From Catenulispora sp. EB89 (GTDB lineage: Bacteria; Actinomycetota; Actinomycetes; Streptomycetales; Catenulisporaceae): a stretch of 64,000 nucleotides of DNA. Numbering within the stretch: the stretch's first letter is position 1; each line of letters begins with the position of its first letter. A model generated the notes under the pieces. The model did no database searches and was not told the origin of the DNA. It was given only the letters and a program-made list of their open reading frames with translations. Of this stretch, positions 1 to 64,000 are shown in pieces. The stretch is taken from positions 372,001-436,000 of the forward strand of contig NZ_JBGCCU010000006.1 in NCBI RefSeq assembly GCF_041261445.1, in the 5' to 3' direction. Made by a program: the position numbers and the translations under genes.

Positions 1-713
1 TTCTGCCGGTTCGCACCCTCCACCAGGCTGATCATCCGGTCGATGAAGGTCTCGCCGGGCTTGGACGTGATCTTCACGACGATCCGGTCGGAGAGCACCT
101 TGGTACCGCCGGTCACCGCCGAGCGGTCACCGCCGGACTCCCGGATGACCGGGGCCGACTCGCCGGTGATCGCCGACTCGTCCACCGAGGCCACACCCTC
201 GACGACGTCACCGTCGCCGGGGATGACCTGGCCGGCCTCGACGACCACGTAGTCGCCGAGCTTCAGCTCGGTGCCGGGGACCTCGGTGACCTCACCGGAG
301 ACGCCGGCCGCGCCGGAGACACCCGGAGTCCAGGACGCCAGGCGCCGCGCGATGGTCGTGGTCTTGGCCTTGCGCAGGGTGGCGGCCTGCGCCTTGCCGC
401 GGCCCTCGGCCACCGCCTCGGCCAGGTTGGCGAACACCACGGTCAGCCACAGCCAGACGGTGATGACCCAGGCGAACACCGAGGGCTTGGTGATGGCCTC
501 GTACGTGGTCAGCGCGGAGCCGACCTCGACGACGAACATCACCGGGTTCTTCATCATGACCCGGGGGTCGAGCTTCTTCAGGGCGTCCGGAAGCGACTTC
601 CAGAGCATCTTCGGATCGAGGAACCCACCGCCCACGCGGTGCGGTTCGCCGCCCGGCTTCTGCTGCGGGGCCCGCGGCGCGGGGGCAGCTTCAGTCAGAG
701 TGTTGCTTGACAT
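1..713 (-). CDS. kdpB: Potassium-transporting ATPase subunit KdpB (N-terminal part)
   Basis: This is the catalytic P-type ATPase subunit of the KdpFABC high-affinity potassium pump, which hydrolyses ATP to drive uptake through KdpA. About 237 residues are visible from ATG 713 before the window edge cuts the gene. They include two N-terminal membrane segments and the actuator domain, with the ITGESAPV motif (the TGES loop needed for dephosphorylation) followed by SGGDRSAVTGGT. The DKTGT phosphorylation site would lie beyond the edge. The start overlaps the kdpA stop as TGATG, so the two are translationally coupled. The identification is firm; only truncation by the window is notable. Confidence 0.97.
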   Translation of the reverse strand, partial: MSSNTLTEAAPAPRAPQQKPGGEPHRVGGGFLDPKMLWKSLPDALKKLDPRVMMKNPVMFVVEVGSALTTYEAITKPSVFAWVITVWLWLTVVFANLAEAVAEGRGKAQAATLRKAKTTTIARRLASWTPGVSGAAGVSGEVTEVPGTELKLGDYVVVEAGQVIPGDGDVVEGVASVDESAITGESAPVIRESGGDRSAVTGGTKVLSDRIVVKITSKPGETFIDRMISLVEGANRQ

Positions 714-2398
714 CAGTGCAGTCCTTCAGCGAGCGGCCCGAGCGACAGGGCCGGGAAGTAGGTGAGGCCGACCACCAGCAGGACGGTGCCCAGCAGCATC
801 GCCGCGAACAGCGGCGAGGCGGTCTTGAGCGTGCCCTCGGTCTCCGGCACCGGCTTCTGCTTGGCCAGCGAGCCGGCCAGCGCCAGAACCCAGATCATCG
901 GCAGGAACCGGCCGAACATCATGGCCAGCGCGCCGGCGGTGTTCCACCAGTGGGTGTTTCCGGACAGGCCGCCGAACGCCGAGCCGTTGTTGTTGCCCAT
1001 CGAGGTGAAGGCGTACAACACCTCACTGAAGCCGTGTGGCGATGGACTTCCGTTGGGCCCCAGGTTGCCGCTGCTGATCGAGGCTGTCTCACCCTTCAGG
1101 GCCATGGCCAGACCGGTGAAGATCAGCACCACGGCGGGGGTCGTCAGGATGTACAGCGCCGCGTACTTCATCTCGGCCGGGCGGATCTTCTTGCCCAGGT
1201 ACTCCGGCGTGCGGCCGACCATCAGACCGGCGATGAACACCGTGACGATGGCCAGGATCAGAATGCCGTAAAGCCCTGAGCCGGTGCCGCCGGGCGCGAT
1301 CTCACCGAGCATCATGTTGAACATGGCCGCACCGCCGCCGAACGGCGAATACGAGTCGTGCCAGGAGTTGACGGCACCGGTCGAGGTCAGCGTCGTACTG
1401 GTCATGAACAGGGTCGAGGCCGGGATGCCGAACCTGGACTCCTTGCCCTCCAGCGCGGCATGGCCGTCGGCGAGGTTGATGCCGTGGTGGTGGACCTCGA
1501 AGAAGGTCGAGAACGCCAGCGAGCCGATCCAGATGATCGCCATCACCGACAGGATCGTGTAGCCCTGCCGGTGCGAGCCGACCATCTTGCCGAAGGTGCG
1601 CGGCAGCGCGAAGCCGATGACCAGCAGCAGGTAGATCTCGATCAGGTTCGTGAACGAGGAGGGGTTCTCGAACGGATGCGCGCTGTTGGCGTTGAAGATG
1701 CCGCCGCCGTTGGTGCCGAGCTCCTTGATGACCTCCTGGGAGGCGGTGGCGCCGGTGTACAGGCTCTGGTCGCCGTTGATCGTGTGCACCACGGTCAGGT
1801 GGCTGGACAGCTCCTGCGTGGCCCCGCACGCGACCAGGATGATCGCGAACACGATCGAGAACGGCAGCATCAGGCGGAGCAGCACCCGGGTAAGGTCCAC
1901 CCAGAAGTTGCCGAGGCGGTCGGTCTTGCTGCGCGTGAAGCCGCGGATCAGGGTCGCGACCACGGCGATGCCGACCGAGGCCGACACGAAGTTCTGCACC
2001 GCCAGGCCCGTCGCCTGCGCGACGTAGCCCAGCGTGTTCTCGCCGGCGTAGTTCTGCCAGTTGGTGTTCGTGACGAAGGACGCGGCCGTGTTGTAGGCCA
2101 GGTCGGCGTTCATCTTCGGCATGCCCAGCGCCATCATCAGGTGGTGCTGGACCCGCAGCAGCAGGTACAGGAGCAGGACCCCGACGGCGGAGATGGCGAA
2201 CACCGAACGCAGGTACGTACCCCACGTCTGGTCCGCCTCGGAATCCACGCCCATCGTCTTGTACAGGACCTTCTCCACCCGAAGATGCTTCTTCGAGGTG
2301 AGAATGTGCGCCATGTAGTCCCCCAGCGGCCGGTAGGACACGGCCAGCAGGAGGACCAGGGCGGCGACTTGGAGCAAGCCGGCCCAGGTGTCCGACAT
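713..2398 (-). CDS. kdpA: Potassium-transporting ATPase subunit KdpA
   Basis: This is the channel-like potassium-binding subunit of KdpFABC in the cytoplasmic membrane. The 561-residue length is normal for the family and the protein has about ten membrane segments. The four selectivity-filter loops of the SKT superfamily fold can be seen: TNTNWQNYAGE, TNGGGIFNAN, TSTGAVNSW and TSMGNNNGSAFGG. It sits between kdpF and kdpB with one-base TGATG overlaps on both sides, the usual kdpFAB layout. Expression is expected to follow KdpD/KdpE, encoded about 5 kb to the right on the other strand. Confidence 0.98.
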   Translation of the reverse strand: MSDTWAGLLQVAALVLLLAVSYRPLGDYMAHILTSKKHLRVEKVLYKTMGVDSEADQTWGTYLRSVFAISAVGVLLLYLLLRVQHHLMMALGMPKMNADLAYNTAASFVTNTNWQNYAGENTLGYVAQATGLAVQNFVSASVGIAVVATLIRGFTRSKTDRLGNFWVDLTRVLLRLMLPFSIVFAIILVACGATQELSSHLTVVHTINGDQSLYTGATASQEVIKELGTNGGGIFNANSAHPFENPSSFTNLIEIYLLLVIGFALPRTFGKMVGSHRQGYTILSVMAIIWIGSLAFSTFFEVHHHGINLADGHAALEGKESRFGIPASTLFMTSTTLTSTGAVNSWHDSYSPFGGGAAMFNMMLGEIAPGGTGSGLYGILILAIVTVFIAGLMVGRTPEYLGKKIRPAEMKYAALYILTTPAVVLIFTGLAMALKGETASISSGNLGPNGSPSPHGFSEVLYAFTSMGNNNGSAFGGLSGNTHWWNTAGALAMMFGRFLPMIWVLALAGSLAKQKPVPETEGTLKTASPLFAAMLLGTVLLVVGLTYFPALSLGPLAEGLH

Positions 2399-2487
2399 CA
2401 GAACTTCTCCGGGAGGATCAGGGCCGCTATGAGGTAGCCGACCAGCAGGACCGACACGATCAGGCCGATGATGTTCTCAGCGCTCAA
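2398..2487 (-). CDS. kdpF: KdpF small membrane subunit
   Basis: This 29-residue single-span protein begins MSAENIIGL from a TTG codon and ends LPEKF, the usual ending of actinobacterial KdpF. KdpF stabilises the KdpABC complex in the membrane. The TTG start is chosen because it gives the family-typical N-terminus. The reading frame overlaps the end of the preceding peptide gene by 11 bases and its own stop overlaps the kdpA start (TGATG). Such tight overlaps imply coupled translation from one message. Confidence 0.88.
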   Translation of the reverse strand: MSAENIIGLIVSVLLVGYLIAALILPEKF

Positions 2488-2566
2488 GACGCTCGACCCC
2501 CTTGATGATCAACGCGAGAAGGGCGAAGAACGCGATCGTGATCCCGACGAAAATCACGTCGGCCAT
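2477..2566 (-). CDS. 29-residue membrane peptide heading the kdp operon
   Basis: A short frame starts at ATG 2566 behind a good ribosome site (AAGGAG, 7 bases upstream). It encodes a peptide beginning MADVIFVG, continuing as one hydrophobic helix (about residues 4-21) and ending KGVERLER. It overlaps kdpF by 11 bases, so kdpF translation probably depends on it. Its size and shape are like KdpF itself, which suggests a second tiny subunit or a duplicated KdpF. I believe similar peptides precede kdpF in other actinobacteria, but no function is assigned. The strong ribosome site and coupling make it very likely translated. Confidence 0.75.
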   Translation of the reverse strand: MADVIFVGITIAFFALLALIIKGVERLER

Positions 2567-2768
2567 CAGGTGCTCCTTGGATTCGAGGACGGGGTTACGC
2601 AGATCAGTGAAGCCGCCGGGAGCGCGCGTGCCGGGTGCGCAAGCGCGATGCAAACGGACCCGGCACGGATGCGCACACGGTCCAAACATGCAGGTCCGTA
2701 GTCGCTCGCCTACTATCCGTGAAGTGCCTGTTCCTGACTTTCCGTGAGACATCAGGTGAGTGCAAACC
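2567..2768. promoter_or_regulatory. Divergent promoter region of kdp operon and amidohydrolase
   Basis: This is a 200-base intergenic stretch between divergent genes. It contains GATGCAAACG at 2647-2656, which recurs upstream of kdpD at 7133-7142, so it may be a KdpE-binding element. Exact promoter boxes are not clear. The amidohydrolase ribosome site AGGTGAG lies at 2754-2760, eight bases before ATG 2769. Confidence 0.45.
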
Positions 2769-4424
2769 ATGAGCGACATAACGGTGATCCGGCACGCCGA
2801 TCTGATCTTGCGCGGCGGCCGTGTGCACACGCTGGACGCCGCCGACACCGTGGTCTCGTCGCTGGCCGTGGCCGACGGGGTCGTCGCGGCGGTCGGCGAC
2901 GACCGGGAGACCGCGGCGCTGCTCGGCCCGGACACCGAGGTGCGGGACCTGGAGGGCCGCACGGTCGTCCCCGGCCTGCACGACTCGCACCTGCACCTGG
3001 CCGATGCCGGCAACAGCTGGAACCTGCAGGTGCGCTGGGACGGCGTGCCGTCCCTGGCCGACGCGCTGCGCCTGCTCGCGGTCCGGGCCGCCGAGGCCGC
3101 CCCCGGCCAGTGGGTGCGGGTGGTCGGCGGCTGGTCCGACTCCCAGTTCGCCGAGCACCGGCTGCCCACGCTCGCGGAGATCGAGTCGGTGTCGGCGGAC
3201 GTGCCGGTGCTGGTGGTCTTCCTGGACACCGCGGCTTTCCTGAATCGGGCCGCGCTGCGGGCCCTGGGCTACGACAAGTCCACGCCGGACCCGCCCGGCG
3301 GCGAGATCCAGCGGGACGCGTCGGGGAACCCCACCGGGCTGCTCATCGCCCGGCCGAGCCCTGCGGTGCTGGCACTGGCCATCCTCGGGGCGCCGCGGCT
3401 GGCGCCGGACGAGCGGGTGAACTCCACACGCCGGTTCCTGGGCGAGCTGAGCCGGCGCGGGGTGACCGGTGTGATCGACGCTGGGGCGACCGACTTCGGG
3501 GTGAGCAGCGTCCCCGACTGCTACGACGCGCTGCGGACGCTGCGTGCGCAGAACCGCTTGTGCGTGCGGACGGCGCTGAACGTGTCGGCCTCCCGGCCCG
3601 GCGAGGAGCGCGAGGAGCTGGCCACGCTGCTCCGGGGCCTGAACTTCGGCGGCGACGACATGCTGTGGTTCAACGGGGTCGGCGAGGGGCTGGCGCTGGA
3701 CGGCATGGACTCCTCGAACTTCGCGGAGCCACGTCCGGAGCTGCCCGGCGAGCTGGGACGGCACCTGGAGCCGGTGGTGCGGCTGCTGGTGGAGAACCGG
3801 TGGCCGTTCACCTTCCACGCCACCTTCGACGAGACGATCGTCCGGTTCCTCGGGGTGCTGGAGACGGTGAACCGCGACGTCCCCTTCGACGGCCTGCGCT
3901 GGGCCGTGGAGCACGCCGAGACCATCCGGCCGGAGACCATCGACCGGGTGGCGGCGCTCGGCGGCGGGATCACGGTGCAGCACCGGATGGCCTACCGGGG
4001 CGAGCGGTTCCTGAAGCGCTACGGGCCCGAGGCGGCCCGGCACGTGCAGCCGGTGATGGAGATGCTGACCCGCGGCGTGCCGGTCGGCGGCGGCACCGAC
4101 GGCACCTGGCTGGCCGACGCCAACCCCTGGGGCGCGCTGCGCTGGTTCACGACCGGCACCACCCTCGGCGGGCTGGAGATGTGGCGTCCGGAGGACCGGC
4201 TGGACCGCACGCTGGCGCTGCGGCTGTTCACCGAGGGCAGCGCGTGGTTCGCCGGCGACCAGCGGCGACGCGGCACGCTGGAGCCGGGGATGCTCGCGGA
4301 CTTCGCGGTGCTGTCAGGGGACTACTTCAGCGTTCCCGAGGCCGAGATGGCCGACCTGGAGTCGGTGTTGACCGTGGTCGGCGGCAAGGTCGTGTACGAG
4401 GGCGGCCCCTTCGCGGCGCGGTAA
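2769..4424 (+). CDS. Amidohydrolase family protein (YtcJ-like, amidohydrolase 3)
   Basis: This is a 551-residue metal-dependent hydrolase of the TIM-barrel amidohydrolase superfamily, YtcJ-like branch. The protein opens with the small beta domain, then the metal-binding DSHLH motif (His74 and His76). Near the C-terminus the GGTDGTW segment supplies the usual metal-site Asp, and the last 60 residues complete the beta domain. The length matches the family (about 530-560). ATG 2769 is chosen over an upstream GTG because AGGTGAG is correctly spaced. The substrate cannot be told from sequence; members act on amides and cyclic imides. It stands alone, divergent from kdp, and ends before a terminator hairpin. 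Confidence 0.88.
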   Translation: MSDITVIRHADLILRGGRVHTLDAADTVVSSLAVADGVVAAVGDDRETAALLGPDTEVRDLEGRTVVPGLHDSHLHLADAGNSWNLQVRWDGVPSLADALRLLAVRAAEAAPGQWVRVVGGWSDSQFAEHRLPTLAEIESVSADVPVLVVFLDTAAFLNRAALRALGYDKSTPDPPGGEIQRDASGNPTGLLIARPSPAVLALAILGAPRLAPDERVNSTRRFLGELSRRGVTGVIDAGATDFGVSSVPDCYDALRTLRAQNRLCVRTALNVSASRPGEEREELATLLRGLNFGGDDMLWFNGVGEGLALDGMDSSNFAEPRPELPGELGRHLEPVVRLLVENRWPFTFHATFDETIVRFLGVLETVNRDVPFDGLRWAVEHAETIRPETIDRVAALGGGITVQHRMAYRGERFLKRYGPEAARHVQPVMEMLTRGVPVGGGTDGTWLADANPWGALRWFTTGTTLGGLEMWRPEDRLDRTLALRLFTEGSAWFAGDQRRRGTLEPGMLADFAVLSGDYFSVPEAEMADLESVLTVVGGKVVYEGGPFAAR

Positions 4425-4476
4425 TCACGTGGTTCTACGGGTTCGCGGCTGATCGGCTCTGCCTAGCGTTGTGGAC

Positions 4477-4498
4477 GCCCCACCGAGGGGGGTGGGGC
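4477..4498 (+). terminator. Hairpin after the amidohydrolase
   Basis: GCCCCACC (4477-4484) pairs with GGTGGGGC (4491-4498) around a six-base loop. It lies 53 bases after the amidohydrolase stop. There is no real T-run, as is common for actinobacterial terminators. Confidence 0.5.
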
Positions 4499-4525
4499 AT
4501 TCCGAGCATGTGGGGGGAACCATCA

Positions 4526-5008
4526 ATGCACTGTCGTCGATTCGCGGTCGCGGCCGCCGTCATCGCGCTGCCTTTCGCGCTGACCGCCTGCTCGTCGAGC
4601 GGGACCAGCGGCACCGGCGGGACCGGCGGGTCCGGGCCGCTCGGGGCTGTCGGGCAGAAGACCGTCCAGCTGAACCCGCCGGCGACCGCCGGCACACCCT
4701 CGGCTTCCCAGAGCCTGGTCGCGTCCTCGGCGTTCTGTGCGGCCATAGCCAAAGCCAGCGACGACTCGGCCAAGCAGGACGCGGGTGACACCAGCATCAC
4801 CAACGCGACCGCCATCGCGGATATGGAGGCCGCCCTCGCCGCCGCCCCAGCCCCGGTCAAGAACGACATGCAGACCATCGTCGACGCGGGGCGCACGGCT
4901 ATCGCGAACGGCCAGGACATCAACTCCGGCCAGAACGTCAGCCCGGAGGCCGACGCGGCCGGGGACCGCGTGCTCAGCTGGGCCTCCGCCAACTGCACCT
5001 TCCACTAG
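4526..5008 (+). CDS. Small secreted lipoprotein of unknown function
   Basis: This 160-residue protein has a lipoprotein signal: charged start MHCRRF, hydrophobic core, then lipobox LTAC with the lipidated Cys22. A Ser/Gly/Thr-rich linker follows, then a compact helical domain of about 100 residues with two Cys (FCAAI and the final NCTF), which could form a disulphide outside the membrane. GGGGGAA upstream supports ATG 4526. The gene is convergent with lysA, seven bases apart. I do not recognise the domain; small lipoproteins of this design are common and mostly uncharacterised in actinobacteria. Confidence 0.8.
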   Translation: MHCRRFAVAAAVIALPFALTACSSSGTSGTGGTGGSGPLGAVGQKTVQLNPPATAGTPSASQSLVASSAFCAAIAKASDDSAKQDAGDTSITNATAIADMEAALAAAPAPVKNDMQTIVDAGRTAIANGQDINSGQNVSPEADAAGDRVLSWASANCTFH

Positions 5009-5015
5009 TCCGCCG

Positions 5016-6392
5016 CTACAGGCTCACATCGCGCGCCTGCAGGTCCTCCAGCGTCTCGCGCCGTATCAGGACCCTGGCGACCCCGTCGCGGACCGCGATC
5101 ACCGGCGGGCGGCAGACCTGGTTGTAGGTCGAGGCCATCGAGTGCTGGTACGCGCCGGTGCACGGGACCGCGAGCAGGTCGCCGGGGCGCAGGTCGGAGG
5201 GCAGCGGCAGGTCGTGCGCGATGACGTCGCCGGCCTCGCAGTGCCGGCCGACGACGGTCATCGGCTCGGTCGGGGCGGTGGAGGAGCGGCCGATGAGGCG
5301 TGCGGTGTAGGCGGAGCCGTAGAGGGCGGGGCGCGGGTTGTCGCTCATGCCGCCGTCGACCGCGACGAAGGTCCTGACACCGGGGATGCGCTTCATCGTC
5401 AGCACCCGGTACAGGGTCACGCCGGCGCGCGCCACGATCGCGCGGCCGGGCTCGACGGTCAGCTTGGGCACCGGGAGCCGGTGCTGGCGGCAGGCTTTGG
5501 CGATCACGGTGCGGACCGTGCGCGCGTACAGGTCCAGATCGAAGTCGGGGTCGCCGTCGCGATAGCCGACCGCGTGGCCGCCGCCGAGGTCAAGTTCGGG
5601 GACGGTGACGCGGTACTCGTCGCGGATCCACGCCATCAGCGCGATCAGGCGGCGGGCGGCCTCGGCGAAGACGTCGACGGAGGTGATCTGGCTGCCGAGG
5701 TGGCAGTGCAGGCCGGCGAGTTCCAGGGCGGGCTTGTCGGCCAGCTGCCAGTGCAGCACCTGGCGGACCGCGTCGGCCGCCGCGCCGGTGGACAGCGAGA
5801 ACCCGAACTTCTGGTCCTCGACGCCGGTCGCGACCGCCTTGTGGGTGTGCGCGTCGACGCCCGGCGTGACGCGGATCAGCACCTTCTGCGGGTGACCCGC
5901 GTGCGCGGCGACCGCGAGCTGCGTGATCTCGTACGTGGAGTCCACCACGACGCGCCCGACGCCGTAGGCCAGCGCGTCCTGCACGTCGCGCGGCGTCTTG
6001 GCGTTGCCGTGCAGCACGATGCGCTCGGCCGGGAAGCCGACGTGGCGGGCCAGCGCGAGCTCGCCGCCGGAGCAGACGTCCAGGGACAGTCCCTCGTCCT
6101 GGATCCAGCTGATCATCGCGCGGCAGAGGAAGGCCTTGCCGGCATAGGCGATCTCAGCTTCGGGCAGAGCGGCACGATAGGCGCGGGCCCGGGCACGCAC
6201 GTCGGCCTCGTCCAGGACGTAGGCGGGGGTGCCGTAGGTCGCGGCGATCTCCGCCAGCCGGACGCCGCCGACCGCCAGATCCTCCTCACCGGTGGCAGTG
6301 GGTGAAGAAGGGGTCTTCGTCGGGGTCGCCAGGCCGGTGGTCGTCAGCGGCCACGGAGTCGTCTCGGCGGACAACCGCAGTCGGTTCGTCAT
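5016..6392 (-). CDS. lysA: Diaminopimelate decarboxylase (LysA-type PLP enzyme)
   Basis: This is a fold-III PLP decarboxylase that would convert meso-diaminopimelate to L-lysine. It is 458 residues from ATG 6392. Lys86 in AYAGKAFLC is the Schiff-base lysine. The HCHLGSQ, GGGHAVGY and EPGRAIVA segments and a terminal Y-N-x-x-CRPPVIAV region match the family. The segment WPLTT...VGGV...YGTPAYVLDE is typical of the longer actinobacterial LysA form, which supports a start upstream of VGGV. No clear ribosome site precedes ATG 6392. It is downstream of the SAV_915-like gene on the same strand. A second, non-lysine role for this paralogous type is possible. Confidence 0.9.
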   Translation of the reverse strand: MTNRLRLSAETTPWPLTTTGLATPTKTPSSPTATGEEDLAVGGVRLAEIAATYGTPAYVLDEADVRARARAYRAALPEAEIAYAGKAFLCRAMISWIQDEGLSLDVCSGGELALARHVGFPAERIVLHGNAKTPRDVQDALAYGVGRVVVDSTYEITQLAVAAHAGHPQKVLIRVTPGVDAHTHKAVATGVEDQKFGFSLSTGAAADAVRQVLHWQLADKPALELAGLHCHLGSQITSVDVFAEAARRLIALMAWIRDEYRVTVPELDLGGGHAVGYRDGDPDFDLDLYARTVRTVIAKACRQHRLPVPKLTVEPGRAIVARAGVTLYRVLTMKRIPGVRTFVAVDGGMSDNPRPALYGSAYTARLIGRSSTAPTEPMTVVGRHCEAGDVIAHDLPLPSDLRPGDLLAVPCTGAYQHSMASTYNQVCRPPVIAVRDGVARVLIRRETLEDLQARDVSL

Positions 6393-6471
6393 CGCAGTCG
6401 CAATCGTCGGTGGGACAACCGCAGAACCAGACCTGCGGCGCGGACTCGGTGGAGTGGTGTTCAGTGAGCAT
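6286..6471 (-). CDS. Possible 61-residue Cys/Asp-rich small protein
   Basis: A frame from ATG 6471 overlaps the end of the SAV_915-like gene by 11 bases and ends at TGA directly before GGAGGA. It encodes an acidic peptide with the cluster CGCPTDDCDCDD and a terminal THCHR. It overlaps the first 107 bases of the annotated lysA in another frame, and GC at third positions is similar in the two frames (about 80 percent), so neither wins by codon use. It may be a real coupled peptide or a shadow of lysA. The match of lysA's N-terminus to its family argues for the shadow reading. Confidence 0.25.
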   Translation of the reverse strand: MLTEHHSTESAPQVWFCGCPTDDCDCDDEPTAVVRRDDSVAADDHRPGDPDEDPFFTHCHR

Positions 6472-6919
6472 GGCGGGCCGCCAGGCGGATGCGGGCGCCG
6501 GCGCGGCGGCGCGTGGGAGAGATCGCCTGCAGGGCCACCAGCGGCTTCGGCGCTATCGCGACCGTGGCGCGCTCGGGACGCGGGATCGGGAGCGGCGCGG
6601 GGCTCGGGAGCGGCGCGGGGCTCGGGGCCAAGGCGGGGGCCGGGGCGAACGGGACCGCGTCCACGCGGGTCTCCTCGGCGCCGGCCTCGGCGAACATGAA
6701 ACGCGCGACCCGCGCGTTCAGCGGGATCCAGCTCTGTTCCGGTCCGAACACCGAAGCCAGCGCGGCCTCGCAGGTGAACGCGAGCCCGACCCGGCGGCCG
6801 TCGGGAAGGCGGCCGGTACGCACGGCGATCGAGCCGCAGCGGCCGGAGCGGACGGGGACCAGCAGCAGGCGCCGGTCGTCCTCGGTCCGTTCGTCGGGCT
6901 CCAAAACAGTGGTGTCCAC
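6461..6919 (-). CDS. SAV_915-like protein
   Basis: This 152-residue protein has an N-terminal domain resembling the SAV_915 family of actinobacteria. The recognisable part is LPDGRRVGLAFTCEAALASVFGPEQSWIPL, split here as GRRVGLAFTCEAAL and VFGPEQSWIPL. The family is found in Streptomyces-type genomes and has no known function. The second half is a Pro/Ala-rich repeat (APAPALAPSPAPLPSP) and a basic end, probably disordered. It precedes lysA on the same strand with 68 bases between. A palindrome CCTACCT-ccga-AGGTAGG lies 30-47 bases upstream of the start. Confidence 0.7.
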   Translation of the reverse strand: MDTTVLEPDERTEDDRRLLLVPVRSGRCGSIAVRTGRLPDGRRVGLAFTCEAALASVFGPEQSWIPLNARVARFMFAEAGAEETRVDAVPFAPAPALAPSPAPLPSPAPLPIPRPERATVAIAPKPLVALQAISPTRRRAGARIRLAARHAH

Positions 6920-7215
6920 GGTGTTGCTCCTCGTGTTGCAGGGCCTTCCCTACCTCCGAAGGTAGGAGCCGGAAACGGCCTCCGGCAGAGCCGCCAACGT
7001 GATCCAAGCGGCCCGGCCCCGGATCCCCACGGCTTGCAAGCAGAGCTTGTGAACCGGCGCACGATGCAGGTCCGCGCGGTCGGCCGCCGGGATGAAAGGG
7101 GCGATCCGGGTTGTTTGAAGAATTGCAAACGAGATGCAAACGCCACCGGTTATCCACTCATTCGCGCACGTGCGACGATCAGTGACGTGACTGTGGTGAC
7201 TGGGGAGAATGTGCG
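6920..7215. promoter_or_regulatory. Divergent promoter region of SAV_915-like gene and kdpD
   Basis: This region holds an inverted repeat CCTACCT/AGGTAGG at 6949-6966, close to the leftward gene. Near kdpD there are two direct copies of TGCAAACG at 7124-7131 and 7135-7142, starting exactly 11 bases apart. One more copy lies upstream of the kdpFAB operon. The repeat spacing of one helical turn is the pattern used by OmpR/KdpE-type regulators, so autoregulation by KdpE is likely but unproven. Confidence 0.5.
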
Positions 7216-9906
7216 ATGAGCGCACGCGGCAAGCTGCGCGTCTACCTGGGCGCGGCCCCCGGCGTGGGCAAGACGTACCACATGCTCGACGAGGCCCAGC
7301 GGCGCGCCGAGCGGGGCGGCGACGTCGTCGTCGGCTTCGTGGAGACCCACGACCGGCCGCACACCCAGGCCATGCTGGACGGCCTGGAGATCGTTCCGCG
7401 CCGCCGGATGGAGTACCGCGGCTCGGAGTTCGAGGAGATGGACATCGACGCCATCCTCGAGCGGCGTCCGACCGTGGTGCTCATCGACGAGCTCGCGCAC
7501 ACCAACATCCCCGGCTCGCGCAACGCCAAGCGCTGGCAGGACGTCGAGGACCTGCTCTCGGCCGGGATCGACGTCATAGCGTCGGTCAACGTCCAGCACC
7601 TGGAGTCGCTCAACGACGTCGTGCAGAAGATCACCGGCGTGCCGCAGCGCGAGACCGTGCCGGACGAGGTGGTGCGCGCCGCGGACCAGATCGAGCTGAT
7701 CGACATGGCCCCGGAGGCGCTGCGCCGCCGGATGGCGCACGGCAACATCTACAAGCCGGAGAAGATCGACGCCGCGCTGTCCAACTACTTCCGCCCCGGC
7801 AACCTCGGCGCGCTGCGCGAGCTGGCGCTGCTGTGGGTGGCCGGCCGCGTGGACGAGGCGCTGCAGCGCTACCGCGACCAGCACGGCATCGACAAGGTCT
7901 GGGAGACCCGCGAGCGGATAGTGGTCGCGCTGACCGGCGGTCCGGAGGGCTCCACGCTGATCCGCCGGGGCGCGCGCATCGCGCAGCGCGTCGGGGCCAA
8001 GGGCTCGGACCTGCTGGCCGTGCACGTGGCCCGCTCCGACGGCCTGACCGGCGCCTCGCCGGCGCTGCTGGCCGAGCAGCGGGACCTGGTGGAGTCCCTG
8101 GGCGGGACCTTCCACTCGGTGGTCGGCGACGACATCCCGAACGCGCTGCTGCAGTTCTCGCGCGCCGAGAACGCCACGCAGCTGGTGATCGGGGTGTCCC
8201 GGCGCGGCCGGCTGGAGCGGTTCCTGGGCGGCTACGGCATCGGCGAGACCGTGGTGCAGCAGTCCGGGGACATCGACGTGCACATGGTCACGCACGAGAA
8301 GTCCGCGGCCGACCAGAGCCGCTGGATGTGGATCCGGCGGGTGCTGCGGCAGCCGGAGACCGGGCCGCGCTGGTGGGGGCCGGTGGCCGGGCTGATCGTG
8401 CCGATCGTGCTGACCATGGTGCTGGCGCAGCTGCGCTCCGAGCTGAAGCTGACCAACCAGGTGCTGATCTTCCTGGCCGGGGTGGTCGCGGTGGCGCGCC
8501 TGGGCGGCCTGCTGTCGGCGTTCTTCGCCTCGCTGACCGCCTCGCTGCTGCTGAACTACTACTTCATCCAGCCGTTCTACCGGCTGACCATCAACGATCC
8601 GCAGAACATCCTGGCTCTGGTGGTGTTCACGCTGGTGGCACTGATCGTGGCCTCGGTCGTGGACTTCGCCTCGCGGCAGGAGCGGCGGGCCGGCAAGGCC
8701 TCGGCGGAGGCCGAGACGCTCTCGGAGCTGGCGCGCTCGGTGCTGCGCGGCGACGAGGCCATCGGGGCGCTGCTGGGCCGGTTCCGGGAGACCTTCGGCA
8801 TGGACTCGGTGGCGCTGCTGGAGCGGGTCGACCCGACCGCCCCGGTGCTGCCGGACGACGCCGACGACGCCGACGCGTGGCGGATCGTGGCGGCCACCTC
8901 GGGCGGCAGCGAGCTGCCGTGCCGCACGCCCGGCGAGGGCGACGTGATGGTGCACGCCGGCCCCGACGCGATGCTGGTGCTGCGCGGGCGCGCGCTGCCG
9001 GCCGCCGACCAGCACGTGCTGACCGCGTTCGCGGCGCAGGCGGCGGTGGCGTTGGAGCGCTCGCGGCTGGCCCGGCAGGCCGCCGCGGCGGCGCCGCTGG
9101 CGGCCGCGGACAAGATGCGCACGGCGCTGCTGGCCGCGGTCTCGCACGACCTGCGCACGCCGCTGTCGGCGGCCAAGCTGTCCGTGGCCTCGCTGCGCGA
9201 CACCTCGGTGGACTGGTCCGAGGAGGACCGGGCCGAGCTGCTGGCCGGCGCCGAGGAGTCGCTGGACCGGCTCTCGCGGCTGGTGGAGAACCTGCTGGAC
9301 ATGAGCCGGCTGCAGGCCGGCGCGCTGAACCTGCACATGGAGGACGTGGCGATCGAGGACGTCGCGGCGATGGCGCTGGACAGCCTGGGGCTGGGCATCG
9401 ACCGCACGCGGGTGGAGGTGCGGGACCTGAGCGGCGTGCAGGAGGTCGAGGCCGACCCGGTGCTGCTGGAGCGGGCCGTGGCGAACCTGATCGCGAACGC
9501 GCTCAAGCACGGGGCCGAGGGGCGCTCGGTGCTGCTCACCGCCTCGGAGCTGGGCGGCCGGGTGGAGCTGCGGGTGGCGGACCGGGGGCCGGGGATCCGG
9601 CAGGAGGACTGGGAGCGGATCTTCACGCCGTTCCAGCGTCTCGGGGACCGGGACAACACGACGGGGGTGGGGCTGGGGTTGGCATTGTCCCGGGGGCTGG
9701 TGGAGGCGATGGGCGGAACGCTGACGCCGGAGGAGACGCCGGGCGGGGGGATGACGATGGTGGTTTCGCTGCCGGCCGCGGGGACGACGCAGAGTGCGGA
9801 GTCCGACGCGCCGACGGGGTCGGAGGGGTCGTCTGATCCCGTGGCGGAATCCGCTTCGGATTCCTTGTCGGACGTGTCCACCGGTGCTGAGGAGCCCGCT
9901 CGATGA
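7216..9906 (+). CDS. kdpD: Osmosensitive potassium channel sensor histidine kinase KdpD
   Basis: This is the membrane sensor kinase for potassium limitation. Its 896 residues show the full domain order: the KdpD N-terminal domain with Walker A GAAPGVGKT (residues 12-20) and Walker B VVLIDELAHTN; a universal-stress-like domain (about 235-360); four membrane helices (about 385-490); a GAF-like region; then the kinase core. The H-box is AVSHDLRTPL with phospho-acceptor His644, followed by the N-box NLIANALKHG and G-boxes DRGPGI and GVGLGLAL. It overlaps kdpE by ATGA. An acidic 35-residue tail follows the kinase. GGGGAG precedes ATG 7216. Confidence 0.98.
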   Translation: MSARGKLRVYLGAAPGVGKTYHMLDEAQRRAERGGDVVVGFVETHDRPHTQAMLDGLEIVPRRRMEYRGSEFEEMDIDAILERRPTVVLIDELAHTNIPGSRNAKRWQDVEDLLSAGIDVIASVNVQHLESLNDVVQKITGVPQRETVPDEVVRAADQIELIDMAPEALRRRMAHGNIYKPEKIDAALSNYFRPGNLGALRELALLWVAGRVDEALQRYRDQHGIDKVWETRERIVVALTGGPEGSTLIRRGARIAQRVGAKGSDLLAVHVARSDGLTGASPALLAEQRDLVESLGGTFHSVVGDDIPNALLQFSRAENATQLVIGVSRRGRLERFLGGYGIGETVVQQSGDIDVHMVTHEKSAADQSRWMWIRRVLRQPETGPRWWGPVAGLIVPIVLTMVLAQLRSELKLTNQVLIFLAGVVAVARLGGLLSAFFASLTASLLLNYYFIQPFYRLTINDPQNILALVVFTLVALIVASVVDFASRQERRAGKASAEAETLSELARSVLRGDEAIGALLGRFRETFGMDSVALLERVDPTAPVLPDDADDADAWRIVAATSGGSELPCRTPGEGDVMVHAGPDAMLVLRGRALPAADQHVLTAFAAQAAVALERSRLARQAAAAAPLAAADKMRTALLAAVSHDLRTPLSAAKLSVASLRDTSVDWSEEDRAELLAGAEESLDRLSRLVENLLDMSRLQAGALNLHMEDVAIEDVAAMALDSLGLGIDRTRVEVRDLSGVQEVEADPVLLERAVANLIANALKHGAEGRSVLLTASELGGRVELRVADRGPGIRQEDWERIFTPFQRLGDRDNTTGVGLGLALSRGLVEAMGGTLTPEETPGGGMTMVVSLPAAGTTQSAESDAPTGSEGSSDPVAESASDSLSDVSTGAEEPAR

Positions 9907-10601
9907 TCAAGGTCCTGGTGGTCGACGACGAACCGCAGCTGCTGCGCGCGCTGCGGATCAATCTGACCGCGCGCAAGTACGAGGTGGTCACCGCCGTCGA
10001 CGGCACCTCCGCGCTGGCCATCGCCGCCCGCACGCTGCCCGACCTGGTGGTGCTCGACCTGGGGCTGCCCGATCTGGACGGGGCCGAGGTGATCAAGGGG
10101 CTGCGGGGCTGGACGGAGGTGCCGATCGTGGTGCTCTCCGGCCGCGCCGACGCCTCGGACAAGGTGGAGGCCCTGGACGCCGGGGCCGACGACTACCTGA
10201 CCAAGCCGTTCTCGATGGAGGAGCTGCTGGCCCGGCTGCGGGTGGCGCGGCGGCACGCCGACCGCAACGCGCCGAAGGCGGCGGTGCAGCGGGTCGGGGA
10301 CTTCGACGTGGACGTGGCCTCGCACACCGTGACGCGGATCGCCGAGGCGCCGGAGACGGTGCCGCCGACCGTGCACCTGACGCCGACCGAGTGGGGCATC
10401 GTCGAGGTGTTGCTGAAGAACGCCGGGCGGCTGGTGTCGGCACGGCAGCTGCTCACCGAGGTGTGGGGGCACGGGTACGAGAACGACACGCCGCTGCTGC
10501 GGTTCCACTTCACGAAGCTGCGGCGGAAGCTGGAGCGAGAGCCGTCGCGGCCGGCGCACTTGTTGACGGAGCCGGGGATGGGGTACCGATTCCAGCCCTG
10601 A
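9903..10601 (+). CDS. kdpE: Response regulator KdpE
   Basis: This OmpR-family DNA-binding response regulator activates kdpFAB when phosphorylated by KdpD. The 232 residues comprise a receiver domain (1-120) with acidic pocket DDE, phospho-acceptor Asp52 in VVLDLGLPD and Lys in YLTKPF, then a winged-helix domain (about 130-230) with LTPTEWGIVEVL and MGYRF. Start and kdpD stop overlap as ATGA. The kdpDE pair is separate from and opposite to kdpFAB, so it must act across the 5 kb interval. Repeats of TGCAAACG before both transcription units are candidate binding sites. Confidence 0.97.
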   Translation: MIKVLVVDDEPQLLRALRINLTARKYEVVTAVDGTSALAIAARTLPDLVVLDLGLPDLDGAEVIKGLRGWTEVPIVVLSGRADASDKVEALDAGADDYLTKPFSMEELLARLRVARRHADRNAPKAAVQRVGDFDVDVASHTVTRIAEAPETVPPTVHLTPTEWGIVEVLLKNAGRLVSARQLLTEVWGHGYENDTPLLRFHFTKLRRKLEREPSRPAHLLTEPGMGYRFQP

Positions 10602-10810
10602 TTCAGGGTCCGCACGGGCTAGTCCACCAGGAATTGTCCCGCTATACGCATATTGACACACGTGGCGCCACCCTCGCGGGGAACATTCCAGGTCAACGGC
10701 CAGACCTCCACTGATCCGATCATTGGACCCCCGGTCACATAATGCGCCATAGGTGGGAACCGACGGCGCGCCGGACATAACGCAACGCCATGCTCCCCAT
10801 ATCTGGAAGC

Positions 10811-11725
10811 ATGCGTACCTTGCGATTACTGCTGGCGGTCGGGCTCAGCCTGGCCCCGGCGCTGGCCGCGACGGCGGCCGGCACCACGCCGGCCTTCGCC
10901 GGCGGCGGCGCGGGGATGACCCTGACCGCCACGATGGACGGCCAAGACCAGCGCCTGCTGGCCGGCACCAAACACATGGTGCACATCACCCTGGCCGACA
11001 CACCGGGCGAAGCCGACCTCCGTGACATCACCATCAGCCTCAAGGACCTGGACCCCCGGCCCCTGCGCGTGGACTGCCCGGGCGGCCAGAACGGGCACCT
11101 GTCCCTGGAGCCGAACCAGTCGCTGCAGTGCACCTCGCTGGTGACGGCGGCCGTCGGCTACCGCACGCTGGTGGCCCGCGCGTCGGCGTACGTCCCCAGC
11201 GAAGGCGGCCTGGTCCGAACGGACCCCCTGCACTACGACGGCTTCATGCCACCCCCTCCCCCACCGCCCCCCGCCTCGGTCCTGCACGCACCGCTGGCAC
11301 CGGACCCGGCCTCCGGACGACCGCCGCGAGCGCCGGTGTTCATGCCCCCGCCCCCGCTGGACCCGCCGGATCCCGCGGACCCGCCGGGACCGGCGAGCGG
11401 GGACCCGGGCAAGGCGCCTCCGGCACCGACGGCACCGGTCGGGTCGGTGGTGCCGGTGGCGCGCGGCGGGTGCTTGAGCGGGAGCGGGGCCGACGGCGGA
11501 TGCTGCTCGGGGAACGCGGCCGCTTCAGGCGCGTGCTGCGCGGGCCACGCGGCGGCGGGCAACAACCGATGCTGCGGACCGACCGGCAAGTCAGGCAGCT
11601 GCGCCAAGCACGACGGACTGGCCTTCACCGGCATGTCGACGCCGATGCTGGCCGGCGCCGCCTCGGTGGGGCTGCTGCTGGTGGCCGGCGGGTTCATCCT
11701 GGTGAGGCGATCCGCGCGACGCTGA
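10811..11725 (+). CDS. Sortase-anchored surface protein with proline-rich and paired-cysteine regions
   Basis: This 304-residue protein begins with a signal peptide (MRTLRLLLAVG, cleavage near AFAGG). An extracellular domain follows (about 35-140) with CPGGQN and QCTSL cysteines, then a long Pro-rich stretch. Next comes a Gly/Ala-rich segment with eight Cys in a C-CC-CC-CC-C pattern (residues 221-264). The C-terminus has LAFTG (270-274), a hydrophobic helix and RRSARR: a class E sortase signal that would anchor it to peptidoglycan. The start at 10811 gives the best signal peptide; ATG 10790 in frame is an alternative. No sortase gene is seen nearby. The function is unknown. Confidence 0.82.
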   Translation: MRTLRLLLAVGLSLAPALAATAAGTTPAFAGGGAGMTLTATMDGQDQRLLAGTKHMVHITLADTPGEADLRDITISLKDLDPRPLRVDCPGGQNGHLSLEPNQSLQCTSLVTAAVGYRTLVARASAYVPSEGGLVRTDPLHYDGFMPPPPPPPPASVLHAPLAPDPASGRPPRAPVFMPPPPLDPPDPADPPGPASGDPGKAPPAPTAPVGSVVPVARGGCLSGSGADGGCCSGNAAASGACCAGHAAAGNNRCCGPTGKSGSCAKHDGLAFTGMSTPMLAGAASVGLLLVAGGFILVRRSARR

Positions 11726-11768
11726 CTGAAAGAACGCTGATTGAAAGAACACCGACACAAGGAACACC

Positions 11769-11794
11769 GAGCCCGGCGTTTACACGCCGGGCTC
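11769..11794 (+). terminator. Strong hairpin terminator
   Basis: An 11-bp stem, GAGCCCGGCGT (11769-11779) with ACGCCGGGCTC (11784-11794), has a TTAC loop. It lies 44 bases after the surface-protein stop and is followed by TCGCTTT. It would end the surface-protein message. Confidence 0.8.
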
Positions 11795-11916
11795 TCGCTT
11801 TGTGCCGATCACCACGCGGCGCGCCAGCCGCCCGCGCCCGGCAGCGTCATCGGGCTCCGGCGCAGCCGCCGTGCGCCGACCGGGCCGCCGACCGCGCCGC
11901 GTGTTGCTTCTACCGC

Positions 11917-12327
11917 TCAGTCCTCCAGCGCCGCCGTCAGATCCACCTCCACCAGTTGCCCGCCGTACCCCAGCGCCGCGACCCCGAGCAGGGTGCTGGC
12001 CGTCCGGAACGCGGGCGCCAGAGGCGAGGCCGTGAGCCGGTCCCAGGCGGCCGCCAGGACCTTGCTCTGGTCGCTGACCACGTAGACCACCGAGCGGACC
12101 ACGTGCTCCGGGGTGGCGCCGGCGGCGGTCAGGATCGTGAGGGCGTTCGCCACCAGCTGGTCGATCTGGGCGTTCAGGTCGGGGCCGACCACCTTCTCGT
12201 CGGCGTCGAGGGGGCACAGGCCTGCCAGGTGGGCGGTGCGGCCGGCGGGGCTGATGGTGACGTGCGCGTAGCCGGAGGTGGGGTGGAGTCCGGGCGGGTT
12301 GATGAGCGTGAGATTGTCGTCGTTCAT
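11917..12327 (-). CDS. RidA family protein
   Basis: This 136-residue protein belongs to the YjgF/YER057c/UK114 (RidA) superfamily, small trimeric enzymes that hydrolyse reactive enamine/imine intermediates or related substrates. The core TSGYAHVTISPAGRTAHLAG, the central NALTILTAAGATPEHVVRS and the C-terminal VEVDLTAAL region all fit. The Arg of the classical IRDF active-site segment is not obvious (STLLGVAALGYGGQLVEV), so it may be a non-deaminase subfamily member. ATG 12327 starts the conserved part; an in-frame ATG at 12336 is also possible. The gene is divergent from degV. Confidence 0.8.
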   Translation of the reverse strand: MNDDNLTLINPPGLHPTSGYAHVTISPAGRTAHLAGLCPLDADEKVVGPDLNAQIDQLVANALTILTAAGATPEHVVRSVVYVVSDQSKVLAAAWDRLTASPLAPAFRTASTLLGVAALGYGGQLVEVDLTAALED

Positions 12328-12449
12328 GATGCGCATTGTGGTTGCCCGGCGGGATTGTGGCAGGTGATTATGTGACGGTCGCCGCATCGCGCGCCGGTTC
12401 CGACTCCCGCCCATTTGCCCGGACGCCACCTCCGGATAACCTCGGCGGT

Positions 12450-13301
12450 ATGTCCCGCATCGCGCTCGTCACCGACTCCACGGCCTGCCTGCCCGCGGAG
12501 ACGGCGTTCGATCTCGGCGTCACCGCGGTGCCGCTGGAGGTGATCGTGCGCGGCGCGCCGCACAGCGAAGCGGATCCGGAGACCGGGGCGCTGCTGGTCG
12601 CGGCGTTGCGTTCGCACGAGACCGCCACCACCTCGCGGCCCTCGCCGGAGGACTTCGCCGCCGCGTACCGGGCCGCCGCCGTGCGGGGAGCCGAGGGTGT
12701 GGTCTCGCTGCACATCTCGGCCGAGCTGTCGGCGACGCTGGAGTCCGCCGAGCTGGCCGCGAAGGACTCCCCGATCCCGGTCCGGGTGCTCGACAGCCGC
12801 ACCATCGGCATGGCGCTGGGCTTCGCGGTGCTGGCCGCCGCCGAGGCCGGCCGGGACGGCGAGCACGACCTGGACGCCGTCGCCGAGGTCGCCGCCAAGC
12901 GCTCGGCGACCGCCTCGGCCTTCTTCTACGTCGACACCCTGGAGTACCTGCGCCGCGGCGGCCGCATCGGCTCGGCCCGTGCGCTGCTCGGCTCGGCGCT
13001 GGCGATGAAGCCGTTGCTCCATGTGGCCGACGGCCGCGTCGAGCCGCTGGAGAAGGTCCGCACCTCCGCCAAGGCCATCGCCCGGCTGGAGGAGATCGCC
13101 GTCGAGCGGGCCGGCGGCGACGGCGGCTCGGTCGAGATCGCCGTCCAGCACCTGGACGCCGCCGAACGCGCCGACGCCCTGGCCGGCCGGCTGCGCGAGC
13201 GGCTGCCCGGCCTGACCGGCGTCACGGTGTGCGAGGTCGGCGCGGTCATCGGCGCGCACGTGGGCCCGGGGGTGCTGGGGGTCGTGGTCTCGCCGCGGTG
13301 A
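12450..13301 (+). CDS. DegV family fatty-acid-binding protein
   Basis: This 283-residue protein has the DegV fold. The N-terminal signature MSRIALVTDSTACLP is followed by TSRPSPEDF, the ILD-like VRVLDSRTIGMALGF and the fatty-acid-head-binding region YVDTLEYLRRGGRIG. DegV/FakB proteins bind a single fatty acid. In Firmicutes they present it to the FakA kinase; in actinobacteria their role is not settled and no FakA homologue lies in this window. The length is normal for the family. The start ATG 12450 immediately begins the conserved motif. It is monocistronic and convergent with the LysR gene. Confidence 0.93.
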   Translation: MSRIALVTDSTACLPAETAFDLGVTAVPLEVIVRGAPHSEADPETGALLVAALRSHETATTSRPSPEDFAAAYRAAAVRGAEGVVSLHISAELSATLESAELAAKDSPIPVRVLDSRTIGMALGFAVLAAAEAGRDGEHDLDAVAEVAAKRSATASAFFYVDTLEYLRRGGRIGSARALLGSALAMKPLLHVADGRVEPLEKVRTSAKAIARLEEIAVERAGGDGGSVEIAVQHLDAAERADALAGRLRERLPGLTGVTVCEVGAVIGAHVGPGVLGVVVSPR

Positions 13302-13314
13302 GAGGCCTGAATTC

Positions 13315-14241
13315 TCAAACCCCCGCGGGCGTCCATGAGCCGGCGGCCCCGACCGGCCACCCCGCCGCCGCCAGATGCCCCCGCAGCGACGCCAGCACCG
13401 GATGCGGGTTGTCACTGCGCCAGACCAGCGAGTGCGGATACACCGGCGTCGGGTCCACCACCGGGATCCGCCGCAGGTCGTGGCCGTCGGGCCAGGCCAG
13501 GCGCGGCTTCTCCGCCACCAGCGAGGCGACGTCCACCGAGTCCGCGATGACATCCATGAGATGGTCGCTGCCGAAGAACGGCCCTATGCCGTCGATGGAG
13601 AGCCCGAACTCCGCCGCCAGCTTCTTGTAGTAGACGGACCACTCGACGCCGTCCGGCACGATCCCCGGAATCCAGATCCGGTGCCCGGCCAGCTGCGCGG
13701 GCGTCACCGTCCGCGCACCGGCCAGCGGATGCCGGGGCCCGACCAGCAGGTCCAGCCGGTCGTCGAAGACCCGGGCCGACTCCACGCCGGGCGGCAGCGC
13801 GCGCACGTCCGCGACGTACCGGAACGTCGCGTCGATCTCCCCGCCGCGCACCGCCTCCACCGCCTGGCCGATGTCGACCAGCGTGACGACGTCCAGCTCG
13901 ACCTCCGGCCGCGCCTCGTGGAAGCCGCGCAGCAGCGCCGACATCCCGCTGCGCTTGGCGATGACGTCCACCCGCAGCGCGCGCCGCTCCGGCCGCACCG
14001 AGGCGAGCGCCTTCGCCTCGGCCTGCATCAGGGCTCTGGCATGCGGCAGGAACGCCTGGCCGTCGATGGTGAGCTGGGCGCCGCGCGCCGACCGGGTGAA
14101 CAGGCGCACCGCGAGTTCCTTCTCCAGGGCGGCGATGCGCTTGGACGCCGCCTGCTGGGTGACGGCGAGCTCGGTCGCGGCGTCCTGGAAGCGTCCGGTC
14201 CGGGCGGCCACGAGAAAGGTGCGCACGGCTTCGAGGTCCAT
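13315..14241 (-). CDS. LysR family transcriptional regulator
   Basis: This 308-residue LysR-type regulator has an N-terminal winged helix (MDLEAVRTFLVAARTGRFQDAA...VTQQAASKRIAALEKEL) in residues 1-60, a linker helix and a periplasmic-binding-like effector domain (about 90-290). ATG 14241 is used because it starts the canonical MDLEAV. It is divergent from the MFS transporter at 14373, and regulators of this type usually control the divergent neighbour, so it probably regulates that exporter in response to an unknown small molecule. Confidence 0.92.
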   Translation of the reverse strand: MDLEAVRTFLVAARTGRFQDAATELAVTQQAASKRIAALEKELAVRLFTRSARGAQLTIDGQAFLPHARALMQAEAKALASVRPERRALRVDVIAKRSGMSALLRGFHEARPEVELDVVTLVDIGQAVEAVRGGEIDATFRYVADVRALPPGVESARVFDDRLDLLVGPRHPLAGARTVTPAQLAGHRIWIPGIVPDGVEWSVYYKKLAAEFGLSIDGIGPFFGSDHLMDVIADSVDVASLVAEKPRLAWPDGHDLRRIPVVDPTPVYPHSLVWRSDNPHPVLASLRGHLAAAGWPVGAAGSWTPAGV

Positions 14242-15601
14242 GGCGGGCCAGCCTAGCCACACAACCGAAGGTTGTGTTCAGCGGTCCTCCTAGTTGTTTG
14301 ACCTGGGCTTATCGGGGCCGATTGGATGCCGGGAGTCAGCAGCGGGTTGTGGACTCCCGGGAGCGTGCGGGTATGGCGGACGGATCGAAACCCAAGGTGC
14401 GGCGCGACCTGGGGCGGCAGTTCAACTGGCTCTGGTCGGCGTTCGCGGTCAGCACGCTGGGAACCTTCTTGGCGTTCAACGCCTTCTCGCTGATCCTCAT
14501 CAGGGTGCTGCGTTCCGGGCCGGCGGAGGTCGCGGCCCTGTCGGCGGCCGGGACGGCGGCCGGCGCGCTGGTGGCGCTGCCGCTGGGGCCGTGGGTGGAG
14601 TTCCGGCGCAAGCGGCCGGTGATGATCGGCATGGATCTGGCGCGCTTCCTCACGCTGCTGTCGATCCCGCTCGCGTACGCCTTCGGGGTGCTGACGTTCG
14701 CGCAGCTGCTCGTGGTGTCGATCGTGACCGGGGCGGCCGACCTGACGTTCACCGCGGCCGCCGGCGCGCATCTGCGCACGCTGGTCGCACGCGAGGACCT
14801 GCTGGTCGCCAACGGCCGGTTCGAGTCCACGCAGTGGACGGCGACGGTCCTGGGGATGCCGCTGGGCGGGGCGGCGATCGGGCTGTTCGGGCCGGTGGTG
14901 ACGGTGGTCGCGGACGCGGTGAGCTATCTGTTGTCCGCGCTCGGGATCCGCGCGATCGGGGGCGGCGAGGCCGATCCGCCGACCCGGGACGGCGCCGCCG
15001 GGCTGCGCGTCCGCGACCTCGTCGAGGGCTGGCGGCACATCCTGACGAACCCGGCGCTGCGGCCGCTGTACTTCAACAGCGCCGCTGTCAATGCCCTGAT
15101 CATGGCGCAGTCGCCGCTGCTCGCGGTGCTGATGCTGGGGCGGCTCGGGTTCTCGCCGTTCGAGTACGGGCTGGGGTTCGCGATCCCCTGCCTCGGCGGC
15201 CTGCTCGGCTCGCGCCTGAGCCCGCGGCTGGTCGCGCGCTACGGCCGCCCCGCGGTGCTGCGCGTCGCCGGGACGGTGCGGGCGGTGTGGCCGCTCGGGC
15301 TGGCGTTCGTCGGGCCGGGGCTGCCGGGGCTGCTGCTGGTGATCGCGATGGAGGCGGGGCTGATCACCACGTCGGGGGTGTACAACCCGGTGCTGGCCAC
15401 GCACCGGTTGGAGAACGCCGGGGGCGCGAACGTCACGCGGGTGCTGTCCGCGTGGTCGATCACGAACAAGATCAGCATCGCGACGGCCACCGCGCTGTGG
15501 GGGGTGCTCGCGTCGGCGACCAGCCCGCGGTTCGGGCTCGGCCTGGCGGGCGCGCTGCTGTTGGCGACGCCGCTGCTGCTGCCGCGCAAGCCGACCTCGC
15601 C

Positions 15602-15644
15602 CAAAAGGCCCGGTGCCGACCGCCGAAGCGATCAGCACCGGGCC
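15602..15644 (-). terminator. Rho-independent terminator of leuS
   Basis: A 10-bp stem, GGCCCGGTGC (15607-15616) with GCACCGGGCC (15635-15644), is followed on the minus strand by TTTT (15603-15606). It lies 23 bases after the leuS stop and inside the 3' coding end of the convergent MFS gene. Confidence 0.75.
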
Positions 15645-15666
15645 GCAGAGCCGCAGACCGAAAACC

Positions 15667-18549
<2,883 letters not shown>

Positions 18550-18596
18550 TGTCGTCTCAGTCCTCGGGATACGTCTGATGGTCTGTGCTGGAAATG

Positions 18597-18669
18597 AAAA
18601 AGCCCCTCGCGCATGGAGGGGAGCCGCGCTGACCGGAGCCTGTGGCGGCTCCGTCCTGTTTCAGCGCGG
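18597..18669 (-). promoter_or_regulatory. Leucine attenuator of leuS (competing stems and terminator)
   Basis: On the minus strand three mutually exclusive structures are visible. The terminator is CCCCTC (18616-18621) pairing with GAGGGG (18603-18608), followed by TTTTT (18597-18601). The antiterminator is GGAGCCGC (18645-18652) pairing with GCGGCTCC (18620-18627), which takes bases from the terminator arm. The protector pairs CCGCGCTGA (18661-18669, the end of the leader peptide frame) with TCAGCGCGG (18624-18632), enclosing GGAGCC/GGCTCC (18647-18652 with 18635-18640). A ribosome stalled on the Leu codons would block the protector and favour antitermination. Pairings are seen in the sequence; the mechanism is inferred from classical attenuators. 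Confidence 0.8.
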
Positions 18670-18699
18670 CGACATAAGAAGCAGCGTCACAGCCCGCAT
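18661..18699 (-). CDS. leuS leader peptide (three consecutive Leu codons)
   Basis: This is a 12-codon frame, MRAVTLLLMSPR, with Leu codons CTG-CTT-CTT at positions 6-8. CTT is rare in such a GC-rich genome, which would increase sensitivity to tRNA-Leu supply. The stop codon lies in the left arm of the protector stem. No good ribosome site is seen, but TACCCT lies seven bases before the ATG and could be a -10 box, giving a leaderless message. The terminator and leuS follow at 60 and 110 bases. Confidence 0.72.
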   Translation of the reverse strand: MRAVTLLLMSPR

Positions 18700-18737
18700 A
18701 CCCCAAGGGTACCAGCGCCGCCTCCGAGATATCGGCC

Positions 18738-19430
18738 CTACCTGCGGACCAGGCCGAGCACCAGCAGGATCTGCGCCAGGTGGTAGGTGACGATGATCGG
18801 GACGTCCAGCTCCCAGTCCTTGCGGACGAAGCGGGTCCAGCCGATCATCGCGTCGGAGACGGCGAACAGCAGCGCGCCGGGGATGATGCGCAGGTCGCCG
18901 GTCCACCACGCCGCGACCACCATCAGCGAGATGACCGTGACGTAGGCCAGGACGGGGACGGCGAGGGCGGGATCTTCGTCCTTCGCGGCGGCACGGATCG
19001 GCAGCCCCACGGTCGCGAACAGCGCGCCGGCCAGGACTAGGCCGGTGATGACGAAGGAGATCGCGTAGCCGGCGTGCGCGTGCAGGCGGACGAAGGCGGC
19101 TATGTACGCGACGTGTGCGAGCAGGAAGGCGCCCAGGCCGAGCACGAAGTTCCGGTCGGCCGACGCGGAGTCCTCCGGCAGCATCAGGAAGACGTCACCG
19201 ACCAGGCTCAGGACCAGGGCCGCGACCATGGTCACGACCAGGTAGGCCGGAGCGTGCTGCGCGTGCGCGATGGCCAGGGCCGCGGCGATCAGCGCGACCA
19301 TGGTCAGCGGCTTGGCGACGTACTCCGCACGGCGCGCACCCGCCGACGCCGGGTCCATGGCACGCCGGGAGACGGCGGTCCAGTCGGCGAAGGCCACCAC
19401 GAAGGTCAGCAGGGTCAGCGTCAGAGGCAC
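18738..19430 (-). CDS. Lysoplasmalogenase family (YhhN) membrane protein
   Basis: This 230-residue integral membrane protein has seven to eight helices and the YhhN/TMEM86 signatures: KPLTM in the second helix region, LVGDVFLMLP, GALLFAVSDAMIGWTRF and the terminal YHLAQ. Mammalian TMEM86B and some bacterial homologues hydrolyse the vinyl-ether bond of lysoplasmalogens; the activity in actinobacteria is unproven. The conserved Asp residues (GD, SD) that are the likely catalytic groups are present. It ends 38 bases before the leuS leader peptide start and points the same way, so some read-through into the attenuator is possible. Confidence 0.88.
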   Translation of the reverse strand: MPLTLTLLTFVVAFADWTAVSRRAMDPASAGARRAEYVAKPLTMVALIAAALAIAHAQHAPAYLVVTMVAALVLSLVGDVFLMLPEDSASADRNFVLGLGAFLLAHVAYIAAFVRLHAHAGYAISFVITGLVLAGALFATVGLPIRAAAKDEDPALAVPVLAYVTVISLMVVAAWWTGDLRIIPGALLFAVSDAMIGWTRFVRKDWELDVPIIVTYHLAQILLVLGLVRR

Positions 19431-19517
19431 AGCGGAAAGCTACTACTCGGTAGCTTCGATGTCAGCAGCCCTCGCGCGCGAAAGCTCTCCTTGTATATAT
19501 GTACGACGCTCAAATGT

Positions 19518-21341
19518 TCAGTCGCCGAGCGGCTTCTCCAGCTCCGGGGCAGTTGCGGGAGCCGCCGGAACCGCCGCCAGCTCGGGCTCACGCCGCAGCC
19601 GCAGGAACCGCGGCGTCGGGAACGCCAGGAACCCCTCGGCCCGCCCCGCCGCGATGGCGATCCGCGCCAGGTCCCGGGCCTTCGGGAAGCACAGGTACCG
19701 CGGCTCCCAGACCGGCCGGTACTTCATGTTCGCCCGGTACAGCGACTCCAGCTGCCACCAGCGCGAGAACACCGACAGCACGACCCGCGCCAGCCGCAGG
19801 AAGGGCCCGGCGCCGATCCGCCCGGCCCGCTCGAAGATGCTGCGGAACATCGCGAAGTTCAGCGAGACCCGCTCGACCTTGTGGTCCGGGCCGGCCTTGA
19901 TCAGGTCGATCACCATGAACTCGACCAGGCCGTTCTCGGTCCCGCGCTCGCGGCGCATCAGGTCCAGCGACAGGCCCTTCGTCCCCCACGGCACGAAGGA
20001 CAGCAGCGCGCGCAGCGTCCCCTCGCCGTCCAGGCACTCGACCATCACGCACTGGCCGTCGGCCGGGTCGCCGAGCCGGCCCAGCGCCATCGAGAAGCCG
20101 CGCTCGACGCTGCCGTCGCGCCAGTCGTCGGCCCGGCGGACCAGGCGGGCCATCTCCTCGGCCGGGATCTCGGCGTGCCGGCGGATGCGGGTGCGGTAGC
20201 CGGCGCGCTCGACCCGGTTGTACGCCTGCCGGACCACGCGCATCGCGCGGCCCTCCAGGGTGAACTCGTCGACCTCGACCACCGCCTCGTCGCCGAGTTC
20301 GACGGCGTCCAGGCCGAACCGGGTCAGGACCTTGCCGCCCTCCTCCGAGGCGCCCATCACGGCCGGCACCCAGGCGTGCTGCCGGGCCTCGGCCAGCCAC
20401 GCCTCGATCGCGCCCGGCCAGGCCTCGACGTCCCCGATCGGGTCGCCGGAGGCCAGCGACACCCCGCCGACCGGCCGGTAGGCGATCGCCGCCTTGCCGG
20501 TCGGGGACCACATCACCGCCTTGTCCCGGCGGAGGTTGAAATAGCCCAGGGAGTCCTGGTCACCGAACTTGTCCAGCAAGGTGCGCAGCCGGTCGTCGTC
20601 CTCGGGCAGGTGCCGGTAGGTGCCGCGGCGCGGCTGGAACAGGGCCCAGGCCACCGCCAGGATCATCAGGGAGCCGATCAGGTTGACCGTGACGTCGACC
20701 CAGTGCGGCACCTCGACGGCGGTGTCATACCACCAGATGCCGGTGCCGGCCATGCCCGCCTTCAGCGTGTAGAGCGCCTGGTCCCCGAGGTCGGTGGCGG
20801 GGTTGGCGTCGTTCCAGGCGACCAGGGTCACGCCGAGGACCGTCGACAGCGCCAGCGACACGCCGAGCACGACCAGCGCCAGCCGGAAGTTGGCGGCGTC
20901 GAAGACGGCGTAGAACTGCTTGCGGGACCAGATCACCAGCCCGATGAACAGCGCCTGGATCACGAAGGCGACGATCAGCGGCGCCAGCGGCTGCAGGTCG
21001 GCGGAGGTGACGTCGTACAGCAGGGCACTGATCGCCAGCCAGCCCAGCGGGCCGACGAACAGGCCCAGCACCATCAGCAGCCACCAGGCGATCCGCTTGC
21101 GCCGGCGGACGGCCGCGCCGAGCATCAGCATCAGCACGCCGAAGCCGATCGAGGGCACGCCGAGCAGGAACCCCAGGCTGAACAGGATGTAGTCCGGCAG
21201 CCGGTCGATGCGCTCGTTGGTCTTCGGCGAGAGCGCGGACAGGATCGAGGCCAGCGCCACGATCCGGCAGTACCAGACCAGCAGCATCGGGATCCGGGCG
21301 CGGAAACGCTGCACGCGGCTCGTAGTCGCGGTCTCCGTCAT
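19518..21341 (-). CDS. MprF-like phosphatidylglycerol lysyltransferase domain protein (DUF2156)
   Basis: This 607-residue membrane protein has about six helices in residues 20-240, then a soluble C-terminal domain (about 265-560) of the DUF2156/aminoacyl-PG synthase fold. Visible hallmarks are DKAVMWSPTGKAAIAYRPVGG, the GDPIGD turn and the segment GLSLDLMRRE...NGLVEFMV. Such enzymes transfer an amino acid from charged tRNA to membrane phosphatidylglycerol, lowering surface charge and raising resistance to cationic peptides. Location beside leuS and not lysS is unremarkable. ATG 21341 has GGAGGT ten bases upstream; an in-frame start 60 bases earlier lacks one. Confidence 0.85.
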   Translation of the reverse strand: MTETATTSRVQRFRARIPMLLVWYCRIVALASILSALSPKTNERIDRLPDYILFSLGFLLGVPSIGFGVLMLMLGAAVRRRKRIAWWLLMVLGLFVGPLGWLAISALLYDVTSADLQPLAPLIVAFVIQALFIGLVIWSRKQFYAVFDAANFRLALVVLGVSLALSTVLGVTLVAWNDANPATDLGDQALYTLKAGMAGTGIWWYDTAVEVPHWVDVTVNLIGSLMILAVAWALFQPRRGTYRHLPEDDDRLRTLLDKFGDQDSLGYFNLRRDKAVMWSPTGKAAIAYRPVGGVSLASGDPIGDVEAWPGAIEAWLAEARQHAWVPAVMGASEEGGKVLTRFGLDAVELGDEAVVEVDEFTLEGRAMRVVRQAYNRVERAGYRTRIRRHAEIPAEEMARLVRRADDWRDGSVERGFSMALGRLGDPADGQCVMVECLDGEGTLRALLSFVPWGTKGLSLDLMRRERGTENGLVEFMVIDLIKAGPDHKVERVSLNFAMFRSIFERAGRIGAGPFLRLARVVLSVFSRWWQLESLYRANMKYRPVWEPRYLCFPKARDLARIAIAAGRAEGFLAFPTPRFLRLRREPELAAVPAAPATAPELEKPLGD

Positions 21342-21552
21342 CCGAACCCTTACCTCCGGCTGTGTATGGTTTCGAAGCTGATAGCCGTCCAATCTACTCA
21401 ACGTCCGGGTTCATCCTGGAGTGCCGTGGGCGACGCGCGCGTGGACGCCACATTGCCGGAGCGGCGCCGGAGATTCCTGGTACTCTCCGGGGCACCGCGG
21501 GTGGGGCGGTTGTGAAGCGATCACTGGCGGACGGATGTTGGGGGCTTACCCG

Positions 21553-22818
21553 ATGGAGCAACAACCCGGACGGCGGCAGCCTGGACGCGGCCGCGCTGGG
21601 AACCAGTCGTCGCGCCCGCCCGAGGACTTCGTCGAGGACGACCCGACGATGGTGCGCCCGTTCGTGCGGGCTTCCTCCGGCGGGCGGCCCCGGCAGGGCG
21701 CACCGGGCGGCGGACAGGGACGGCAGAACGGCCGGCAGCAGCAGTCGAACGGGCGACAGCAGCAACCGAACGGACGCCAGCAGCCCAACGGCCGCGGCCG
21801 GCAGAACGGTCCCGGCCCCGACGGCCCGCACCCGGGGGGCCAGGGCGTCCCCAGCCCGCGACCGCCTCGCGACGCCGACCCGCAGCAGGTCCCCGGGCTG
21901 CTCTCGACCCCGATGCCGCCGCCGCGCGCGGTGGCCCGGAACGCCCCGCCGCAGAATCCGGCCCCGGCCCCCTACCCGGAGCCGGATCCGCCGATGAGCG
22001 ACCTCACCACGACGATGCCGATCCTGGCCGTGCCGGCCGACGACGGCTACGACGGCTACGACGACCACGGCGGCTACCCGGAGCACTACCCCGAGCACGA
22101 GAACGCGGCGCCCGGCGAGCACGGGCACTTCCACGACGACACCGACTGGGGCCGGCACCGCGGCGGGAACCGGCCGCCGCGCGCGCTGAAGATCGGGGCG
22201 CTGCTGGCCGGCGTGGCGGTGGTCGGCGTGGCGGCGTACAGCGTGCTCGGCGGCGGCTCGGGCCAGCCGTCGGCGGGGCCCGCGGCGGCCGGGGCGACCA
22301 CGACGAACGGCGCGGCCGGCGCCGCGGCCGCGACGCCGTCGGACAGCGCCACATCCGCGCCCGGCACGCCGTCGCCGACCGGATCGCCGACCGGCTCGAA
22401 TTCGGAGTCGACGAGCGCGAGCACACCGTCGACGTCGCACAGTTCGAAGTCGCCGTCGAAATCGTCGAGTTCGTCGCACCCTTCGTCGCCGAGCAGCTCG
22501 CAGATGACGTCGCGGCCGAGCAGCGCGCCGTCGACACCGCCGAGCAGCACCACGGCCGCGGCACCGCCGCCGAGCTCACCCTCGCCGACGTTCACGGTCC
22601 TCGGTCCCGGCTCCAGCGGCCCGGCGGTCTCGCAACTTCAACAGAACCTCAAGAAGTCCGGCGACTGGTGGCTCAAGGTCACCGGCACGTGGAACAGCGA
22701 CACGACGAACGCGGTCCAGAGCTTTCAGGACGCCAACCCAGGTTGCAGCCCGCCCGACGCTTACGGAACCTACGGACCGGCGACCGACAAGGCATTGCAA
22801 TCCTCATTAGGCAACTGA
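21553..22818 (+). CDS. Membrane-anchored protein with C-terminal peptidoglycan-binding domain (first of a tandem pair)
   Basis: The product is 421 residues: a long cytoplasmic Gln/Arg/Pro-rich segment (1-205) with short QQNGRQQ-like repeats, one membrane helix (about 212-232), an extracellular Ser/Thr/Pro-rich spacer, and a terminal PG_binding_1 domain (about 350-421; GSSGPAVSQLQQNL...YGPATDKALQ). This topology places a wall-binding domain outside and a disordered tail inside the cell. GGGGG precedes ATG 21553 by nine bases; ATG 21535 in frame is an alternative. A similar gene follows 130 bases downstream. The substrate or partner is unknown. Confidence 0.8.
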   Translation: MEQQPGRRQPGRGRAGNQSSRPPEDFVEDDPTMVRPFVRASSGGRPRQGAPGGGQGRQNGRQQQSNGRQQQPNGRQQPNGRGRQNGPGPDGPHPGGQGVPSPRPPRDADPQQVPGLLSTPMPPPRAVARNAPPQNPAPAPYPEPDPPMSDLTTTMPILAVPADDGYDGYDDHGGYPEHYPEHENAAPGEHGHFHDDTDWGRHRGGNRPPRALKIGALLAGVAVVGVAAYSVLGGGSGQPSAGPAAAGATTTNGAAGAAAATPSDSATSAPGTPSPTGSPTGSNSESTSASTPSTSHSSKSPSKSSSSSHPSSPSSSQMTSRPSSAPSTPPSSTTAAAPPPSSPSPTFTVLGPGSSGPAVSQLQQNLKKSGDWWLKVTGTWNSDTTNAVQSFQDANPGCSPPDAYGTYGPATDKALQSSLGN

Positions 22819-22948
22819 GCGTGAGCGGACGGGCATAGGCCGGTACCGGCCTATAGCCTGATTCACACCCCCCGACGAACATCAGAGTGATAGCGTCGGT
22901 GATCGCCCAAAGTCGCGCCACGCCACGAAGGACGTTACGGAGGCAGAG

Positions 22949-25117
22949 ATGTCCGCACCGCAGCAGCCTTTGGAGCCCGACTTACCCCGGATACCGGTGC
23001 GGTCACAGCGCGAAGCGGACTTGTTCCGCCGCGACCCCGCGACCCGCACCGATCCCCGCGAGAGCGCACCGAAGCCGGCGCCGGCGCCACCCGGTTCCGG
23101 CCCGCGAACGGAGGAGTTCAGCGTGGCGGAGACGAACGGCGGCCGTCGCCCGGCCCCCAGAGAAAAACGCTCGATGCCCGACCAGGACTGGAGCACCGGG
23201 AATGCGGGCAACGCACCGCACACCGACGCGAACCTGCCGATGACGCAGCGCCGGGTGCCGGACCCCTCATGGGTGCCGGGAGCGGGGCAGCAGGGTGCGC
23301 CGCACGGTGGTCATGCCGGACATGGCGGGCAGAGTGCTCACGGACAGCAGCCGGGGATGCCGCAGGGCGGGGCGGGGCAGCAGCCTTCGTTCCAGCCCCG
23401 GCCGGCGGCGCGCGGTCCGCAGCAGCCTTCGTTCCAGGCATTCCAGCCTCGGTCGAATGTGCCCGCCGGACAGCATCCTTCATTCCAGCCGCGGCCCAGC
23501 GCGTCGCAGCCTGCTGCTCCTACCGGACAGCACCCCTCGTTCCAACCGCGCCCCAACGCGCCGCAGTCTGCTGCTCCTACCGGACAGCACCCCTCGTTCC
23601 AACCGCGCCCCAACGCGCCGCAGCCCGCTGCTCCCACCGGTCAGCACCCCTCGCTCCAGCCGCGCCCCAACGCGCCGCAGCCCGCTGCTCCCACCGGTCA
23701 GCACCCCTCGTTCCAGCCGCGCCCGAGTGCCCCGCCGCAGCAGCATCCTTCGTTCCAGTCTCGGCCCGCGGCACCGACCGGCCAGCACCCGTCGTTCCAG
23801 CCCCGCCCGAACGCGCCGCAGCCTCCGGCTCCCGGCGGCCAGGGCGCCCTGCCCCAGCGGCAGTCGGCGGCGCCGGCCGCGCAGCGTGCCGAGGGCCTCA
23901 CCCGCGACCTGCGCACTCCGGTGCCCGCGCGCCGTGCCGAGGCCGAGTGGTTCCGGCCGACCGGCGAGAGCCGAATAGCCGGCGCCGATGGCCGTGCGCC
24001 CGAGAGCGGTGGCGAGGTCACGCGCCTGTCCGACCACGCCGTCGGGCGTGATCTGGTCCGGCGGCCGGTGAACGAGACCGCGCTGCTGCCCTCGTCCGGC
24101 GGCTTCGGCGGGTCCGGCTACGGTGGCGACGGCGGCGGTGATGGCGGCGGCGGCGACCTGCCCCCCTTCGACCGCAGCAACGGCGGCCGCCACCGGGGTC
24201 CGCGCCGTCCCGCGTTCCGGGCCGCCGTGCCGATCGCCGCGGTGCTCGCGGCCAGCGGCGGGGCGCTCGGGCTGGTGCACGCCGTGAGTTCCGGCGCGCC
24301 GGGGTCCGGCGTGGACATGGCGTCGGGGAACAACGGCTCGGCCGTCACCACCGACCTGAGCAACGCCCCCTCCGGCGACGGCTCGACCCTCGGCGCCACC
24401 GGGGCCAGCTCCGATCCGGCGACCTCGCCGCTGGACGCGACCGCCTCCAACTCCGGCGCGCCGTCCGCGCCGAACGGCGGTCAGCAGACCTCGACCGCGC
24501 CCGGCAGCCGTGTCACGCCGCCGAGCACGTCGACCAAGGCGAACTCGGCGCCGTCCGGGCCGAGCTCGCCCGGCGGTTCCGGGCCCGGGCTGCCGCCGAA
24601 CGGCCCGATCCAGACCTCGAACCCGCCGCCGAGCACGCCGGGCGCGCCGAGCACCCCGGTCAGCACGACGCCGACCACCCCGGGTGCGCCGACCACGACG
24701 CCGACGTCCCCGGTCACCACGCCGACGACGCCGACCTCGACGCTGCCCCAGACCCCGTCCGGCCCGACGACGCCGATCACGCCGACGACGAGCCCGACCG
24801 GCCCGACGCCGACCGGTCCGACGACCACGCCGACCCCCACCCCGACGCCGACCCCGAGCGCGTCGAGCAGCACCCCGCAGATCTCCCCCAGCGCGGGCAC
24901 ACTGCAGGCCGGCGACACCGGCCCGGACGTCTCGACCCTGCAGACGCTCCTGGACCGCCTCGGCACCCCGACATGGGTCCCGGTGACCGGGGTCTACGAC
25001 ACCCGCACCACCGAGGCCGTCGCGTACGTCCAGAACATGCTCAACATCACGGCGGACCCGCGCGGCGTGTGCGGCCCGACCACAGCCGTGGCGATCAACA
25101 CGCTCGCAGCACACTGA
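22949..25117 (+). CDS. Membrane-anchored protein with internal repeats and C-terminal peptidoglycan-binding domain (second of pair)
   Basis: The 722-residue product has the same architecture as the preceding gene but is longer. A cytoplasmic tail (1-420) contains a run of 19-residue repeats (residues about 174-297, GQHPSFQPRPNAPQPAAPT type). Then come a membrane helix (about 422-445), a 190-residue Ser/Thr/Pro spacer (PTTPTST type), and a PG_binding_1 domain (about 650-722; GDTGPDVSTLQTLLDRLG...VCGPTTAVAIN). GGAGG is well placed before ATG 22949. Tandem duplication followed by divergence is likely. A hairpin at 25131 ends the unit. The role may be coupling the cytoplasm or cytoskeleton to peptidoglycan, which is inference. 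Confidence 0.82.
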   Translation: MSAPQQPLEPDLPRIPVRSQREADLFRRDPATRTDPRESAPKPAPAPPGSGPRTEEFSVAETNGGRRPAPREKRSMPDQDWSTGNAGNAPHTDANLPMTQRRVPDPSWVPGAGQQGAPHGGHAGHGGQSAHGQQPGMPQGGAGQQPSFQPRPAARGPQQPSFQAFQPRSNVPAGQHPSFQPRPSASQPAAPTGQHPSFQPRPNAPQSAAPTGQHPSFQPRPNAPQPAAPTGQHPSLQPRPNAPQPAAPTGQHPSFQPRPSAPPQQHPSFQSRPAAPTGQHPSFQPRPNAPQPPAPGGQGALPQRQSAAPAAQRAEGLTRDLRTPVPARRAEAEWFRPTGESRIAGADGRAPESGGEVTRLSDHAVGRDLVRRPVNETALLPSSGGFGGSGYGGDGGGDGGGGDLPPFDRSNGGRHRGPRRPAFRAAVPIAAVLAASGGALGLVHAVSSGAPGSGVDMASGNNGSAVTTDLSNAPSGDGSTLGATGASSDPATSPLDATASNSGAPSAPNGGQQTSTAPGSRVTPPSTSTKANSAPSGPSSPGGSGPGLPPNGPIQTSNPPPSTPGAPSTPVSTTPTTPGAPTTTPTSPVTTPTTPTSTLPQTPSGPTTPITPTTSPTGPTPTGPTTTPTPTPTPTPSASSSTPQISPSAGTLQAGDTGPDVSTLQTLLDRLGTPTWVPVTGVYDTRTTEAVAYVQNMLNITADPRGVCGPTTAVAINTLAAH
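23468..23839 (+). repeat. 57-bp in-frame tandem repeats
   Basis: A run of 57-bp units encodes GQHPSFQPRPNAPQPAAPT-like repeats. Four full units are nearly identical (the central ones differ by only a few bases), followed by shortened units. Near-identity at DNA level implies recent expansion or ongoing conversion, so copy number may vary between strains. Confidence 0.9.
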
Positions 25118-25130
25118 CAAACCGCCGAAA

Positions 25131-25165
25131 GGTCGCGCCGGGACCGGGAAACTCCCGGCGCGGCC
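25131..25165 (+). terminator. Hairpin terminator after the peptidoglycan-binding gene pair
   Basis: GGTCGCGCCGGGA (25131-25143) pairs with TCCCGGCGCGGCC (25153-25165), with one G-U pair, around a nine-base loop. It lies 14 bases after the stop at 25117. There is no T-run. Confidence 0.65.
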
Positions 25166-25172
25166 TTCGAAG

Positions 25173-25417
<245 letters not shown>

Positions 25418-25436
<19 letters not shown>

Positions 25437-26989
25437 AGCTGGTAATACCGTTCCACCAGCCCGCTCTCGGCGATCGAGGCGTCGGTCCGCGCCACGTCGT
25501 GCCCGGCCGCGAACCCGCTCGCCGGCCGGGCCAGCATGCACGCGCCCCACACCGCCGCCGCCATCGTCAGGTCCGACTGCCGCGCCGGCACCCGGTCGCC
25601 GCGCGGCCCGAACACCTGCAGACCGTCGGCGAGCACCGTGACCGGCCCGTTCGGCAGCAGGTACCGCAGCCCGACGCGCGGCACCTCCTCGACCGACTCG
25701 GCACGCTCGATCAGGCCCGGCAGGTCGATCTCCGAGGCCCGTCCCGACACGCTCGCCACGCAACAGTCGCCCGGCAGGAAGTCCAGATCCTCGCCGCCGA
25801 GCCCGGTCTGGCCGGTCGAGCACACGATCAGCGTCGGCCGATGACCGTCCAACAGCGCCGACAGATCCGGGGCCGTCAGGTAGCCGGCCTCGTGCGCGGC
25901 GACCAACCGGCGCCACTCGGTGTCGTACACGGCGACCCGCATCCGCTGCCCCCGCAACACCGCCGCCACCTGCTCCCCGACGACGCCGTACCCGATGACC
26001 AGCGCCTGCCCGCCGTCGAAGTTCTTCTCCGGCACCAGTTCCCGGATCGAGCGCACCACGGACTCGGCGATCCAGCGCGCCTCGACCCCCCGCTTCACAG
26101 CGCTCTGCGCCACGCTGAAGACCGGCACCGGCACCGAAGTCGAAGCCGAGCCTGAAGCCGCCGACCCGGACTCAGCCGCCGCGCCCACCGCATCCACCGC
26201 CACCACCGCACCCGCCGCGTCTTCGAGCTCTTCGATACCCGCCAACGACTGCTCGACCAGCCCCCGAAAACTCGCCGCCACCTCCGGCGCGACCCGCATC
26301 ACCGTCGGCAGCACGTGCCCGCCGTCGTCGATCACCACGCTCGGCTCGCACACCCGCGCCGCGTGCAGCCGCAGCGCGGCCTCGGCGTCCGACACCGGCA
26401 GCACCGCGATGCCGAGCCCGGCCAGGTGCGCCTCGACCCGCGACCGCAGCTTGTGCGGATACTCCTTCTTCAGCACCGTCATCGCCTCGGGCCGCGCACC
26501 GAGCGCGATCAGCGTCTGCGCCTGCACCACCAGATCCGACAGCAGGTGCCCGACCAGCACCACCCCGCACTCCCCGAGCGGCTTGTCCGTCACCCGCTCC
26601 ACCAGCCCGGCCAGCAGCGGCAGCTGCTCGGCGAAGGCGTCGGTCTCGAACTCGGTGAACGGCACGCCCTCCAGACACCCCAGCGCCCTCGCCGCGTCCG
26701 CCTCGCCGATCTCCGCCCGGCCCAGCAGCGTCGCGGACAGCACCAGCTGCGCGTTCCCCCGGTCCCGCGGCCGACAGGCCGGCGCCATCGCGATCAGCAT
26801 GCTGCCATCCCCGCCGACGCCGAGCGGGACCAGCCACGCGCCCGGGCCCAGCCGGTGCCGCCGCGCCGCGGCCGGGAACGCCGCCTCGATCCGGTCCAGC
26901 ACCTCGGCCAGCACCAGACGGCCCTGCTCGGCGGTGCCCTGGAGCTCGGTGATCGCGGTCGCGGGGCCGCGGTGGTGCGTGTCCTTCAC
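25418..26989 (-). CDS. SAHH-like NAD-binding protein of unknown function
   Basis: This 523-residue cytoplasmic protein has a C-terminal half (about 300-480) that looks like the NAD-binding domain of S-adenosylhomocysteine hydrolase: QSAVKRGVEARWIAES, then VIGYGVVGEQVAAVL (GYGVVG at 333-338), VAVYDTEWRRL, AHEAGYL and a VSGRASEIDLPGL segment. The N-terminal 250 residues do not resemble the substrate domain of true SAHH. An Ala/Ser-rich linker joins the halves. It starts at GTG 26989 and is divergent from fasR. It could be a catalytically distinct relative acting on an unknown nucleoside or an NAD-sensing protein. I do not recognise an established function. Confidence 0.6.
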
Positions 26990-27072
26990 AGCCCACGTAT
27001 ACCAGATTGCTGAGGAATGACCGTTTCACCACGCACTCGGCCGCGACTAGTCATGCATACGACGAAGGACCA

Positions 27073-27105
27073 CAGACGACCGGCAGACGACCGACAGACG
27101 ACCGA
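27073..27105. repeat. Three 11-bp direct repeats between the SAHH-like gene and fasR
   Basis: CAGACGACCGG, CAGACGACCGA and CAGACGACCGA follow each other at 27073, 27084 and 27095, one helical turn apart. They lie in the 250-base divergent region (26990-27239), the natural place for operators of either gene. No other clear signal is seen in this region. Confidence 0.6.
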
Positions 27106-27239
27106 CGGACAACCCGCGGCCATCCCCCACCCCCTGTGCGTCGCGTCACACGCGAACCCGACAGCGCACCCCCGGACATGGCCGATGATCCCCGCTTGTC
27201 CAGGACTGTGCGTGAACATGGACACGGCCGTCCCATTCC

Positions 27240-28481
27240 GTGAGCGAGAATGAGGAGATGACCACCGGCACCACTGACGACCTGACCCCCGCCCAACGGG
27301 CGGCCGCGGTCCGGCGTCTGGAGAAGTCCATCGGCTCACTGGCCGGAGTGGCGATCCAGCGGATGGAGGAGCGCCTGGCCTGGTACCGGGCCATGCCCCC
27401 GGACAACCGCTCCTGGATCGGCCTGGTCGTGCAGGCCGGTATCGCGGCCTTCGTGGAGTGGTTCCGCAATCCGCAGGACCGCACCGCGATCAGCGCGGAC
27501 GTCTTCGGCACCGCCCCGCGCGAGCTGACCCGCTCGGTGACCCTGCGCCAGACCGTCGAACTCGTCCGTACGACCATAGAAGTGGTCGAGGAGGGCATCG
27601 GCCAGATCGCGCAGGGCCCGGCCGAGCAGGCCGCGCTGCGCGAGGGCATGCTGCGCTACTCCCGCGAGATCGCCTTCGCCGCCGCACAGGTCTACGCGCA
27701 GGCCGCGGAGCTGCGCGGAGCGTGGGACGCACGGCTGGAGGCGCTGGTCGTCGACGAGCTGATGCGCGGCGACGTGCTGGACGACACCGTCCGCTCCCGC
27801 GCCGCGGCCCTGGGCTGGGACAGCGCCTCGGGCCTGGTGGTCGTGGTCGGCACCACCCCGGAGCCGCTGGCGGGGCGGGAGAACGTCCGGCAGCACACCG
27901 CGCTGGTCGCCGACGCCGTGCACCGCGCCGCGCGCCGGGCCCGGCTGACCGTGCTCACCGGCGTGCAGTCGGACCGGCTGGTGGTGATCATCGGCGGCGC
28001 CGACGATCCGCTGACCGCGACCCGCGCGCTGGCCAACGAGTTCGGGCCAGGGCCGCTGGTGATCGGCCCGGTTGTCGAAGACCTCCTGTCTGCGGGCATT
28101 TCCGCCCAAGCCGCCCTGTCCGCGGTGCGCGCGGCCGGCGCCTGGCCCGACGCGCCGCGTCCGGTGCTGGCCGCCGAACTCCTCCCGGAACGCGCCCTGG
28201 CCGGCGACGAGGCCGCGAAGGCTCAACTGGTGGCTGAGGTCTATCGGCCGCTGGAGTCCGCGGGCGCGGCGTTGCTCGAAACCGTCTCGGCGTATCTGGA
28301 ACAGGCCGCGTCGCTGGAAAGCGCCGCCCGAATGCTGTTCGTACACCCCAACACCGTGCGCTACCGGCTCAAAAGGGTGAGCGAACTCACAGGCCTCAAT
28401 CCCGCGCAACCGCGCGCCGCGTTCACCCTCCATATGGCGCTGGCCTTGGGAAGGTTGGCTGGACCGTCGAACGCTTTGTAG
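27240..28481 (+). CDS. fasR: FasR-like PucR/CdaR-type regulator of fatty acid synthesis
   Basis: This 413-residue regulator lies directly before fabD, the position of FasR in Streptomyces, where it activates fabD-fabH-acpP-fabF. The N-terminal segment MEERLAWYRAMPPDNRSWIGLV and AGIAAFVEWFRNP matches that family. The C-terminal helix-turn-helix (about 355-405) shows the PucR pattern YLEQAASLESAARMLFVHPNTVRYRLKRV, with HPNTVRYRL as the recognition helix. GTG 27240 opens the frame, but ATG 27258 may be the true start; GAGGAG abuts it. A palindrome 80 bases before fabD is a candidate binding site. Confidence 0.9.
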   Translation: MSENEEMTTGTTDDLTPAQRAAAVRRLEKSIGSLAGVAIQRMEERLAWYRAMPPDNRSWIGLVVQAGIAAFVEWFRNPQDRTAISADVFGTAPRELTRSVTLRQTVELVRTTIEVVEEGIGQIAQGPAEQAALREGMLRYSREIAFAAAQVYAQAAELRGAWDARLEALVVDELMRGDVLDDTVRSRAAALGWDSASGLVVVVGTTPEPLAGRENVRQHTALVADAVHRAARRARLTVLTGVQSDRLVVIIGGADDPLTATRALANEFGPGPLVIGPVVEDLLSAGISAQAALSAVRAAGAWPDAPRPVLAAELLPERALAGDEAAKAQLVAEVYRPLESAGAALLETVSAYLEQAASLESAARMLFVHPNTVRYRLKRVSELTGLNPAQPRAAFTLHMALALGRLAGPSNAL

Positions 28482-28490
28482 GAACCCTCC

Positions 28491-28510
28491 AAGATCCAGA
28501 CCATGATCTT
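28491..28510. promoter_or_regulatory. Candidate FasR operator before fabD
   Basis: AAGATC (28491-28496) and GATCTT (28505-28510) form a perfect inverted repeat with an eight-base spacer in the 80-base fasR-fabD gap. No other palindrome occurs there. Binding by FasR is inference from position. Confidence 0.4.
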
Positions 28511-28561
28511 CGTCCGCCCCGCTAAAGGCAATCTCGCGGTTGACGAACGAGAGTGAATCAC

Positions 28562-29764
28562 GTGCTAGTACTCGTCGCGCCGGGCCAGGGTGCCCAGTCC
28601 CCCGGATTCCTCGCCCCCTGGCTGGAGGTCCCAGGTTTCGCCGACCGGCTGACCTGGTGGTCCGCCGTGGCCGGGCTGGATCTCGTGCACTACGGGACCG
28701 AAGCCGACGCCGAGACCATCAAGGACACCGCGATCGCGCAGCCGCTGCTGGTCGCCTCCGGCATCGCCTCTATGCTCGCGCTGTTCCCGCACCCCAGTGA
28801 CGCCTACTCTGCTGTTGGCGGGATCGGCGCGGCCGGCGGGCACTCCGTCGGCGAGATCGCCGCGGCCGCCGGCACCGGCGTGATCACCGCCGAGGCGGCG
28901 ATGGTGTTCGTCCGCGAGCGCGGCCGGCTGATGGCGCAGGCCGCCGCGGTCACCCCGACCGGCATGACCGCCGTGCTCGGCGGCGACCGCGAGGTGGTGC
29001 TGGCCAAGATCGCCGAGCACAACCTGATCCCGGCGAACAACAACGGGGCCGGCCAGATCGTGGCCGCCGGCACGCTGGAGGACCTGGCGCGGTTCGGGGA
29101 CGACGGCCCCGACGGGGCCCGGCTGCGTCCGCTGAGCGTGGCCGGCGCGTTCCACACCCAGCACATGGGCTCGGCCGTGGAGCAACTCTCCCGGCTGGCC
29201 AAGGGCATCACCACGCGCGACCCGCGCACCCGGCTGGTGTCCAACGCCGACGGCGCGGTCGTGCACGACGGCCGCGAGGTCCTGCGCCGCCTGGTCGCCC
29301 AGGTCTCCAACCCGGTCCGCTGGGACCTGTGCATGGATACCTTCGGCGAACTCGGGGTAACCGGCATCCTCGAGGTGCCGCCGGCCGGGACCCTCACGGG
29401 TCTGGCCAAGCGCGCGCTGAAGGGTGTGGAGACCTTCGCGCTGAAGACGCCGGACGACCTGGACGCCGCGCGCGCCTTCGTCGCCAAGCACGGCGAGTCG
29501 GCCGGAGCGGACTCGCTGGACACCGCCCCGACCTGGCGTCTGGTCATCGCCCCGCACGGCGGGACGGTGCGCAGGGGCGCCTTCCAGGCCGGCGACAAGC
29601 TGGAGCGGGACACCGCGGTGGCGACCGTCGCCGCCCGCGGTGACGAGCACGAGATCACGGTGCGACACGAGGGCGAGATCCTCGAGTGGCTCGTGGAAGA
29701 CGGGGACCCGGTCGCGCCGGGGCAGCCGCTGCTGCGCGTCCACCCGACCGGCTCGTACGTCTAG
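28562..29764 (+). CDS. fabD: Malonyl-CoA:ACP transacylase with C-terminal biotinyl/lipoyl-like domain
   Basis: FabD moves malonyl groups from CoA to ACP for type II fatty acid synthesis. Residues 1-310 are the transacylase domain: APGQGAQ near the start, GHSVGE with nucleophile Ser95, and GAFHTQHM with His198. Residues 324-400 are extra and resemble a biotinyl/lipoyl domain: PHGGTVRRGAFQAGDKL, EHEITVRHEGEIL, VEDGDPVAPGQPLL. The usual modified Lys is replaced by Glu362, so it cannot carry the cofactor. GTG 28562 gives the common MLVLVAPGQG start; GTG 28553 is in frame but gives an atypical N-terminus. First gene of the fab operon; fabH follows by 32 bases. Confidence 0.95.
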   Translation: MLVLVAPGQGAQSPGFLAPWLEVPGFADRLTWWSAVAGLDLVHYGTEADAETIKDTAIAQPLLVASGIASMLALFPHPSDAYSAVGGIGAAGGHSVGEIAAAAGTGVITAEAAMVFVRERGRLMAQAAAVTPTGMTAVLGGDREVVLAKIAEHNLIPANNNGAGQIVAAGTLEDLARFGDDGPDGARLRPLSVAGAFHTQHMGSAVEQLSRLAKGITTRDPRTRLVSNADGAVVHDGREVLRRLVAQVSNPVRWDLCMDTFGELGVTGILEVPPAGTLTGLAKRALKGVETFALKTPDDLDAARAFVAKHGESAGADSLDTAPTWRLVIAPHGGTVRRGAFQAGDKLERDTAVATVAARGDEHEITVRHEGEILEWLVEDGDPVAPGQPLLRVHPTGSYV

Positions 29765-29796
29765 CCGGCCCGACACTCGGTAAAGGGGATCCGATC

Positions 29797-30807
29797 ATGG
29801 CAACCATCAGGGAGAAGCAGGGCGCGGCGCACACCCGCATCATGGGTGTCGGCAGCTACGTCCCCAGCCGGGTCGTCACCAACGACGAGGTGATCACCTG
29901 GATCGACTCCTCCGACGAGTGGATCCGGACGCGCTCGGGCATCACCGAGCGCCGCTGGGCCACGCCGGAGGAGACCGTCCTGGAGATGTCGGTCGAGGCG
30001 GCCGGCAAGGCCCTGGCCGCCGCCGGGATCGGCGGGGACCAGCTCGGCGCGATCATCGTCTCCACGGTCTCGCACTTCCACCAGACCCCGGCGCTGGCCT
30101 GCCTGGTCGCCGACCGGCTGGGCACCAACGGCGCGGCCTACGACATCTCCGCCGGCTGCGCGGGCTTCTCCTACGGCGTGGCTCAGGCCTCGGACATGGT
30201 CAAGGCCGGCAGCGCCGAGTACGTCCTGGTGATCGGCGTGGAGCGGCTCTCGGACCTGACCGACATCCACGACCGCGGCACCGCCTTCATCTTCGGCGAC
30301 GGCGCCGGCGCGGTGGTGATAGGCCCCTCCGACACCCCCGGGATCGGCCCGGTGGTGTGGGGCTCGGAGGGCGACAAGTACGGCACCATCACCCAGACCT
30401 TCGCCTGGAACGACGTTCCCGAGGAGGGCGAGGACGGCGGGGAGGTTCGCGGCCCCTTCCTGCAGATGGAGGGCCAGGCGGTCTTCCGCTGGGCCTCCTA
30501 CCAGATGGCCGAGGTCTCGCTGAAGGCGCTGGCCGAGGCCGGCATCACCTCCGGCGACCTGGACGCGTTCATCCCGCACCAGGCCAACATGCGCATCACC
30601 GACCGGCTGGTGAAGGTCCTGGACCTGCCCGAGCACGTGCCGGTCGCGCGCACCATCGCCGAGTACGGCAACAACTCCGCGGCCACCATCCCGATGGCCA
30701 TGGACCGCATGCTCTCCGAGGGCAGCGCGCCGCACGGCGGCCTGGCCCTGCTCATCGGCTTCGGGGCGGGTCTGGTGTACGCGGCGCAGGTCGTTACGCT
30801 CCCCTAG
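29797..30807 (+). CDS. fabH: Beta-ketoacyl-ACP synthase III
   Basis: KAS III condenses an acyl-CoA primer with malonyl-ACP to start fatty acid synthesis; in actinobacteria it favours branched primers. The 336-residue protein has the full Cys-His-Asn triad: Cys121 in SAGCAGFSYG, His261 in HQANMR and Asn292 in GNNSAA. ATG 29797 has AAAGGGG upstream. An extended frame running back into fabD is not the real start. It lies between fabD and acpP in one operon. Confidence 0.98.
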   Translation: MATIREKQGAAHTRIMGVGSYVPSRVVTNDEVITWIDSSDEWIRTRSGITERRWATPEETVLEMSVEAAGKALAAAGIGGDQLGAIIVSTVSHFHQTPALACLVADRLGTNGAAYDISAGCAGFSYGVAQASDMVKAGSAEYVLVIGVERLSDLTDIHDRGTAFIFGDGAGAVVIGPSDTPGIGPVVWGSEGDKYGTITQTFAWNDVPEEGEDGGEVRGPFLQMEGQAVFRWASYQMAEVSLKALAEAGITSGDLDAFIPHQANMRITDRLVKVLDLPEHVPVARTIAEYGNNSAATIPMAMDRMLSEGSAPHGGLALLIGFGAGLVYAAQVVTLP

Positions 30808-30893
30808 CTGTTAGCCGTTAGATTCACCCCGGGCCCGCGCTACACGCGGATCCGGATCCACCCAACAGAAAACCAACGAAGGAGCGCCACACA

Positions 30894-31142
30894 ATGGCTC
30901 TGACCCAGGAAGAGATCCTCTCCGAGCTCGCCGAGATCGTCGAGGAGGTCGCCGGCGTCGACGCCGCCGACGTCCAGATGGACAAGTCGTTCACCGGCGA
31001 CCTGGACGTCGACTCGCTGACGATGGTCGAGGTCGTCGTGGCCGCCGAGGAGAAGTTCTCCGTGAAGATCCCGGACGACGCGGTCAAGGACCTGTCCACG
31101 GTCGGCGACGCGGTCGGCTACATCCAGAAGAACCAGACCTGA
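30894..31142 (+). CDS. acpP: Acyl carrier protein
   Basis: This 82-residue, very acidic acyl carrier protein holds growing acyl chains on a 4'-phosphopantetheine attached to Ser41 in the LDVDSLTMVE motif. AAGGAG lies just before ATG 30894. It is flanked by 86 and 91 base gaps from fabH and fabF, leaving room for a boosted ribosome loading or an internal promoter, since ACP is needed in excess. Confidence 0.98.
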   Translation: MALTQEEILSELAEIVEEVAGVDAADVQMDKSFTGDLDVDSLTMVEVVVAAEEKFSVKIPDDAVKDLSTVGDAVGYIQKNQT

Positions 31143-31233
31143 GCCACCGGCTAGGCCTGTCGTAACGCAGGACCCGCACTACGGCCGTCCGGCCGGCAGA
31201 ACCCGTAGAACTTCCAGATAGAAGGTAAGGCTC

Positions 31234-32478
31234 GTGACTGCTCGCAAGTCTGTCGTCGTCACCGGTGTCGGTGCGACCACGCCGCTCGGCGGAGACGCCG
31301 CCTCGTTCTGGGACGGTCTGCTGGCCGGACGCTCCGGGGTGCGCAACCTGACCGAGGAGTGGGCCGAGCAGCTGCCGGTCCGGTTCGCCGCGCGCGTCGC
31401 GGTGGAGCCGTCGGCGCACCTGAAGCCGGTGGAGATGCGCCGGCTGGACCGCTCGGCGCAGTTCGCGGTGATCGCGGCCCGCGAGGCCTGGAAGGACGCC
31501 GGCTTCGAGGGCAAGTCCGCCGAGCCGAACCGCCTCGGCGTGATGGTCGGCTCGGGCATCGGCGGCGTCACCACACTGCTGAGCGCCTACGACGACCTGC
31601 TCGCCAAGGGCCCGCGCTCGGTCGGCCCGCGCACCGTCCCCATGCTCATGCCGAACTCCCCGGCGGCCTACGTCGGCCTGGAGTTCGACGCCCGCGCCGG
31701 CGTGCACGCGCCGGTGTCGGCCTGCGCCACCGGCGCCGAGGCCGTCGGCCACGCCATCGAGATGATCCGCTCCGGCCGCGCCGACGTGGTGCTGGCCGGC
31801 GGTACCGAGGCGGCCATCCACCCGCTGCCGATCGCGGCCTTCGCCAACATGATGGCGATGTCCAAGCGCAACGACGACCCGCAGCACGCCTCCCGGCCCT
31901 TCGACGTCAGCCGGGACGGCTTCGTGCTCGGCGAGGGCTGCGGCATCCTGGTCCTGGAGTCGGCCGAGCACGCCGCCGCGCGCGGCGCCCGGGTCTACGC
32001 CGAGGCCGCCGGCGTCGGCTTCTCCGCGGACTCCCACGACATCGCCCAGCCCGAGCCGGACGGCCGCGGCGTCGCCGAGGCGCTGGCCTTCGCGCTGGAG
32101 GACGCCGACCTGTCGGCGAACGACGTCAAGCACCTGAACGCGCACGCCACCAGCACCCCGCGCGGCGACCTCGCCGAGATCATGGCCTTCCGGAAGATCC
32201 TGGGCTCGGCCGCCGAGGACGTCGCGGTCTCGGCCACCAAGTCGATGCACGGGCACCTGCTCGGCGGCACCGGCGCGATCGAGTCGGTGGCCACCGTGCT
32301 GGCCCTGTACCACCGCCAGGCCCCGCCGACGATCAACATCGAGACCCTGGACCCCGAGGTCACCCTGGACATCGTCCGCGACAAGCCGCGGGCGCTGCCC
32401 GAGGGGCAGATCGCGGCGCTGAACGACTCCTTCGGGTTCGGCGGGCACAACGTGGTCGTGGCTTTCCGGTCCGTCTGA
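31234..32478 (+). CDS. fabF: Beta-ketoacyl-ACP synthase II
   Basis: KAS II elongates acyl-ACP with malonyl-ACP. The 414-residue protein has the thiolase-fold catalytic set: Cys164 in SACATGAEAVGH, the first His in NAHATSTPRGD and the second His in KSMHGHLLGGTGA, plus the GFGGHN glycine loop near the end. It begins at GTG 31234, with GAAGGTAAGG upstream. The carboxyltransferase gene follows 19 bases later, so both are probably on the fab message. Confidence 0.98.
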   Translation: MTARKSVVVTGVGATTPLGGDAASFWDGLLAGRSGVRNLTEEWAEQLPVRFAARVAVEPSAHLKPVEMRRLDRSAQFAVIAAREAWKDAGFEGKSAEPNRLGVMVGSGIGGVTTLLSAYDDLLAKGPRSVGPRTVPMLMPNSPAAYVGLEFDARAGVHAPVSACATGAEAVGHAIEMIRSGRADVVLAGGTEAAIHPLPIAAFANMMAMSKRNDDPQHASRPFDVSRDGFVLGEGCGILVLESAEHAAARGARVYAEAAGVGFSADSHDIAQPEPDGRGVAEALAFALEDADLSANDVKHLNAHATSTPRGDLAEIMAFRKILGSAAEDVAVSATKSMHGHLLGGTGAIESVATVLALYHRQAPPTINIETLDPEVTLDIVRDKPRALPEGQIAALNDSFGFGGHNVVVAFRSV

Positions 32479-32497
32479 GGGGACTGAAGGCACCGAC

Positions 32498-33961
32498 ATG
32501 ACTGTCACCGACACCAAGGCCGCGCCGGCCATCCCGGCGCCGGCCTCCGCGAAGCCCTCCCGCGAGGACGACCCGCGCAACCCGGTCAAGCGCCTGGAGC
32601 GGCTCTTCGACGCCGGCACCACGGAGCTGCTGACCCCGGTCGACGACTCCGGCTTCCTGGCCGCGGCCGGCCTGATCGACGGCCGTCCCACCGTGGCCTA
32701 CGCCTCGGACGCCACGATCCAGGCCGGCGCCATGGGCGCCACCGGCTGCCAGGTGATCCTGACCGCCTACGAGCGCGCGCTGGCCGAGGGCTGCCCGATC
32801 GTCGCGCTCTTCCACTCCTCCGGCGCCCGCCTGCAGGAGGGTGTGGCCTCGCTGCACGCGGTGGGCCTGGTCTTCGCGGCCATGACCCGCGCCAGCGGCA
32901 AGATCCCGCAGATCTCCGTGGTCCTGGGCCCGGCGGCCGGCGGCGCGGCCTACGGCCCGGCGCTGACCGACATCGTGATCCTGGGCCCGGCCGGCCGCAT
33001 CTTCGTCACCGGTCCGGACGTGGTCCGCTCGGTCACCGGCGAGGACGTGGACGCGCTGCGCCTGGGCGGCCCGGAGCCGCACGGCCGGCGCTCCGGCGTG
33101 GTGCACGTGGTCTGCGACACCGACGACACGGCGTACGCCAACGCCCGCAAGCTGGCCGCGCTGCTGGGCGACCAGGGCACGCTGGACGTCTCGGCGGTCG
33201 AGGACCGCGACCTGGCGCACCTGCTCCCGGCCTCTCCGAAGCGCGCCTACGACGTCCACCCGCTGGTGAACGCGGTGTTCGACAAGGCCGGCGTGGAGCT
33301 GCACCCGAAGTGGGCCCCGAACGTGGTGACCGCCCTGGGCCGGTTCGGCGGCCGCACGGTCGGCGTCGTCGCCAACAACCCGCTGCGCCTCGGCGGCTGC
33401 CTGGACTCCTCCTCGGCGGAGAAGGCGGCGCGCTTCGTCCGCATGTGCGACGCGTTCGGCGTCCCGCTGATCGTCCTGGTGGACGTCCCCGGCTACCTGC
33501 CGGGCGTCGGCCAGGAGTGGGACGGCGTGGTCCGCCGCGGCGCAAAGCTCCTGCACGCCTTCGCCGAATGCGTGGTCCCGCGCGTCACCCTGGTGACCCG
33601 CAAGACCTACGGCGGCGCCTACATCGCGATGAACTCCCGAGCCCTGGGAGCCACGAAGGTCTTCGCCTGGCCGACCGCCGAAGTCGCGGTCATGGGCGCG
33701 GTGGCGGCGGTCCGCATCATCCACCGCCGCAAACTCGCGGAGGTCTCCGAGGACATCCGCCCGCAGCTGGAGCAGGAACTGGCGGCCGAGCACGAGAAGG
33801 TCTCCGGCGGCGTCCAGCGCGCGATCGAGATCGGCGTGGTCGACGAGGTCGTGGAACCGAGCGTGTCGCGCGGCGCCATCGCGGCGGCGATCGCCGCAGC
33901 GCCCGGCGGGATCGGCGGGGACGCGCTGGTGCGCGGGCAGCACGGGAACATTCCGCTGTAG
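32498..33961 (+). CDS. Acyl-CoA carboxylase carboxyltransferase (beta) subunit
   Basis: This 487-residue protein has the two crotonase-fold halves of the AccD/PccB carboxyltransferase family. The N-half contains HSSGARLQEGV and GPAAGGAAYGPAL; the C-half contains VDVPGYLPG, TRKTYGGAYIAM and WPTAEVAVMGAVAAV. It transfers the carboxyl from biotin to acetyl-CoA or propionyl-CoA, giving malonyl-CoA or methylmalonyl-CoA. Position directly after fabF suggests it supplies malonyl-CoA to the operon. The biotin carboxylase/carrier alpha chain is not in the window. A terminator hairpin follows at 33974. Confidence 0.95.
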   Translation: MTVTDTKAAPAIPAPASAKPSREDDPRNPVKRLERLFDAGTTELLTPVDDSGFLAAAGLIDGRPTVAYASDATIQAGAMGATGCQVILTAYERALAEGCPIVALFHSSGARLQEGVASLHAVGLVFAAMTRASGKIPQISVVLGPAAGGAAYGPALTDIVILGPAGRIFVTGPDVVRSVTGEDVDALRLGGPEPHGRRSGVVHVVCDTDDTAYANARKLAALLGDQGTLDVSAVEDRDLAHLLPASPKRAYDVHPLVNAVFDKAGVELHPKWAPNVVTALGRFGGRTVGVVANNPLRLGGCLDSSSAEKAARFVRMCDAFGVPLIVLVDVPGYLPGVGQEWDGVVRRGAKLLHAFAECVVPRVTLVTRKTYGGAYIAMNSRALGATKVFAWPTAEVAVMGAVAAVRIIHRRKLAEVSEDIRPQLEQELAAEHEKVSGGVQRAIEIGVVDEVVEPSVSRGAIAAAIAAAPGGIGGDALVRGQHGNIPL

Positions 33962-33973
33962 GTCTTCATCGAT

Positions 33974-34014
33974 TCAGCCCCCGGCGTGGTGCTCCGGCAC
34001 CGGTCGGGGGCTGA
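33974..34014. terminator. Bidirectional terminator between the fab operon and the GH130 gene
   Basis: TCAGCCCCCG (33974-33983) and CGGGGGCTGA (34005-34014) form a 10-bp stem between the convergent carboxyltransferase and GH130 genes. The loop is 21 bases and can fold further (GGTGC/GCACC). Confidence 0.75.
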
Positions 34015-34037
34015 TTCGTCTCTCGCGATGAGCAGCC

Positions 34038-35069
34038 TCAGCCCACGCAGGGACCGACGTCCTTCACCGGGAACGACGTCAGGTGCTCCAGCAGCGCGTC
34101 GAGCTCGCACGTCGCCAAGCAGATCCCCTGGTCCCCGCTGCCGTAATACAAATGCACCAGCCCGTCGATGACCAGCGCGCCGGACGGGAACGTCACCCGG
34201 TTCACCACCCCCGTCAGCTCCGCCTCGGTCTGCGGGGTCAGCAGCGGCGCGGGCGTGCGCGCGATCACCCGCCACGGCTCGGCCAGGTCCAGCAGCGCGA
34301 CGCTGATCTGCCACTCCGGCTCCTCCTCGCTGTCGGAGTTGCAGTAGAAGAACAGCCAGCCGGCGTCAGTGCGGATCGGCGGGGCGCCGAGTTCCGGGCC
34401 GCGGCGGACCCGCTTCTTCGCCAGCTCCGCGCGGTCGCCGGGGATCAGGACAGCGGTGTCGTCGTAGTTGTCGATCGCGGCGGCGATGTGGCCTGGCGGC
34501 GGGTTCTTGACCGCGTCCAGGTCGTCGAAGACGGTGTGGATGATCGCCGCGCCGGGCGTGTCAGAGCACCAGGTGAAGAACCAGAGGTACTTGCCGTCGA
34601 CCGGCTCCGGGAACAGCGTCGCAGCCTTCGACGGCGCGCCCTGCGGGCCGACGACGCCGTGCTTGGTGACGGTGTCGGCGCGCAGGTCCGGCGTCGTCGC
34701 CAGCGCGATGCGCACCTTGATGTCCGGCGGCGTGCCCTCGACGGCCGTGTAGTAGATGTAGTACTCGCCGTCGAGGTACACCACGCGCGGGTCCTCGCAA
34801 CCCAGGCCGTGCTCGTAGGGCTGGTCCGGGGCGATCAGCGGCTCGGGGCGCCGGACGAAGTGCACGCCGTCGGTGCTGTCCGCGATCCCGATCGAGGAGA
34901 CGTACTGCCCCGCGGTGCTGAACTCGACCCCGTTGGTCGCGCGGTACAGCATGTGGACGACGCCGTCCGCGCCCCGCACGACCGTGCCGTTGAGGACCGA
35001 GCCGGCCTCCCAGGGCTGGTCGGGGTTGCGACGCAGGATCGGGTTCGCGGGATGACGCTTCATCAACAT
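34038..35069 (-). CDS. Glycoside hydrolase/phosphorylase family 130 protein
   Basis: This 343-residue five-bladed beta-propeller protein resembles GH130, enzymes that phosphorolyse or hydrolyse beta-mannosides. Visible features are the N-terminal NPILRRNPDQPWEAGSVLNGTVV, the central CEDPRVVYLDGEYYIYYTA containing the catalytic-type Asp, and LVIDGLVHLYYGSGDQGICLA near the end. The exact specificity, or phosphorylase against hydrolase, cannot be set from sequence. It starts at ATG 35069 with AGGA seven bases upstream; ATG 35063 is also possible. It is downstream of the TPR gene on the same strand with a 21-base gap, so the two may be cotranscribed. Confidence 0.85.
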   Translation of the reverse strand: MLMKRHPANPILRRNPDQPWEAGSVLNGTVVRGADGVVHMLYRATNGVEFSTAGQYVSSIGIADSTDGVHFVRRPEPLIAPDQPYEHGLGCEDPRVVYLDGEYYIYYTAVEGTPPDIKVRIALATTPDLRADTVTKHGVVGPQGAPSKAATLFPEPVDGKYLWFFTWCSDTPGAAIIHTVFDDLDAVKNPPPGHIAAAIDNYDDTAVLIPGDRAELAKKRVRRGPELGAPPIRTDAGWLFFYCNSDSEEEPEWQISVALLDLAEPWRVIARTPAPLLTPQTEAELTGVVNRVTFPSGALVIDGLVHLYYGSGDQGICLATCELDALLEHLTSFPVKDVGPCVG

Positions 35070-35090
35070 GCAGTCATCCTGCCGTAGAAG

Positions 35091-35594
35091 CTAGCCCTCA
35101 AGCAGGACCCTGCCATAGTTCGCCATCGACCGGTTGTAGCGCGGCAGGTGCTTGGCCAGCGCGACCAGCACCAACGACAGCCCTTCGCGCTCCCGGCCGA
35201 GCGTGGCCAGGCACAGCGCGATCGTGGCGTCCAGCGCGTCGGACAGGTGGTCCTCGCCGCCGGTCTCCTTCTCCCTGAGCAGCGTGGCCAGCGCTTCGTC
35301 GACGCGGCCGACGTTCCGCAGCGAGCTGGACATCTGGATCACGGCCCGCCGCCGGTTCTCGCCGGTCAGGCCCCCGGTCTCCAGCGCCTGCGCGTACAGC
35401 GGCACGGCGAGGTCGGAGTGGCCCCAGCTGTCGCGGGCGCTCCCGCGGTGGAAGACGCCGTCGGCGTCACCCTCGGGCAGCTCGGCGGCGAGTGCGTCGA
35501 CCTGCGCGATGAAGGCCTCCTCCGAGTAGTCGTCGATGGCCGCGAACAGCGCGGCGACCTGGCGGTTGACGTCGGCCTTCAGGGCGGCGGTCAT
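35091..35594 (-). CDS. Tetratricopeptide-repeat protein
   Basis: This 167-residue, wholly helical cytoplasmic protein has TPR-like units, for example WGHSDLAVPLYAQALETGGL, VGRVDEALATLLREKET and LATLGREREGLSLVLVAL. Short proteins of this kind are frequent in actinobacteria and act as binding modules. GGAGAACGATC before ATG 35594 supports the start. It leads the GH130 gene by 21 bases and is divergent from the ArsR-type regulator. The partner is unknown. Confidence 0.75.
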   Translation of the reverse strand: MTAALKADVNRQVAALFAAIDDYSEEAFIAQVDALAAELPEGDADGVFHRGSARDSWGHSDLAVPLYAQALETGGLTGENRRRAVIQMSSSLRNVGRVDEALATLLREKETGGEDHLSDALDATIALCLATLGREREGLSLVLVALAKHLPRYNRSMANYGRVLLEG

Positions 35595-35725
35595 GATCGT
35601 TCTCCGTTTCGTCAGGGTGTTCGGCGGTGCGAGGACGATCGTGCCGAAGCGCCGGGATCATGGATACTCTTTCGGTCACCACCGAAACACCTCCGATAGA
35701 CCCAGCGCCCGGGAGAAGGAACCAG

Positions 35726-36706
35726 ATGCCCATCAGCCTCGGCTTCGGCCCCGCCGACCTGGCCCGATGCCGGTTCGCCGTCTCGCCGGCCTTCGAGACG
35801 CTGTCCGCCATCCGCGACGCGACCGGCCCGCAGGGCCCCGGCGCGCACGGCCGCTGGCTGGAGAGCGTGCGCCCGGCCCTGCCCGGCCTCGACCTGGACC
35901 CGATCGTCCTGCTGCAACCGCGCCGCGGCTACACCCCGGACTTCCTCGCCCCGCCCCCGACCGCCCCGGTCGGCGACTTCGACGCCGAGCTGACCCGCAT
36001 CGCCGCCACGCCCGAGCCCGTGGTGCGCCGCGAGATCGAGCTGGCGCTCCGGTACACCCCCGGCGCCCGCGACACCCCGACCGGCCGGCTGCTGCTCGGC
36101 CCGCCCGCCGAGGTCCTCAGCCTGCTGACGCAGCTGATCCGCGGCGCCTGGGAGACCCTGGTCGCCCCGCACTGGCCGCGGATCCGGGCGCTGCTGGAGG
36201 CCGACGTCGCGTACCAGTCCCGGCGCCTGGCCGAAGGCGGCCTGGACGGCCTGTTCGCCGGCCTGCACCCGACCGTGCACTGGACCGGCGACACCCTGAT
36301 CCGCGACCCCGGCGGCGACGAGCACCACGACCTCGACGGCCGGGGCCTGATCCTGATGCCGACCGTCTTCAAGTGGGACGAGGTCGTCGTCATCACCGAC
36401 GCGCCCTGGCAGCCGACCCTCGTCTACCCGGCGCGCGGCCTGGGCAACGCCTTCGAACCTCGCCGCGGGACGTCCGCCGCCGCCCTGGCCAAGCTCGTCG
36501 GCCGCACCCGCGCGCACCTGCTCACCGGGCTGGAGGAGCCGACCTCGACCAGCCTGCTGGCGCACCGGCACGCGTTGGCGCTCGGGACGGTCTCGGAGCA
36601 CCTCACGGTCCTGCGGGAGGCTGGGATGGTCGTCGGGGAGCGGCACCGGCACGAGATCCGGTACCGGCGGACCGAGCTCGGCGACCGGGTCGTGCAGGGG
36701 CGTTAG
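35726..36706 (+). CDS. ArsR-family winged-helix regulator (long form)
   Basis: This 326-residue protein has a C-terminal ArsR/SmtB-type helix-turn-helix (about 245-320): LLTGLEEPTSTSLLAHRHALALG, then TVSEHLTVLREAGMVVGERHRHEIRYRRTELGD. The N-terminal 230 residues (AVSPAFETLSAI...) form the larger domain seen in actinobacterial DUF5937-type regulators; they contain no Cys metal site, so it is probably not a metal sensor. AGAAGGA precedes ATG 35726. It is divergent from the TPR/GH130 pair and could regulate it, though nothing proves this. Confidence 0.82.
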   Translation: MPISLGFGPADLARCRFAVSPAFETLSAIRDATGPQGPGAHGRWLESVRPALPGLDLDPIVLLQPRRGYTPDFLAPPPTAPVGDFDAELTRIAATPEPVVRREIELALRYTPGARDTPTGRLLLGPPAEVLSLLTQLIRGAWETLVAPHWPRIRALLEADVAYQSRRLAEGGLDGLFAGLHPTVHWTGDTLIRDPGGDEHHDLDGRGLILMPTVFKWDEVVVITDAPWQPTLVYPARGLGNAFEPRRGTSAAALAKLVGRTRAHLLTGLEEPTSTSLLAHRHALALGTVSEHLTVLREAGMVVGERHRHEIRYRRTELGDRVVQGR

Positions 36707-36782
36707 CTCGTTCGGCGCCGAGCATCAGGCTTCGATCGCTCCGATCGCTTCATCGCTTCGATCGCCGAGACCTGATCCCCGA

Positions 36783-37661
36783 TCACCACCCGCCGGCCGC
36801 CAACTCCCGCGTGACCTCCAGGAACGCCGCCAACGCCGGCGCGACCTCGCCCCCGCCCCACACCAGCCCGACCCGCCACCGCGCCGCCTCGTGATCGATC
36901 GGCACCCACCGGATCCGCTCCGGCGCGATCACCACCGGCGCCCGCGCCGACACCAGCGCCACCCCGACACCCGCCGCGACCAGCGCCATCACCGTCTGCA
37001 GATCGTTCGCGCGCTGCAATACCCGCGGTTTGATCCCCTCGGCGGCCAGATAGCGCTTCACCTGGTCGACGAACCCCGGCCCCCGGGTCTGCACCAGCGC
37101 CACCATCCCGTGCCGGCGGATCAGCTCCCGCACGCCGGGCCCGGTGTCGACGTTCCCCGGGACCGCCAGCGTCAGCCGGTCGACGCCGAGTTCGAGCACG
37201 GACAGGTCCGGGTCCACCGGCAGCCGCGCGAACCCGGCGTCCAACTGCCCCCGCCGCAGCCGCTCCAGCTGCACCGCCGAGGCCATGTCGTCGAGCGTGA
37301 CGCCGACGTCGGGGTGCCGGCGCCGGAACTCGGCGACCGCGCGCGGCGCGAAGTCGATCGTCGACAGCCCGAACGCCAGCGCCAGCCGGCCCGCGCCGCC
37401 GGCCGTCAGCCGTCTGGCCCGCAGTTCGAAGCCGTCGAGCCGGTCCAGGGCCTCCCGGGCGTCGGGCAGCAGGGTGCGGCCGAGCGGGGTCAGGCGGGCG
37501 CCGAGGCGTCCGCGCCGGAACACCGCCCCGCCGATCCGCGCCTCCAGCGCCTGGATCTGCTTGGTCAGCGCCGGCTGGGTCACGGCCAGGGCCTTCGCCG
37601 CCGCGCCGAACGTGCCGTGGTCGGCGACCGCGACGAATGCCCGCACCAGCCGGTCTTCCAT
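36783..37661 (-). CDS. LysR family transcriptional regulator
   Basis: This 292-residue LysR-type regulator has a winged-helix domain in residues 1-60 (MEDRLVRAFVAVADHGTFGAAA, VTQPALTKQIQALE) and an effector domain (90-285). It is divergent from the nitrilase-like gene, the starts only 70 bases apart, so they share a promoter region and the nitrilase is the probable target. The effector may be a nitrile, amide or carbamoyl compound related to that enzyme. Confidence 0.93.
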   Translation of the reverse strand: MEDRLVRAFVAVADHGTFGAAAKALAVTQPALTKQIQALEARIGGAVFRRGRLGARLTPLGRTLLPDAREALDRLDGFELRARRLTAGGAGRLALAFGLSTIDFAPRAVAEFRRRHPDVGVTLDDMASAVQLERLRRGQLDAGFARLPVDPDLSVLELGVDRLTLAVPGNVDTGPGVRELIRRHGMVALVQTRGPGFVDQVKRYLAAEGIKPRVLQRANDLQTVMALVAAGVGVALVSARAPVVIAPERIRWVPIDHEAARWRVGLVWGGGEVAPALAAFLEVTRELAAGGW

Positions 37662-37731
37662 TCCCGCAGTTTATCGACAGCCTCGCGACATTCATTGGAC
37701 TCATCGAAGGCGGCGGAGCTTGCATAGACGC

Positions 37732-38676
37732 ATGATGCTTCGCGCCGCGACAGTCCAGTTCGAACCGAGCCCGGGCGCCAAGGAGGACAACCTGGCCCGG
37801 GTCGAGCACTTCGCCCGCGCCGCCGCGGCCGACGGCGTGCAGCTGGTCGCGTTCCCGGAGATGTGCCTGCTCGGATACTGGCACCTGACCAAGCGCGACG
37901 CCGGTTATCTGCACGCCGTCGCCGAGCCCGACGACGGCCCGAGCATCGCCCGGGTCCGCGCCCTGGCCGCCGAGCTGCGCCTCGGCATCGGCTTCGGGCT
38001 GCTCACCGAGCGCGACGGCTGGCTGTTCAACGCCTACGCCGTCTGTCTGCCCGACGGCACAGTGCACCTCCACCGCAAGCTGCACGCCTTCGAACACGAG
38101 GCGATCTCCTCCGGCAGCCGCTACACGGTGTTCGACACGCCGTGGGGCGTCCGGGTCGGGGTGCTGATCTGCTACGACAACAACCTCGTCGAGAACGTCC
38201 GCGCCACCGCGCTGCTCGGCGCCGAGGTGCTGCTGGCCCCGCACCAGACCGGCGGCACCAACTCGGTGAGCCCGCACGGGATGAAGCCGATCCCGGTGAG
38301 CGTCTGGGAGAACCGGCACACCGACCCGGCGGCCGTCCGGGACGCCTTCCGCGGCCCGAACGGCCGGGAGTGGCTGCTGCGCTGGCTGCCGTCCCGGGCC
38401 CACGACAACGGCCTGTTCGTGGTCTTCAGCAACGGCGTGGGCCGGGACGACGACGAGGTCCGCACCGGCAACGCGATGATCATCGACCCCTACGGCCGGA
38501 TCCTCGCCGAGTCCGGGGCCGCGGCCGACGACATGGTCGCCGCCGACCTCGACCTGGACCTGGTGCCGACCGCCACCGGCCGGCGCTGGCTGCGGGCCCG
38601 GCGGCCGGAGCTGTACCGGCCGCTGACCACGAAGTACGGCGACGAGGTGGACGCACGGACGGCGCGGTTCAGCTGA
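37732..38676 (+). CDS. Carbon-nitrogen hydrolase (nitrilase superfamily)
   Basis: This 314-residue enzyme has the Glu-Lys-Cys triad of the nitrilase superfamily: Glu43 in AFPEMCL, Lys116 in HRKLHAF and Cys147 in LICYDNN. The fold is alpha-beta-beta-alpha. Such enzymes hydrolyse amides, carbamoyl groups or nitriles; the YDNN sequence and length fit an N-carbamoylputrescine amidase-like or aliphatic amidase-like branch rather than a true nitrilase. ATG 37732 or 37735 starts the protein. The divergent LysR gene is its likely regulator. Confidence 0.9.
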   Translation: MMLRAATVQFEPSPGAKEDNLARVEHFARAAAADGVQLVAFPEMCLLGYWHLTKRDAGYLHAVAEPDDGPSIARVRALAAELRLGIGFGLLTERDGWLFNAYAVCLPDGTVHLHRKLHAFEHEAISSGSRYTVFDTPWGVRVGVLICYDNNLVENVRATALLGAEVLLAPHQTGGTNSVSPHGMKPIPVSVWENRHTDPAAVRDAFRGPNGREWLLRWLPSRAHDNGLFVVFSNGVGRDDDEVRTGNAMIIDPYGRILAESGAAADDMVAADLDLDLVPTATGRRWLRARRPELYRPLTTKYGDEVDARTARFS

Positions 38677-38763
38677 TCATGGCGCTTCCGGCGCCGAGCC
38701 GATCATCAGCCAGCTCAAATACCGGTCGCCGAAGACCACCCGTGAGGGTGAACGGCGCCATGA

Positions 38764-38802
38764 TCCGGCGTCATGGTCCGGCGTCGTTGTCCGGCATCCG
38801 GG
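38764..38802. repeat. Three 13-bp direct repeats
   Basis: TCCGGCGTCATGG, TCCGGCGTCGTTG and TCCGGCATCCGGG are in tandem at 38764, 38777 and 38790 in the 140-base space between the nitrilase and DUF3145 genes. Both genes end here (convergent), so a regulatory role is less likely than a random expansion. Confidence 0.6.
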
Positions 38803-38819
38803 GCACCGCCCGGCGGGCA

Positions 38820-39338
38820 TCACCCGACCTGATGCAACCACCGCACCGGCGCCCCCTCACCCGCGTACCGGAACGGCTCCAGCTCGTCGTCCCAGGGCTT
38901 GCCGAGCAGCGCCTCGACCTCGCGCTCCAGCGTGGACTCGCCACGGTGGGCCCGGGCCAGGGCGGCGCGCAGCCGGTCCTCGGCGATGACGATGTCGCCG
39001 TGCATGCCGGTAGCGGCCCGGTACACGCCGAGCGCGGGCGTGGAGGAGTAGCGCTCCCCCTCGGTCCCGTCCGACGGGTCCTCGGTGGCCTCGAAGCGCA
39101 GCTGCTGCCAGCCCCGCAGCTGCGAGGTGATGCTCGCGGCGGTCCCGGCCTGTCCGCGCCAGGACAGCTCGGCCCGCCACATGTGCGGTTCGGCGGGCTG
39201 GTGCGTCCAGTCGAGGCTGACGCGCACGCCGAGTACGCTCGCCACCGCCCACTCGATGTGCGGGCAGAGCGCGCGTGGAGCGGAGTGGATGTAGAGGACT
39301 CCGCTTGTCACTGTCTTGTTTGCCGACTGTGCCGTCAT
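38820..39338 (-). CDS. DUF3145 family protein
   Basis: This 172-residue protein is a confident member of the actinobacterial DUF3145 family, with the conserved GVLYIHSAPRALCPHIEWA, VSLDWTHQPAEPHMWRAELSW and GKPWDDELEPFR segments. No function is known. My recollection is that the family tends to sit near the fab genes in Streptomyces; here it is about 6 kb downstream of fabF with other genes between. GGAGGTCCC before ATG 39338 supports this start over an upstream in-frame ATG. Confidence 0.9.
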   Translation of the reverse strand: MTAQSANKTVTSGVLYIHSAPRALCPHIEWAVASVLGVRVSLDWTHQPAEPHMWRAELSWRGQAGTAASITSQLRGWQQLRFEATEDPSDGTEGERYSSTPALGVYRAATGMHGDIVIAEDRLRAALARAHRGESTLEREVEALLGKPWDDELEPFRYAGEGAPVRWLHQVG

Positions 39339-39635
39339 CGGGACCTCCTGGCTGTGCTGCGGCGAGGTTCGCCTTCCCCAGCGGCCTTGCCCGCACCACA
39401 ACTCGTGGAGCCCCATGTCAGCGGCCTTTATTCTGCCGCACGCTCGGGGCGCGGCACCAGTTGTCTTAGTGCTCTTGCACTCTAAGCTCCCCGGCGGCCT
39501 GAGCACAGGCCGCCAATTGGGTGATCTCCAACCGCATCAGAACCCGCCAGACCCTATGAGTCCTTAGATATGATCGCTGATATGGGCAGACCGTCCTATA
39601 CGCGACGGACTGTTCGGGGTTTTCCCTCCCACCGC
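39339..39635. other. Intergenic region upstream of DUF3145
   Basis: No gene is supported here. The region is more AT-rich than its surroundings and holds one perfect hairpin, GGCGGCCTG (39493-39501) with CAGGCCGCC (39506-39514) around AGCA. This could terminate leftward or rightward messages. It lies before the DUF3145 start and after the TetR gene end. Confidence 0.5.
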
Positions 39636-40304
39636 CTATTCGCCGTCCGTCAGCCCTCGGACAATCACATCGATCGTCCGCCGCCGGGCGAAATCCTGCT
39701 CCTCGGCCGACAGGTGCCGCTCCAGCGGCCCGTCGACCAGCAGCAGCGCGAACCCGTGCACCATCGACCAGGCCGCGATGTCGGCGCCGGGCCGGCGGTC
39801 GGCGGGCATCCGCCCGGTCGCGACCAGGTCGTCGAGCAGCAACCCCAGCCCCTGGAAGGCACTGGTCTCGGAATACGGCTCGCCGCCGTAAACGTGCCCG
39901 GGCACGGTGTTCGTCCGGCAGAAGGCCGTCATGAACAGCCCGGCCTGCTCGATCGCGAAGTCGATGTAAGCGTGCGCCACCGCGCGTAGCCGGGCCACCG
40001 CGACCTCTCCGGGATCGCCGTCGGCCGGGACCCGCGCCACCGCCGCCGTCATCGCCTCGGCCAGCACCTCCAGCGCGCTGCGCTTCACCTCGTCCAGCAG
40101 CGCCTCGGCATCGGAGAAATGCCGGTAAGCCGCGGTCGCCGACACCCCGACCCGCCGCGCCACCTCGCGCAGCACCACCGCGTCCGGCCCGCCGGTCCGC
40201 GCCAGCTCCACCGCCGAATCCATCATGGCGTTGCGCAGGTCGCCGTGGTGGTAGCGGGTCCGGGGGGTGGTCTTCGACGTGGTCACCTGTTCATCGTGCC
40301 TCAT
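39636..40304 (-). CDS. TetR family repressor of the MMPL exporter
   Basis: This 222-residue TetR-type regulator has its helix-turn-helix in residues 15-65 (RYHHGDLRNAMMDSAVELA, REVARRVGVSATAAYRHF). The C-terminal ligand domain resembles the TetR_C WHG type. It is divergent from the mmpL-like gene, with the 87-base gap occupied by a pair of 15-bp inverted repeats, a clear operator arrangement. It would repress itself and the exporter until a ligand binds. ATG 40304 is used. Confidence 0.93.
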   Translation of the reverse strand: MRHDEQVTTSKTTPRTRYHHGDLRNAMMDSAVELARTGGPDAVVLREVARRVGVSATAAYRHFSDAEALLDEVKRSALEVLAEAMTAAVARVPADGDPGEVAVARLRAVAHAYIDFAIEQAGLFMTAFCRTNTVPGHVYGGEPYSETSAFQGLGLLLDDLVATGRMPADRRPGADIAAWSMVHGFALLLVDGPLERHLSAEEQDFARRRTIDVIVRGLTDGE

Positions 40305-40305
40305 G

Positions 40306-40352
40306 TTGACACCGTTAACAATGACCGGCATGCTCGATGTTAACGGCGTCAA
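40306..40352. promoter_or_regulatory. TetR-family operator between tetR and mmpL
   Basis: TTGACACCGTTAACA (40306-40320) and TGTTAACGGCGTCAA (40338-40352) are inverted copies with a single mismatch, spaced 17 bases apart. Each contains the palindrome GTTAAC. Two repressor dimers could bind, one per half. The AT-rich GTTAAC stands out in this GC-rich genome. Confidence 0.8.
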
Positions 40353-40391
40353 CTTGACGCGACGCCCGACCCGGAGGGGGTCTGTACAACC

Positions 40392-42632
40392 ATGCTCGGA
40401 AGAATCGGCAGACTCGCGGTAGGGCGGCCCAAAGCCGTCCTGACGGCAGCATCGATACTGCTGGTGGCCATGGTCGTGGTCGGCATCGGCGCGTTCGGCG
40501 TGCTGAAGTCCGGCGGCTTCGACGACACCAGCTCCCAGTCCTGGCGGTCCCAGGAAGCGATCGACGCCCAGTTCGGCGGCCAGCCGAACCTGGTCCTGGT
40601 GGTCGGCGCCCGCACCGGCGACGTCGACAGCGGCGCCGCGGCGCAGGCCGGCCAGACGCTGACCCAGCAGCTGTCGACGGACCACGGCGTGAGCAACGTC
40701 GTGTCGTACTTCGCCAACCACAGCCCGGGCCTGCGCTCCACGGACGGCCACGAGGCGATGGTCCTGGTCCGCGTCCTGGGCGACGACAACCAGGTCGGCA
40801 CGACCACGAACCGCCTGCTCGGCGCCTACGTCAAGGACAACGCGGCGGTGACGGTCCAGGCCGGCGGCGACGCGGCGGTGAACCACAACGTCACCGACCA
40901 GGTCACCAAGGACCTGGCGGTCGCGGAGTCGATCGCCGTCCCGCTGACCCTCATCCTGCTGGTCCTGGCCTTCGGCAGCCTGGTGGCCGCACTCCTGCCG
41001 CTGGCCATCGGCCTGGTCGCGATCCTGGGCACCTTCGCCGAACTGGCGATCCTGGGCCGCCTCACGGACGTCTCGGTCTTCGCGATCAACATCACCACCG
41101 CCCTGGGCCTGGGCCTGGGCATCGACTACGCGCTGCTGATGGTCGCCCGCTTCCGCGAGTACCTGTCGCAGGGCACAAGCGTCCAGGACGCGGTGCTCGG
41201 AACGATGCGCACAGCCGGCCGCACCATCGCCTTCTCGGCCCTGACGGTCGCCGCCGCCCTGGCCGCACTCCTGGTGTTCCCGCTCTACTTCCTGCGCTCG
41301 TTCGCCTACGCCGGCATCGGCGTGGTCGCGATCGCAGCCGCCAGCGCCCTGATCATCATGCCGGCGCTGCTGGCGGTCCTCGGCACCCGCGTCAACGCCG
41401 GCCGGCTGCCCTGGGCACGAGGTGCGCAGCAGGGCTCGGCGGCACCGGCGTGGGGCCGCCTGGCCTCGCTCGTGATGAAGCGCCCCGCCCTGATGGCGCT
41501 GCCGGTGGTGGCGGTCCTGGCGTTCCTGGCCACGCCGCTCTTGGGGGCGTCCTTCGGCACCCCCGACGAAACGGTGCTGCCGACCAGCGCCCCGGCGCGC
41601 CAGGCCGCGGACGCCCTGCACAACGACTTCCAGGGCAACCAGGCGACGGCGGTCCAGATCGTCACGACGGGCCCGGCCGACACCGCTTCGGTGAGCACGT
41701 ACGCGGCGAAGCTCTCGACCCTGCCGGGCGCGGTCCGCGTGGACAGCAGCGCGGGCTCGTACGCCCACGGCGCGTCGCTGGGCATGAACCCGTCCGACGC
41801 CGGCATGGCGGCGAAGACCGCCCAGGAACTGACGGTGTTCACCTCCTCGGACGGCCACTCGGCCGCGGCGGAGCAGCTGGTCCGGGACGCCCGCGCGATC
41901 CCGGGCCCGGCGGGCACGTCGACCCTGATCGGCGGCGAGACGGCACGGCTGATCGACTCCGAGCACGGGATCACGGCGCGGCTGCCGTACGCGATCGCGT
42001 GGGTGGTGCTGACGACGTTCATCGTGCTGTTCCTGTTCACCGGCAGCGTCACCCAGCCGCTGCGGGCACTGGTGCTGAACACACTGGGACTGTCGGCGTC
42101 GATCGGAACGATGGTGTGGGTCTTCCAGCAGGGACACCTGTCCGGACTGCTGGGCTTCACACCACGTCCGATGGACACGGCGATGACAGTGCTGTTGTTC
42201 TGCATCGCCTTCGGACTGTCGATGGACTACGAGGTCTTCCTCACGAGCCGCATCAAGGAACTCCACGCCCAAGGCGCGGACCTGCACCACTCGGTGAGCG
42301 AGGGCCTGGCCCGAACCGGCCGCATCGTCTCGACGGCGGCAGGCCTGCTCGCGGTGAGCTTCTTCGCCTTCGGAACGGCATCAGTGAGCTTCCTGCAGTT
42401 CTTCGGCCTGGGCTGCGGCATCGCAATCCTGATCGACGCCCTCCTGATCCGCGGCATCCTGGTCCCCGCCGCCATGCGCATCCTGGGACGCAGCGCCTGG
42501 TGGGCCCCGGGCCCGCTGCGGTGGGTGCACGAACGGTTCGGCGTGAGCGAGGACGCGGGCGAGGACATCGGCACCGACAGCGGCGCGGGCCGGCCGGTGG
42601 AGCTGGTCGGATCTTCACGCGAGGGGGCGTAG
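40392..42632 (+). CDS. MMPL family RND transporter
   Basis: This 746-residue membrane protein has twelve predicted helices in two halves and two extracellular loops (about 45-190 and 400-530), typical of MmpL/actinorhodin-exporter-like RND pumps. The first half contains the GLGLGIDYALLMVARFREYL motif with the proton-relay Asp-Tyr pair; the second half has GLSMDYEVFL. Such pumps export lipids, antibiotics or siderophores. GGAGGGGG is 11 bases before ATG 40392. Control by the divergent TetR gene is likely. No accessory lipid-synthesis genes are nearby, so drug or metabolite export is more likely than cell-envelope lipid transport. Confidence 0.95.
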   Translation: MLGRIGRLAVGRPKAVLTAASILLVAMVVVGIGAFGVLKSGGFDDTSSQSWRSQEAIDAQFGGQPNLVLVVGARTGDVDSGAAAQAGQTLTQQLSTDHGVSNVVSYFANHSPGLRSTDGHEAMVLVRVLGDDNQVGTTTNRLLGAYVKDNAAVTVQAGGDAAVNHNVTDQVTKDLAVAESIAVPLTLILLVLAFGSLVAALLPLAIGLVAILGTFAELAILGRLTDVSVFAINITTALGLGLGIDYALLMVARFREYLSQGTSVQDAVLGTMRTAGRTIAFSALTVAAALAALLVFPLYFLRSFAYAGIGVVAIAAASALIIMPALLAVLGTRVNAGRLPWARGAQQGSAAPAWGRLASLVMKRPALMALPVVAVLAFLATPLLGASFGTPDETVLPTSAPARQAADALHNDFQGNQATAVQIVTTGPADTASVSTYAAKLSTLPGAVRVDSSAGSYAHGASLGMNPSDAGMAAKTAQELTVFTSSDGHSAAAEQLVRDARAIPGPAGTSTLIGGETARLIDSEHGITARLPYAIAWVVLTTFIVLFLFTGSVTQPLRALVLNTLGLSASIGTMVWVFQQGHLSGLLGFTPRPMDTAMTVLLFCIAFGLSMDYEVFLTSRIKELHAQGADLHHSVSEGLARTGRIVSTAAGLLAVSFFAFGTASVSFLQFFGLGCGIAILIDALLIRGILVPAAMRILGRSAWWAPGPLRWVHERFGVSEDAGEDIGTDSGAGRPVELVGSSREGA

Positions 42633-42739
42633 GACGTTGCTGGCGCTGAATGCCTAGCGCTTAGCGCCCAGGTCCCCAGTACGCAGAGCTCCAGTGTGTA
42701 GGGCCCCGCCCTACCAAGGGGGCTGACCACCTCAAATAA

Positions 42740-42786
42740 GGAGCGCGCGCCACCGGATCCACTTCAGGATCGGCGGCGCGCGCTCC
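42740..42786 (+). terminator. Long hairpin after mmpL
   Basis: GGAGCGCGCGCC (42740-42751) and GGCGCGCGCTCC (42775-42786) form a perfect 12-bp stem; the enclosed bases fold further (CCGGATC/GATCGG). It lies 108 bases after the stop at 42632. No T-run is present. Confidence 0.6.
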
Positions 42787-43634
42787 ACCGTCAACGCCCA
42801 GGCCCGAAATCCGCCGCGAAGTTGGGCCGAACGTGGGCGTGGCGCTGCGGCCAGTTTGCGGTTCACAGGCGATTTTTACGGCTTCGCCTAAGGTTTGATG
42901 ACCTCGCGGGGGGACGCAGTTCGGATGCGCAGCGCAAGGTCCGCTGGCGGCCGCCGGTGCCGGTGGACACGACCGCGCGCCGCCCCGAGTCGCAGCTCGC
43001 GGCCCTTCGGCGGCCGGCGGTTTGCACGAAGCCACCGAGGTCCAAGATCTCAGCCGCGGCGGCTCGGCTTTGGTCGCCCGGGCTGCGGTCTGAGCGTGGG
43101 CAACCGGACCTAGCCCCAGATCGACCGCCGCCACCGCCGCCGCGAACCCGGCCTCGCCACCCCACACACCCGCCGCCGCAGACGCCGCCCCGAACTCAGC
43201 ACGGCCGCCCGCGCGACCGCCACCGCTGCCGCGAACCCCAGCCCCGCACACCCGCCGCACCCTCCGCCGCAAAAACCCGACCCCCCCAAACCGCCCGCGC
43301 CCACCAGACCGCAGCCGCGCCGCCCCGCGTACCCGCCGCCACCGCCGGCGGCCGTCGCCGCCCGCCGCGAACCTCAGCCCAGCCACCCAGCACACCCGCC
43401 GCCGGCCGCCGCCGCCCGCCGCGAACCCGGCCTCGCCGCCCCGCACACCCGCCGCCGCCGTCGGCCGCCCGCGAACCCGCCACCACTGCCGCGAACCCCA
43501 GCCCGGCTAACCGCAGGCCTGCCGCGCCCGCCGCCGCAAAAACCCGACCCACCCGCCCGCGCCCACCAAACCGCAGCCACCCACCTCAACCCCAAGCCGG
43601 CCGCCCGCACCCCGACGTCACCACCAACCGCCCC
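42787..43634. repeat. Gene-free, C-rich region with a diverged direct repeat
   Basis: About 850 bases without a supported gene. The plus strand from 43120 on is extremely C-rich, built from scattered CCGCGAACC and CCCGCCGCCGC motifs. A segment at about 43138-43325 recurs, diverged, at about 43417-43580: both run from CGCGAACCCGGCCTCGCC through GCCGCGAACCCCAGCCC to GCCGCAAAAACCCGACCC and CCGCGCCCACCA. Frames on either strand are only low-complexity Pro/Ala/Arg or Gly/Arg/Ala strings. The minus strand is G-rich and could form unusual structures. Confidence 0.6.
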
Positions 43635-44588
43635 TCACCCCGCCCGCACCACATTCGCCAACTCCTCCCCCGCCGCGAACCGCCGTAGCTGCGCATCGAT
43701 CATTCGCAACGCCCGCGGCAGAAACGCCGTCGTAGCGCCCCCCACGTGCGGCGTGATCAGCACGTTCGGCGTCTGCCACAGGGGGTGGTCCGGGGGCAGG
43801 GGCTCCGGGTCCGTGACGTCCATCGCCGCGCGCAGTCGCCCCGAGGCGCACTCCGCCATCAGCGCGTCGGTGCGCACCACCACGCCGCGCGCCACGTTCA
43901 CCAGCAGCGCGCCGTCCTTCATCCGGGCCAGGAAGCGCGCGTCGACCATGCCGCGCGTCTCGTCCGTCGCCGGCACCATCACGATCACCACGTCCGCCTG
44001 CGGCAGCAGTGCGTCGATCTCCGTGAAGGCGTGCACGCCTTCGCGCGCCGTCCGTGCCACGCGCAGCACTTCGACCTCGAAGCCGGCCAGGCGGCGCTCG
44101 ATCGCGGAGCCGATGGAGCCATAGCCGAGGATCAGGACCGTCTTGTCGGCCAGCGCGTCGTCGACCGCGTCGATGTCGGCCTTGTACGTCGGCTGCCACT
44201 CGCCGCGCTCCGCATGCCGCACGTAGCGCGGGATGCCCCGCAGCGCCGACAGGGTCAGCGTCACCGCCAGCTCCGCCGTCGAGGCGTCGTGGAGTCCGCG
44301 GGCGTTGCACAGCGTGACGCCGTCGGGCACGTACGGCAGCACGTTCTCGTACCCGGCCGTCAGCGTCTGCGCCACCTTCAACCGCGGCATCCGCCCCATG
44401 AACTCCGGGTGCGCGTTGACGAACATGTACGGCAGCACGAAGAACTCGACCTCGTCGATCGACTCCGGCACCCCGCCCGGCGCGTCGAGGTCCCGGCCGG
44501 TGAACACGTCGGCCACCAGCCCCTCGGGCACCTCCTTCGCGGACTGTCCGTAAGGCACCCATACCCGGCGTGAGCTTGTCTGCGGCAT
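43635..44588 (-). CDS. D-isomer 2-hydroxyacid dehydrogenase family protein
   Basis: This 317-residue NAD(P)-dependent dehydrogenase of the D-2-hydroxyacid family has the Rossmann motif LILGYGSIGSAIERRL (central). Catalytic Arg is in VNVARGVVVR, Glu in the TDPEPLPPDHPLW segment and His in ITPHVGGAT. It reduces a 2-keto acid or oxidises a D-2-hydroxy acid; the substrate is undefined. ATG 44588 is preferred; GTG 44597 in frame is an option. It is divergent from the DinB-like gene and its end borders the C-rich repeat tract. Confidence 0.9.
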   Translation of the reverse strand: MPQTSSRRVWVPYGQSAKEVPEGLVADVFTGRDLDAPGGVPESIDEVEFFVLPYMFVNAHPEFMGRMPRLKVAQTLTAGYENVLPYVPDGVTLCNARGLHDASTAELAVTLTLSALRGIPRYVRHAERGEWQPTYKADIDAVDDALADKTVLILGYGSIGSAIERRLAGFEVEVLRVARTAREGVHAFTEIDALLPQADVVIVMVPATDETRGMVDARFLARMKDGALLVNVARGVVVRTDALMAECASGRLRAAMDVTDPEPLPPDHPLWQTPNVLITPHVGGATTAFLPRALRMIDAQLRRFAAGEELANVVRAG

Positions 44589-44632
44589 GGAACGCACTCT
44601 ACCGACCGCACCCCCGCCGCTAGGGTGACGCC

Positions 44633-45175
44633 ATGACGATCACACCGGACACCAAGAACTGGACGTGGGTCCTCCAGCGCCCCTGCCCGGAGTGCGGCTT
44701 CGCGGCCGGCGCCGTCGCCCGCGAGCAGATCCCGGCCCTGCTGCGCGCCAACGCCGAAGCCTGGCGCGCCTACTTCGCCGAGCACGGCGCCGCGCACGTC
44801 CGCACGCGCCCGGAGCCGGCCAAGTGGTCGCCGCTGGAGTACGCCTGCCACGTCCGCGACTGCAACCAGGTCTACCTGCGCCGCGTCGAGCTGATGGTCG
44901 AGCAGGACGACCCGCAGTACGCGAACTGGGACCAGGACGCCACGGCGGTGGACGACAAGTACGGCGAACAGGACCCTGACACCGTCATCGCAGCACTCGT
45001 AGACACCACCGACACGATCGCCGCGAAGTTCGAATCAGTGCCCGAAGACGAGTGGCAGCGCACCGGCCACCGCGGCGACGGCTCCGACTTCACGATCGAG
45101 TCGCTGGCCCGCTACTTCGTCCACGACCCGATCCACCACCTGTGGGACGTGACCGGCCGCCGCCACGAAGGCTGA
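44633..45175 (+). CDS. DinB/YfiT-like metal-binding four-helix protein
   Basis: This 180-residue four-helix protein is of the DinB/mycothiol-transferase superfamily. Metal-binding His positions are present in ACHVRD and HDPIHHLWD, giving the usual three-His set. The N-terminus has CPECGF, a small Cys pair typical of one actinobacterial subgroup. Many relatives in actinobacteria are mycothiol-dependent transferases that detoxify electrophiles; this role is inferred. ATG 44633 lies 45 bases from the divergent dehydrogenase start. Confidence 0.85.
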   Translation: MTITPDTKNWTWVLQRPCPECGFAAGAVAREQIPALLRANAEAWRAYFAEHGAAHVRTRPEPAKWSPLEYACHVRDCNQVYLRRVELMVEQDDPQYANWDQDATAVDDKYGEQDPDTVIAALVDTTDTIAAKFESVPEDEWQRTGHRGDGSDFTIESLARYFVHDPIHHLWDVTGRRHEG

Positions 45176-45206
45176 CGACCGAGGGCCCAAGCGCTGAAGT
45201 CCGGCG

Positions 45207-46157
45207 TCACACCCCGAAGATCCGCGCCGCGTTCCCGTGGCACACGGCGCGGAGCCAGTCGTCCCCGAAATCGAGGCGGGACAAGGCTTCCAGCGCCTGT
45301 GTGTAGGAGTAGGGGATGTTCGGGAAGTCGCTCCCGAACAGGATCCGGTCTTCGAACTCTGCGATCCGCTTCCGGTCCCGGTCCGACAGCTCGACGCGCC
45401 CGAAGAAGTCCGTGAACGCCATCGTGGTGTCGAACAGCACGCCGTCATACCGCTCGGCCAGGTCGAGGAACTCGACGTACTCGGGCATCCCGAAGTGCGC
45501 CACGATCAGCCGCAGCGTCGGGTGCGCGGCCAGCACCGGCGCCATCGCCGCCGGGCCCGTGAAGCGGGTCGCGACCGGCCCCGAACCGCAGTGCGCGATC
45601 ACCGGCACTCCGGCCTCCGCCAGCGCCCCCCACACCGGATCCAGCAGCGGATCGGCGGGATCGTAGTCGCCGACCTGGATGTGCGCCTTGAAGACGCGGG
45701 CCCCGGCCTCGATCGCCGCCGGGACGTAGGCGGCGGCCTCCGGCTCGGGGAAGAACGTGGCGCTGTGCAGGCAGTCGGGGGTGCGGGCGGCGAAATCGGC
45801 GGTCCAGGCGTTCAGACTCTCGGCCATGCCCGGCTTGTGCGGATAGGCCAGCGAGGTGAAGGCGAGGAGGCCGAAGCCGCGCAGGATCTCCAGCCGCTGC
45901 TCCTCGTCCTGGCGGTAGCGGATCGGCCATTCGCGGCCGATCAGCGGCCCGGCGGCGTCGAAGTAGGCCCGGATGCGGTCCAGGAGGCGGTGCGGCATGA
46001 AGTGGGTGTGGACGTCGATCAGGCCCGGCAGGCCCAGCGCCTGCCAGAAGCGGCGGACGTCGGAGGTCTCCTCGGCCGTGGCCGCGCGATCTGTTTCCGG
46101 CACAAGATCCGTTTCCGACACAAGATCTTTCTCAGGCACGCGATCTGTCTCTGACAC
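45207..46157 (-). CDS. Amidohydrolase family 2 protein
   Basis: This 316-residue TIM-barrel metal-dependent hydrolase or decarboxylase of the amidohydrolase 2 (ACMSD-like) family has the motifs DVHTHF (metal His pair), AHCGS (metal His), IVAHFG and FGSDFPN (metal Asp). Before the enzyme begins (around residue 30) there is an odd N-terminal tail of hexapeptide repeats, ETDRVPEKDLVS and ETDLVPETDR, encoded by an 18-bp tandem repeat. A later start after the tail is possible. The substrate is unknown. Confidence 0.87.
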   Translation of the reverse strand: MSETDRVPEKDLVSETDLVPETDRAATAEETSDVRRFWQALGLPGLIDVHTHFMPHRLLDRIRAYFDAAGPLIGREWPIRYRQDEEQRLEILRGFGLLAFTSLAYPHKPGMAESLNAWTADFAARTPDCLHSATFFPEPEAAAYVPAAIEAGARVFKAHIQVGDYDPADPLLDPVWGALAEAGVPVIAHCGSGPVATRFTGPAAMAPVLAAHPTLRLIVAHFGMPEYVEFLDLAERYDGVLFDTTMAFTDFFGRVELSDRDRKRIAEFEDRILFGSDFPNIPYSYTQALEALSRLDFGDDWLRAVCHGNAARIFGV

Positions 46158-46158
46158 A
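46087..46158 (-). repeat. 18-bp tandem repeats at the amidohydrolase N-terminus
   Basis: There are four 18-bp units of the type CGATCTGTTTCCGGCACA (plus strand) at 46087, 46105, 46123 and 46141. They keep the frame and encode six-residue units in the N-terminal tail. They are AT-richer than the rest of the gene. Confidence 0.85.
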
Positions 46159-46395
46159 AGATCTACCGTAGCTCGCCGAACTTCCGGCCGAGCGGGCGCC
46201 GGGCATGGAAATCAGGGCTCTCATCAGTCGTACCGATGGCGGCCGGGCCGTAGAAGTCGGGCCTGTTATTAGCACGGCGGCGCCCGGCTTCTGCGCCAGT
46301 CACTGAAACGCTGTCAGCACAACCGAAACTGCGGCAGCCGCAACCCGCCGCCGCGCCCGACCACTCTCGCCGACGCGCCCGAAACCTCGCCGCGC

Positions 46396-47112
46396 TCACT
46401 CCCCCCGCCGCCCCGCCAACCGCATATGAATGTCCTCCAACGACTCCGCCACCACAGCCCGCATAGCCACCTCCGCCCGCCCCGGGTCCCCCGCCGCGAC
46501 CGCCACCGCCACCGCGTCGTGCCGGTCCGCGTCGGCGGGATCCGGCGCGGTCGGCAGCAGCTTCAGCGCCGCGCGCCCGCGCAGCAGCTCCTCCGTCACC
46601 GGCGCCAGCTGCGCGAACAGCGGGTTGCCGCACATGCCCAGCACCAGCCGGTGAAAGTCGACGTCCGCCTCCAGGAACGACGTCCGGTCCCCCACCGCCG
46701 CCGCCGCGCGCATCCGCGCCGAGCTCTCCAGCAGGCTCGTGCGCTTCGCCCGGTCCGCCTGCCGAGCGGCCGCGGCCGCAGCCGCCGGCTCCACCGCGCC
46801 GCGCAGTTCCGTCAGTTCGTCGAGCACCGTCGCGCGCTCCGTTCCGGCCAGGCGCCAGCGGATCACGTCCGGGTCGTACAGGTGCCATTCCCGCACCGGC
46901 CGTACCGTCAGTCCCACACGCGGGGAGCTGCGCAGCAGGCGCTTCGACTGCAGGGCCTGGACCGCCTCGCGCACCACCGTGCGGCTGACGCCGAAGCGCT
47001 CCGCGAGGTCGTCGGTGCGGAGCACGTCGCCGGGGTTGTGGCGGCCGCCGGCGATGGCGTGGCCGAGGTCGTCCGCGACCTTGCCGGCCAGTCCTTTGCC
47101 CAACTCCGGCAT
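46396..47112 (-). CDS. GntR/FadR-type repressor of the gluconate genes
   Basis: This 238-residue GntR-superfamily regulator has its winged helix in residues 1-75 (GDVLRTDDLAERFGVSRTVVREAVQALQSKRLL) and a FadR-type all-helical FCD domain (about 90-225) with metal-ligand-like Asp/His residues in ADVDFHRLVLG. It is divergent from gntK-gntP, the arrangement of gluconate operon repressors. Gluconate or its 6-phosphate is the expected inducer. A palindrome at 47257 and CGTATTACG at 47202 are candidate sites. Confidence 0.9.
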   Translation of the reverse strand: MPELGKGLAGKVADDLGHAIAGGRHNPGDVLRTDDLAERFGVSRTVVREAVQALQSKRLLRSSPRVGLTVRPVREWHLYDPDVIRWRLAGTERATVLDELTELRGAVEPAAAAAAARQADRAKRTSLLESSARMRAAAAVGDRTSFLEADVDFHRLVLGMCGNPLFAQLAPVTEELLRGRAALKLLPTAPDPADADRHDAVAVAVAAGDPGRAEVAMRAVVAESLEDIHMRLAGRRGE

Positions 47113-47256
47113 GCCGTTCCTCCCGTTGCCAGGTCCTGTGCGGGTGAGTCCGAGACCATCATCGCGCCACCATCGCCGGTTCAGCGCCCCGGCGCGAGTC
47201 GTTTCGTATTACGGAATAGTCACCACCTCTTCAATCGTCATACTTTTTGGCCTACC

Positions 47257-47275
47257 GTGACGCGTGGCGCGTCAC
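47257..47275. promoter_or_regulatory. Candidate GntR operator before gntK
   Basis: GTGACGCG-TGG-CGCGTCAC is a perfect palindrome with an odd centre, 36 bases before gntK. The 198-base divergent region is clearly more AT-rich than the genes, as expected for promoters. Confidence 0.5.
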
Positions 47276-47310
47276 GAGGTGTCGCGTACGGGGTCAAAGG
47301 AGACTGAACC

Positions 47311-48012
47311 GTGAATGCCGCATCGCCCGCAGCATTGCCCGCCGTGCCGGGCGCGCTACCGCCCATCCTGCTCATCACCGGGGTCTCCGGCAGCGGGAAG
47401 ACCACCATCGGCTCGCTGCTCGCCGGCCGGCTGGGCTGGGAGTACGCCGAGGCGGACGCCTTCCATCCGGCCGCCAACATCGCCAAGATGTCCGCCGGGC
47501 ATCCGCTGACCGACGAGGACCGGTGGCCCTGGCTGGACAACATCGGGCGCTGGATCGACGAGACCACGGCCCGCGGGCGGCCCGGCGTCGTCACCTCCTC
47601 CGCGCTCAAGCGCGTCTACCGCGACCGGCTGCTGGCCGGGCGTCCGCAGGTGCGCCTGATCTACCTGGACGCCGACCGCGAGACCGTGGCCCGGCGGCTC
47701 ACCGCGCGCAACGGCCACTTCTTCCCGCCGGAGCTCCTCGACTCGCAGTTCGGGGACCTGGAGCCGCCGGCCGACGACGAGCACCCGGTGCGCGTCAAGG
47801 TCGACGACCACGACTCGCCGCTGACCGTCGCCGAGCGCCTGATCCGTGCCGAGAAGCTGGAAGCCGTCGAGGCCGAGCACGACCGGGACGAAGCCGCGCA
47901 TGACGAGCCCGGCGCAGCGCACCACGACACCGCGGCTGGCAACGCCGACACGGTCGCCACGGCCAACACGGCCGACACCGCCGGCAACGCCGACAAGGAG
48001 GCCGGCGCATGA
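47311..48012 (+). CDS. gntK: Gluconokinase
   Basis: This enzyme phosphorylates gluconate to 6-phosphogluconate for the pentose phosphate pathway. Residues 15-190 form the P-loop kinase: Walker A GVSGSGKTT, the gluconate-binding EADAFHP, the lid segment ARNGHFFPPELLDSQF and DDHDSPL. The protein is 233 residues; family members are about 165-180. The extra C-terminal 45 residues are a low-complexity Ala/Asp/Asn/Thr tail (TANTADTAGNAD type), probably disordered. It starts at GTG 47311 with AAAGGAG upstream, and its stop overlaps gntP as ATGA. Confidence 0.95.
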   Translation: MNAASPAALPAVPGALPPILLITGVSGSGKTTIGSLLAGRLGWEYAEADAFHPAANIAKMSAGHPLTDEDRWPWLDNIGRWIDETTARGRPGVVTSSALKRVYRDRLLAGRPQVRLIYLDADRETVARRLTARNGHFFPPELLDSQFGDLEPPADDEHPVRVKVDDHDSPLTVAERLIRAEKLEAVEAEHDRDEAAHDEPGAAHHDTAAGNADTVATANTADTAGNADKEAGA

Positions 48013-49418
48013 TCGCAGCGATAGCGGCCCACCCGGCCCTCGCCGAAGCCGCCGCCAAAACCGCCAAATCCACCGCCTGGACCGGCCACGACACCCGCCT
48101 GATCCTCGTCGCCCTGGCCGGCATCGCCCTGGTCGTCCTGATGACCGCGGTGACGAAGATCCACCCCTTCCTCGCCCTGCTCATCGGCGGCCTGTTCGTC
48201 GGCATCGCCGGCGGCATCCCGGTCGACAAGCTCCTGTCGACCACCGAGACCGGCGTCGGCGGCGTCCTGGGCAACGTCGGCGTGATCGTGGCCCTGGGCG
48301 CCATGCTCGGCAAGATGCTGGTCGACTCCGGCGGCGCCGACCGGCTGGTCGGCGCGATCGTCGACCGGGTCGGCGAGAAGCGCGCGCCGTGGGCGATGGT
48401 GGTGGCCGCGATGGTCGTCGGCATCCCGATGTTCTTCGAGGTCGGCCTGGTCCTGATGGTCCCGATCATCTACCTGGTCTGGAAGCGCACCGGCGGCTCG
48501 ATCCTGCGCGTGGGCATCCCGGCGCTGGCCGGCCTGTCGATCCTGCACGGCCTGATCCCGCCGCACCCCGGGCCGCTGGTGGCGATCAACGCCCTGCACG
48601 CGGACCTCGGCACCACGCTGCTGTTCGGCGTCATCGTCGCGATCCCGACCGCGATCATCGGCGGCCCGCTCTACGGCACCTGGATCTCCAAGCGCGTGCA
48701 CCCGCACCCGCCGGAGACCCTGGCGGCGCAGTACACGACGACCGAGCGGACCGACGGCAAGACCCCCTCGGTGCTCACCACCCTCTCGGTGATCCTCCTG
48801 CCGGTGGCCATCATGCTGGTCAAGACGGTGGTCGACATCGCCGACAGCAGCCCGACCTCCGAGCTGCACAAGGTGATGGACTTCGTCGGCGACCCGATCA
48901 TGGCGATGATCGTCGGCGTGGTCTACGCCGTGTTCGCCTTCGGCTTCGGCCGCAAGGCCTCCGACGTCATGGGCGCCGCGCTCGGCCCGATCGCGGGCAT
49001 CCTGCTGATCATCGGCGCCGGCGGCGGCTTCAAGCAGATGCTGGTCGGCACCGGCATCGCCGACTCGATCGGCAAGGCCGCGAACAACTCGCACCTGTCG
49101 CTGCTGCTGCTCGCCTGGCTGATCGCGGTCGGTATCCGGCTGGCCACGGGATCGGCGACGGTGGCGACCGTCACCGCCTCCGGCATCATCGCGCCGATCG
49201 CGGCGAGCCACACGAACACCTCCACCGCGCTGCTGGCGCTGGCCGTGGGCTCCGGCTCGCTGTTCCTGTCGCACGTCAACGACGCCGGTTTCTGGCTGGT
49301 TAAGGAGTTTTTCGGCATGGACGTCAAGCAGACGTTCAAGTCGTGGTCCGCGATGGAGACGATCCTGTCGACCGTATCCATCGTGGTCATCCTGATCCTC
49401 GGAACCTTCGTGCACTAG
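48009..49418 (+). CDS. gntP: Gluconate:H+ symporter (GntP family)
   Basis: This gluconate permease of the cytoplasmic membrane has 469 residues and about twelve to fourteen helices. Family signatures are GGVLGNVGVIVALGAMLGKML, MFFEVGLVLMVPI, IPPHPGPLVAINAL and the C-terminal TGSATVATVTASGI and FLSHVNDAGFWLVKEFFG. ATG 48009 overlaps the kinase stop (ATGA), so uptake and phosphorylation are made together. The repressor gene lies upstream on the other strand. Confidence 0.96.
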   Translation: MIAAIAAHPALAEAAAKTAKSTAWTGHDTRLILVALAGIALVVLMTAVTKIHPFLALLIGGLFVGIAGGIPVDKLLSTTETGVGGVLGNVGVIVALGAMLGKMLVDSGGADRLVGAIVDRVGEKRAPWAMVVAAMVVGIPMFFEVGLVLMVPIIYLVWKRTGGSILRVGIPALAGLSILHGLIPPHPGPLVAINALHADLGTTLLFGVIVAIPTAIIGGPLYGTWISKRVHPHPPETLAAQYTTTERTDGKTPSVLTTLSVILLPVAIMLVKTVVDIADSSPTSELHKVMDFVGDPIMAMIVGVVYAVFAFGFGRKASDVMGAALGPIAGILLIIGAGGGFKQMLVGTGIADSIGKAANNSHLSLLLLAWLIAVGIRLATGSATVATVTASGIIAPIAASHTNTSTALLALAVGSGSLFLSHVNDAGFWLVKEFFGMDVKQTFKSWSAMETILSTVSIVVILILGTFVH

Positions 49419-49429
49419 TGTGCGGCGGC

Positions 49430-51025
49430 ATGGGACTGCTCATGCTGCCGGTTTTGGCGCTGCTCACGCTGCTTTCGGCGTGGGCAGTGTCTGTTTCGCC
49501 CTTTTGGCTTTTCGCCCTGATCCCGCTCGCCCTCCTGCTGGCGCTCGGGATCTCCGACGTGCTGCAGCCGCGGCGCTCCATCCTGCGCAACTTCCCGGTC
49601 CTGGGCCACGCGCGCTTCATGATGGAGTACATACGCCCCGAGATCCAGCAGTACTTCATCGAGACGAACACCGGCGGGCGTCCCTTCGACCGCGACACCC
49701 GCTCGGTGGTCTACGAGCGGGCCAAGGGCATCCACGGCGACCAGGCGTTCGGGACCGAGCTGGACGTCGAGTCCTCGGGCTACGAGTTCTTGGAGCACTC
49801 GATGTCGCCGTTGCAGCCGACACCGGAGCAGCCGCGCGTGCTCGTAGGCGGCCCGGATTGCAGGCATCCGTATGAGATGGCGCTGCTGAACGTCTCGGCG
49901 ATGAGCTTCGGCGCCTTGTCCGCCAACGCGATCCTGGCGTTGAACAAGGGTGCCAAGGCCGGCGGCTTCGCCCACGACACCGGCGAGGGCGGCATCTCGC
50001 CGTACCACCGCGAGGGCGGCGGCGACCTGGTCTGGGAGATCGGGTCCGGCTACTTCGGCGCGCGGACCGCCGACGGGAACTTCGACCCCGACAAGTTCCG
50101 CGACAAGGCCGCCGACCCGCAGATCAAGTGCGTGGAGCTGAAGCTGAGCCAGGGCGCGAAGCCTGGGCTCGGCGGCGTGCTGCCGGGGCCGAAGGTGACG
50201 CGGCAGATCGCCGACATCCGCGGCGTCCCGGCGGGCGTCACGGTCATCAGCCCGCCGTCGCACAAGGTCTTCAGCACGCCGCGCGAGCTCGTGCTGTTCA
50301 TCGCGAAGATGCGGGAGCTGTCCGGCGGCAAGCCCACCGGCTTCAAGCTGTGCGTGGGCTCGCGGCGCGAGTTCCTGGCCGTCTGCAAGGCGATGCTGGC
50401 CGAGGGCGTGACGCCGGACTTCATCGTGGTCGACGGCTCCGAAGGCGGCACCGGCGCGGCGCCGCTGGAGTTCGAGGACAACGTCGGGACGCCGCTCACC
50501 CACGGCCTGCTGACGGTGCACAACGCGCTGGTCGGCGTGGGGCTGCGGGACCGGATCCGGATCGGCGCCAGCGGCAAGATCGCGCGCGGGACCGACATCG
50601 TGAAGCGCATCGCCCAGGGCGCCGACTACACCAACGCCGCGCGCGCCATGATGATGGCCGTCGGCTGCATCCAGGCGCAGAAGTGCCACACCAACCACTG
50701 CCCGGTCGGCGTCGCGACCCAGGACCCGAAGCGCTACCGGGCCCTGGACGTGCCGGACAAGGCGCTGCGCGTGCAGCGCTTCCAGTCCGCGACGGTCGCC
50801 GAGGCGCAGCAGCTCATCGCCGCGATGGGCCTGAGCGGCCCGCACGAGCTGCGGCCGGAGATGGTGCAGCGGCGCGTGAGCCAGCGCAAGACGAGCACGT
50901 ACGCAGAGCTCTACCACTACCTGCGGCCGGGCGAACTGCTCGCCGAGCCGGTCCCGGGCTGGGACGAGGACTGGCAGGCCGCCGATCCGGACACGTTCCG
51001 GGCGGTGGGGGTGAAAAAGGCCTAG
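49430..51025 (+). CDS. FMN-binding glutamate-synthase-like oxidoreductase
   Basis: This 531-residue protein has one or two N-terminal membrane helices (residues 3-40). A large domain homologous to the FMN-binding central part of glutamate synthase follows (about 100-510): LNVSAMSFGALSANAILALNKGAK, HDTGEGGISPYH, VELKLSQGAKPGLGG, DGSEGGTGAAPLEF and CxxxKCHTNHCPVG, Fe-S-type cysteines. It lacks the glutaminase and the GOGAT N-terminal domains, so it does not make glutamate alone; such stand-alone GltB_2 proteins have no agreed role. ATG 49430 follows the gntP stop by 11 bases. Confidence 0.9.
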   Translation: MGLLMLPVLALLTLLSAWAVSVSPFWLFALIPLALLLALGISDVLQPRRSILRNFPVLGHARFMMEYIRPEIQQYFIETNTGGRPFDRDTRSVVYERAKGIHGDQAFGTELDVESSGYEFLEHSMSPLQPTPEQPRVLVGGPDCRHPYEMALLNVSAMSFGALSANAILALNKGAKAGGFAHDTGEGGISPYHREGGGDLVWEIGSGYFGARTADGNFDPDKFRDKAADPQIKCVELKLSQGAKPGLGGVLPGPKVTRQIADIRGVPAGVTVISPPSHKVFSTPRELVLFIAKMRELSGGKPTGFKLCVGSRREFLAVCKAMLAEGVTPDFIVVDGSEGGTGAAPLEFEDNVGTPLTHGLLTVHNALVGVGLRDRIRIGASGKIARGTDIVKRIAQGADYTNAARAMMMAVGCIQAQKCHTNHCPVGVATQDPKRYRALDVPDKALRVQRFQSATVAEAQQLIAAMGLSGPHELRPEMVQRRVSQRKTSTYAELYHYLRPGELLAEPVPGWDEDWQAADPDTFRAVGVKKA

Positions 51026-51077
51026 CGCGTCGGGAACCCGACGCCGGCTTGATCACCGTCCGGCCTAGAGTGGTGTG

Positions 51078-51572
51078 ATGATCACCACTGAGCGCCTGCG
51101 GCTGCGCCCCGCGACCATGGAAGACGTCCACTTCTGGGTCGACCTGCACGCCGATCCGGAGGTCAACAGGTTCGTCGGCGCGTACACCGAGGAGCGCGCC
51201 GAGGACCGGCTCCGCCGTATCTCGGACAGCTGGGCCGCGCGTGGCTACGGCCTGTGCGTCGTGGAGCTGCTGGACGGCGGCGAGGCGATCGGCCGGTCCG
51301 GACTCAACTGGTGGGAGGAGTTCGGCGAGACCGAGATCGGGTGGACGTTCCGGCGCGAGCACTGGGGCAAGGGGTACGCGACCGAGGCCGCGCGGGCCGT
51401 GCTGGAGTGGGGTTTCGGCAAGCTCGAGCTCGATCAGATCACTGCGATGATCGCCCCCGGCAACCAGGCGTCGATCGCGGTCGCCGAACGGCTCGGGTTC
51501 ACGGCGCGCCGGGAGGACGAGGTGCTGGGGATGCCTTGCACGGTTTACGCGCTGGACCGGCCCGGGAAGTAG
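51078..51572 (+). CDS. GNAT family N-acetyltransferase (RimJ/RimL-like)
   Basis: This 164-residue acetyltransferase of the RimJ/RimL subgroup has the opening TTERLRLRPAT, the beta-bulge region GWTFRREHWGKGYATEAARAVLEW that binds acetyl-CoA (Q/R-x-x-G-x-G/A as HWGKGYATEA), and GNQASIAVAERLGF. It transfers acetyl to an N-terminal residue or a small amine; the substrate is unknown. ATG 51078 or GTG 51075 starts it. It is followed by a heptanucleotide repeat and a convergent small membrane gene. Confidence 0.9.
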   Translation: MITTERLRLRPATMEDVHFWVDLHADPEVNRFVGAYTEERAEDRLRRISDSWAARGYGLCVVELLDGGEAIGRSGLNWWEEFGETEIGWTFRREHWGKGYATEAARAVLEWGFGKLELDQITAMIAPGNQASIAVAERLGFTARREDEVLGMPCTVYALDRPGK

Positions 51573-51573
51573 A

Positions 51574-51654
51574 GCCTGACGCCTGACGCCTGACGCCTCA
51601 CGCGCGACGCCCGACGCCCGACGCCCGATGCCTGGCGCCTGACGGCCGACGCCC
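51574..51654. repeat. Heptanucleotide tandem repeat (GCCTGAC/GCCCGAC)
   Basis: About eleven 7-bp units, GCCTGAC changing to GCCCGAC and variants, fill the space between two convergent genes from just after the GNAT stop to the membrane-gene stop. The unit is not a multiple of three, and the tract lies outside the coding regions. It could act as a transcription-end spacer or be neutral slippage. Confidence 0.85.
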
Positions 51655-51957
51655 TCACGCCTCGCGCAGCCGGAACCCGCGCCGCCGCTGCCAGCCCGCG
51701 GCCGACGCCGCCCCGATCGCGACGCCGGCGATCAGCAGCACCCAGGCCAGGCCCGCATTGTCGTAGTGCTTGGCCTGCGCGTAGTCCTCGGTGACGGTGT
51801 GGCCGTCGGCATAGTGCGTGATGCACCGGTCCGTCGCGGTCATCTGCCGGCCGTCGCAGGTCGGAGTGGTGTTCGAGCCCTTGTACATCGAGTACGCCGC
51901 CACGATCACCAGCACCACACCGACGACCAGTCCGACCTTCGTTGCCCTCGCCAACAT
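51655..51957 (-). CDS. Small membrane protein with two helices
   Basis: This 100-residue protein has one helix at 7-25 and another at about 69-88, separated by an outside loop of about 40 residues with two Cys (TCDGRQ and RCITHY) that may form a disulphide. The end is basic (QRRRGFRLREA). It looks like a small actinobacterial membrane protein of unknown function. It lies upstream of nothing recognisable on its strand and is convergent with the GNAT gene. Confidence 0.65.
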   Translation of the reverse strand: MLARATKVGLVVGVVLVIVAAYSMYKGSNTTPTCDGRQMTATDRCITHYADGHTVTEDYAQAKHYDNAGLAWVLLIAGVAIGAASAAGWQRRRGFRLREA

Positions 51958-52024
51958 GCTGACAACCGTATCGGGGGGACACCCGCGCGCGGGAGCGTCT
52001 CCTCCGTTTCGCGACGTATTTTGA

Positions 52025-52885
52025 CTACGTATCCACCTCGGCCATGCGCTGCGTGCCGATCACCCTGAGCAGTTGCAGCGCCTGCTGCGCCGGCGTCCCG
52101 GCCCGCGCCGAGTGGATGATCAGGCGCTGGTCGTGCTCCGGCGACAGCATGACCTCGCAGTCCAGGTCGATGCGGCCGACGACCGGGTGCAGCACGGTCT
52201 TGTGGTCCGAGCGGCGCCGCGCGACGTCGTGCCGCTCCCACAGGTCCGCGAATCGCTGACTGCGCGCCTTGAGTTCCTCAACGAGGACCCGCAGCCGGGC
52301 GTCGTCGGGCCGGGCCGCGAGCCCGGCGCGCAGATCGGCGACGGTGTGCTCGCCGTTGCGGACGAAGTCCTCGGGCAGGAAGAACTGCGCGGCCTCCGGG
52401 TTGCAGAAGTGCTGCCAGGCGATGTTGCGCTGCTCGACCGGGAAGCGGCCGGGATCGCCCATCAGGGCGGCCTGCATCGCGTTCCAGGCCAGCATGTCGC
52501 CGCGGTCGCTGCACACCAGGGCCGGGGTGTCGTCCAGCTTGTCCAGCAGGTGCAGCACGCCCGGGCGGACGTGGTCGGTCGGCACGAAGCTGTCGTTCTC
52601 GGGCATCACGCCGGACAGGTGGAACAGGTGGTCGTGCTCGTCGCGGGTCAGCCGCAGCGCGCGGGAGAGCGCACCGAGCAGCTGCGCCGAGGGCTGCGGC
52701 CCGCGCGCCTGCTCCAGCCGGATGTAGTAGTCCACTGACATGCCCGCGGCCATCGCGACCTCCTCGCGCCGCAGGCCGGCGGTCCGGCGGCGGCTGCTCG
52801 CGGGCAGACCGAGGTCCTCCGGACGCAGCCGCTCACGGCGGGTGCGCAGGAAGGCGGCGAGTTCGGGGCGATCGATCTTGAGCAC
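52025..52885 (-). CDS. XRE-type regulator with MmyB-like C-terminal domain
   Basis: This 286-residue regulator has an N-terminal helix-turn-helix (about 30-75: GLRREEVAMAAGMSVDYYIRLEQARGPQPSAQ) and the MmyB-like ligand-binding domain of the actinobacterial family (about 105-280), with MLAWNAMQAALMGDP, FLPEDFV and HPVVGRIDLDCEVML. It starts at GTG 52885 with GGAGG nearby. It is divergent from an NAD-dependent epimerase gene, its probable target. Regulators of this family often control the adjacent oxidoreductase. Confidence 0.9.
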   Translation of the reverse strand: MLKIDRPELAAFLRTRRERLRPEDLGLPASSRRRTAGLRREEVAMAAGMSVDYYIRLEQARGPQPSAQLLGALSRALRLTRDEHDHLFHLSGVMPENDSFVPTDHVRPGVLHLLDKLDDTPALVCSDRGDMLAWNAMQAALMGDPGRFPVEQRNIAWQHFCNPEAAQFFLPEDFVRNGEHTVADLRAGLAARPDDARLRVLVEELKARSQRFADLWERHDVARRRSDHKTVLHPVVGRIDLDCEVMLSPEHDQRLIIHSARAGTPAQQALQLLRVIGTQRMAEVDT

Positions 52886-53017
52886 CCCTCCAGCATCGCG
52901 CACCCGCCGCGAGCTATCCAGGGATCGCGAGTCCCAGGATGAGCGGGTCTCTGCACACCGCCTCCGACCTGCGGCAACGCTCTGGACATCAGAAGTCGCC
53001 CGAAGGAGACGAACCTC

Positions 53018-53905
53018 ATGACCACCACCACTTCCGCCAAGCCCGTCCTGATCACCGGCGGCACCGGGAAGGTCGGCAGCCGGCTGATCCCGCGCGTGCT
53101 GTCCCAGGGCGACGCGGTCCGCGCCCTGGTCCGCGACCCGGAGTCGGAGGCCGCGCTGCGGCTGCGCGCGGCCGGCGCCGAGCTCGTCGTCGGCGACCTC
53201 GCGACGCTGGACGCCGCCGGCTTCAAGGACGTCGTCGACGGCACCTCCGCGGTGATCCACCTCGCGGCCACCTTCCGCGACGCCCCGACCCCGGAGCGCG
53301 CCACCGCGGTGAACACCGACGCGACGACGGCGCTGGCCGAGGCCGCGCTGGACGCCGGCGTGACCCGCTTCGTGTTCGCCAGCACGAACCTGGTCTACGG
53401 AGCCGGCCACCACGCCCCGCAGGACGAGCAGACCGAACTCGGGCCGATCGCGTGGGGCGGCCCGTACCCGGAGTCGAAGGTCGCCGCCGAGAAGTCGTTG
53501 CAGGACCTGCGGATCCGGCGCGGTCTCGACCTCCGGGTGGTACGTCTGGCCTTCGTCTACGGCGACGGCGACCCGCACATCGAGGAGTTCATGCAGCGCC
53601 CGCTGGACTGGCACTCCTCCCGCCGCCTGCAGATGGTGCACCACGCCGACGTGGCGCAGGGCGTACTGCTCGCGCTGCGCGCCGAAGGCCTGAGCGGCGA
53701 GGTGTTCAACATCGCCGACGACTCCGCAGCGACGCTCGCGGAGATCTACCGCTACGTGGGGCGCGAGCTGACGCCGGAGATGGCCGAGCGGGACGTGACC
53801 GAGCCGTGGTTCGGCATCGTGCAGAACGGCAAGGCGCGGCGGGTGCTCGGGTACCGGCCGCTGTACCCGACGATGTGGCAGGCCGTGGACGCCGGGGCCA
53901 TGTGA
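53018..53905 (+). CDS. NAD-dependent epimerase/dehydratase
   Basis: This 295-residue extended-SDR protein has the Rossmann motif ITGGTGKVGSRLI at the start, then VIHLAATF, FASTNLVYG, and PYPESKVAAEKSL, where the YxxxK catalytic pair is present as Tyr-Pro-Glu-Ser-Lys. A C-terminal substrate domain follows. It acts on a nucleotide sugar or similar substrate, unknown here. GAAGGAG precedes ATG 53018. The divergent XRE regulator probably controls it. A hairpin at 53925 ends the message. Confidence 0.9.
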   Translation: MTTTTSAKPVLITGGTGKVGSRLIPRVLSQGDAVRALVRDPESEAALRLRAAGAELVVGDLATLDAAGFKDVVDGTSAVIHLAATFRDAPTPERATAVNTDATTALAEAALDAGVTRFVFASTNLVYGAGHHAPQDEQTELGPIAWGGPYPESKVAAEKSLQDLRIRRGLDLRVVRLAFVYGDGDPHIEEFMQRPLDWHSSRRLQMVHHADVAQGVLLALRAEGLSGEVFNIADDSAATLAEIYRYVGRELTPEMAERDVTEPWFGIVQNGKARRVLGYRPLYPTMWQAVDAGAM

Positions 53906-53924
53906 AAGCGGTACGACTAAAATG

Positions 53925-53954
53925 AGGGGCAACTCATCTCGATGAGTTGCCCCT
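53925..53954 (+). terminator. Perfect 13-bp hairpin
   Basis: AGGGGCAACTCAT (53925-53937) and ATGAGTTGCCCCT (53942-53954) enclose a CTCG loop 19 bases after the epimerase stop. It is followed by mixed sequence on the plus strand and by TTTT on the minus strand. It lies 42 bases before the HxlR start, so it could also be its operator. Confidence 0.65.
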
Positions 53955-53995
53955 GATCGCTATCTGATCGCCGTGGAATACAAGGATCGCAAGCT

Positions 53996-54373
53996 GTGAG
54001 TCGCCCGAAATCCTATGGGGATGCCTTTTTCGAAGACTGCCCTACCCGGACGGTTTTCGACACCATCAGCGGTCGATGGGTACCTCTGATCCTTGTCGCG
54101 CTGGCGAAGGAACCATCCGGTTATCGCGAACTTTTGCGCCGTATCGAGGGCATCACACCGAAAGTTCTGACCGAGGCTCTGCGCCGCCTGGAAAACGACG
54201 GGATCGTGTCCGCCACACGCAGTGTCGAGGGCGGGGTACGGAACTCGCAGTACGACTTGACCCCGCTGGGACAGACTCTCCTGCCGATCGTGCAGGCCGT
54301 GAAGGTGTGGGCGGAGGAGCATCTTCCCGAGGTGGAGGCGGCGCGGCAAGCGCGCCTTGGGGAGGGTACCTGA
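53996..54373 (+). CDS. HxlR family transcriptional regulator
   Basis: This 125-residue winged-helix regulator has the HxlR pattern CPTRTVFDTISGRWVPLILVAL, YRELLRRIEGITPKVLTEALRRLE, and NSQYDLTPLGQTL. Cys15 may sense redox or carbonyl stress. It starts at GTG 53996. Its base composition is lower in GC than its neighbours, with codons such as TTT, TAT and TTG, pointing to recent transfer together with the alpha/beta hydrolase that follows 68 bases later and is its likely target. Confidence 0.9.
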   Translation: MSRPKSYGDAFFEDCPTRTVFDTISGRWVPLILVALAKEPSGYRELLRRIEGITPKVLTEALRRLENDGIVSATRSVEGGVRNSQYDLTPLGQTLLPIVQAVKVWAEEHLPEVEAARQARLGEGT

Positions 54374-54441
54374 AGGTGCCTTCTTGTGACCGTGTCGGGC
54401 TCTCCTTACGGTGAAGGGAATTCACCGACAGGAGTCCTTCC

Positions 54442-55227
54442 ATGCATAATTGGACCAACCCCGATATGCCCGACGCACCGAAGCGTGTACTTGTCCTCAT
54501 CCACGGTACGAGTCTCGACGCGCCGTCCAATTTCGGTCATGTCATTTCTCGCTTCGCCAATCATTCGCAGGTCATTTGCCCCGACTATTCGGCGGACAAG
54601 CGTCCCGGAAACGCCGATCAGAACCTGAGCGGAGTGGTCGACCGGGTCGTCGCACAAATCCGGTCGGCCACCGACACGGCTGTCGACCTCGTGGGCGATT
54701 CCCTCGGATCGGTCGTCGCGGCCGCCGCGGCGGCTCGGCACCCGGGCCTCGTTCGGAGCCTGGTGCTGATCGCGCCGTGGGCGGACGCCTCCGATCCCCG
54801 CCACGACTTCGTCTTCAGCACCTGGGGCCGCTTGCAGGCCACCGCCCCGGAGGAGGCGGCACGCTTCGCGCTCAGCCTGTCGATCAGCCCGGCGAAGATG
54901 GCGGCGATCCCCCGCGAAGACCTCGACGCGATGGTCCGGCAGCCGGCGCCGGCGGGCACCCTGTCCCGCATCCGGCTGGCCGGACAAGCCGATCTGGTGG
55001 CCGACCTGCCGAATGTCACCGCGCCGACCCTGATCGTCAGGGGAAGCCAGGACTACGTCATCCCGGCTTATCAGACTGCTGCTGTCGAGGCGCTCATCCC
55101 CGATGTCCGGACCGAGGTGCTGGACTCGGGTCACGCCCTGCTCTACGAACAGGCGGATAACGTCGTCCGCCTCGTCAACGAGTTCTCGGCGGGTCACGGG
55201 GAGGACGTCGCAGAAGTCGGCTGCTGA
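54442..55227 (+). CDS. Alpha/beta hydrolase
   Basis: This 261-residue alpha/beta-hydrolase-fold enzyme has LVLIHGT (oxyanion region), the nucleophile elbow GDSLGS, the acid in RGSQDYVIP and the His in SGHALLYE. ACAGGAGTCC precedes ATG 54442. It follows the HxlR regulator and shares its lower GC at the start, so the pair may be a small acquired module for breakdown of an ester or lactone. The gene's end overlaps the convergent membrane gene by 34 bases. Confidence 0.88.
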   Translation: MHNWTNPDMPDAPKRVLVLIHGTSLDAPSNFGHVISRFANHSQVICPDYSADKRPGNADQNLSGVVDRVVAQIRSATDTAVDLVGDSLGSVVAAAAAARHPGLVRSLVLIAPWADASDPRHDFVFSTWGRLQATAPEEAARFALSLSISPAKMAAIPREDLDAMVRQPAPAGTLSRIRLAGQADLVADLPNVTAPTLIVRGSQDYVIPAYQTAAVEALIPDVRTEVLDSGHALLYEQADNVVRLVNEFSAGHGEDVAEVGC

Positions 55228-56066
55228 GCGGGAAGTGCTTCGGCAGCGGCGCTGGCGGCGTCCCAGGCCGGGCTCTCCAGCAGCGTGGTGACCTGATCCG
55301 AGGTCAGGAGCAGCGGGGCGCCGGGCGCCGCGGGGCTCTTGTCGTTCAGGGAGTTGGTCTCGATGGCGGACAGGCTTGAGCCGTCGGCGCGAACCAGCGT
55401 CACGTCGAGGGTGGTGTGGTCGGATTGGGGGCCGTCGGTGCCGGCGGAGATCTGGCTGACGTACACGGTCGAACCGCCGCCGACGGCCTGCGGTACGCCG
55501 GACTCGGAGGCGGCGTCCGGGTGGCCGGAGACGACGATGACGATGGATCCGATGCCGAGCTGGGTGGAAAGGCGTGCGCTGACCACGATCATGTCCAGGG
55601 GCATCACGTTCACGGGGGCGGTGAAGTCGCTGCCGCGGGCCAGGTAGGAGCTGCCGGTGACGCCGGTGCCTTGGAGGCTGTATTTCAGGGTGCTGATGAG
55701 CTCGTTGCCGGTGATCTGTGTCTGCGTCTGTGTCTGTGTCTGTGGAGCGCCGGTGGAGGTTGGGGCGCCGGCGTCCGGGGTGCCGGGCAGGTTGGTCGTC
55801 GACGGCGTGGCCGTCGCCAGGCTGGTCGTCGGCGTGCCGGCTGTCGGCGTACCACCGGCACCGGCACCGCTCGTCCGATGCGGCCCGAAGAGCACCACCC
55901 CCGCGAACACGACCGTCACAGCCAGCGCCGAACCCAGCACCTGGACGCCCCGCTGCAGGCGCCGCATCCGCGTCCCGCGCGTGACGCCGCCGGCGGCGAG
56001 CCGCACGACGTCCGGTTCCAACCGGCGCGCGGTCTCCCGCATGGCTTGAGGCAGATCGTCGCGCAC
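55194..56066 (-). CDS. Membrane-anchored protein with Thr/Ala/Pro-rich linker
   Basis: This 290-residue protein starts at GTG 56066 (GAGGAG five bases upstream) as MRDDLPQAMRETARRLEPDV. A membrane helix follows (about 48-66), then a Thr/Pro/Ala/Gly linker with a QTQTQTQTQ repeat and a 170-residue extracellular domain. The N-terminus resembles the membrane partner that often follows an RNA polymerase sigma factor (SigE-family) in actinobacteria, but no sigma gene is present here. It could be an orphan anti-sigma-like sensor. The end overlaps the alpha/beta hydrolase gene by 34 bases. Confidence 0.7.
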   Translation of the reverse strand: MRDDLPQAMRETARRLEPDVVRLAAGGVTRGTRMRRLQRGVQVLGSALAVTVVFAGVVLFGPHRTSGAGAGGTPTAGTPTTSLATATPSTTNLPGTPDAGAPTSTGAPQTQTQTQTQITGNELISTLKYSLQGTGVTGSSYLARGSDFTAPVNVMPLDMIVVSARLSTQLGIGSIVIVVSGHPDAASESGVPQAVGGGSTVYVSQISAGTDGPQSDHTTLDVTLVRADGSSLSAIETNSLNDKSPAAPGAPLLLTSDQVTTLLESPAWDAASAAAEALPAQQPTSATSSP

Positions 56067-56141
56067 GGGTCTCCTCTTCCGGCTCGGTTCCTCCTGCGTG
56101 ATGTTCGACGCGCGCCGGGCGACGGTTGTTACGGTGGCGGT

Positions 56142-56891
56142 ATGCCGACCGTCGAGGACTGCGAAGTCGCTCAGACCTGCTGGTTCACGTGCCGCGCCGA
56201 GGTTCTCGGCGGGCAGAGCTGGACCGATGGACCGTTGACGTGGGTCCGTGAGGGCGACGAGCAAAGCCTGATGTTCCCGCAACGACTTCCCGCCGACGCC
56301 GTCCTGCGGGGCGTGGAGCGGGCTCGGGATACCGGCGTGCGGATCATCGGGGCGTGGCTGGGGGCGGAGGTCGACGCGTCGGCGTTGGCGGCTGCGGGGT
56401 TCGAGCGCGGGTGGGAGCCCTGGTGGATGACGGCTGCGGTGGCCGATGTCGGTGCCGCCGACGACCCGCGGATCGAGCTTCAGCAGGACACGCTCGATTA
56501 CACCGGCGAGTACGCGGATTACCGGAAGACCTTGTTGATGACCCGTGTGCGTCCTCAGCACACGTGGTACGCCGCCGCCTACAACCACCCGAGCGGCCGG
56601 TTCGCGGGTCGTGCGTGGTCGCATCTGGGCGGTGGGGCGCAGGGTGGGGCCGCTGGTGGGACGGCCGGCGAGACGGCCGGCGTGTTCGACATGGAGGTGT
56701 GGCCGGCGTTCCAGCGGCGAGGGCTTGGCAGTGGACTGCTACGCGCGGTGGTGGCGGCTGCTGCGGACGCCGGGGCGCGCCACGCGGTGCTGAACGCGAC
56801 GCCGCAGGGGAAGCTGCTGTACGAGTCCTGCGGCTTCCGTCAGATCGGCGCGGGCATCACGTGGTGGCTGCATCTCGCGCCCCGGGGTTGA
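56142..56891 (+). CDS. GNAT family N-acetyltransferase
   Basis: This 249-residue protein has a C-terminal acetyltransferase domain (about 150-245) with VFDMEVWPAFQRRGLGSGLLRAVV (the QRRGLG acetyl-CoA motif) and LLYESCGFRQIG. The N-terminal half is a divergent extra GNAT-like domain. A Gly/Ala-rich loop (GGGAQGGAAGGTAGE) interrupts the second domain just before the core. It starts at ATG 56142, divergent from the membrane gene by 75 bases. The substrate is unknown. Confidence 0.85.
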   Translation: MPTVEDCEVAQTCWFTCRAEVLGGQSWTDGPLTWVREGDEQSLMFPQRLPADAVLRGVERARDTGVRIIGAWLGAEVDASALAAAGFERGWEPWWMTAAVADVGAADDPRIELQQDTLDYTGEYADYRKTLLMTRVRPQHTWYAAAYNHPSGRFAGRAWSHLGGGAQGGAAGGTAGETAGVFDMEVWPAFQRRGLGSGLLRAVVAAAADAGARHAVLNATPQGKLLYESCGFRQIGAGITWWLHLAPRG

Positions 56892-56984
56892 CCTGGCAGG
56901 AGGCGCTGCGGCCCGCTAACCTTGCGTGCGCGCGTCCTCGGGAGGGGGCCGCGCACAGGGGTGATTTCAGACATGGGGGAAGTA

Positions 56985-57674
56985 ATGTCTTTGCGTTCTC
57001 GGCGTTCCAGCCTGCCCGTCCGCGTTTTGCTCGCAGTGGGAGTGGTGTCGTTGGCGGCTGCGGGGTGCGCCTCGCAGGGGGTGACCGCCGGGCAGGCGGC
57101 GGATTCGGGGGCGATCAGTTCGCCGCCGGTTTCCGTGACTTCGGGTACTGATTCGCCGTCCGCGGTGTCGAGCTCGTCATCGGCTTCGCCGGCGGACTCG
57201 GCTTCGTCCGTCGACCAGCCGCCGTCGGACAGCTCGACGTCGGCCAGCGCGCCGGGCAAGCTCTACAAGCTGACCGACACCGTCACCGAGGGCGGCTTCA
57301 CGCTCAAAATCAACTCCATCACGATGCCCTGGAACCCGCCGGCCGGTGCGCAGTTCACGCCGGCGCCCACCCGGAGCTGGCTGATGATGGACTTCACGGT
57401 CACCAACGTCAGCGGGGCACAGTCGATGTTCGACACCATCGGCGCCTTCGACCTGCGGGACAACGCCAACGCCTCGCATCTGACGTCGGTCGTGCCCGGT
57501 GACACGCTGCCGGCGGGGAAGCTGTTCCAGGACCACGAGGTGAAGCCCGGCGAGACGGCGCGCGGCGAGGTGGTCTTCGACCTTCCGCAGAACGGCGGCC
57601 CGTTCCGGCTCATCTTCAAGGGGAACATGTGGCATGCCAGCCAGAACCCGCCGTCGATCTCGCTGAGCAAGTGA
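56985..57674 (+). CDS. Lipoprotein with DUF4352-like immunoglobulin-fold domain
   Basis: This 229-residue lipoprotein has a signal peptide with basic start and lipobox LAAAGC, lipidated Cys28. A Ser/Ala/Thr/Pro linker follows (about 30-90), then a beta-rich domain resembling the DUF4352 fold: TDTVTEGGFTLKINSIT, WLMMDFTVTNVSG, VKPGETARGEVVFDLP, FRLIFKG. These are extracellular and of unknown function. GGGGGAAGTA lies before ATG 56985; ATG 56973 in frame is less likely. Confidence 0.85.
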   Translation: MSLRSRRSSLPVRVLLAVGVVSLAAAGCASQGVTAGQAADSGAISSPPVSVTSGTDSPSAVSSSSSASPADSASSVDQPPSDSSTSASAPGKLYKLTDTVTEGGFTLKINSITMPWNPPAGAQFTPAPTRSWLMMDFTVTNVSGAQSMFDTIGAFDLRDNANASHLTSVVPGDTLPAGKLFQDHEVKPGETARGEVVFDLPQNGGPFRLIFKGNMWHASQNPPSISLSK

Positions 57675-57795
57675 CGGCGGCCCGGTGAGCGCGGCCAACT
57701 GACGCCGCGTATGTGAGATCGGCCGGGTCCGGCGAGGTGCCCTCCGCCGGACCCGGAGGCCGCCCTCCGCGCCGGGCTTGCCTATCCTGGGCCGC

Positions 57796-58251
57796 ATGAC
57801 CAACATCATCCCGATCGGCCAAGTGGTCGGCGGCCGTACCGAGCCCCGTGACGACGACTGGGGCGGCGAGCAGGCCGTCATCCGGCTCGACGAGCGCTTC
57901 GTACCCGAGGCGCTGGCCGGGCTGGACGCGTTCTCGCACGTGGAGGTCGTCTACCAGTTCCACCTGGTGGACCCGGACAAGGTGCAGACCGGGGCCCGGC
58001 ATCCGCGGAACAACACGGAGTGGCCGCTGGTCGGGATCTTCGCGCAACGCGGGAAGAACCGGCCGAACCGGATCGGGGTCTCGCGCTGCCGGCTGGTGCG
58101 GGTCGACGGGCTCGAGATGCACGTCGCCGGGCTCGACGCGGTGGACGGGACGCCGGTGCTCGATGTGAAGCCGTACATGGTGGAGTTCGGGCCGATCGGC
58201 GACGTGACGCAGCCGGAGTGGGCGACCGAGCTGATGCGCGAGTACTACTGA
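57796..58251 (+). CDS. TrmO/TsaA-family tRNA methyltransferase
   Basis: This 151-residue protein belongs to the TrmO (UPF0066/TsaA, VirR) family, which methylates N6 of t6A37 in certain tRNAs using S-adenosylmethionine. Conserved parts are the opening IGQVVGGRTEPRDDDW, FSHVEVVYQFH, the RHPRNNTEWPLVGIFAQR core and DVKPYMVEFG. It is the short form with only the catalytic domain. ATG 57796 is used; an earlier TTG gives a longer, less likely N-terminus. It is a single gene convergent with an SDR. Confidence 0.9.
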   Translation: MTNIIPIGQVVGGRTEPRDDDWGGEQAVIRLDERFVPEALAGLDAFSHVEVVYQFHLVDPDKVQTGARHPRNNTEWPLVGIFAQRGKNRPNRIGVSRCRLVRVDGLEMHVAGLDAVDGTPVLDVKPYMVEFGPIGDVTQPEWATELMREYY

Positions 58252-58300
58252 GCTTCCCGAACTTCCTGACCTTCGGTTTGCCCGCCCCCTTCCGCCGCGT

Positions 58301-59044
58301 TCAGACCGTGTAGCCGCCGTCCACGGCCAGGGCGGTGCCGGTAATGTAGCGTCCGCCGGGCCCGGCCAGGAACGCGACGGCGTTCGCGATGTCCTCGGCG
58401 GCGCCGTAACGGCCGAGGGCGGTCAGCGAACGCTGGAAGTCGGCACTGTCGCCGTCGGCCGGGTTCATGTCGGTGTCGATCGGGCCCGGATCGACGATCG
58501 TGGCGGTGATCCCGCGCGGCCCGAGCTCGCGGGCCAGGCCCTTGGTCAGGCCGACGAGCGCCGATTTGGCCATCGCCTGCAGGACGAAGTTCTCGCCGGG
58601 CACGCGGCCGTTGAAGCACGACCCGATGCTGATCACCCGGCCGCCTTCACGCATGCGGCGGGCGGCGGCCTGGGAGATCAGGAAGACGGAGCGGACGTCG
58701 ACGGCGAGCACGCGGTCCAGCTCCGTCTCCGTGACCTGGTCCAGCGGGCCGTAGGTGAGGAAGCCGGCGTTGTTGACCAAGATGTCGAGGCCGCCGAGGT
58801 CCCGAACGGTCTGTTCGACAACTCGGGCGGCGGCATCCGGCGCGCTCAGGTCGGCGCGGATCGCGACGGCCCGGCCGCCGTCGGCCTGGATCTGCGCGAC
58901 CACCTTCTCCGCCTGCTCAGCGGCCTGCACGTAGGTCAGCGCGACCGCGGCGCCCTGCGCGGCCAGCTTGCGGGCGATCGCGGCGCCGATCCCGCGGCTC
59001 CCGCCGGTGACCAGGGCTACGGTTCCGGCCAGGTCGTTCATCAT
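58301..59044 (-). CDS. Short-chain dehydrogenase/reductase lacking the catalytic Tyr
   Basis: This 247-residue classical SDR has the coenzyme motif TGGSRGIG (13-20), NNAG (91-94), catalytic Ser142 in ISIGSC, and Lys160. The residue four before the Lys, where Tyr is expected (YxxxK), is Gln156 (VLQAMAK). Loss of the Tyr would normally abolish dehydrogenase activity. The rest, including PGPIDTDMNPAD and ALAVDGGY, is intact. It starts at ATG 59044. Sequence and reading frame are otherwise healthy, so it may be an atypical reductase or a non-enzymatic NAD(P)-binding protein. Confidence 0.88.
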   Translation of the reverse strand: MMNDLAGTVALVTGGSRGIGAAIARKLAAQGAAVALTYVQAAEQAEKVVAQIQADGGRAVAIRADLSAPDAAARVVEQTVRDLGGLDILVNNAGFLTYGPLDQVTETELDRVLAVDVRSVFLISQAAARRMREGGRVISIGSCFNGRVPGENFVLQAMAKSALVGLTKGLARELGPRGITATIVDPGPIDTDMNPADGDSADFQRSLTALGRYGAAEDIANAVAFLAGPGGRYITGTALAVDGGYTV

Positions 59045-59197
59045 CGGTTCCTTTCGTCACGGGTCCGGTGTGGGCCCGTGACGAAAGGATCGATCCTTGC
59101 CATCAGTGTGAGAGTCAAGCGGTGCGGTTTCGCGCATACGACATCGCCGCCCGGCCACAGTCTGCTCGGCCGCGCTCGCCGCCTGCCCTAGAGCCCG

Positions 59198-59485
59198 CTA
59201 CCGCAGGTCATCCGGGGCGCCGGGGTCACCACCGTCCCCATCCCCGCGATGCCGCACCGTCTCCACCACGTGCCCGACCGCCTCACGCCCCTTGGAAGCG
59301 GTGTTCCGCGTGATCTCGAACGCCTGCACCTGGATCACGTTCGCGGTCTGCCGCACCGCCGGCGCATCGGCGACCTTGCGCACCGCCGTCCGCATCTTCT
59401 CGTACTGCTCGCGCCCGGCACGCGTGCCAAGCACATACCCGGCCCCGAGCCCGGCGGCCAACGTCATCTTCGTCCCAGCCTTCAT
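59198..59485 (-). CDS. YtxH-like small protein
   Basis: This 95-residue protein begins MKAGTKMTLAAGLGAGYVLGTRAGREQYEKMR, the YtxH-type start: a short Gly-rich helix followed by an amphipathic coiled segment. Such proteins are induced by general stress in other bacteria and are weakly membrane-associated; the function is unknown. The end is rich in Asp and Gly. It is the last chromosomal gene before the tRNA pair and the integrated element. Confidence 0.85.
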   Translation of the reverse strand: MKAGTKMTLAAGLGAGYVLGTRAGREQYEKMRTAVRKVADAPAVRQTANVIQVQAFEITRNTASKGREAVGHVVETVRHRGDGDGGDPGAPDDLR

Positions 59486-59678
59486 GGCAACCCCAATACC
59501 CCCGACCCGATCCGACGAACGGACCTTACGACGGACGGGCGACCCACCAGAGTTCCCACACCCGCCCCGACCTGCCGAACAAAGCGGATTGCGGATCTCC
59601 CCCCAGGATGCGCTAACCTAGTCACGCACCGCCGGACCGGAACCGCGCCAAGCGCCAAGGACCGACGGACAAGAACGA

Positions 59679-59751
59679 TCCTGCATAGCTCAATTGGCAG
59701 AGCAGCCGGCTGTTAACCGGCAGGTTATAGGTTCGAGTCCTATTGCAGGAG
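59679..59751 (+). tRNA. tRNA-Asn (GTT)
   Basis: A complete 73-nt cloverleaf: acceptor TCCTGCA with TGCAGGA, D-arm TAGCTCAATTGGCAGAGCA, anticodon stem GCCGG/CCGGC with loop CTGTTAA (anticodon GTT at 59712-59714), a T-arm containing TTCGAGTCC, and discriminator G. CCA is not encoded. Confidence 0.97.
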
Positions 59752-59760
59752 CGCACGACG

Positions 59761-59804
59761 AACGTCTCCGCTCACGTGGAAACCCACGCGACCCGGAGAC
59801 GTTT
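59761..59804 (+). terminator. Terminator after tRNA-Asn
   Basis: AACGTCTCCG (59761-59770) pairs with CGGAGACGTT (59794-59803), with an inner CGTGG/CCACG stem and a following TTT. It lies nine bases after the tRNA. Confidence 0.75.
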
Positions 59805-59902
59805 GCCGTCAGTAGGGGGAGTCGATCACAGGGGAGGGTTGATCCGCCGCGGCGCCGGGCAGATGCCCACCATCGTCGTGAGCGGCGAGACACTTCCCAT
59901 TT

Positions 59903-59976
<74 letters not shown>

Positions 59977-59999
59977 CTCCTAACTTAATGAAAACATGT

Positions 60000-60031
60000 G
60001 GCCCTGACCAGGGAATGACCAGGTCAGGGCC
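60000..60031. terminator. Terminator between the CAT tRNA and the integrase
   Basis: GGCCCTGACC (60000-60009) pairs with GGTCAGGGCC (60022-60031). TTCTATTC follows on the plus strand and CACATGTTTTC on the minus strand, so it may serve both the tRNA and the integrase operon. The direct repeat GCGGCAAA at 60127 and 60138 just beyond it may be integrase arm sites. Confidence 0.7.
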
Positions 60032-60167
60032 GTTCTATTCAGCTCAAGCTGTTGACTTTGAGTGAGACTCGTCCAGCACGCGCTACCCGGCTCTACCCGA
60101 CTTTTCACGGCCGTTTACGGCTGGCCGCGGCAAATACGCGGCAAAAGATCTTGAACGGCCTCCCAGG

Positions 60168-61631
60168 TCAACCGTCATCTTGATCTCCGCTCACGTCCCG
60201 TAGGACCTCCGCGTCGACCGGCAGGTCGTACATCCGGTCAAGCAGGCCGCGCAGCACCGCCTCGTTGTCGATGACGTTCACGTAGGTTGCGAGCAGTACC
60301 GGCACAGAGCTGCCCGCCCATTGGGCGACGTTCGCCGGCGGGATGCCACGGTTGAGCCAGTTGGTCAGGCACAGGTGGCGCCAGTCGTACAACGTCTTGG
60401 CCAGCGCCGAGGCGACTTGCTCCTCACTGAGAACCGCCTGCCGCGCTCTCTTGAGGGCCTTGTCGAGCACGGAGTAGGCGAGTTCGCCGCCCCGCTGCCC
60501 ACTGAACATGCGGGTCCCCGGCTTGAGCTCCTTCTCGGCGATGTAGGCGGAGAGCTTCTGCTCAAGAACCGGGTGCACGGGCACGCGACGGCTCTCGCTG
60601 CGAGCCCTGCCCTTCAACCCGCGACGCTGACGGCGCGTGCCGTCATCAGTCCAGCGCTTGGCAGTTTCGGGAGCCGCCTCATAGAGGACGAGTTCGCCCC
60701 ATCCCCCGCCTGTCTTGGCACCCACGAAGTCGCCGACTTCCATAGCCACGATCTCCTCCGGGCGCGGCCCCGCCCGGTACATCACCTCCATCGCCAGTTC
60801 CAGCACCCGGCCGTTGCGACTGGTGCGGCCCACGGCGGCCAGAAGTGCTTCGGCCGTCGCCTGGTCTGTGAGGCGCCTCCTGTCGACCGGGATGATCGCC
60901 TTGGTCGGCGGGCTCGCTTTGGTGTCGGAGATCTCCATTGCCGTCAGCGGGTTGACCTCCAACTGCTTGAAGCGGACGCAGTAGGCGAGGAAGTTGTTCA
61001 TGATCGCCCGATAGCGCTTGTAGGACGACTCCGCCATCGGCTTGCCATCGAGCTTGCGAACAATCTTCGAGAAAACGTCTTCGAAGGTGTTTGCGTCTTC
61101 CAGGTCGGCAACGGGCCGAGTACGTCCACTCACCCACTCGACGATCACAGCGACATCTGCCGGCATCGCCTTTCGCTGAGTGACGGCGAACTGCCAGTTC
61201 CTCAAAGCCGCGCGCAGCTTCGTGCCACTGATGCGCGCAGATGGTGTTTCGGTGAGCATCGCAGCGGTGAATGCCGTCATCGCCTTCGCGATATCCACCC
61301 GATAGGCAGCCGCAGCGTCGCGCCATTTACGGTCGACGAAGGCGGTAGCCAGGTCGAAAGCGCTCCGTTGCTGCACGGCAGGCTCGGTCCGCGCCTCGAC
61401 CGTCTTGGGGTGCGACAGCGGCAAGCCGGTGACGAACGCGAAGGCCTCGCCGTTGCGAAGGGCAGCGACCAGCATCGACCGATGGCTGTCCGCGGCCTTG
61501 GCGTTGGGGAAGGACTGATTGAACTCTTGGCCGTCGAGGAACCAACGGACCTGATAGTGAGTCCTTTTGGCGAGTTTGACCGGGCGGTTGGCCCACACCC
61601 TCACCTTGAAGGTCGTACGGACGTCTTTCAA
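60168..61631 (-). CDS. int: Tyrosine-recombinase integrase of the element
   Basis: This 487-residue integrase is of the actinomycete type. It has an N-terminal arm-binding region (RVWANRPVKLAKRTHYQVRW), a SAM-like core-binding domain (about 80-260), and the catalytic domain (about 280-460). Active-site parts are Arg in GPRPEEIVAM, Arg418 in LYDWRHLC, and Tyr450 in LLATYVNV. The box that usually reads WAGHS reads WAGSS here, so one conserved His is Ser. The start is TTG 61631, giving MKDVRTTFKVRVW and overlapping the excisionase stop as TTGA. It integrates the element at the tRNA. Expression is coupled to xis. Confidence 0.9.
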   Translation of the reverse strand: MKDVRTTFKVRVWANRPVKLAKRTHYQVRWFLDGQEFNQSFPNAKAADSHRSMLVAALRNGEAFAFVTGLPLSHPKTVEARTEPAVQQRSAFDLATAFVDRKWRDAAAAYRVDIAKAMTAFTAAMLTETPSARISGTKLRAALRNWQFAVTQRKAMPADVAVIVEWVSGRTRPVADLEDANTFEDVFSKIVRKLDGKPMAESSYKRYRAIMNNFLAYCVRFKQLEVNPLTAMEISDTKASPPTKAIIPVDRRRLTDQATAEALLAAVGRTSRNGRVLELAMEVMYRAGPRPEEIVAMEVGDFVGAKTGGGWGELVLYEAAPETAKRWTDDGTRRQRRGLKGRARSESRRVPVHPVLEQKLSAYIAEKELKPGTRMFSGQRGGELAYSVLDKALKRARQAVLSEEQVASALAKTLYDWRHLCLTNWLNRGIPPANVAQWAGSSVPVLLATYVNVIDNEAVLRGLLDRMYDLPVDAEVLRDVSGDQDDG

Positions 61632-61915
61632 GAACAACCCTGTTCCAGCCTGGTCAGCCAGGCTTCTACAGCCGCGCGGCGGAATCGCCACTGGCCGTTG
61701 GGGAGCTTGAACCCAACGGGAGCGGCTCCTTTCGCCAGCCAGTCATCGAATGTGGAGCGCGGAAGTGGAGTGTCTTCGTCCTCGCCGAGCTCAGCCAACA
61801 GGCGCTTGAGCGAGACGAGTTGGACGGCTGAAGAGCAGGTGCACGCTGGGGTACCCGCGAGGACATCAACCGTGTCGAGGTGAGGCCGCAGCCCGGCGGC
61901 AAGTCGCCGGCTCAT
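61628..61915 (-). CDS. xis: Excisionase / helix-turn-helix protein
   Basis: This 95-residue DNA-binding protein of the excisionase type has a winged-helix-like segment LPRSTFDDWLAKGAAPVGFKLPNGQWRFRRAAVEAWL, in which residues around KLPNGQWRF form the recognition wing. It directs the integrase towards excision. Start ATG 61915 overlaps the stop of the 24-residue gene (ATGA) and its stop overlaps the integrase TTG start, so the three are translated in a chain. The N-terminal 30 residues are less conserved in appearance. Confidence 0.82.
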   Translation of the reverse strand: MSRRLAAGLRPHLDTVDVLAGTPACTCSSAVQLVSLKRLLAELGEDEDTPLPRSTFDDWLAKGAAPVGFKLPNGQWRFRRAAVEAWLTRLEQGCS

Positions 61916-61986
61916 CGCGGGATCGGAAAGACCGGACGGCGGGAACTGAGTCCAGCGACCAAGGCGATGGTGTGCTCCTCGGCCAT
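61912..61986 (-). CDS. 24-residue peptide coupled to xis
   Basis: A short frame begins at ATG 61986 with GGAGG seven bases upstream, giving MAEEHTIALVAGL and ending PVFPIPR. Its TGA overlaps the xis ATG. The good ribosome site and coupling suggest it is translated, at least to load ribosomes for xis. A longer in-frame version back to about 62121 lacks a ribosome site. The function is unknown. Confidence 0.55.
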   Translation of the reverse strand: MAEEHTIALVAGLSSRRPVFPIPR

Positions 61987-62290
61987 GCGCAGTCCTCCAC
62001 GGGTAGTGCCGGGGTGGCGGCCTAGGCGGGCTTGAGCCGTACCGGAGCGGTTCCGAGCTGCGGGCGCGGACCTCACAGCAATCGATCCCAAATGAACGGC
62101 GTAAGCCAATCCGGTCGCCACTGTTCGTTTCAGCTAACACCAGGGTCGGTCCTCAGCTAACGTGCAGCAACTTGTAGTGCTCCCGTGAACAAGACTGTGG
62201 TTCGGTGCCAGCGCTGGCCGCACGCCGCGGCCCGCCTTGTGCAAGCGGAATCAGGCCTGCGACCAGCGCTTGAAGCGACGACAGCCGGGC
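61987..62290. promoter_or_regulatory. Intergenic region before the xis-int operon with TCAGCTAAC repeats
   Basis: No gene is supported in these 300 bases. TCAGCTAAC occurs twice (62130-62138 and 62153-62161), starts 23 bases apart, or about two helical turns, in an AT-richer stretch. This could be an operator for the leftward xis-int message. No clear promoter boxes are recognised. Confidence 0.4.
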
Positions 62291-62587
62291 CTAGGCCGAG
62301 AACGCGCTGCAATCCAGCAGGACGTCTCTGCGGTTGAGCACGTCTTCGGCGACCTTGCGAGACCACTCTTCGCGGCAGGCGGCTTCTACCGGCTCATTCG
62401 CGAACGCCGCACGGACCGCCCGGGTCAGCCCGTTCCAGTCACGATGGGCTCGTAACGCATCGCTGACCGCCTGACCCACCTGACTGCCGGTGAGAACGGC
62501 GCCGGCTTCTAGGTCGGAGCAGAAGACAGCGTCGGTGATACACGCCAGAGCGAGGTCGCTCTCGTTGAGATCCCACACGGCGATCAC
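62291..62587 (-). CDS. Hypothetical element protein (98 residues)
   Basis: This 98-residue soluble protein starts at GTG 62587, which overlaps the stop of the preceding 65-residue gene as GTGA. It begins MIAVWDLNESDLALACITDAVF, is mostly helical and acidic, and has three Cys (ACIT, FCSD, ACREE) plus DCSAFSA at the end. No family is recognised. Its base use is typical of coding DNA and coupling to the upstream gene makes it convincing. It precedes xis-int on the same strand, 300 bases away. Confidence 0.65.
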   Translation of the reverse strand: MIAVWDLNESDLALACITDAVFCSDLEAGAVLTGSQVGQAVSDALRAHRDWNGLTRAVRAAFANEPVEAACREEWSRKVAEDVLNRRDVLLDCSAFSA

Positions 62588-62781
62588 CGTCCAGCCGTGG
62601 CCGGAGCCACATTCAGGCCGACCAGCCGGTCGGAGATGGTGATCTGACCACCACGTCGCGAAATCCGCCCGAGAGCGACGACACGGCGCGGCTCGTGCGG
62701 CTCCGCGAAAGGGCTTGTCACCATGGCCACGATGACCACGACTCCGGCGAACATGCGCCGGGACATGACGAACTGGGACAC
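62584..62781 (-). CDS. Hypothetical small protein with a membrane segment (65 residues)
   Basis: Starts at GTG 62781 behind AGGAGGATTTC, a strong ribosome site. The 65-residue product has one hydrophobic helix (about residues 10-23: MFAGVVVIVAMV) after a basic start, then a basic tail (RISRRGGQITISDRLVGL). It is probably a small membrane or exported protein. Its stop overlaps the next gene (GTGA). It is preceded by the first copy of a structured leader repeated before the 64-residue gene. Confidence 0.65.
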   Translation of the reverse strand: MSQFVMSRRMFAGVVVIVAMVTSPFAEPHEPRRVVALGRISRRGGQITISDRLVGLNVAPATAGR

Positions 62782-62876
62782 GAAATCCTCCTGTGTAGGG
62801 GTGTCCTGGCCCGGCCGACGCTGTAACACCGGCCGGGCAGTTTCTTGATGGGATCGAGCGCCAACTCGACTCCGAG
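62782..62876 (-). repeat. Structured leader, copy 1
   Basis: On the minus strand this leader runs from GGCGCTCGATCCCATC through a hairpin CCCGGCCG-loop-CGGCCGGG (loop GTGTTACAGCGT), then GCCAGGACACCCCTACACAGGAGG to GTG 62781. About 50 bases next to the ribosome site are nearly identical to copy 2 before the 64-residue gene. The loop carries GTGTTACAG in both. Confidence 0.7.
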
Positions 62877-62895
62877 GGGACGTGCGCGTGAAGCC

Positions 62896-62943
62896 TCAGA
62901 CTTCGGGGTTTCCGAAGGCGACGACGGCCAACGGTTCGCTCAC
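62896..62943 (-). CDS. Possible 15-residue peptide
   Basis: GTG 62943 overlaps the stop of the 64-residue gene (GTGA) and gives MSEPLAVVAFGNPEV before a stop at 62896, 20 bases before leader copy 1. It has no ribosome site of its own; translation would depend on the coupling seen repeatedly in this operon. It may be an accidental frame. Confidence 0.3.
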   Translation of the reverse strand: MSEPLAVVAFGNPEV

Positions 62944-63134
62944 CGGCTCCACCACTTTCCGGCATCGATCCCGGCAGCCACGGCGAAGACCACGATGCTG
63001 AAGGTGAGGTCTTTCCCGACAAGCGACAGCCCGAGGGGCTCAAGGCCGTCAGCGAGCAACATGTCGTCGAGACCGGGGACGGGTTCGTCCTCGAAGGGCA
63101 GGAACTCGTCGTCGGGAATGGCAAAATGGGTCAC
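62940..63134 (-). CDS. Hypothetical small acidic protein (64 residues)
   Basis: Starts at GTG 63134 behind AGGAGGGAATCCA, a strong ribosome site. The N-terminal two-thirds are acidic (DDEFLPFEDEPVPGLDDMLL). A hydrophobic segment FSIVVFAVAAGI follows, then the end DAGKWWSR. It is a likely small protein attached to the membrane by its C-terminus. It is the first gene of the leftward micro-gene operon and follows leader copy 2. No family is recognised. Confidence 0.65.
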   Translation of the reverse strand: MTHFAIPDDEFLPFEDEPVPGLDDMLLADGLEPLGLSLVGKDLTFSIVVFAVAAGIDAGKWWSR

Positions 63135-63229
63135 TGGATTCCCTCCTGTGTTAGGGGTCCTGGCCCGGCCGGTGCTGTAACACCGAGTCGAGCGTCTAAC
63201 GAGGGGGTCGGGCGCCAACCCGGCCCCCT
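63135..63229 (-). repeat. Structured leader, copy 2
   Basis: Minus strand: GGTTGGCGCCCGACCCCC, then CGAGTCGGTGTTACAGCACCGG forming CGGTG-TTACAG-CACCG, then GGCCAGGACCCCTAACACAGGAGG to GTG 63134. It corresponds to copy 1 at 62782-62876. The hairpin sequences differ, but the loop core TTACAG and the bases near the ribosome site are kept. Confidence 0.7.
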
Positions 63230-63375
63230 CTCGCGTTTCCAAGATTCACGATAGCTCAGAACCCTTAAAGTCTTAGAGGTCCAAAAGAGTGAATCTCTTT
63301 GGATTTGAGCTGATAGCGGGCTACAAAGGTAGGACTACCGCATGTTCCTGACTCGCTCCAGCTGGAAGGCACGAG
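63230..63375. promoter_or_regulatory. AT-rich divergent promoter region of the element
   Basis: Between the leftward micro-gene operon and the rightward 163-residue gene, the GC content falls to roughly one half. It holds CCAAAAGAG (63281-63289) with CTCTTTGG (63295-63302), an inverted repeat with one bulged base, and the palindrome GGTAG-GA-CTACC at 63328-63339. These are candidate operators for an element regulator. Exact promoters are not assigned. Confidence 0.45.
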
Positions 63376-63867
63376 ATGACGCCCCTGGGCCGTGACACTT
63401 CGCAGGGTTCGGATGAACGCCCGAAGACTCGCCCGAAGCAGGCGCTGATCCGCCCCGACCAGCAGACCGGACTGGACCACCTGGCTCGCCGGCTCCATGA
63501 CGATCGCAGTGTCAAGGGCGAGAGGATCACCGCCAACACAGTGCTTCGGGTCGCGATCGACGGATTGGTCGAGCACGAAGACCGGCTGCACGGCGACAAC
63601 GAAGTGCAGCTGCTCGCGTCATGGCGCGAGTTCCTGAGCCTTGCCGCGTCGCTGGGAAGCCTTGAGACGGCGCTCATTGACGCAGCCAACGATCTCGACG
63701 CTGCCCGAAACACAGTGGGCGATCCGATCACCGTAAGCACGTTGATCCGGGTTGCCGTCGCCGGACTCGCTCGGCACCAGGACGCGCTTCGCGGTGCGAC
63801 CGAGGGCGAGTTGCTGACGTCCTGGTTGCAGTTCCTCGACTCCCGCGAGGCGACTGCCAGCTGTTGA
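63376..63867 (+). CDS. Protein with an internal duplication, possibly RHH-type DNA-binding
   Basis: The 163-residue product has an N-terminal basic tail (RPKTRPKQALIRPDQQTGLDHLARRL) and then two similar halves: ITANTVLRVAIDGLVEHEDRLHGDNEVQLLASWREFL (about 51-87) and ITVSTLIRVAVAGLARHQDALRGATEGELLTSWLQFL (about 118-154), each written here only for comparison of key residues. The form beta-strand plus two helices suggests ribbon-helix-helix-like DNA binding, as in plasmid partition or copy-control proteins. GGAAGG precedes ATG 63376. It is divergent from the micro-gene operon and may control it. I do not recognise the exact family. Confidence 0.65.
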   Translation: MTPLGRDTSQGSDERPKTRPKQALIRPDQQTGLDHLARRLHDDRSVKGERITANTVLRVAIDGLVEHEDRLHGDNEVQLLASWREFLSLAASLGSLETALIDAANDLDAARNTVGDPITVSTLIRVAVAGLARHQDALRGATEGELLTSWLQFLDSREATASC

Positions 63868-63883
63868 ACACGAAAATTAGGCA

Positions 63884-63921
63884 GCCCCGATGGTGAAGAT
63901 CTTGGCGGATCCCATCGGGGC
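63884..63921 (+). terminator. Hairpin after the duplicated-domain gene
   Basis: GCCCCGATGG (63884-63893) pairs with CCATCGGGGC (63912-63921) 17 bases after the stop at 63867. There is no T-run. The next gene starts 23 bases later. Confidence 0.65.
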
Positions 63922-63944
63922 CTGATCAGAGGAAGGCACCCCTG

Positions 63945-64000
63945 ATGTCTCACCAGAATACGGTTTGGCCTGTACGCGCGGTCGCACCATCGTCCGCAGC
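63945..64000 (+). CDS. Start of an element gene cut by the window edge
   Basis: GAGGAAGG is followed by ATG 63945 and an open frame beginning MSHQNTVWPVRAVAPSSA that runs off the window. Only 18 residues are visible, so no function can be given. The good ribosome site makes it a probable start. Confidence 0.55.
   Translation, partial: MSHQNTVWPVRAVAPSSA

Follow-up and report, generated by a model that had tools for sequence, protein, structure and literature searches.

The leuS gene in the window (the whole stretch of 64,000 nucleotides analysed here, from a genome of 11.9 Mb) is preceded by a putative leucine-responsive, ribosome-mediated attenuator, which we take, at a probability of about 0.85 and as judged from sequence, to be the Catenulispora copy of the actinobacterial leuL-leuS attenuator. 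The kind is already known from Streptomyces, and the window adds a new Catenulispora member. Passages of Seliverstov et al. (2005; PMC1262725) predict attenuators of the classical type upstream of leuS in S. avermitilis and S. coelicolor, and a passage on S. lividans RNA-seq lists LeuL2 before leuS as leaderless and followed by a hairpin and a U-stretch (PMC8079986). The present analysis adds the spread of the element through the class and the lack of a conserved form of the textbook switch in which two structures share bases. A sequence-only reading of the same DNA had put forward attenuation with no mention of the 2005 prediction or the S. lividans listing; its idea holds up. Ribosome-mediated attenuation is the best reading of the conserved Leu codons, their spacing, a helix (P1) and an intrinsic terminator (T), while the antiterminator proposed with it does not stand.

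The leader, its predicted promoter and RNA structure at leuS

The features of the locus are collected in Table 1. The leader ORF runs on the minus strand from an ATG at 18699 through 12 codons to a TGA at 18663-18661 and places a run of Leu codons directly upstream of leuS, just as the sequence-only reading had described it, with CTG-CTT-CTT at 18684-18676. That reading had also called CTT rare in this genome, in agreement with its share of 1 in 283 Leu codons in the five window ORFs taken as genes. The leuS product matched TIGR00396 (leuS_bact) with 888 bits, exceeding the cut-off, and contains the Pfam editing domain PF13603; its ATG lies 47 nt downstream of the terminator. A YhhN-family gene on the same strand ends upstream at 18738.

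Table 1. Coordinates of the predicted leuS attenuator and its surroundings in the window
Feature	Position	Strand	Basis
-10 element TACCCT	18706..18711	-	Predicted transcription start is the A of the leader ATG (leaderless)
Leader ORF leuL, MRAVTLLLMSPR, stop TGA	18661..18699	-	Homologous leader in 60/60 order genomes (the window's own among them)
Regulatory Leu codons CTG CTT CTT	18676..18684	-	CTT bias and fixed distance to P1
P1 helix, 5' arm GCCGCGCTGA, overlapping the end of the leader ORF	18661..18670	-	Fold and covariation
P2 inner hairpin CGGAGCC/GGCTCCG, variable, missing in some relatives	18634..18653	-	Fold
P1 helix, 3' arm TCAGCGCGGC	18623..18632	-	Fold and covariation
Intrinsic terminator T, CCCCTC/GAGGGG stem (18621-18603), then CTTTTT	18597..18621	-	Fold; terminators in 60/60
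leuS, leucyl-tRNA synthetase, 960 aa, presumed regulated gene	15667..18549	-	TIGR00396, PF13603

A consensus promoter scan gave no -35/-10 pair at the leader. The motif TAnnnT appeared about 6 nt upstream of the leader start codon in all 60 rows from the order to which the window's genome belongs (57 in exact frame, three offset by one). With a predicted start at the ATG, the leader transcript is leaderless-looking; the homologous leader of S. lividans is leaderless according to a passage of PMC8079986.

Between the leader and leuS stands a hairpin followed by a U-run. The window fold has a z-score of -2.66, with 3 of 200 shuffles equally stable, and in its minimum-energy form P1, the inner hairpin and T are all present together. 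Two elements of the sequence-only reading were recovered here, its first pairing, CCGCGCTGA with TCAGCGCGG, which is P1, and its terminator, CCCCTC/GAGGGG at 18621-18603 followed by CTTTTT.

T-box leaders control synthetase genes by tRNA charging and are thus alike in the class of gene served. At this locus, positions 18400-18900 scanned against Rfam (E up to 5) gave no T-box match, and no family scored above threshold; the sole match was a sub-threshold Chlorobi-1 on the other strand. A T-box or any other Rfam family was rejected as the identity of the element, with nothing above threshold in that interval. Model R2, which consists of P1 and T only, found one strong match in the window's own genome; two weak matches (E 3.6 and 4.3) look coding by eye and were rejected as second copies.

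Conservation, spacing and spread

LeuS was present in all 60 order genomes searched, the window's genome included, and in all 60 leuS is preceded by a leaderless-looking leader ORF of 9-12 codons with two or three adjacent Leu codons. This is the conservation of Leu codons that the sequence-only reading had proposed to look for in an alignment of relatives. Three adjacent Leu codons occur in 59 of the 60 leaders and two in L020, which has lost one codon and retained the spacing from Leu to P1. The codon order is CTG-CTT-CTT in the window versus CTT-CTG-CTT in most other rows. All 60 genomes carry CCGCGCTGA where the ORF ends or immediately after it, together with a 3' arm of P1 and a terminator; two named Catenulispora records (L210 and L242) also carry the motif. 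On the order alignment A1 the inner hairpin P2 has 82.3% of its cells paired and includes two-sided changes. It is missing in L014, L033 and L034; because of these three, P2 is dispensable.

The peptide MRAVRLLLSEPR, identical in 28 of the 60 order genomes, is the LeuL2 peptide of S. lividans in the part of PMC8079986 that describes it. This identity favours a reading in which the ORF encodes a functional or arrest peptide, with the RNA features of secondary importance. We hold that reading to be very unlikely. Class-wide, residues 2-5 and the peptide length vary, but the run of Leu codons and the P1 arm are retained, and in 16 of 129 leaders, closed by a TAG immediately ahead of the arm, the arm follows the stop codon. 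Within the order, L010-L012 have a TAG ahead of CCGCGCTGA and keep CCGCGCTGA unchanged though untranslated, which suggests that the RNA arm rather than the peptide tail is under selection.

Spacing was analysed at 140 loci (60 from the order and 80 from the class), of which nine failed the start-codon or the terminator rule (L104, L109, L121, L127, L128, L131, L133, L140 and L169), leaving 131. Two more (L129 and L159), not shown to precede leuS, were set aside, giving n=129, and the fold and gap counts further omit L139 and L152, giving n=127. For spacing, P1 was searched within 7 nt of T, with its 5' start 2-9 nt behind the last Leu codon; for the gap counts the 3' arm was searched up to T without the 7-nt limit and with the same 5' start. 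Within the allowed 2-9 nt, the distance from the last Leu codon to the GCC of P1 was exactly 5 nt in 126 of 129 leaders. In two of the exceptions (L107 and L148) a CTT does stand at the usual 5-nt distance and is followed by one more Leu codon; the third (L152) is a failure of the P1 call. CTT is the last Leu codon of the run in 121 of the 129. The stop codon is a TGA at +5 codons in 102 leaders, a TAG at +2 in 16 and elsewhere in 11; the P1 arm stays put while the stop codon moves. An attenuator calls for a fixed distance from its regulatory codons to a helix arm, and this is what 126 of the 129 leaders display; the ribosome would presumably mask that arm.

Counted from the first base of the A-site codon, the ribosome footprint extends about 12 nt downstream. 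By this measure, a stall at either of the first two Leu codons of three would leave the P1 arm free, a ribosome on the third would cover the first few bases of the arm, and one at a stop at +2 or +5 would cover the arm. The geometry looks as if the position of the ribosome gated P1.

The order alignment says little about P1 itself; 99.8% of cells are paired among 58 distinct rows, and the 5' arm is invariant and so of little information. We therefore relied on a 73-row alignment (A2; 65 class and eight order loci, that is 73 of 75 references with L158 and L172 excluded). Over P1 and T, 10 of 15 pairs changed on both sides, in 74 cells, a count reached by none of 500 shuffles and compared with 3-12 cells in slid controls; the shuffles disregard relatedness, so the weight is carried by the slid controls and the variety of arms. 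P1 alone was paired in 97.0% of cells, with changes on both sides in 6 of 10 pairs, and T alone had such changes in 4 of its 5 counted pairs. Shuffling whole arms gave at most 265 of 300 paired cells versus 280 observed, there are 14 different 5' arms among 30 distinct arm pairs, and RNAalifold on the same alignment recovered P1 and part of T unprompted. Compensating changes, which the sequence-only reading had proposed to seek in three stems, are found for P1 and T on this alignment; for its second pairing, on the order alignment, they occur in 2 of 8 pairs.

Model R1 matched 162 of 394 class genomes, 40 of them from the order. R2 matched 217 of the 394, in 91 of 138 genera and again with 40 genomes from the order, and gave no match in the other 177; in a phylum sample it matched 32 of 396 genomes, comprising 12 from the order, seven from elsewhere in the class and 13 from outside the class. 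The 80 class loci beyond the order were picked from the listed R1 matches for family spread and are not a random sample. In 74 of them, covering 23 families beyond the order's three, tblastn placed LeuS downstream; at one of these, L119, the tblastn match is weak and the reading frame is LeuS by eye. The remaining six lead to ilvB (L127), citramalate synthase (L128 and L133) and leuC (L159), resemble L133 by eye (L140) or run off the contig (L129). Among 20 further R2 loci, eight precede leuS, five of these outside the class (L176-L180); the other 12 had no LeuS match and by eye mostly show ilvB-, isopropylmalate-synthase- or leuC-like genes downstream, the R2 match at L187 looking like chance. 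A motif scan of named genomes yielded 115 stretches. Among the 80 matches listed, 76 have LeuS directly downstream by a distance rule, three lie too close to the edge of the stretch, and at L215 LeuS follows just behind the motif and failed the rule. Genera with the motif include Kitasatospora, Amycolatopsis, Jiangella, Frankia, Actinomadura and Actinospica.

The same breadth bears on the simplest alternative, an ordinary terminator of the upstream YhhN-family gene joined by a chance ORF. T does share the strand of that gene and lies behind its end at 18738. The recurrence of the whole layout (leader, spacing, P1 and T) ahead of leuS in 27 class families, with covariation, leaves this explanation next to no likelihood.

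Outside leuS, a leader ORF and a P1-like helix, mostly with a terminator, stand before ilvB, citramalate synthase and leuC (L127, L128, L133, L140 and L159), and a similar layout was seen by eye at L181-L186 and L188-L192, including isopropylmalate-synthase-like genes. The downstream genes of L127, L128, L133 and L159 were checked against NCBIfam and the others assigned by eye. The codons of these non-leuS leaders are often Ile, Val or Leu, matching the pathway. One record labelled as a Chloroflexi MAG (L209, 470-518) carries the same attenuator and a LeuS of 64% identity, through either a binning error or a transfer.

A tree of N-terminal LeuS parts (81 of 83 rows, among them L154, probably in a wrong reading frame, and L180, on a long branch) separates two deeply divided types, and families f11, f21 and f22 contain both. 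The attenuator precedes both types. In Actinopolymorpha the two types of gene are neighbours in L258 and L264 and lie about 4 kb apart in L214. Each leuS of L264 (Actinopolymorpha pittospori, 564-5832) has an attenuator of its own; its window-type LeuS of 767 aa gave no Pfam match to the CP1 editing domain, which the neighbouring LeuS does match, and the tblastn matches of L214 and L258 hint at a CP1 gap there too. In a Micromonosporaceae MAG (L271), the LeuS matches leave 200 CP1 positions uncovered, possibly a loss of the editing domain. Genome G161 (f11) carries the other LeuS type at L168. By eye its promoter is nearly the same as that of L098, a window-type member of the family, and the leaders of the two are similar, which looks like an exchange of the coding region beneath an attenuator that stayed in place.

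P1, the terminator and the proposed antiterminator

P1 and T have no base in common in 118 of the 127 loci and one base in nine. The gap between them is 0-3 nt in 125 of 127, and both are present in the minimum-energy fold in 122. When the intervening stretch was shuffled, a helix of at least 8 bp arose in 113 of 2540 cases, with gaps spread over 0-55 nt.

The sequence-only reading had proposed two conserved, mutually exclusive pairings, the second of them, GGAGCCGC with GCGGCTCC, overlapping the terminator arm. These would make up a classical three-way attenuator, with an antiterminator built from bases of that arm. Its 8 bp can form in the window's genome and five others of the same genus, so that the pairing is confined to part of one genus and to 6 of 60 order genomes. 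The best pairing overlapping T is 2 bp in L004, which has the closest LeuS N-terminus, and 5-6 bp in L008, L010 and L012; outside the genus it reaches 2-7 bp. On the order alignment, the GGAGCCGC:GCGGCTCC columns do hold 20 cells changed on both sides, a figure matched by none of 500 shuffles and compared with 0-8 in slid controls, yet these cells fall in only 2 of 8 pairs, and 65.0% of cells are paired versus 94.2% for P1, P2 and T together. The column signal is taken to come from a short repeat common to the P2 3' arm and the P1-T junction. The inner hairpin is missing in L014, L033 and L034, and in the window fold P1, the inner hairpin and T form side by side rather than exclude one another. 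Although its columns beat shuffles on some measures, the GGAGCCGC:GCGGCTCC antiterminator was rejected as limited to a genus, on the complementarity of each sequence and the column counts, and we consider the three-way design improbable.

An antiterminator sharing bases with the terminator was likewise not found in conserved form when 127 loci were folded. With the transcript folded without the T 3' arm, the T 5' arm was paired upstream with a mean probability of 0.03 when P1 could form and 0.32 when the P1 arm was masked, as by a ribosome at the stop codon (n=127). Upstream pairing exceeded 0.5 in 1 of 127 loci with P1 possible and in 23 of 127 with the arm masked. Folding thus reveals no helix upstream that would regularly capture the terminator arm while P1 can form, and any helix sequestering the T 5' arm was rejected, with a single locus above 0.5 when P1 can form.

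A possible mechanism and its relation to known attenuators

For the leuS attenuator we propose the following course of events. Transcription would start at the leader ATG, as predicted from the -10 motif, and a ribosome would load on the leaderless RNA and trail RNA polymerase. With ample charged tRNA-Leu, the ribosome would reach the leader stop and cover the 5' arm of P1, so that P1 could not form and T would end transcription near 18597. With charged tRNA-Leu scarce, the ribosome would stall on CTG-CTT-CTT and leave the arm free; P1 would then form against the base of T, keep T from closing in the RNA exit channel and allow leuS to be transcribed. With a helix starting 0-3 nt from the base of T, closing of T would require that this helix be pulled into the exit channel, which we propose to be impossible. 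The leucine response, the direction of the switch and exclusion by crowding are all inferred. If P1 is gated by the ribosome and starvation is to raise leuS, both of which we assume, P1 must act against T by some means other than competition for bases. Crowding as the way in which P1 blocks T is plausible at somewhat less than even odds. Taken by itself, the folding of naked RNA speaks for the opposite direction, for thermodynamically P1 clears the way for T.

The same naked-RNA result, in which P1 frees the T 5' arm, would suit a P1 that acts as a pause hairpin of the his or trp type, timing polymerase and ribosome, or as a helper that strengthens T, with the switch being kinetic. In hairpin-stabilised pauses, 10-11 nt is near the known spacing, and a TG step follows P1 at 10 nt in 86 of 127 loci, at 11 nt in 25 and at 12 nt in 59, an entry being counted more than once where it has several. 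The position of TG is partly fixed by the length of the T arm, and the tally has no comparison set of other terminators. Were P1 merely to help T, leuS should fall under leucine starvation, presumably the opposite of what a synthetase gene needs. We regard this pause or helper role as possible but rather unlikely. As an observation by itself, TG keeps to 10 nt behind P1 in those 86 loci despite varying linker and arm lengths and is perhaps a pause site.

More tentatively than crowding at leuS itself, attenuators of the Actinomycetota could share a layout in which a ribosome-gated P1 abuts the base of the terminator, shares no base with it and blocks its closing in the RNA exit channel, the same for leuS of two deeply diverged LeuS types and, by similarity, for ilvB, citramalate synthase and leuC.

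In the trp and his attenuators of E. coli, as here, the position of a ribosome on a codon-biased leader controls a terminator. They do so through an antiterminator made from part of the terminator, whereas no such shared-base antiterminator is conserved in the leuS leaders. The Streptomyces leuS attenuator, in the passages describing it, agrees with the window's in gene, 12-codon leader, three Leu codons, hairpin and U-run, and differs in its leader, MRAVRLLLSEPR versus MRAVTLLLMSPR. Attenuation of ilvB1 in M. tuberculosis is supported by the part of PMC13236596 that treats it. As here, it features a leader ORF with regulatory codons, a terminator and a gate that a ribosome at the stop codon is proposed to operate. 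It concerns other amino acids and genes, and mutually exclusive folds are proposed for ilvB1, whereas in 118 of the 127 leuS loci P1 and T have no base in common. The ilvB, citramalate-synthase and leuC matches of this analysis resemble the ilvB attenuators by eye.

Passages of PMC4833913, PMC4046766 and PMC3896937 describe no leuS attenuator, and the main text of a paper on premature transcription units in S. clavuligerus (PMC8269248) does not contain the word leuS. A 2016 paper with some of the authors of the 2005 prediction describes, in the part concerned, a model of S. venezuelae trpE attenuation in which a response to tryptophanyl-tRNA appears only once RNA triplexes are included. Because that model needs triplexes, standard folding may, as this suggests, miss something in such leaders. 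Neither the class-wide spread nor the non-overlapping layout of P1 and T was found described in the literature covered, which lay mostly outside subscription journals.

The analysis exposes a mechanistic gap, in that no base-sharing antiterminator is conserved, and it provides a covariance model for an element that has no Rfam name at this place. Relatives offer natural variants with moved stop codons, absent inner hairpins and paired leuS genes. The spread of the element points to leucine-responsive attenuation as a common control of leuS across the class Actinomycetes, and not as a peculiarity of Streptomyces.
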